A stretch of 20,857 nucleotides of DNA, from IMG/VR virus record IMGVR_UViG_3300032245_001016, positions 1 to 20,857 of that record. The stretch is one strand, 5' to 3'. The position numbers and the translations under genes were made by a program. The stretch's first letter is position 1. Every line of letters begins with the position of its first letter. The notes beneath the pieces were generated by a model. The model saw only the letters and a list, made by a program, of their open reading frames with translations, searched no databases and was not told where the DNA came from. Below are positions 1-20,857 of the stretch, piece by piece. The stretch comes from a virus.

Positions 1-300
1 CGAAGTAATCACATAAGGCGAAGCTGAGTACGAAAAGACACCACCCGACCAAGTAATCGAACCTGTAAGTAAAATTGTGTGACCAACTGCAAAGCCTTTC
101 GTTTGCCAATCGCCACCGAGTAATTGAATTTCGTAAATACTTGGAAAAGTTACCGGTAAATTGGAAGCACTTGTGAAATCGAATTCACAAACTACGGTGA
201 TTTTTTCCTCAATGAATTGACCGCTATTTGCGAGCAAAAAGGCATTTCCCGATGGGTGATTTCGAGTGGAATAATTTTTATTAGTTATTGTTAATGCCAT
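1..300 (-). CDS. Tail-associated structural protein, C-terminus cut by window edge
   Basis: An open frame starts at the ATG at 298-300 and stays open for 100 codons to the left edge, so only the N-terminal part is visible. I do not recognise a family. The visible part is beta-rich, with many Thr, Ser, Gly and aromatic residues (for example GSITWSGGVFSYSASPYVIT near the edge), which suits a tail-tip, fibre or Ig-like virion protein. It follows the tape measure and tail-tip genes in the direction of transcription, which is where distal tail proteins usually lie. Its start overlaps the end of the 70-aa gene by 20 nt. A tail role is inferred from position and composition only. Confidence 0.6.
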   Translation of the reverse strand, partial: MALTITNKNYSTRNHPSGNAFLLANSGQFIEEKITVVCEFDFTSASNLPVTFPSIYEIQLLGGDWQTKGFAVGHTILLTGSITWSGGVFSYSASPYVITS

Positions 301-493
301 GTTGCTTTAATTTTTCCTTTGCCTCTTTAATGTCATTCATTGCCGAATCAAATTTAGCTAATAAATCCGATGGAATTTCATCGCGATGTTGATTAATCTT
401 GTGAAGCTCTGGTGTTATCCTTTTTTCAAGGTCTTGAAAAGCCTTCAAAACGTTGGGAATGTCCTTACCTAAAATGTCTTTTAAATTATCCAT
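281..493 (-). CDS. Small helical protein of the tail module, unknown function
   Basis: This gene encodes 70 aa starting at ATG 493. The protein is highly charged and predicted helical, with Lys, Glu, Asp and Asn throughout and a heptad-like pattern (KDILGKDIPNVLKAFQDLEK, later AMNDIKEAKEKLKQH). It has no signal peptide or membrane segment. It overlaps the end of the 571-aa tail protein by 8 nt and the next tail gene by 20 nt, so it is embedded in the tail operon and is very likely translated. It could be a small chaperone or minor structural component. No function is assigned. Confidence 0.6.
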   Translation of the reverse strand: MDNLKDILGKDIPNVLKAFQDLEKRITPELHKINQHRDEIPSDLLAKFDSAMNDIKEAKEKLKQHGINNN

Positions 494-2201
494 TGATTTG
501 TACGCTTTTTTCGTTTATTCTCGGTCTTAGTACGTTGTAGGTTACCATTGCTTTAGCTTGAAGCTCACTCCATTGTACGCTCACGATTTCGGCAACTTGC
601 CCGTTGTCCATCGTTATAAAGTTGTTTTGAAACAATGCAAATAGTTCGTTTTCAGTCATTGCAACCGGCATTGAATCGTAAATATTCTTTTGATTATTTT
701 CAATGAAACGTGAATACCAATAATTCAACATGATTGCTTGCGCTCCTATGAAATTGGTTTGTTCCTGGTGCAGGCGCGTACCGTTCATCCATAGCAATTT
801 TGTAACGCTAAAATATTGTGAAGATACCTGCATTACGTTTTTTCGCGCGTTCACCTTTGACGTTAAATTGGATCCACAAAATAAGTCAACAGCTCGCGCC
901 AAAACTTTAGCGGAACGCTCCAAGAAATTAAGCGAACCTTTGTTCGTGCCTCGTGCAAATGGGATGTTGATTAAATCGTAGCCTCTGATTAATTCAAGTG
1001 CGCGATCAGGTGAGTTTTCCACTTCGCTCGAAATCTCAAATAGACTTTGAAAAGTGTCATCAAATGTATTGAAGTCAGTCGGGTCAGTTTGAAATTGCAC
1101 TACCCTTCGCTTTGAAATTTCATCACTATTTTGCGAGTGTTCGCTTTGTAATTCGCTTTGTAGATTGAACGCGCTTAATAGTCCTGTGTTTGGTGTTTGT
1201 AAAAAGAAGTTTTCTTGTTCAAACGTTACAATACCATTTGATACTTTAATCTTCGCGTTAAACGTGTCTTCAAGTGCCGAAATAAGTTGACCTAGCGTTT
1301 TAACCGAATCGCGTGAACTTGGATAGCCATTTGTATAAGCGAGCGTATTAGGTGCGATTAATTCCAAAAACCATGAATTTTTTTTCGACTTCAATGGTAC
1401 AGGTAAAATTGTCAAAGGTGTAAGCGAGTTCAAAAGTGTTGAGCTTACTGAATACCCAAGAAACGCGCATGATTTCTCAAATAGCGTTTTGACTTTTATT
1501 GCTTTAAATTGACGGATTACAGGAAAAATTACATTGATTATTTCAGTCAATAACTTGACTAATGCAATGACAATAAAAATCGCATACGCAACGCGTGCAG
1601 CTAATTTAATTCCTGCTACTACAATGGCGGGTACATTATAGGAAACGGTTGGTCCCGTTGGTGAAAGTCCTGGTATTGGTGTTGCTGCTGCGAAAAGGTC
1701 TCCAATACTTTGTTGAATCTCATCAACTGCCTTTGCGATTTCTTGACTAAGTGCAAATGTCGCAAGCATCAATGAAATGAAGTAATTTGCTTGACCTTCA
1801 GGAATGATTACATAGTCAACTTGTGTGAAATCGCTCGGTGACCAATTAACTAAACTAAACGCCATTCCGTCCGCATTATCAAAGAAATTGTCAACGCCTT
1901 TGTATTTCTTTAGCTTGACTTTGTATGAGCGTTCTTTTTCGCGAAATGCTGGGTCTTGAAAGTCAAGTATGTACTTTACGATTGTACCGTTTGAATACTT
2001 GATGTCTAAGGGCATGCCAACAAAGTAGCCGTATGTTTCAATCCATGATTTGATTGCAATCCTATCTTCATTCACAAATTCGAGCGTATCGACTGAAAGT
2101 TCAAGTTGACTGATTCTACGATCTTCAAAATTAAAGACGTAGTTAACCGAATCTTTGTTCGCTGGATTGCATTCCGTGCCGTTTAAAAAGTATCTAATCA
2201 T
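486..2201 (-). CDS. Putative tail-tip/baseplate protein downstream of the tape measure
   Basis: This gene encodes 571 aa from ATG 2201, two bases after the tape measure stop. In siphophages the gene after the tape measure encodes the distal tail or baseplate hub, and that is the likely role here; I see no motif that fixes the exact family. The first 120 residues are beta-rich (YFLNGTECNP, RISQLELSVDTLEF, YFVGMPLDIKYSNGTIVKYI). Residues about 188-229 are strikingly hydrophobic (AIVVAGIKLAARVAYAIFIV onward), unusual for a soluble tail protein, and could be buried or enter a membrane. The C-terminal half is mixed alpha/beta and rich in Asn and Gln. The size and lack of enzyme motifs fit a structural component. 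Confidence 0.6.
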   Translation of the reverse strand: MIRYFLNGTECNPANKDSVNYVFNFEDRRISQLELSVDTLEFVNEDRIAIKSWIETYGYFVGMPLDIKYSNGTIVKYILDFQDPAFREKERSYKVKLKKYKGVDNFFDNADGMAFSLVNWSPSDFTQVDYVIIPEGQANYFISLMLATFALSQEIAKAVDEIQQSIGDLFAAATPIPGLSPTGPTVSYNVPAIVVAGIKLAARVAYAIFIVIALVKLLTEIINVIFPVIRQFKAIKVKTLFEKSCAFLGYSVSSTLLNSLTPLTILPVPLKSKKNSWFLELIAPNTLAYTNGYPSSRDSVKTLGQLISALEDTFNAKIKVSNGIVTFEQENFFLQTPNTGLLSAFNLQSELQSEHSQNSDEISKRRVVQFQTDPTDFNTFDDTFQSLFEISSEVENSPDRALELIRGYDLINIPFARGTNKGSLNFLERSAKVLARAVDLFCGSNLTSKVNARKNVMQVSSQYFSVTKLLWMNGTRLHQEQTNFIGAQAIMLNYWYSRFIENNQKNIYDSMPVAMTENELFALFQNNFITMDNGQVAEIVSVQWSELQAKAMVTYNVLRPRINEKSVQING

Positions 2202-2203
2202 GA

Positions 2204-5146
2204 TTAATTGATTCTAAATCGGTTTCGACTAATGACTCCATTTGCGTGCTTTGTTTGCACAATTTCATTAATTCCTGAAGCGAATGATTGCCAAGCGATA
2301 TTTGTCTCTGATTTGTTCGCTACAATATCCTGTAATACTTTGATTTCCTTAGTCATGTTCATCAAATCAAATGAAGTACCTGCTTTGTCCATTTTGCTAA
2401 GTTTTGAAGCGTTACCGTGATTATCAAACGCGCTAAGCATTGACGCGGTTTGCGAAGCCGTGTAAACTTTATCACCTCGATTTAGCATTGTGAAACGTGG
2501 ACCCTTTCCGGGACCAAGTTCTTTGATGTTCCCAAGTCTATCGGTAATCATCTCTTGACCTTTCTCATCAACTACCGATAAACCACCTGGCGCGTTCATC
2601 GTTCCTTTCTCGTAAAATTGTAAGTTCTTTAAGAATGAAGTAAGTACCGTTGTGCTTACGATTGTTGACGCAAGTGCTTCACCTGGTGACTTACCTTCGT
2701 TCAATGCGCTTTCAAACGTCTTCAATCCCGTAGAAATAAGTTCGATTGATTGCTTTTGCTTTTCAAGTCGCATTTGTTCGGCTTGTGCATCGCGTTGGAT
2801 TTGTATTTGCTCGGTGATTGATTGTTGAGCATAAATATTACCTTGTGCGGCTAAGTTCTGTAAATAGTCTTGTTGACTTTTCGCGGCTTCTTCTTCTTTT
2901 TTAAGCAAAGCAATACGGCGATCAATCTGTTCTTTGAGCATGTCGGTGATCGCTTGTTGAATGGATTGCATGAACTCGAATGCTTCCTTAGCATTCTTTT
3001 TATCATTTTCCTTCACCTTATCGCTATTCTCTTTTTGCTTGTCGGTTAGATTTTCGTTGATTTCCAACTTCTTATCCGCTACCTCTACATCAATCGCAAC
3101 GCTTTCATCACCTGTTTTTTTCTGCATTAATTCAACTTGCAAATCGTAATCCGCTATGCGCTTAATGTCATTTGCATCAATTACTTTTTTGTCCTCTTGA
3201 TATTGATTTTCAATGCTCAATTTTTGCTCGGCTGTTAATCCTTCTTGTGCTAAAAGTTTCTTTTTTCTATCTTCTAACGCTTGGTATTCCGCCCATGTTT
3301 CGTTTTGGTACTTAGTAGCCAATTGAGTAAGGTCGTAATTCTCCTGCTCTTTTAATGCCTCTTTTTGAATCTTCGCTTTTTCATCAAGCAAATTGTAAAG
3401 CGCATCAAGTGAGAATTGACCTGTTTTTTCGGCTAAGTCTTCCTGTGCTTTTAGTTCTGCTTTGAATTGTCTATCCAATGCCGTTATTTGTTCCGTGTAA
3501 CGCAATTGTGCGAGTTCGTGAAGCAATTGTGCTTGAATGCGTAAATACTCGTTTGTGCGCTCTAATTCGGTGTTTAGTTCTTTTTTGGACTCGGTATTTT
3601 CACCTGTTAGCTTAGTATCTTCTTCTACTACAACATCGTAAGTCAATGACCTTTTAATGGTACCAGTCAATTCATTATTTAAAGCCGTCAATGCTGCTTG
3701 CTCTTCTTTTAATGTAGATGAGTTTCTTAATAAGAATTTATTATCACCTTCTCTTTCTAAAAATACTTTTTGCTTTTGAAGCGCTAGCTGTTGCGCTTCA
3801 ATGTCTTTTATGTTTTGCCTTTCAGCTGAATTACGCCCGCCTGCTTTTAATTTTTTCTCCTGAAGAGCTTGAATTTTGACGTCAATATCATAATTCCTTT
3901 GCGCTATTTTTACCCTTTCTTCTTGATCTTTAATCGAAGCTCTTAACTTGTCTTGCTTTTGCAAGTTCATGTTAATTAAAGTTTCATTCTTTTTTGACTT
4001 GTATTCTGCTATTTTTTTCTCCAAGAATGATTGAACTTGATTGTTAAGTTGTTCTTGAAAATACGCTTCATCCTTTAAATTCTTGATTGTAGTACCGTGC
4101 GTTGAATTAATCAACTTAATCATTTTCGCTCGCTCTGCACTTCCTGCGTTGGTTTTTCTCAACGCGTTTATGTTACCAATCAACTCGCTACTTTCGTCTG
4201 CTATAAACTTAGCCGACTCTTTACGGTCTTTATTGATAATCTTTTGTTGATTTATTTGTACTTCTTGTTCTTGCGAAACTTTGAACATTTTTCCTAAAAA
4301 ATCAGCAATTTGCGCGCCGTATAACGTTAGTAAAGTAACGCCAACAGACAATAATGTTTGGAATGAAAATACCGATTTTGCTATTTGACCAAATACACTT
4401 TGAACTGGTTGTCCTGAAGCTGCCAAATCAATATTCGCTTTTTTTATCTTGCTAATTTCATCAAAGAACATCGGTAAATTGTTCGAAATTGCCATAAATC
4501 CAGTTTGCATTGAATTGGCAAACGCTGGAGCCTCACGTGTTAATTGCATAAAACTAAATCCGAGACCATCGTATGCGGACTTATAATTACCGACGTTACG
4601 TTGGTGCTTGCCCATTGTGCCGTCAACCGTCTTTAAAGCGTTGTCGTACTTCTGGATTTTAGCTTGTAAGTAGTCGTAACTTCTTTGCTCGTCATTTGAT
4701 AACTTAACGCCAAGTTCTTTGCGAATCGCTAAATCTCGGTAGGTTTTTGTCATTGCCGACAACTTTTGGTCAACACGAGAATAAACCGAGTTTAATCGTT
4801 CTTGGTTGCGTATTTGTGTTGCTGTGGTACGTGCGTCTTTTTCGGCTTGCGTTTGCGCTTGCTTCGCCATTCGCTCTTGCTTTTGGCGTAAATCAAGTTG
4901 TAACTTTTCAGTTCTTAACTTTTGTTGTAGTAGTTTTTCGCTTTCAATCTCGGCTTGATTGATTGCGTTTATATCTTGAACGGTTTTCTTTTGAGCGGTT
5001 GCCAACTCTCCATTCATCGTTTTAGCAATGCTACGAAGCTCACTATCAAATTTTTCTAAAATGCCGAGCGTTGCAGCTACTTCCCTGCCGATTTCTTCGA
5101 ATGGTGAACCTGTTACTAAATCACTCTTTTTTACTGCTTCTTGCAT
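2204..5146 (-). CDS. Tail tape measure protein
   Basis: This is the longest protein here, 980 aa. It is dominated by coiled-coil sequence rich in Lys, Glu, Gln and Ala (about residues 50-180, 290-530 and 545-830). A segment resembling tape measure N-terminal regions (QLTREAPAFANSMQTG, then SNNLPMFFDE) lies near 200-230, followed by one hydrophobic stretch at about 258-282 (SFQTLLSVGVTLLTLYGAQI). A low-complexity Gly-containing C-terminal region follows. Tape measure proteins set tail length and leave the tail during DNA ejection. Using the family rule of roughly 1.5 A per residue, a tail near 150 nm is inferred. The start at ATG 5146 has a GAGGAA-like ribosome site and overlaps the preceding gene by 26 nt. 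Confidence 0.9.
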   Translation of the reverse strand: MQEAVKKSDLVTGSPFEEIGREVAATLGILEKFDSELRSIAKTMNGELATAQKKTVQDINAINQAEIESEKLLQQKLRTEKLQLDLRQKQERMAKQAQTQAEKDARTTATQIRNQERLNSVYSRVDQKLSAMTKTYRDLAIRKELGVKLSNDEQRSYDYLQAKIQKYDNALKTVDGTMGKHQRNVGNYKSAYDGLGFSFMQLTREAPAFANSMQTGFMAISNNLPMFFDEISKIKKANIDLAASGQPVQSVFGQIAKSVFSFQTLLSVGVTLLTLYGAQIADFLGKMFKVSQEQEVQINQQKIINKDRKESAKFIADESSELIGNINALRKTNAGSAERAKMIKLINSTHGTTIKNLKDEAYFQEQLNNQVQSFLEKKIAEYKSKKNETLINMNLQKQDKLRASIKDQEERVKIAQRNYDIDVKIQALQEKKLKAGGRNSAERQNIKDIEAQQLALQKQKVFLEREGDNKFLLRNSSTLKEEQAALTALNNELTGTIKRSLTYDVVVEEDTKLTGENTESKKELNTELERTNEYLRIQAQLLHELAQLRYTEQITALDRQFKAELKAQEDLAEKTGQFSLDALYNLLDEKAKIQKEALKEQENYDLTQLATKYQNETWAEYQALEDRKKKLLAQEGLTAEQKLSIENQYQEDKKVIDANDIKRIADYDLQVELMQKKTGDESVAIDVEVADKKLEINENLTDKQKENSDKVKENDKKNAKEAFEFMQSIQQAITDMLKEQIDRRIALLKKEEEAAKSQQDYLQNLAAQGNIYAQQSITEQIQIQRDAQAEQMRLEKQKQSIELISTGLKTFESALNEGKSPGEALASTIVSTTVLTSFLKNLQFYEKGTMNAPGGLSVVDEKGQEMITDRLGNIKELGPGKGPRFTMLNRGDKVYTASQTASMLSAFDNHGNASKLSKMDKAGTSFDLMNMTKEIKVLQDIVANKSETNIAWQSFASGINEIVQTKHANGVISRNRFRIN

Positions 5147-5615
5147 ATTCCTCGAACATTTCTTTAAATTCTACAATCGTTATTTCTTTTGCTCTTACAA
5201 TTGTACCCATCCATTTTGATAAATGAACGAGGCATTGTTGAGTAGTCATTCCTTGCAATTTGCTAGGGTCTGCGCTAATCATTTGAGCTTCCGCAACCTT
5301 GATTTGATTTAACAAAAATAAATCATTTGTTTGGATAAATTGAAGACGTAATTTAACCAAGTGAATTTTGAGCTTTAAAAAGTATTCAAGTCCTTCACCA
5401 ATGCCGAACCTTTCAAGGTATTCATTGTATAATTTTAACCAAATAATCTCGTCGTATTTCGTGGACTTTGCGTCTCGATTAACGTAGCGCATGTCTCCAC
5501 TTTGGCACTTTTCCCAATTATACAATGGAAAATCGTCAATAGTTGAATAAGATTGATTTGATTTCTTTAATGTACGAATCGCGAATAATGACGCGAAGTT
5601 TTGCAATGTTTTCAT
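5121..5615 (-). CDS. Putative tail assembly chaperone-like protein
   Basis: This gene encodes 164 aa, mostly helical, with no membrane segment. I do not recognise a named family. It lies directly before the tape measure gene, the position of tail assembly chaperones in siphophages, and overlaps the preceding 147-aa gene by 80 nt in the +1 (equally -2) frame. The ATG at 5615 is inside the upstream gene and its frame is closed by TAA only three codons upstream. A second in-frame ATG at 5492 follows the overlap. So translation needs either internal initiation or frameshifting out of the upstream gene. A chaperone role is inferred from position and overlap. Confidence 0.5.
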   Translation of the reverse strand: MKTLQNFASLFAIRTLKKSNQSYSTIDDFPLYNWEKCQSGDMRYVNRDAKSTKYDEIIWLKLYNEYLERFGIGEGLEYFLKLKIHLVKLRLQFIQTNDLFLLNQIKVAEAQMISADPSKLQGMTTQQCLVHLSKWMGTIVRAKEITIVEFKEMFEEYARSSKKE

Positions 5616-5979
5616 CTGTAAGGCTTAAAATTGAATCGTGCCACCATCTTTTATCTTCCATTTTGCGCGTGTCGCCTTCAATGGTGATCGCATCAAGTAG
5701 AACGCGCACATACATCGAGCGATAAAATTCACCGGTATCGTATAAAGTGTATGGTGTGTTAAATTTCTTTTTTGGATTTATTAATGAAGTCAAATACGAG
5801 TAATATCCAATCACTTTATTATCGCCATCGATTCCTTTATCCATCAACTGGTCTTGTTGTACAAACTCGATTATTTCGCGTCTTGTCGTTGGCGAAAAAG
5901 CATTGAACCAAGCAACGGACTCCGAGAGCATGCGTCCCTTAGATAAAATCGCGTGTAACTTACTTTGTCCTATTGCCAT
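5536..5979 (-). CDS. Tail-module protein with LYDTGEFYRS motif (tail completion or chaperone partner)
   Basis: This gene encodes 147 aa from ATG 5979. It contains LYDTGEFYRSMYVRV around residues 80-95, resembling the DTG-x(2-3)-S pattern of phage tail-completion and gp10-like proteins, and a typical C-terminal ILSLTDENIAKL segment. I have seen this pattern in Bacteroidetes phage proteins of unknown function. It is the first gene after the terminator at 5997-6024, so it begins a transcription unit that includes the tape measure. Its last 80 nt overlap the next gene in another frame. It may be the first part of a two-part tail assembly chaperone or a tail-completion protein; the sequence alone does not decide. 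Confidence 0.55.
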   Translation of the reverse strand: MAIGQSKLHAILSKGRMLSESVAWFNAFSPTTRREIIEFVQQDQLMDKGIDGDNKVIGYYSYLTSLINPKKKFNTPYTLYDTGEFYRSMYVRVLLDAITIEGDTRKMEDKRWWHDSILSLTDENIAKLRVIIRDSYIKEIKSILFNY

Positions 5980-5996
5980 AACAAATACAAAGTAAC

Positions 5997-6024
5997 AAAA
6001 AAAGGGCGTTGTTTAACGCCCTTT
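5997..6024 (-). terminator. Rho-independent terminator after the head/major tail unit
   Basis: A perfect 10-bp stem (6001-6010 pairs with 6015-6024, four-base loop) is GC-rich at its core and is followed on the minus strand by a run of Ts. It lies 20 bases after the stop of the 52-aa gene and about 20 bases before ATG 5979. It separates the head and major tail genes from the tape measure genes. TTTG-containing promoter-like boxes sit between it and ATG 5979 but are too close to the hairpin to call a promoter. Confidence 0.88.
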
Positions 6025-6043
6025 TCAGTTTATAATGAACAAG

Positions 6044-6202
6044 TTATTTTTTACGCACCCTTTTCTTTGGTGTTGGGTTCGCTATTTCAAACGCTTCTCG
6101 CACAATGCTTTCAGGAACTGACTTCATTGTACTTAAAACAACTTCCAAGCTATTACAAGCAAGAAAATCACGATTGAATTGAACTCCGTTTATAACTATC
6201 AT
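6044..6202 (-). CDS. 52-aa protein following the major tail protein
   Basis: This short gene encodes 52 aa, beginning MIVINGVQFNRDFLACNSLE and ending in a basic tail (PTPKKRVRKK). Its ATG at 6202 is seven bases after the major tail protein stop, and its TAA is 20 bases before the terminator stem, so it is the last gene of that transcript. The MIxINGxxF opening looks like small phage tail-module proteins found next to major tail proteins. Function is unknown; it could be a small tail chaperone. The tight fit between a stop codon and a terminator supports it being real. Confidence 0.6.
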   Translation of the reverse strand: MIVINGVQFNRDFLACNSLEVVLSTMKSVPESIVREAFEIANPTPKKRVRKK

Positions 6203-6209
6203 TGTTCTA

Positions 6210-7145
6210 TTATTGTGCTTCAAATGCAGTTACTGCGCTTTCGAATCCGAACACTAAGTTACCGGTTGCAGCATGGAACGCTTTTAATGTACAATCGTTT
6301 CCTGCTGTTTGCGATGGGATTGTAATTGTATAAGTTCCTGGTACCGTTGCCGACTCAGTAACTGAAGCGATTGTGATGTTTGTTGACGTTGTTACGTTTT
6401 TAGCAGTAAAGTCACCTAATACCGCACCCGTCCAAGGCAATTGTACAACTGCGTTTCCGTAGTCAAACGTTGCTTTAACGATTAGTGTTGTATCATCATC
6501 AACCGTAATATCTAAATTCACGTCAATCATTCCGTTCAACTCTAAAGCTGAATAAGGAGCGAATAAGTCCGCAGGAATCATCCATTGGTCACCGTCATTT
6601 GTCAACAAAGAGTAATCCATTTGGATCATTACTTTTGTTCCTGTATCGGCAGTCGCATCCATGAATCTTGCATCGTAAGAATAACGATTCACAGGACGTG
6701 GATATAAGTCCGTTCCTTCTTTTTGTCCTTTCAAGTTTCCACAAACGTCAATCAAGTAAACACCGAAGTTCACACAATTGTCAGCTACTTTAGCGTAGAA
6801 TTGTTCGTTCACTCCCCAACATTCGAATGTTACGGTCTTAACTCCATCACGAGTTTTGAAACGCTCACCATTGTCGGCAGTTTCATAGTTCGGGTCTGCT
6901 TCCGTATGCGTTACGTTACGCAAGTTGTTAAACGGATAAAGACGTTTTGACGGATCAGGATTATTGATTGCATCTAACAAGTCATCTGCTAAAGTAGCAC
7001 TTGTTAAATCGAATCCGTTGCGAGTTCCATCGCTTGCCAAAATTGGCATTAAAAAAACTCCAGAAGTTAATCCGAAGGGTTTGACATTTGGAAAGCCTGT
7101 GTTTCCAATTTGTCCGTTGCAGTTACATCCAGCAATTCCAGCCAT
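6210..7145 (-). CDS. Major tail tube protein
   Basis: This gene encodes 311 aa, beta-rich and acidic, with no membrane segment. The assignment rests on size, composition and position between the neck or connector genes and the tape measure. The N-terminal part (Cys-Asn-Cys-Asn motif, then TGFPNVKPFGLTSGVFLMPI) reads like a virion protein that begins with an ordered loop. The last 80 residues form a Thr/Val-rich Ig-like domain (NVTTSTNITIASVTESATV, then GTYTITIP), a frequent decoration at the C-terminus of tail tube proteins. Tail tube subunits stack as hexameric rings around the tape measure. Confidence 0.72.
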   Translation of the reverse strand: MAGIAGCNCNGQIGNTGFPNVKPFGLTSGVFLMPILASDGTRNGFDLTSATLADDLLDAINNPDPSKRLYPFNNLRNVTHTEADPNYETADNGERFKTRDGVKTVTFECWGVNEQFYAKVADNCVNFGVYLIDVCGNLKGQKEGTDLYPRPVNRYSYDARFMDATADTGTKVMIQMDYSLLTNDGDQWMIPADLFAPYSALELNGMIDVNLDITVDDDTTLIVKATFDYGNAVVQLPWTGAVLGDFTAKNVTTSTNITIASVTESATVPGTYTITIPSQTAGNDCTLKAFHAATGNLVFGFESAVTAFEAQ

Positions 7146-7176
7146 TTTAAAATAATTTAAAGATTAATAATCGTAT

Positions 7177-7184
7177 CAAAATTA
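7177..7184 (-). promoter_or_regulatory. Possible TAnnTTTG -7 element before the major tail gene
   Basis: The minus strand reads TAATTTTG here, a match to the Bacteroidetes -7 consensus TAnnTTTG, 32 bases before the major tail protein ATG at 7145. It overlaps the end of the upstream gene. No good TTTG at the -33 position is visible and the region is AT-rich, so a chance match is quite possible. Extra transcription of this abundant virion protein would make sense. Confidence 0.3.
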
Positions 7185-7889
7185 GCAATTTTCACAATAT
7201 CGTGCGTAAATTTCTAAATTCACATCAAATTCAACCGCGCTTAGTGTTGAATCAAATATCTGTTTTTCAATACCATTTTGGCTTTCCGTTCCAAATTTCG
7301 GAAAGTCCCTAGTGGTAAATGAATTAAATCCTTTGAAGAATGAAGCGTTGCGAAGTATCGTTCTTTGGAACTCATCCATCAAAGCGTACAACGGTTTTAC
7401 CGCTTCATCTTGACGATCAATGTTAAGTAAGTTCCAATCCGACCAATGAATAAACCATAGTTTACATTGTGAAGTTCTGGTGCTTCCTTGCTCGAATCCG
7501 TTTGTGATTTCATCCGTTGGTGATACCAACCAAATAAATGGGAGTTTTGAACGCTCGCTATTTATTCCGTCATCATTCAAATACTTCAACCATTCGTATT
7601 TTGTGTTTGAAAGCGTGCCATTGAAAAACAACGGTTTCTTGATTGTGACTAATGTTTGATAGTTGATTGATTGACTTGTGATTTTAAACGTGACTTCATT
7701 TCCATCGATTGACTTGACCTGAAGCTCGACACCATTTACATACGCGAACTCGTAAAGTTTAATCCATTTCACATTGCAAAATGTTACGACTTGTTCGTTG
7801 TTTGCTACTTGTGAAAAAGACAAAACGCGCAAAGTGTTATCAAGTTTATTGATAATCTCCTGCTCGATTATTTCTGATATTAGTCTCAT
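7182..7889 (-). CDS. Neck or tail-terminator-like protein
   Basis: This gene encodes 235 aa. I start it at ATG 7889, whose ATGA overlaps the stop of the preceding connector gene by four bases; a TTG at 7898 in the same frame is a poorer choice. The protein is mixed alpha/beta with a central FIWLVSPTDEI segment and the acidic/aromatic stretch KLWFIHWSDWNLLN. No named family is recognised. It sits between a head-tail connector-like protein and the major tail protein, where tail-completion or tail-terminator proteins are encoded. That role is inferred from gene order. Confidence 0.55.
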   Translation of the reverse strand: MRLISEIIEQEIINKLDNTLRVLSFSQVANNEQVVTFCNVKWIKLYEFAYVNGVELQVKSIDGNEVTFKITSQSINYQTLVTIKKPLFFNGTLSNTKYEWLKYLNDDGINSERSKLPFIWLVSPTDEITNGFEQGSTRTSQCKLWFIHWSDWNLLNIDRQDEAVKPLYALMDEFQRTILRNASFFKGFNSFTTRDFPKFGTESQNGIEKQIFDSTLSAVEFDVNLEIYARYCENC

Positions 7890-8398
7890 GCGAACCAAAT
7901 AGAATCTAATTCGACACCTCGATATTCGGGGTATGTGTCTTTGTTTGCTTCAAGGAATCGTTGCAAAATTGCGGAGCTTTTCACCGCTTGATTGAATAAC
8001 ACGATTGTATTCGTGTAGTTATCGTTGGCAACGCTCCCAGCTTCAACGCTTGGTTTGATTTGTCCAATGCTTGTTGATATTTGTAATTGTTCACGTGAAT
8101 AGTGAACGTAAACAAGTGCGCTCAAAATGTCGGTTAGTCCTGTACAAAAATAAGAGCGAGCGCATCCGTTGTATTCAACTTCAAATGTAAACTCGCTCTT
8201 AATGTCTTCGAATCTAGCGACTGAATCGTCATCATAGAATAAATCGGCTAATTCTTTGCCGAATAGCTGGTACAAATACTTTTTTTCATACAGGTGAATG
8301 TATTGCTCAATTAAGGCAGTTCCGTTCTTAAATGCCACCGAAAGTTGGTAACGATTAACAAATGATTCAACTGATAAGAAATAAGTAGGTGCTGGCAT
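7886..8398 (-). CDS. Head-tail connector-like protein
   Basis: This gene encodes 170 aa from ATG 8398. The N-terminal half carries a helical pattern with LIEQYIHLYEKKYLYQLFGK followed by acidic residues, resembling the gp6-like or DUF6712-type adaptor proteins seen in Bacteroidetes phages. Conserved features include the YEKKYLYQLFGKELADLF block and a mid-protein SALVYVHYSREQ helix. It follows the major capsid gene and one small gene, the usual location of adaptors that bind the portal. It overlaps the next gene by ATGA. The family match is from memory of the motif, not a search. Confidence 0.6.
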   Translation of the reverse strand: MPAPTYFLSVESFVNRYQLSVAFKNGTALIEQYIHLYEKKYLYQLFGKELADLFYDDDSVARFEDIKSEFTFEVEYNGCARSYFCTGLTDILSALVYVHYSREQLQISTSIGQIKPSVEAGSVANDNYTNTIVLFNQAVKSSAILQRFLEANKDTYPEYRGVELDSIWFA

Positions 8399-8400
8399 AT

Positions 8401-8628
8401 TTATTCGATTACGATTTCTTCTTTTGATTCTGTTTCAGGTGCTTCAGGTGCTTGCGCTTCTTCCGCAACCATTTCAACAACTTTTGCGCCTTTCTTAGGT
8501 GCTTTTTCCTTTGCTTCCCCTTTGATTGCTTTACCTTCTTTGATTAGATCGTTAGCGACTGCGTCCGATACATCAATGGATTTTCCTGCTTTCTCTTTAG
8601 AGAACTTTTCTGTAAGTGTAATTTTCAT
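8401..8628 (-). CDS. Small protein with acidic Ala/Glu/Pro-rich tail, head module
   Basis: This gene encodes 75 aa from ATG 8628. A longer version would need a TTG at 8652, inside the arm region of the hairpin after the capsid gene, so the ATG is preferred. The N-terminal 35 residues (KITLTEKFSKEKAGKSIDVS, then NDLIKEGKAI) resemble a small conserved phage domain often encoded next to head-completion genes. The rest is low complexity, Lys-rich then Glu/Ala/Pro-rich (EEAQAPEAPETESKEE). Its stop is two bases before the connector gene ATG. It is probably a head accessory or decoration-related protein; the function is not known. Confidence 0.6.
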   Translation of the reverse strand: MKITLTEKFSKEKAGKSIDVSDAVANDLIKEGKAIKGEAKEKAPKKGAKVVEMVAEEAQAPEAPETESKEEIVIE

Positions 8629-8653
8629 AACGTAGCTTTTTTTACGCCACAAA

Positions 8654-8684
8654 CCCCGACAAACCGCGTAGGTTAATGTCGGGG
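8654..8684 (-). terminator. Strong hairpin after the major capsid gene (attenuator or weak terminator)
   Basis: An 8-bp GC-rich outer stem (CCCCGACA at 8654-8661 with TGTCGGGG at 8677-8684) encloses a second 4-bp stem (AACC/GGTT), with a 5-base loop and a two-base bulge. It begins 22 bases after the capsid stop. On the minus strand it is followed only by TTTGTGG, a poor U-tract, so full termination is doubtful. It may attenuate transcription or protect the 3' end of the capsid message. Confidence 0.55.
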
Positions 8685-8706
8685 CAAATGTGACTAATTA
8701 TTGACC

Positions 8707-9906
8707 TTAGTCAGTAATCAACGCGATTGCGTCAGCCATGACACCTTTCACTAATACTTGCGTATCGTTTGCAGATACGAATTGTACTAACGCTTGCTCA
8801 GCAAGAATTGTACGTAAGTTTTTAGAGAAATCGTCATTTTCTTGACCGATATTCAATGAAAGACCTTCGCGGAAACGAACGTTAATCACTGATAAATCAC
8901 CACCTACGAAATCGTAGTCCGCACCAACTAAAGAAGTTTCAGCGATCAATTGCATTCCTGCAACCATTGTACCGTCTGCGCTTCTAAATGGTGGGATTTG
9001 GTAAATACCATCAACTGATTTTTGCATATCCATTGTAGCCAAAATGTCTGGATTAACGAATACCGCCGTAGCCGTTCCGTATGCTTTTTGCACTTGTAAA
9101 GCCAAAGCACGGAAAACGTCTGCGTAAGTCGGTGCTGCGGTTGTGATACCACCACCTGTAAACGCTGAAGCGTAGTCAAACAAACCATTGATTAATGTTC
9201 CATCACCTGCGAATAACTCGTCAACCGTTGCAACTTCAATACGACGAATCAAGTTCGATTGTAAGTAAGAAACCAATTGTGGCAAGTCGCGTAACATCTC
9301 TGTTGTTACTTTACAAGTAACCGCGATTTTGTTCACTTTCGCTTCTTTCTCTTTGTACTGAACAGAGATTTTTGTTTTCGCTGTACCTTCAGCAATGAAG
9401 ATAGGCAAACCTTGCTCGTTGTATTCTTCAACCCACATCGCAACACGGTTGTTGATTGTTCCAACTGAAACAAGACCTAAGTAACGAGATACACGAGAAC
9501 GAATTGGTGAAATGATACCTGTGAAGGCAGTCAATAACCAATGTGAATCGCTATCACCACCTAAGATAGTGTTTGCTTCGCTTACCGTAACCGCTGCTTT
9601 CACAGTGATATTTACGTTAGCTCCTTTAGTCGTCAAAGACGCTTCAAGTTCTTCTTTGCTCGTTTCAAACGCACCCATCAAGGCATCTTTGAACGATTTA
9701 AAAGATTTCTCGTTTCCTTTCGGAGTTTCTTTCAAAGACGCGATTTGCGTTTCGATTTCCGTGATTGCAGTTTTAAGTGCATCCGTATTGCTTTCGTTTT
9801 TCAACGCTTCGATGGAAGCATTAATTGCCTCAACATCACTTTTACTTGCAAAGCCTTTTTCGTCCAATTTTGTCTCTAAGGCTTTGATTACTTCTTCTGT
9901 TGTCAT
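8707..9906 (-). CDS. HK97-fold major capsid protein with N-terminal delta (scaffold) domain
   Basis: This gene encodes 399 aa from ATG 9906, ten bases after the protease stop; a TTG at 9930 would lengthen it by eight residues and overlap the protease gene. Residues about 1-70 form a charged coiled coil (EEVIKALETKLDEKGFASKS, then ASIEALKNES) typical of the delta domain that scaffolds procapsids and is cut off by the protease. The rest matches the phage major capsid family (Phage_capsid type): GIISPIRSRVSRYLGLVSVG, a beta-rich WVEEYNEQGLPIFIAEG section, and VTTEMLRDLPQLVSYLQSNL. The preceding gene encodes the matching protease. Confidence 0.93.
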   Translation of the reverse strand: MTTEEVIKALETKLDEKGFASKSDVEAINASIEALKNESNTDALKTAITEIETQIASLKETPKGNEKSFKSFKDALMGAFETSKEELEASLTTKGANVNITVKAAVTVSEANTILGGDSDSHWLLTAFTGIISPIRSRVSRYLGLVSVGTINNRVAMWVEEYNEQGLPIFIAEGTAKTKISVQYKEKEAKVNKIAVTCKVTTEMLRDLPQLVSYLQSNLIRRIEVATVDELFAGDGTLINGLFDYASAFTGGGITTAAPTYADVFRALALQVQKAYGTATAVFVNPDILATMDMQKSVDGIYQIPPFRSADGTMVAGMQLIAETSLVGADYDFVGGDLSVINVRFREGLSLNIGQENDDFSKNLRTILAEQALVQFVSANDTQVLVKGVMADAIALITD

Positions 9907-9916
9907 TTTTTCTGAT

Positions 9917-10834
9917 TTAGAAGTTTTCAATTATTTTGTTCCAATCCAAGGCAGGAACTTCGACCTTTTGAGTGTCCTTAGACGGCTCGTGTGTTTTAGA
10001 AGTGTCATCGTTGACGGCTTCTTTGCGAACTCCGCATGTCTTACAAAGCGCATCGCCATTATCTGCGGATAGATTTGGCGTGTCTTGTTGACACATTTCG
10101 CAATAACTTTTATCAGTTAACTCAGTGATTGACATCACTGGAGTGATTGTATTTGACCCTTTTACAACGGCACTACCTTCAATTACTTTCGCTTCGGTAA
10201 CCGCCCAAAAATAACCGCGCATGTCCGCAACTTCTTTGTTTGCTACCTGTGGGTAGTATTTATCCCAGTTCGCTTTTTCGCTTGCGTAGCTTGGCTCATT
10301 TGTATCAACGCACATGAACAACTTAACGTAACGCATGCCAACCGAGTGATTAAGCACGTACCCGTTTTTGTATTGCTCAAACATAAAAGGATTACGTTTC
10401 GAGTCGATTGTTACGTCAAACAATAATGCTTGCGTGCTACCTTCGTAAGTCGCACCAAGTTTAGACCAAGCGATTTGTTTTGTGCTTGCAACGAATTCGT
10501 TGTTGATTGAATCCGCAATAACGTACTCGAATTCCATTTCATGCTCTTGTAATAAGTGAAGCATTTTAGTTTCGGAAAGTGATTTTTTCCAAAGACCTGG
10601 TATGTGACAATCCATGTGTGAATCAATCACATTTGTGGTATTTATACACAATGAAAGTTTTAATTTTCCAACTTGGTACGAATCCGCACCGTCTTCTTTT
10701 GTGATTTCCACTTTATTATTTACTTCGCCATAAGAAGCAAAAATAACATCGCCGTGCTTGATTGCACTGGTTTTTTTAGCCAACAAAAGTTCTTTGTTTG
10801 CTAGAACGTGCTTGATGTTTTCCTCTCTTGTCAT
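9917..10834 (-). CDS. Prohead maturation protease with C-terminal zinc-ribbon-like motif
   Basis: This gene encodes 305 aa from ATG 10834, which overlaps the stop of the 28-aa gene by ATGA. It resembles HK97-type prohead proteases (family U35): NVIDSHMDCHIPGLWKKSLS near residues 68-87 is the characteristic His-containing block, GYVLNHSVGMRYVK near 158-171 carries a candidate catalytic Ser, and TEAKVIEGSAVVKGSNTITP matches the final core strand and substrate loop. Beyond the core, Cys245, Cys248, Cys264 and Cys267 form a CxxC-x15-CxxC pair like a zinc ribbon. An unstructured acidic/Lys tail follows. It would cleave the capsid delta domain during head maturation. Catalytic assignment is by motif resemblance. 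Confidence 0.85.
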   Translation of the reverse strand: MTREENIKHVLANKELLLAKKTSAIKHGDVIFASYGEVNNKVEITKEDGADSYQVGKLKLSLCINTTNVIDSHMDCHIPGLWKKSLSETKMLHLLQEHEMEFEYVIADSINNEFVASTKQIAWSKLGATYEGSTQALLFDVTIDSKRNPFMFEQYKNGYVLNHSVGMRYVKLFMCVDTNEPSYASEKANWDKYYPQVANKEVADMRGYFWAVTEAKVIEGSAVVKGSNTITPVMSITELTDKSYCEMCQQDTPNLSADNGDALCKTCGVRKEAVNDDTSKTHEPSKDTQKVEVPALDWNKIIENF

Positions 10835-10917
10835 TTCTTTACAATTTCGTTAGATGACTTAACAATCGTTTTAATTTGCTTGATGGCTTCAATTTCTTTG
10901 GGTGTTAATTTACTCAT
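10831..10917 (-). CDS. 28-aa helical peptide gene coupled to the prohead protease
   Basis: A very short gene starting at ATG 10917 encodes 28 aa (MSKLTPKEIEAIKQIKTIVK plus eight more), predicted to be one amphipathic, Lys-rich helix. Its TGA overlaps the protease ATG as ATGA, the same coupling used by several real gene pairs in this window. It is the first gene after the divergent promoter region. It may be a leader peptide that couples translation of the protease, or a tiny head-assembly protein. Function is unknown; reality is inferred from the coupling. Confidence 0.5.
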   Translation of the reverse strand: MSKLTPKEIEAIKQIKTIVKSSNEIVKK

Positions 10918-10934
10918 CTTAAAAGTATTTGAAT

Positions 10935-10942
10935 CAAAATTA
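10935..10942 (-). promoter_or_regulatory. Candidate -7 element for the protease/capsid operon
   Basis: The minus strand reads TAATTTTG, matching TAnnTTTG, 18 bases before the ATG of the 28-aa gene. A promoter is needed here because the upstream portal gene runs the other way. A clear TTTG -33 partner is not visible, so the exact element is uncertain even though a promoter in this 60-bp region is expected. Confidence 0.45.
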
Positions 10943-10945
10943 ATC

Positions 10946-10953
10946 TAAATTTG
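10946..10953 (+). promoter_or_regulatory. Candidate -7 element for the inverted portal gene
   Basis: The plus strand reads TAAATTTG, an exact TAnnTTTG match, 24 bases before the portal ATG at 10978. A TTTG at 10928-10931 lies 14 bases upstream, shorter than the usual spacing to a -33 box. It nearly abuts the minus-strand element at 10935-10942, so the two divergent promoters could compete. Confidence 0.45.
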
Positions 10954-10977
10954 TGAATATTATTAAAAAATTCTGAA

Positions 10978-12162
10978 ATGGATATTATTCAAAAATTTTT
11001 CTCCGCACTTGGATGGGGTAACTCGAATTACTACACAACTCAACAAATTGGAAGCGTAGCACCTCAGTGGGTAAACACCTCCGATAAATGGAACTTGTAT
11101 AATACTATTCCAGAACTCAACGCAGTGATTAACCGCTATGCCGACATGGTCGCAAGTGCCAACCCTGTGGTATTAGACTCAAAAGGAAACGTTGTTGACT
11201 TCAATGCAAATAATATTTTTCGATTGATTGACCGCCCAAATGCAATGCAAACGTGGGGTAAAATGATGAAGATGATCGCGATCAACCAATGCGTGACAAA
11301 CAACGTTTTAGTGTATGCGCCAAATGGATCGTTCGGTAAATTGCAACTTTTACCTTTGGCATTCAACAACGTGAAAATCGTACCTACGGGAAAGAATTTG
11401 ATTTCAGTTGACTTAGGGAGCTTCATCGAGAAATTCCAAATACCAACGTCACGAATTGACGATTACAAAGACTTCATGCCGGACGAAGTTATTTACATTT
11501 CAGAAATTGACGGTATAAATTTATTCGACTCAAAGTCAAAGATTGACGCTTTAAAAATGCCATTGTCAAACTTGGAAAAGCAATATGTGAAACGAAACGT
11601 TTTACTTGTCAATATGTTTTCTCTTGGTATCTTATCGAGCAACAACTCGGACGGTATTTCGGCAATGCCTATCGAATCGGAGGATATTGAAAAGATACGC
11701 CGTGACATAAAGAAACGTAACGAAGGCGAAGTAATCATAAGCGACAAGCCTTTAAAGTTTGACCCTATGACGTTCCCAGTGCGCGACTTGATGTTATTTG
11801 AAGAAATGAACGCGGACAAATTAGCAATCATTGACGCTTACGGATTAAATCAACATATGTTTGGACAAGGTGAAGGCGGTAAAGGATCTACATTCTCCAA
11901 CGTGGAAATGGGTGAACGTCAAGCGTACAACTCGACAATCATTCCGGCAACTGAAATCTTGTACGATGAGATTACAAAACAAATCGGACTTGATAAAGAA
12001 GGGATGTATTTAGTTCCTGATTTCACACACATATCGGTTCTCAAAGAAGATGAAACGAAGTCTGCTGAATCACTATTGAAACGAGCTACGGCAGTTGAGA
12101 AAATCACTACAATTTTGCCAACGATTAGTGAAGATGAAAAACGCAAGTTGTTAGGAATCTAA
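10978..12162 (+). CDS. Portal protein (HK97-like), inverted relative to the other structural genes
   Basis: This gene encodes 394 aa from ATG 10978. It matches phage portal proteins of the HK97 type (Phage_portal family): an N-terminal segment with PELNAVINRYADMVASANPV, a central wing/stem region with FMPDEVIYISEIDGINLF, and the characteristic C-terminal DAYGLNQHMFGQGEGGKGST followed by NVEMGERQAYN. The length is typical. The portal forms the dodecameric ring at the packaging vertex. It is the only gene on the plus strand in this window. Its last 12 nt overlap the last 12 nt of the large terminase convergently, and it needs its own promoter in 10918-10977. I see no frameshift or degradation. 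Confidence 0.92.
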   Translation: MDIIQKFFSALGWGNSNYYTTQQIGSVAPQWVNTSDKWNLYNTIPELNAVINRYADMVASANPVVLDSKGNVVDFNANNIFRLIDRPNAMQTWGKMMKMIAINQCVTNNVLVYAPNGSFGKLQLLPLAFNNVKIVPTGKNLISVDLGSFIEKFQIPTSRIDDYKDFMPDEVIYISEIDGINLFDSKSKIDALKMPLSNLEKQYVKRNVLLVNMFSLGILSSNNSDGISAMPIESEDIEKIRRDIKKRNEGEVIISDKPLKFDPMTFPVRDLMLFEEMNADKLAIIDAYGLNQHMFGQGEGGKGSTFSNVEMGERQAYNSTIIPATEILYDEITKQIGLDKEGMYLVPDFTHISVLKEDETKSAESLLKRATAVEKITTILPTISEDEKRKLLGI

Positions 12163-13506
12163 TTTCGGCAGCATCGATTGAACAAATAGCGCGAAGCCTG
12201 TAACGGCATCCGGTGCGTCGTCATTTTTGTTTTTACCTTCTTTTTGATAGTTTTTCAAGTTGTGAATGAATTGCCCGTATTCACCAATTTGCCCTTCCAA
12301 GAATCTAAAACGTCTTAGCGCATAGCTTGAATTCATGATGATACGCGTCTCTTTGTTTTGGTTATTGATTACAGGAAGCAACTTCGTTTTCGTTTGCGCT
12401 CTCAACATCTTAATGAATATCGCACCCATTCCGTTGGTCTCAACACGTGAATAGCTCACTTTGTTGTCATTTAGCACCATCGCACAACGTGGAATTGTTA
12501 CGTCAACATTTGCCTTCGTGAACACTACATCGGTTATGAACACGTCTTTGTTAACAACGTGTCCAACGACCATACACAAGAAATCACCTCCCTCGTCTGC
12601 TACGTCAATGTATGCGAATGCGCCTTCGCTGTGTTTTTTAACTGCGTCAATGTCTTTAAAGTAGCGTAAATCTTCAAACAAACGACCTTTGATATCAACA
12701 GGTGTTTGCATGTACTCAGCCATCCAAATTTCTTCACGGGTCTTTTGCTTTTTCAACAAATACTCCTCCGTTGTCATTACGCTTTCACAAAATGAACGAA
12801 GCTCGTTGTCAACTTCAATAAGTGCCGGCACAATGATTTGCTTATCGTAATATCCTTGCTCGGCATTTTTACCGATAATATCGTCACGAGTCCACCTGGT
12901 ACCAATATCAATCTCGGCGCATCCCGTTTCTTTACGTGAATCGTGCGTTGCTTCTTTCCATGAATGTGTTTTCTCGCGTATCGTTTCCGACATTGCGTCT
13001 TCCATCGAGCGGAAAAGGTCATCGGTGATTGCGAGCTTTGAAGCACCGAACCCGATAATTGTACCACCAACTCCTTGACCGAAATAACCTACTTGTTTTG
13101 ATTGATTTGTATTCCATCCGCTTACGCTGGCTTTATCTTTTGACAATGTAACGTGTGGAAATACCTTTGCGAACTTTTCGCTCTTTACAACGTCACGTGC
13201 ATCGTATGAAAGTTTTTCAGCTAATCGAGCGGAGCAAGTATTTCGCATGACGCTTTCTTCAGGATATTTACCAAGAATCCAAGCACAAAAAAGCGTTGTT
13301 ATGTACGATTTTCCTGCACGTGGTGGTAACGATACCGAAAGCGTTTTGATGTCGCCATCAGCAACTTCTTGGAACGCTTGCGCTATTTCTTTCAAGAATG
13401 GACGCGCCTTGAAAAAGTCGTAATTGTAGTAATAGCAAAAAAGTACGAAATTATCTTTTGCTCCAAGTCTTAATATTTCCTCGATTTCATTATAACTTGT
13501 CTGCAA
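12151..13506 (-). CDS. terL: Terminase large subunit
   Basis: This gene encodes 451 aa. The N-terminal ATPase shows Walker A (SLPPRAGKSY, about residues 59-68), Walker B (KLAITDDLF, about 157-165) and the coupling-type GTRW at 202-205. The C-terminal RNase H-like nuclease has its acidic residues in AYIDVADEGGDF (Asp301), SRVETNGMG (Glu356) and NDDAPDAVTG (Asp433). It cuts and pumps DNA into the prohead. The frame has no ATG near its beginning: TAA closes it just upstream and the only plausible start is TTG at 13506, 17 nt inside the small subunit gene, which suggests translational coupling. The 3' end overlaps the convergent portal gene by 12 nt. Confidence 0.95.
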   Translation of the reverse strand: MQTSYNEIEEILRLGAKDNFVLFCYYYNYDFFKARPFLKEIAQAFQEVADGDIKTLSVSLPPRAGKSYITTLFCAWILGKYPEESVMRNTCSARLAEKLSYDARDVVKSEKFAKVFPHVTLSKDKASVSGWNTNQSKQVGYFGQGVGGTIIGFGASKLAITDDLFRSMEDAMSETIREKTHSWKEATHDSRKETGCAEIDIGTRWTRDDIIGKNAEQGYYDKQIIVPALIEVDNELRSFCESVMTTEEYLLKKQKTREEIWMAEYMQTPVDIKGRLFEDLRYFKDIDAVKKHSEGAFAYIDVADEGGDFLCMVVGHVVNKDVFITDVVFTKANVDVTIPRCAMVLNDNKVSYSRVETNGMGAIFIKMLRAQTKTKLLPVINNQNKETRIIMNSSYALRRFRFLEGQIGEYGQFIHNLKNYQKEGKNKNDDAPDAVTGFALFVQSMLPKLDS

Positions 13507-13996
13507 TTTGTTGGATTATTTCGGTAGGTATGTGTTGAGCAACCTGGTTCAATTTTTCGTGATCGCTAGTGATGTCTAATTTGTCACCGTACTTTTTCGG
13601 TTGCATTTTAGAAAGCATCCATTTTCGTGTGTCGATTTGCAATTTATTTCGGTGAATCACGTTGTGGTCAACGCGTTTGTTTCCGTCAGCATCAATGTAA
13701 ACGTCTTCGCCTTGTTTGTCGGCAAGTTCCTTGATTTCATCGAAAATTAAGTCTGCACGTTTAGAACATGCACGCGCGTATTGTTTCGCATTTAATTCGT
13801 CAGAATCCAACCATTTTTCAAATAAATCGGGGTGTACTCCTAGCCTTTCTCTCGCCTTTCTTTCACTAAGTCCTTCGTATTCAATTAATTGCAATACTTT
13901 GAAAAAGTTTTCGGGTGTGTTCTTAACAGGTTTTGGACCTCGTTTTTTCGGGGGTGTTTTTGATGGTATTTTTGATGTCGTTTTCTTACTTTCCAT
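13490..13996 (-). CDS. terS: Terminase small subunit
   Basis: This gene encodes 168 aa from ATG 13996. A basic, Pro/Lys-rich N-terminus (SKTPPKKRGPKPVKNTP) precedes a helix-turn-helix-like segment (EGLSERKARERLGVHPDLFE) and a helical oligomerisation region with KLQIDTRKWMLSKMQPKKYG, a signature of bacterial-type terminase small subunits. It recognises the packaging site and stimulates the large subunit. It is the first gene after the terminator at 14037-14069 and is coupled to terL by a 17-nt overlap. Confidence 0.88.
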   Translation of the reverse strand: MESKKTTSKIPSKTPPKKRGPKPVKNTPENFFKVLQLIEYEGLSERKARERLGVHPDLFEKWLDSDELNAKQYARACSKRADLIFDEIKELADKQGEDVYIDADGNKRVDHNVIHRNKLQIDTRKWMLSKMQPKKYGDKLDITSDHEKLNQVAQHIPTEIIQQIADKL

Positions 13997-14012
13997 GTCT
14001 TGAATGTTTAGT

Positions 14013-14020
14013 CAAATTTA
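14013..14020 (-). promoter_or_regulatory. Candidate -7 element for the terminase operon
   Basis: The minus strand reads TAAATTTG, an exact TAnnTTTG match, 16 bases before ATG 13996 and just downstream of the terminator at 14037-14069. A T-rich stretch lies at the -33 distance but a clean TTTG is not obvious. The terminator-promoter arrangement makes this a likely start of packaging-gene transcription. Confidence 0.5.
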
Positions 14021-14036
14021 CAAAATATTCGTGCAT

Positions 14037-14069
14037 AAAAAAGGAGTTGCCATGTCAAACAACTCCTTT
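14037..14069 (-). terminator. Rho-independent terminator after the phosphoesterase gene
   Basis: A perfect 10-bp stem (AAAGGAGTTG at 14040-14049 with CAACTCCTTT at 14060-14069, 10-base loop) is followed on the minus strand by six Ts. It lies 37 bases after the phosphoesterase stop and isolates that gene from the terminase operon. Confidence 0.88.
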
Positions 14070-14106
14070 CCTAACCAATCAAACAAAAAAACGAATCAGT
14101 GTAAAA

Positions 14107-14991
14107 CTACAAATTAAATTTATGTGAGTCGATGAACTTATAAAATTTAGAAACGCCGTCTCTTTGTTCACGTCTTACGCTGAATGTTAAAATACGACCT
14201 CCGAGTGGCTTTGGTGGCGCGCCTCGTTCAACGTGCCAACCTCCTGCGCCAACTCCGTATTCTTCCTTATAAGTTCCGGTAATCATCAAGTGAAGTTGAC
14301 GTTGCATGATTTCATAACCTTTCACTCCAATGTGTCTAATGCTTTCGCGAACATCGTTACGCGCTGCGTTTTCGTGAATGTGTCCCATTGTGAAAACATC
14401 GAAGTCTTCGCACATTTCCAAAGCGCGTGTTAAGTTGATTGCTCCTTTTGTTACGACTCCACCGCCTCCAGAACCGTGAAAATATTTTATTTTACATGAA
14501 GCTCCACCGCCTGATTTACTTTTGTCATCTAAGTTGATGATAAGCCAACCTCCGTAACCTCCGACTTGAACGTTTGTGTTGTTCGTATAATTTAGCAAGT
14601 CAACAAAGCGTCTTAAAATGTCGGTTTCTTGCCATTTTATTATGGAACTTTCATGATTTCCGTACCCAATTACTGTGATTAAATGCGCATAAGGTGAAAA
14701 CCATTCGACAGCCGTTTCGACAATTGAGTCAAGATATTTCGAGTTATTGTGTTCTGGTCGAATGTCATCTTTTGAGGATCTACGATCTCCGCGACCTTGC
14801 ATCAAACAAAACGTGTCGCCATTGAGCATAATTGGTATGGAATTTTTCAAGCAATAATCCATGTGCTTTTTGAGTAAAACCCAATCGCATTTTGGATTAT
14901 CCCAGTGTAAATCAGAAAGGATTGCGAGTTTAAAATTCTTTCCGCCGACCTTCAATTGGTGAACGTTCTTACCGTGTTTGATTAACTCCAT
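14107..14991 (-). CDS. Calcineurin-like metallophosphoesterase
   Basis: This gene encodes 294 aa from ATG 14991. All five metal-binding motifs of the metallophosphoesterase superfamily are present in order: SDLHWD (Asp27, His29), LNGDTF (Asp59), GYGNHE (Asn112, His113), FHGSGG (His172) and TMGHIHE (His204, His206). The active site would hold two metal ions and hydrolyse a phosphoester. The substrate could be DNA (Mre11/SbcD-like nuclease) or a nucleotide. The C-terminal GVGAGGWHVERGAPPKPLGG segment resembles phage-encoded members of the family. It stands alone between two terminators, so it is expressed separately from its neighbours. A Rad50-like ATPase lies about 4 kb upstream, which leaves open a nuclease-ATPase partnership. 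Confidence 0.87.
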   Translation of the reverse strand: MELIKHGKNVHQLKVGGKNFKLAILSDLHWDNPKCDWVLLKKHMDYCLKNSIPIMLNGDTFCLMQGRGDRRSSKDDIRPEHNNSKYLDSIVETAVEWFSPYAHLITVIGYGNHESSIIKWQETDILRRFVDLLNYTNNTNVQVGGYGGWLIINLDDKSKSGGGASCKIKYFHGSGGGGVVTKGAINLTRALEMCEDFDVFTMGHIHENAARNDVRESIRHIGVKGYEIMQRQLHLMITGTYKEEYGVGAGGWHVERGAPPKPLGGRILTFSVRREQRDGVSKFYKFIDSHKFNL

Positions 14992-15013
14992 TTGCGAAAT
15001 TTTTTATAAATGT

Positions 15014-15044
15014 AAAGAAAAAGCCAACCTAAGTGGTTGGCTTT
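15014..15044 (-). terminator. Rho-independent terminator after the small-gene operon
   Basis: A 10-bp stem (AAAGCCAACC at 15020-15029 with GGTTGGCTTT at 15035-15044, five-base loop) continues on the minus strand into a T-rich run, TTTTTCTTT. It begins four bases after the stop of the 80-aa gene at 15048. A weak TACATTTA box at 15007-15014, one base off TAnnTTTG, could start transcription of the phosphoesterase. Confidence 0.85.
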
Positions 15045-15047
15045 GCG

Positions 15048-15290
15048 TTATTTGTTTTTGAATAACTTGAACATCCTTACGATAAATCTCGCTTTTCTTT
15101 GTTCGGGGTGCGCTCCAATTATTTCAAGTAGTTTCGTGTACATCGGTAAGCGTGAAACCGCGCGATTGAACGCCCTATCTCGTAAAGCTACATCAACAAT
15201 AATGCGTCCGATTTGCTCGTATTGCTTATTTGTTAGTCCGTTTTGAATTGTCTTTTTGCGTGTAAAAAACGCTTTGATTCTAGAAAACAT
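15048..15290 (-). CDS. Basic 80-aa protein of unknown function
   Basis: This gene encodes 80 aa from ATG 15290, rich in Arg and Lys (FSRIKAFFTRKKTIQNG at the start, RKARFIVRMFKLFKNK at the end). It is predicted helical, with no clear membrane segment, although the first helix is amphipathic and could lie on a membrane. It overlaps the upstream membrane-protein gene by 11 nt and is the last gene before the terminator. No family is recognised; a link with the upstream membrane protein is suggested only by the overlap. Confidence 0.5.
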   Translation of the reverse strand: MFSRIKAFFTRKKTIQNGLTNKQYEQIGRIIVDVALRDRAFNRAVSRLPMYTKLLEIIGAHPEQRKARFIVRMFKLFKNK

Positions 15291-15510
15291 AAGTCAGAAA
15301 TTTATAAATACTAATGAATATCAACAGCATAAAAACGCGATAAAGTCCGAGCAATGCTATCCAATGCTTATCGTGATTCTTTGCTAAGTTCTGGTGCCAT
15401 TCGTTCTTGATAAATGGAAACATGTACATCCAAATTCTATCAGCAAAAAACAAGTACGCCCATGCAGGAAACAGAACAATGAATGCGGTTATTTGTAGTG
15501 CTTTTTTCAT
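15280..15510 (-). CDS. Small two-helix membrane protein
   Basis: This gene encodes 76 aa from ATG 15510. Two hydrophobic helices are visible, at about residues 5-24 (LQITAFIVLFPAWAYLFFAD) and about 52-75 (LLGLYRVFMLLIFISIYKFL), separated by a charged loop (IKNEWHQNLAKNHDKHW). The N-terminus MKK and short length fit an inner-membrane protein. The two-helix form and size are compatible with a holin or a superinfection-exclusion protein, but no endolysin is present in the window, so no lysis role can be claimed. It ends in TAG and overlaps the next gene by 11 nt. Confidence 0.55.
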   Translation of the reverse strand: MKKALQITAFIVLFPAWAYLFFADRIWMYMFPFIKNEWHQNLAKNHDKHWIALLGLYRVFMLLIFISIYKFLTYVF

Positions 15511-15516
15511 TGTTGT

Positions 15517-15678
15517 TTAGTCTACAATAAATTCATCCGTCTTCACAACCTCCACTCCCTCAACTAACTCTGCAAGGTTACCCGTTACAATTGCTGTTGT
15601 ATGCGGATGTGTGTTTTCACTTAACCATTTCATTAATGGCTTTACTGCTTGTTCAAATGTTTGTGCTTCTTTTTTCAT
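15517..15678 (-). CDS. 53-aa conserved phage small protein (HPHTTAIV...AELVEG)
   Basis: This short gene encodes 53 aa from ATG 15678, one base after the stop of the upstream gene. The sequence has LMKWLSENTHPHTTAIVTGN, then LAELVEGVEVVKTDEFIVD. I associate the pattern PHT-x-AIV-x(n)-AELVEG...EF-x-VD with a small protein common in Bacteroidetes phages. It looks like a compact alpha/beta fold. Function is unknown. Family resemblance and tight spacing on both sides support it being real. Confidence 0.65.
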   Translation of the reverse strand: MKKEAQTFEQAVKPLMKWLSENTHPHTTAIVTGNLAELVEGVEVVKTDEFIVD

Positions 15679-15679
15679 C

Positions 15680-15844
15680 TTATTCTGATTTTAGGTGTTG
15701 TTTAAGTTTTTCAAGTTCTTCAATTACTTCTTGTAGGTTTTCAATCACCTCATTTATCTCATGTGTATTTCCAAAAATAGTAGTTTCAATTTCATCTACT
15801 TTTAAATCCACAAACGCGTGTGTTCTTCTTGTTGTTATTCTCAT
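15680..15844 (-). CDS. Small coiled-coil protein, 54 aa
   Basis: The ATG at 15844 overlaps the stop of the upstream gene as ATGA, which makes it a better start than the in-frame ATG at 15883 that would give 67 aa. The 54-aa product ends in a strongly acidic coiled coil (HEINEVIENLQEVIEELEKL). There is no membrane segment or Cys pair in this shorter form. Function is unknown; it may form small oligomers. Confidence 0.5.
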   Translation of the reverse strand: MRITTRRTHAFVDLKVDEIETTIFGNTHEINEVIENLQEVIEELEKLKQHLKSE

Positions 15845-16032
15845 CTCTTGCGATTGTATTCGTTTACAATTAAAGCACACCAAAACGTGACAAAAATACC
15901 AAGCAATCCAATAATTGGAAGCCTAAATACTTGCGATGTTCTCCATGATCGTGTTCCAACTTTGTTGATTAGGTTTTGACCTGTGGCATAGGAATACATC
16001 CCTATCAGCCACCAAAAAAATAGTATTGTCAT
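15841..16032 (-). CDS. Small two-helix membrane protein, 63 aa
   Basis: This gene encodes 63 aa from ATG 16032, whose ATGA overlaps the stop of the 37-aa gene. It begins with the hydrophobic MTILFFWWLIGMYSYA and has a second segment at about residues 37-57 (RLPIIGLLGIFVTFWCALIV), ending in the basic NEYNRKR. A Gly/Arg/Ser-rich loop joins them. It is probably an inner-membrane protein. No family is recognised. It is the middle one of three consecutive membrane micro-genes. Confidence 0.5.
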   Translation of the reverse strand: MTILFFWWLIGMYSYATGQNLINKVGTRSWRTSQVFRLPIIGLLGIFVTFWCALIVNEYNRKR

Positions 16033-16142
16033 ATCAAAAATTTATCAATTAATACTCCAAGCGCAATTACAATAACTAACGCTCCTGAAACGCCAATACC
16101 TAGCATTGACGCTTCATAATTTTCTTTTCGTTTGTAGCTCAT
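16029..16142 (-). CDS. 37-aa single-pass membrane protein
   Basis: A very short gene starting at ATG 16142 directly abuts the previous stop and ends in an ATGA overlap with the next gene. The product MSYKRKENYE... has a charged N-terminus and one hydrophobic helix (LGIGVSGALVIVIALGVLI), ending KFLI. The positive-inside rule suggests a cytoplasmic N-terminus. Coupling on both sides supports expression. Function is unknown. Confidence 0.5.
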   Translation of the reverse strand: MSYKRKENYEASMLGIGVSGALVIVIALGVLIDKFLI

Positions 16143-16223
16143 TTACTTCTTTTTAATGTGATAAACTATGATTGTTAATTGTATACTGATATACGTCCCA
16201 AAAAAAATTAATATGTGTTCCAT
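16143..16223 (-). CDS. 26-aa membrane micropeptide
   Basis: This gene runs from ATG 16223, one base after the stop of the HTH-like gene, to a TAA that directly abuts the next ATG. The 26-residue product MEHILIFFGTYISIQLTIIV plus YHIKKK is one hydrophobic helix with a basic C-terminus. Size alone makes it uncertain, but gap-free packing between two genes favours it over chance. Confidence 0.42.
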   Translation of the reverse strand: MEHILIFFGTYISIQLTIIVYHIKKK

Positions 16224-16224
16224 G

Positions 16225-16452
16225 TTACTTCCTTTTTCGTTTATTTCGATTAAACTTCTCCATGAACTCAATCATGTTGCCCATTGTTCGGCTCGATATG
16301 CTCCCATTTCCATTGATAAAGTCATTTATCTTGACGCTGTTATTGTAGCCGAATGAATGACAAATCATGTGCGGAGTCATGCCAGGATTCGCTAAGCAAA
16401 AAGCAATGACTTTGTTTACGAACTTGGTTTCGAATTTAGTTTGTAGGCTCAT
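16225..16452 (-). CDS. Small HTH-like (XRE-type) DNA-binding protein
   Basis: This gene encodes 75 aa from ATG 16452, overlapping the upstream gene by ATGA. The stretch ANPGMTPHMICHSFGYNNSV followed by KINDFINGNGSISSRTMGNM and IEFMEKF resembles a Cro/CI-type helix-turn-helix, with the recognition turn around the SFGYNNSVKINDFINGNG region. It ends in a very basic NRNKRKRK tail. It probably binds DNA and may regulate nearby phage genes. It is short for a repressor and lacks an oligomerisation domain. The HTH call is by pattern, not by search. Confidence 0.45.
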   Translation of the reverse strand: MSLQTKFETKFVNKVIAFCLANPGMTPHMICHSFGYNNSVKINDFINGNGSISSRTMGNMIEFMEKFNRNKRKRK

Positions 16453-16718
16453 AATGCTTTTAATTGTTTTTCAAGTTTTGCGAGCTTTGCTATTTGATCG
16501 ATTACAGATATTTCCATAAGTGGCATTATCTCATCAATACGAACATTAAAAGCAATCGTTCTGGAACCCATATCTAATTTAAAGTCAATGTTTTTAAGAC
16601 CTTCATCTTTGTCTTGTCCTAAACATTTCAATGCGATTTCTTGATGGTGAATTTCGTTTTTAATATGCAAAATTCTATCAATCAAATTGTTTGCTTGTTC
16701 TAATTGTTTTGTTGTCAT
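16449..16718 (-). CDS. 89-aa coiled-coil protein, unknown function
   Basis: This gene encodes 89 aa from ATG 16718, overlapping the DUF4494-like gene stop as ATGA and the next gene likewise. Both ends are helical with heptad-like leucines (QLEQANNLIDRILHIKNEIH and ISVIDQIAKLAKLEKQLKAL), with a more polar middle (LGQDKDEGLKNIDF). It looks like a small dimeric helical protein. No family is recognised. Confidence 0.55.
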   Translation of the reverse strand: MTTKQLEQANNLIDRILHIKNEIHHQEIALKCLGQDKDEGLKNIDFKLDMGSRTIAFNVRIDEIMPLMEISVIDQIAKLAKLEKQLKAL

Positions 16719-17143
16719 GCTTCTTGTGTTGCATATTGCGTTGTAAAATATTCCAAAATTTTGGTTTCTACGATTGATTTTACCTCTGGCAATGTCGTGT
16801 AGTTAATTTGATCGTTAAACAACGCAACGCGAGTTTTTGCGCCTTCAATCAAGTTGTCAGCTACAAGTAACTTCATTTTGATTTCTCGGTCATCCACATC
16901 GGTGTAGGTTTGTTTCACAATGAAGAACTTTTCGCCTGCACCTATGAACTCATCACAATCAAAACGATCCATTTTCATGATAATAAATTCACCTCGAATT
17001 ACGCTAGCCAAATGCTCGTAAACTTGCGCTTCACAATCCGTGTAGCTCTCAGCATCGAACAAATACAATTCGCTTACTCGTTTGAATGCTCCGTTGTCAA
17101 GTTGTTTCGTGTACTTGACTTTTACTAAAAATCGTTGTTTCAT
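16715..17143 (-). CDS. DUF4494-like protein
   Basis: This gene encodes 142 aa from ATG 17143. The pattern LVKVKYTKQLDNGAFKRVSE, LYLFDAESYTDCEAQVYEHL, then RGEFIIMKMDRFDCDEF, followed by KFFIVKQTYTDVDDREIKMK and KLLVADNLIEGA, matches DUF4494, a domain of unknown function found in Bacteroidetes and their phages. It appears to hold two similar beta-alpha halves. It lies between the MBL-fold hydrolase (one base apart) and an ATGA-coupled small gene, so it belongs to the early recombination or replication operon. The molecular role is not known. Confidence 0.75.
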   Translation of the reverse strand: MKQRFLVKVKYTKQLDNGAFKRVSELYLFDAESYTDCEAQVYEHLASVIRGEFIIMKMDRFDCDEFIGAGEKFFIVKQTYTDVDDREIKMKLLVADNLIEGAKTRVALFNDQINYTTLPEVKSIVETKILEYFTTQYATQEA

Positions 17144-17144
17144 T

Positions 17145-17864
17145 CTAAAAATTATTAAGGTTTAATACTTGGTTTTTTGTGGCAATTGTTACCGGTATGC
17201 CGAACCGCTCTTGTGTTATTCTTTTGAACTCTCGTTCATTTGATACGCCATCACTAAGATGAAGTAAAACAATGTTTTTACACTCGCTTAAATCCATTTT
17301 TTCCAGCGTTAAAATAGCCGTTTGAATGCTCATGTGTGACTTTAAACGGCGTTTATTGATGAAGCTCTCCGACTTGCTTTTAACAATGTCCTCACAATAA
17401 TTCGCCTCAATCATTACGCACGTGAATTTCCATGAACTTAAGTTCCAAATCAACTTATAGGAATCAGTCAAGAAAAAAACTTTTTCGGCTCCTACTTCAA
17501 TGATAAATCCAAGCGTGTCGATGTCATGCGAAGCGTCAAACGAACTTACTTTGAATTCATTGATTTGCTTTTGTTGACCGTTCTTTAATATTCCGTATCG
17601 CAATTCGCTTGGCGTTTTCATTTTGTCAAACGTTGCACTGGAAGCGAATAATGGAATACCTAGTTGTGATACCTGGTGCATGTACTTTGAATGGTCCAAA
17701 TGAGCGTGAGACACAATTGCGCCTTTAATCTTAAATACATCAAAATCAATCGCCTGTTTTACTTCATCCACCTTCACCCCGCACTCGATTAAGAGCGCGG
17801 AGTTTTGGTTTTCTAGAATGTAGGAATTTCCGACACTACCTGATGAAATGATTTTGAGTTTCAT
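17145..17864 (-). CDS. Metallo-beta-lactamase-fold hydrolase (WalJ/YycJ-like), recT partner
   Basis: This gene encodes 239 aa. I start it at ATG 17864, two bases after the recT stop, instead of at TTG 17870, which would overlap that stop. The N-terminus LKIISSGSVGNSYILENQNS and the zinc motif VSHAHLDH (about residues 51-58) match the MBL fold, with FFLTDSYKL as the later metal-binding Asp and LLHLSDG as a later His. The opening SSGSxGNS is typical of the WalJ/YycJ group, some of which are DNA exonucleases. Its place directly after recT suggests it supplies the nuclease half of a recombination pair. That role is inferred. Confidence 0.85.
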   Translation of the reverse strand: MKLKIISSGSVGNSYILENQNSALLIECGVKVDEVKQAIDFDVFKIKGAIVSHAHLDHSKYMHQVSQLGIPLFASSATFDKMKTPSELRYGILKNGQQKQINEFKVSSFDASHDIDTLGFIIEVGAEKVFFLTDSYKLIWNLSSWKFTCVMIEANYCEDIVKSKSESFINKRRLKSHMSIQTAILTLEKMDLSECKNIVLLHLSDGVSNEREFKRITQERFGIPVTIATKNQVLNLNNF

Positions 17865-17866
17865 TA

Positions 17867-18838
17867 TCAAAAGTCTGGCGAAGGTGTAATTGCTGGATTT
17901 TCTTGCGGTTGTTGCAACTCAAATGTAATTTCTTGCGTTGCGGTTTCCTCAATAATCTCGTGTTTGACATCTTCCGTTGTGTTTGCTGGCTCGTGATTGA
18001 ACTCGTCTTGAACATTGCTCAAACTAGCAAATTGAGCGTCAATTTTTTGACTATCAATAATCACATCATTGTAAGCTGCACGATAAATTGTTTTGTACGC
18101 CATTTCATCGTACCATCCTTCAACTTGTTCTTTTCCGACTTTTTTACCGCCTGACCATACATCTTTTTCACCACCCCAAAACTCTGCGCTTGCGTATTTC
18201 GGTTTGCGTTTTTCAATGTCCGCTTTCGTAAATACTCGAATGTTGTTCGACTTTGAATTAGCGTACTTCTGGCAATAAAAGCCACCGATTAGTTCACCAC
18301 GATCAAAAGGATTCACAACTTCAAATAAATACGAATCGTTTTTGTTATTCGCGTCCTTCTTGATTAACTTAAAGATGTCGTTTGCATAAACTAGCTCAAC
18401 AATCACATCTTCCAGCGTGTCAAGACCGTATTTAATCGCCTTCAAAGCAAGTCCACGATACCCAATTATTGGCGTAATGTCGAACTTGTTTGTGTGATTG
18501 TTTTTGTACGGAATCAAGTTAATGTGATTTGGTTGCAATGGGTCAAGTCCAACGCTTGCCAACGGCACAACTTGCATTGCTAACGCATTGATGTTGATAT
18601 TCTCCCAAGTGTACGCCAAAGACTCGCGTTTGTCCTCTGATGTTTTCATTCGCTTCGTTTCGGCAAGTGCCAAACCTTGATCGAGCTTAATGAAATAGTT
18701 GTTGATTAACTTTTGTTGGTATGGTGTTAAATCCATTTTTCCAACTGACCCTTCGAACTCTTTTACGACTGCTTGTGTAAATCGTTCACTTGCTGATTTT
18801 TTTGCAACTGCAGGTTGCACATTTTCTGTTTTTGACAT
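17867..18838 (-). CDS. recT: RecT-family single-strand annealing protein
   Basis: This gene encodes 323 aa from ATG 18838. The core matches RecT: ALAMQVVPLASVGLDPLQPN, then NLIPYKNN, FDITPIIGYRGLALKAIKYG, RVFTKADIEKRKPKYAS and WYDEMAYKTIYRAAYN. The C-terminal 60 residues are acidic and low complexity (HEPANTTEDVKHEIIEETAT and Gln/Pro-rich afterwards), as is common in phage RecT, and may bind a partner. It anneals complementary single strands during phage recombination. An MBL-fold hydrolase follows and a Rad50-like ATPase precedes it. A 51-bp gap upstream carries a promoter-like motif, so recT may start its own transcript. Confidence 0.9.
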   Translation of the reverse strand: MSKTENVQPAVAKKSASERFTQAVVKEFEGSVGKMDLTPYQQKLINNYFIKLDQGLALAETKRMKTSEDKRESLAYTWENININALAMQVVPLASVGLDPLQPNHINLIPYKNNHTNKFDITPIIGYRGLALKAIKYGLDTLEDVIVELVYANDIFKLIKKDANNKNDSYLFEVVNPFDRGELIGGFYCQKYANSKSNNIRVFTKADIEKRKPKYASAEFWGGEKDVWSGGKKVGKEQVEGWYDEMAYKTIYRAAYNDVIIDSQKIDAQFASLSNVQDEFNHEPANTTEDVKHEIIEETATQEITFELQQPQENPAITPSPDF

Positions 18839-18861
18839 ATTTATTTATTTATTGGTTTTTA

Positions 18862-18869
18862 CAAATATA
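18862..18869 (-). promoter_or_regulatory. Candidate -7 element for recT
   Basis: The minus strand reads TATATTTG, matching TAnnTTTG, 24 bases before the recT ATG, in the only gap longer than 20 bases of the recombination block. A TTTA box lies about 16 bases upstream, and near it a palindrome-like AGTTTAATTAACT that could bind a regulator. AT-richness makes chance matches likely. Confidence 0.4.
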
Positions 18870-18889
18870 AAACTTTATAGTTAATTAAA

Positions 18890-19156
18890 CTATTTTTTAT
18901 TAATACTATTTCGAAGCGCCTCGACAATAATGCTATCTTTTCTCAGCGTCAAGTGTATTCCTTCGTCAAGATGTTTAATCATGTCCTCAATCACTTCTTT
19001 GAGTTCGTTGTATTTTTCGTTCTGCTCCTTTTCCATTTCTTTGGCTCTCAAAGCGATATCTTCAAGCAACAATTGATTTCTTTCATACATATCTCCCATC
19101 TCTTTTGGAAATTTCTCTTGAAGTTCTTTAATCATTTGACTTACTGCTGTCTTCAT
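18890..19156 (-). CDS. Small coiled-coil phage protein with KEMEKEQ motif
   Basis: This gene encodes 88 aa from ATG 19156, 12 bases after the Rad50-like gene stop. It begins MKTAVSQMIKELQEK and contains LRAKEMEKEQNEKYNELKEV, a combination I associate with small proteins widespread in Bacteroidetes phages (MKTAVEW... with ...AKEMEKEQ). The whole protein is helical and charged. Function is unknown; neighbours suggest a link with recombination or replication, inferred from position only. Confidence 0.6.
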   Translation of the reverse strand: MKTAVSQMIKELQEKFPKEMGDMYERNQLLLEDIALRAKEMEKEQNEKYNELKEVIEDMIKHLDEGIHLTLRKDSIIVEALRNSINKK

Positions 19157-19168
19157 TGTTCTTGTTGT

Positions 19169-20857
19169 TTAGTTTATTACTGTTAACACATTCTTACTTT
19201 CATCAACTTTCAAATTAATCACCTGGCACTCGGTCTTAATCAATGACACAATACTTTCGCGTTGATCAATGAATACAGGTGCAAAAATCCCAAAGTGATA
19301 GTTTAGCGCGTTGATTACGTCAAGTCCTGCGTTGTACTTCATCGCGGTATTCAAATCATTGAATGGTGTTCCGTTTACGATTGCTTCGCACGTGTCGGCA
19401 AGTCCTCCATTGATTTGCTCGTCAAACATCTTCCATCTCACGATTGAAAACTTTGAGTTTACTCGTTGCTCGATTGTTTCGATTTGGATTTTGTTGTATT
19501 GATCAATCTGCATTTCAATCTTTTCGCAACTCGCTACCTCTTGCGCAAGCGTGCGTTGTTGGCTTTCTAGTTCTGCAATACGCTCGTTTGTCTTTGCGAT
19601 TTGATTAGCAACGTTTAGCGTTTGTTTCTTAGCGTCAATTTCTTGTGTAATCGTTGCCTTAGCTTCTCTCAAATCGCTAATGTCTGGCAATTCAATTGAA
19701 GGTATTACGATTGATTCGATTTGCACTTTTAACGCTTCGATTTCGGGTGTTGTCGCTGGGCGTTCACTAATGATTGACTTTTCGAACTCTTGTAAGTACG
19801 TTTTCTTTTGCTCGATTTGCGCTAAATAAACATCTCTATTTGAATTTATTTTATTGATTTGAGCTTCATACTTTTCAATCAATAAGTTATTATTTTTACC
19901 TTGCTCGCGTATTGAATCGAGTTGGTTTAACTTATCAACATTAAAAGCGCTGCGAAGCTCCTCAACTTTGCTTTCGTAATCCGGAAGTGATTGTTTACAC
20001 GTTGGGCAATTTTTGTCTTGACAATTTTCGTCAAATATCATATTGCTGACTTCAGCGAAATGATTGCGCAACTTGTTATTTTTATCCTTTAAGTTTTCAA
20101 TTGCTGATAACTCAAAAGTAGTATCTATCGATGAACTTTGCACAAGCGTCTTAATCTCATTTTCTAACTCCGCACGTTTCGATTGAATCGACCAGGCGTA
20201 TTGTTTTTCACTTTGGTTAAACTCATTTTGAAGCTCATTCAATTTGCCTTGAAGCTCGTATTTTTGTTCCTGAACTTTTTTCGCTTGATCTTGTGATTTC
20301 TCAACTGATTTCAATCGGTTTTGCATTTGCTCATCAATTGAATTCAATTCACCATCAAGGGAAATGATTTCGTTTTGCACTGCGCACGCGTCAACTGGTT
20401 CTGGCATGTTATAGCGTGCTTCATCAATTCGCGGTTTTATCGTTGCTAGTTCTTCTTTAAGTTTCTTTTTCTTTGCTTGTACGACTTTCTTTTGCTCGTT
20501 TAGTTCATCACCTTTGGAAAGCATTTCACGAAGCTCATCGATGTTGCCGTTCATTTGTGAAACGATTTCATCTGTTTTGATTTCGCCCGCCATTGAAGAA
20601 AGGATTTTCCTGCGCTCGTCCCACTTCATTTTTTCATTGAAGTACAAAGGATTTGAAATGATTTTAGAAATGTTCTCATCAATCATTTCCGATACACTGG
20701 TTTGATACTCACCTTTTGACTTTGGTACGTCATTAACAAAAAACGTTGTTTCGTGTCCTGTAAGCTCCTCTAAATCGTTCCCGCGTTTAGTTACCCATTT
20801 TTCACGATAAACGCGCTTAAAAGTGATTATTTTGCTATCTACGTCAAATGTACCTAC
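19169..20857 (-). CDS. Rad50/SbcC-like ATPase, N-terminus beyond the window
   Basis: The frame is open from its stop at 19169 to the right edge, giving 562 visible residues. An ATG at 20686 is internal: the 57 codons before it carry no stop and read as coherent protein (KIITFKRVYREKWVTKRGND). The visible part has the second section of the N-terminal ATPase lobe, long coiled-coil arms, a zinc-hook motif NCPTCKQSLP at 19997-20008, the returning coiled coil, and a C-terminal lobe with FNDLNTAMKYNAGLDVINAL and the Walker B-like FAPVFIDQRES. The Walker A motif should lie just outside. Such ATPases act with an Mre11/SbcD-type nuclease in DNA end processing. It leads into the recT genes. Confidence 0.82.
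   Translation of the reverse strand, partial: VGTFDVDSKIITFKRVYREKWVTKRGNDLEELTGHETTFFVNDVPKSKGEYQTSVSEMIDENISKIISNPLYFNEKMKWDERRKILSSMAGEIKTDEIVSQMNGNIDELREMLSKGDELNEQKKVVQAKKKKLKEELATIKPRIDEARYNMPEPVDACAVQNEIISLDGELNSIDEQMQNRLKSVEKSQDQAKKVQEQKYELQGKLNELQNEFNQSEKQYAWSIQSKRAELENEIKTLVQSSSIDTTFELSAIENLKDKNNKLRNHFAEVSNMIFDENCQDKNCPTCKQSLPDYESKVEELRSAFNVDKLNQLDSIREQGKNNNLLIEKYEAQINKINSNRDVYLAQIEQKKTYLQEFEKSIISERPATTPEIEALKVQIESIVIPSIELPDISDLREAKATITQEIDAKKQTLNVANQIAKTNERIAELESQQRTLAQEVASCEKIEMQIDQYNKIQIETIEQRVNSKFSIVRWKMFDEQINGGLADTCEAIVNGTPFNDLNTAMKYNAGLDVINALNYHFGIFAPVFIDQRESIVSLIKTECQVINLKVDESKNVLTVIN

Follow-up and report, generated by a model that had tools for sequence, protein, structure and literature searches.

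Gene organization of the head module

The window, meaning the whole stretch of DNA analysed here, is a 20,857-base virus record in which all substantial genes lie on the minus strand, with the sole exception of a 394-aa open reading frame (ORF) at 10978-12162 that encodes the portal protein. The tail genes share the minus strand with terS, terL, the gene in the protease position and the capsid gene. The features considered below are as follows.

8707-9930, minus strand: major capsid protein, HK97-type (PHROG 10)
9917-10834, minus strand: protease-position gene, 305 aa, first gene of the capsid operon (assigned by position and by homology to relatives)
10831-10917, minus strand: small ORF of 28 aa between the predicted divergent promoters and the protease-position gene (read from the sequence)
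10978-12162, plus strand: portal (ORF list, PHROG 12, Pfam PF04860, codon-position selection)
12151-12162: tail-to-tail overlap of 12 bp between the terL and portal stop regions (ORF coordinates)
12151-13506, minus strand: terL, terminase large subunit (PHROG 38, E = 2e-74)
13490-13996, minus strand: terS, terminase small subunit (PHROG 1482, Pfam PF20901)
17145-17870: metallo-hydrolase
17867-18838: RecT-family protein
19169-20686: SbcC-like protein

The portal ORF runs from an ATG start to a TAA stop in an intact frame. It matched PHROG 12 (portal; E = 6e-26) and Pfam Phage_portal, PF04860 (E = 1.6e-23; 83.8 bits, above the curated cut-off of 39.1), with residues 47-366 aligned to profile positions 3-302 of 321, which places it in the HK97-type family; a PDB sequence search with the portal returned no match. 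Compared with the portals of two relatives, L007 and L009, differences at codon positions 1, 2 and 3 numbered 35, 16 and 146, and 69, 30 and 191, respectively, and because they are concentrated at the third position, the plus-strand frame is under purifying selection. Coordinates, strand and family matches thus bear out the preliminary description, which had reported an intact portal gene on the opposite strand inside a terS-terL-portal-protease-capsid module.

The protease-position gene had no match of its own in PHROGs or Pfam. The stop of the 28-aa ORF overlaps its start, and a comparable small reading frame was seen 5' of the protease in L007, L029 and L035. A recombination set (17145-20686) was located close to the head genes. 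In a separate observation, the metallophosphatase genes of two relatives, L003 (gene at L003:3461-5296) and L009, are interrupted by a large insert at the conserved GNHE motif that is absent from the window copy (14107-14991, minus strand). The insert in L003 is in frame, about 317 aa long, begins with Cys and ends in ...SGN before Thr, and thus resembles an intein; an Rfam search turned up no intron.

Distribution of the inverted portal

Orientation was compared among terL and portal relatives, as the preliminary description had proposed, in viral contigs from many metagenomes, with a portal counted as distinct when its last 300 bases were not contained in another portal. There were 77 distinct inverted portals and 28 distinct co-directional ones, the latter including all outgroups; the search seeds were themselves inverted phages, and these counts do not represent a natural frequency. 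The portal protein as query recovered 14 close relatives, at 80-100% identity, in each of which the portal lies on the strand opposite terL, the protease or both; two distant relatives (39-41% identity) were also recovered, and these are co-directional. With terL as the query 73 loci were obtained, in most of which profile searches located the portal, and the totals were reached by additional scans with terL and portal from other sub-groups. Among the loci of the terL scan the portal was inverted wherever terL identity exceeded about 60% and also in several groups near 55%, the others being co-directional; the inverted phages as a whole extend to terL identities near 50%. In all inverted loci terL was on the strand opposite the portal.

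In four relatives of 34-37 kb the portal was the sole substantial opposite-strand gene. Two of these also contain a 74-aa opposite-strand ORF, which is Cys/Ser-rich, has no family match and looks spurious. The spacing from terL to the inverted portal was about 2.6-3.2 kb in L076, L082, L129 and L135; in L082 the spacer contains roughly a dozen small main-strand genes, and the portal is still inverted despite the approximately 3 kb that separate it from terL. Among 50,697 phage records, queried with three portals and one terL and with orientation checked for selected matches, no inverted relative was found in a sequenced isolate.

An error of assembly might be suspected, given that the source is a metagenomic contig, and the preliminary description had itself named misassembly as the outcome that would dispose of the observation. 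The same junctions, however, occur across many independent assemblies: the terL-portal overlap of the window recurs identically in L001-L009, and the same arrangement was present in the 77 distinct portals, which rules such an error out. The breadth of the distribution also removes the inversion as a novelty of this contig. As the preliminary description had allowed for the case of its recurrence in many related phages, it is to be read as a lineage trait.

A clean inversion confined to one gene might also be produced by a recombinase that turns the portal segment back and forth between two orientations. Inverted repeats bracketing the portal were looked for and none were found, while a single orientation was observed in 14 of 14 close relatives and in each other sampled sub-group, close relatives never being mixed. 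Neither of the two marks of an invertible (phase-variable) segment, flanking inverted repeats and the presence of both orientations, was seen, and a switch is accordingly very improbable. Since orientation does not vary within sub-groups and bracketing repeats are absent, the portal inversion is a fixed lineage trait.

Predicted promoter boxes and terminators around the portal

A first genome scan with terL alone as the query gave no matches; with an alignment as the query, terL relatives were found in Bacteroides, Dysgonomonas, Phocaeicola and Flavobacterium genomes. Because of these relatives, and because the closest isolates by portal sequence are Polaribacter phages, the hosts are probably Bacteroidota. 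An E. coli-type promoter scan of the window yielded 36 hits against 37.9 in shuffles and was abandoned in favour of the Bacteroidota box. The flavobacterial sigma-A -7 box is TAnnTTTG, at positions -12 to -5 (PMC9723704), and RNA starts were predicted from the box-position rule of that study. The window carries such boxes in both directions between the portal and the capsid operon, their starts lying 11 bp apart.

10935-10942, minus strand: -7 box TAATTTTG, proposed protease-capsid promoter (RNA start predicted near 10930)
10946-10953, plus strand: -7 box TAAATTTG, proposed portal promoter (RNA start predicted near 10958)

The predicted 30-bp promoter core was identical in L007 and L009, whereas just 59% and 50%, respectively, of the 4-fold sites of the portal were identical. 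Among the 61 distinct inverted portals whose 5' ends are intact, the portal box was found in 55, the reverse box in 59 and both in 54, as against 0.3% of shuffles for the pair, although the loci within groups are related and the counts are not all independent. Six inverted portals, all of group B as defined below (L050, L066, L082, L129, L133 and L134), lack a perfect portal box by one or two mismatches, and a perfect reverse box is lacking in L076 and L082. No clear -33 elements were seen in the window.

In the co-directional portals the portal box was present in 22 of 27 and the reverse box in 0 of 27. A stricter count placed the box upstream of 18 of 22 portals, compared with 0 of 24 terL, 0 of 18 protease, 0 of 13 capsid and 9 of 166 other genes. 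In several co-directional phages, among them L016, L065, L078 and L083, the terL stop codon TAA forms the start of the portal -7 box (TAAcTTTG or TAAtTTTG, as in the example gTAAcTTTG). These counts run against the dependence of the portal on co-expression with terL from which the preliminary description had argued, since most co-directional portals have a -7 box of their own directly upstream. We infer that the boxes are active promoters, and the portal probably formed a unit of its own prior to the flip, so that the protease-capsid promoter would be the new part in the inverted phages. The suggestion that a local rearrangement was followed by the evolution of new promoters thus holds in part: one essential gene was inverted in place and is apparently transcribed separately, but the portal box was already present in co-directional phages, and it was the protease-capsid operon that needed a promoter instead.

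The geometry of the two boxes varies by group: in some they stand back to back and the starts are separated by 10-25 bp, in others they are crossed and the separation is 12-24 bp. Because the portal and reverse boxes are so close together, two polymerases should not fit on both simultaneously. As a candidate for a -33 element with its spacing from the -7 box, TTTG-N21-TACATTTG was read by eye on both strands in the L041 group; it derives from a near-perfect palindrome 5' of the portal of L041, ATTTGCAAATGTA...TACATTTGCAAAT, which may be either a symmetric two-way promoter or an operator.

Termination was assessed in the 30 distinct inverted loci whose terL and portal stops are 30-1200 bp apart. 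Intrinsic terminators were predicted in the portal sense in 18, in the terL sense in 23 and in both senses in 15, and these facing terminators provide independent support for the portal as a separate transcription unit. At the terL-portal junction of the window, where the stops overlap, there was neither a terminator nor an unusual hairpin, and for this reason transcription from terL may run on through the portal in antisense.

History of the inversion

In a terL tree rooted with co-directional outgroups, the inverted phages fell into two groups, A, which includes the window, and B, which is nested among co-directional phages, so that the rooted tree requires two changes of orientation. A single inverted clade was rejected under this rooting (p = 0.007) and was not rejected when terL was analysed without the outgroup (p = 0.64). 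In a portal tree built without the outgroups and without two divergent groups, those of L041 and L108, the inverted portals formed one clade (96). The Bacteroides-type outgroup prophages were uninformative on orientation, the profile having failed to recognise the portal in most of them. The trees suggest one to three orientation changes in the sampled history, the number varying with the outgroup used and with the effect of long portal branches; either one inversion with recombination or two to three inversions would account for the trees.

The members of the L041 group (L041-L047 and L175-L183) have a group-A terL, about 67% identical to that of the window's group, together with a very divergent portal and capsid and an inverted portal. 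Their head block thus seems to have been exchanged for another, in which the portal is inverted as well.

The disagreement between the trees could mean that an inverted cassette of portal and promoters arose once and then moved between groups A and B by recombination, as the single portal clade and the rejection of one inverted clade by the rooted terL tree would suggest. The rejection disappears, however, when the outgroup is removed from the terL analysis, the long portal branches may attract one another, and the L041 group is inverted despite its very different portal and capsid; we regard transfer of a cassette as a serious candidate that is nevertheless somewhat less probable than its alternatives together.

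Interpretation

The reading that we favour (probability roughly 0.75) is that the portal was flipped together with its own promoter and that a second, divergent promoter came to serve the capsid operon. In the ancestor, terL, portal, protease and capsid would all have been on one strand, and the portal would have headed its own transcription unit from a sigma-A type promoter directly upstream. This unit of promoter and portal would then have been inverted in place, to lie tail to tail with terL and head to head with the protease, and the flip would have been tolerable because the portal carried its promoter along. The capsid operon, severed from the portal promoter, would be driven by a second promoter firing the opposite way from nearly the same DNA. 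With the promoters overlapping, polymerase would probably occupy one at a time, and portal and capsid expression would be linked without a shared mRNA. The flipped arrangement would thereafter have been inherited and become fixed in the lineage. We infer this order of events from the comparison of inverted with co-directional phages.

Whether the arrangement brings a regulatory benefit is a separate matter, on which we see the balance as about even. The arrangement may be a frozen accident, in which a chance flip persisted without advantage because any workable promoter was enough and an exact flip back is rare. The small number of orientation changes (one to three) in the sampled history is in keeping with this, as are the prior possession of a promoter by the portal and the difference in promoter geometry between groups, which is expected if function alone was kept. 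An accident is compatible with the anatomy, but it loses weight because the two boxes overlap closely in almost every group, and it would lose more if there had been two or three independent inversions. We consider it rather doubtful that selection shaped the overlapping promoters into a device under which transcription of the portal and of the capsid would be mutually exclusive, so as to supply few portal and many capsid proteins, and that this device had more than one independent origin among Bacteroidota phages; such repeated origin would have been open to them because the portal was already a free-standing unit of promoter and gene.

Returning to the flip of portal and promoter together, its interest lies in the usual view of head modules as co-directional blocks that scarcely vary, a view on which annotators rely. 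A deep lineage, comprising a large group of uncultured phages, broke co-direction for one essential gene and stayed so, and the sequence record points to the probable enabling step, a portal promoter older than the flip. The phages offer a testable case of setting the portal dose separately from the capsid dose, and a portal on the wrong strand is in itself no ground for distrusting a contig.

Comparison with known systems

A search of the open-licence literature on opposite-strand portals found no published account of a portal flipped alone. The nearest isolates by portal sequence, at 28%, are the Polaribacter phages Freya and Danklef (Forsetiviridae). Freya has the same order as the window (terS, terL, portal, structural protein, capsid), but its gene table places the portal on the strand of its neighbours. 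Other Bacteroidota head modules, those of Flavobacterium phage stinky9-1 (Lillamyvirus) and Cellulophaga phage phi19:1, resemble that of the window in having a small ORF after the portal and before the next structural gene, as does Freya at the corresponding place; in stinky9-1 and phi19:1, however, the portal is co-directional with its neighbours. The co-directional uncultured relatives (L016, L052, L056, L065, L078, L085 and others) share 50-57% terL identity, the gene order and the portal -7 box with the window and differ in that the portal is not inverted and the reverse -7 box is absent.

In P2-like phages the portal (Q) and the large terminase (P) lie on the strand opposite the scaffold/protease and capsid genes (O-N-M; gene tables of PMC3091744). 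The portal is therefore divergent from the scaffold/protease-capsid operon, as it is here, whereas the large terminase P shares the strand of the portal, which terL of the window does not: in the window only the portal is reversed, and it lies tail to tail with terL. At this level neither the proteins nor the hosts of the two systems are related. The divergent late promoters of P2 are switched on by Ogr. Divergent head operons were already known, and P2-like phages, which demonstrate that such operons work, are the nearest precedent for the flip of a lone portal.
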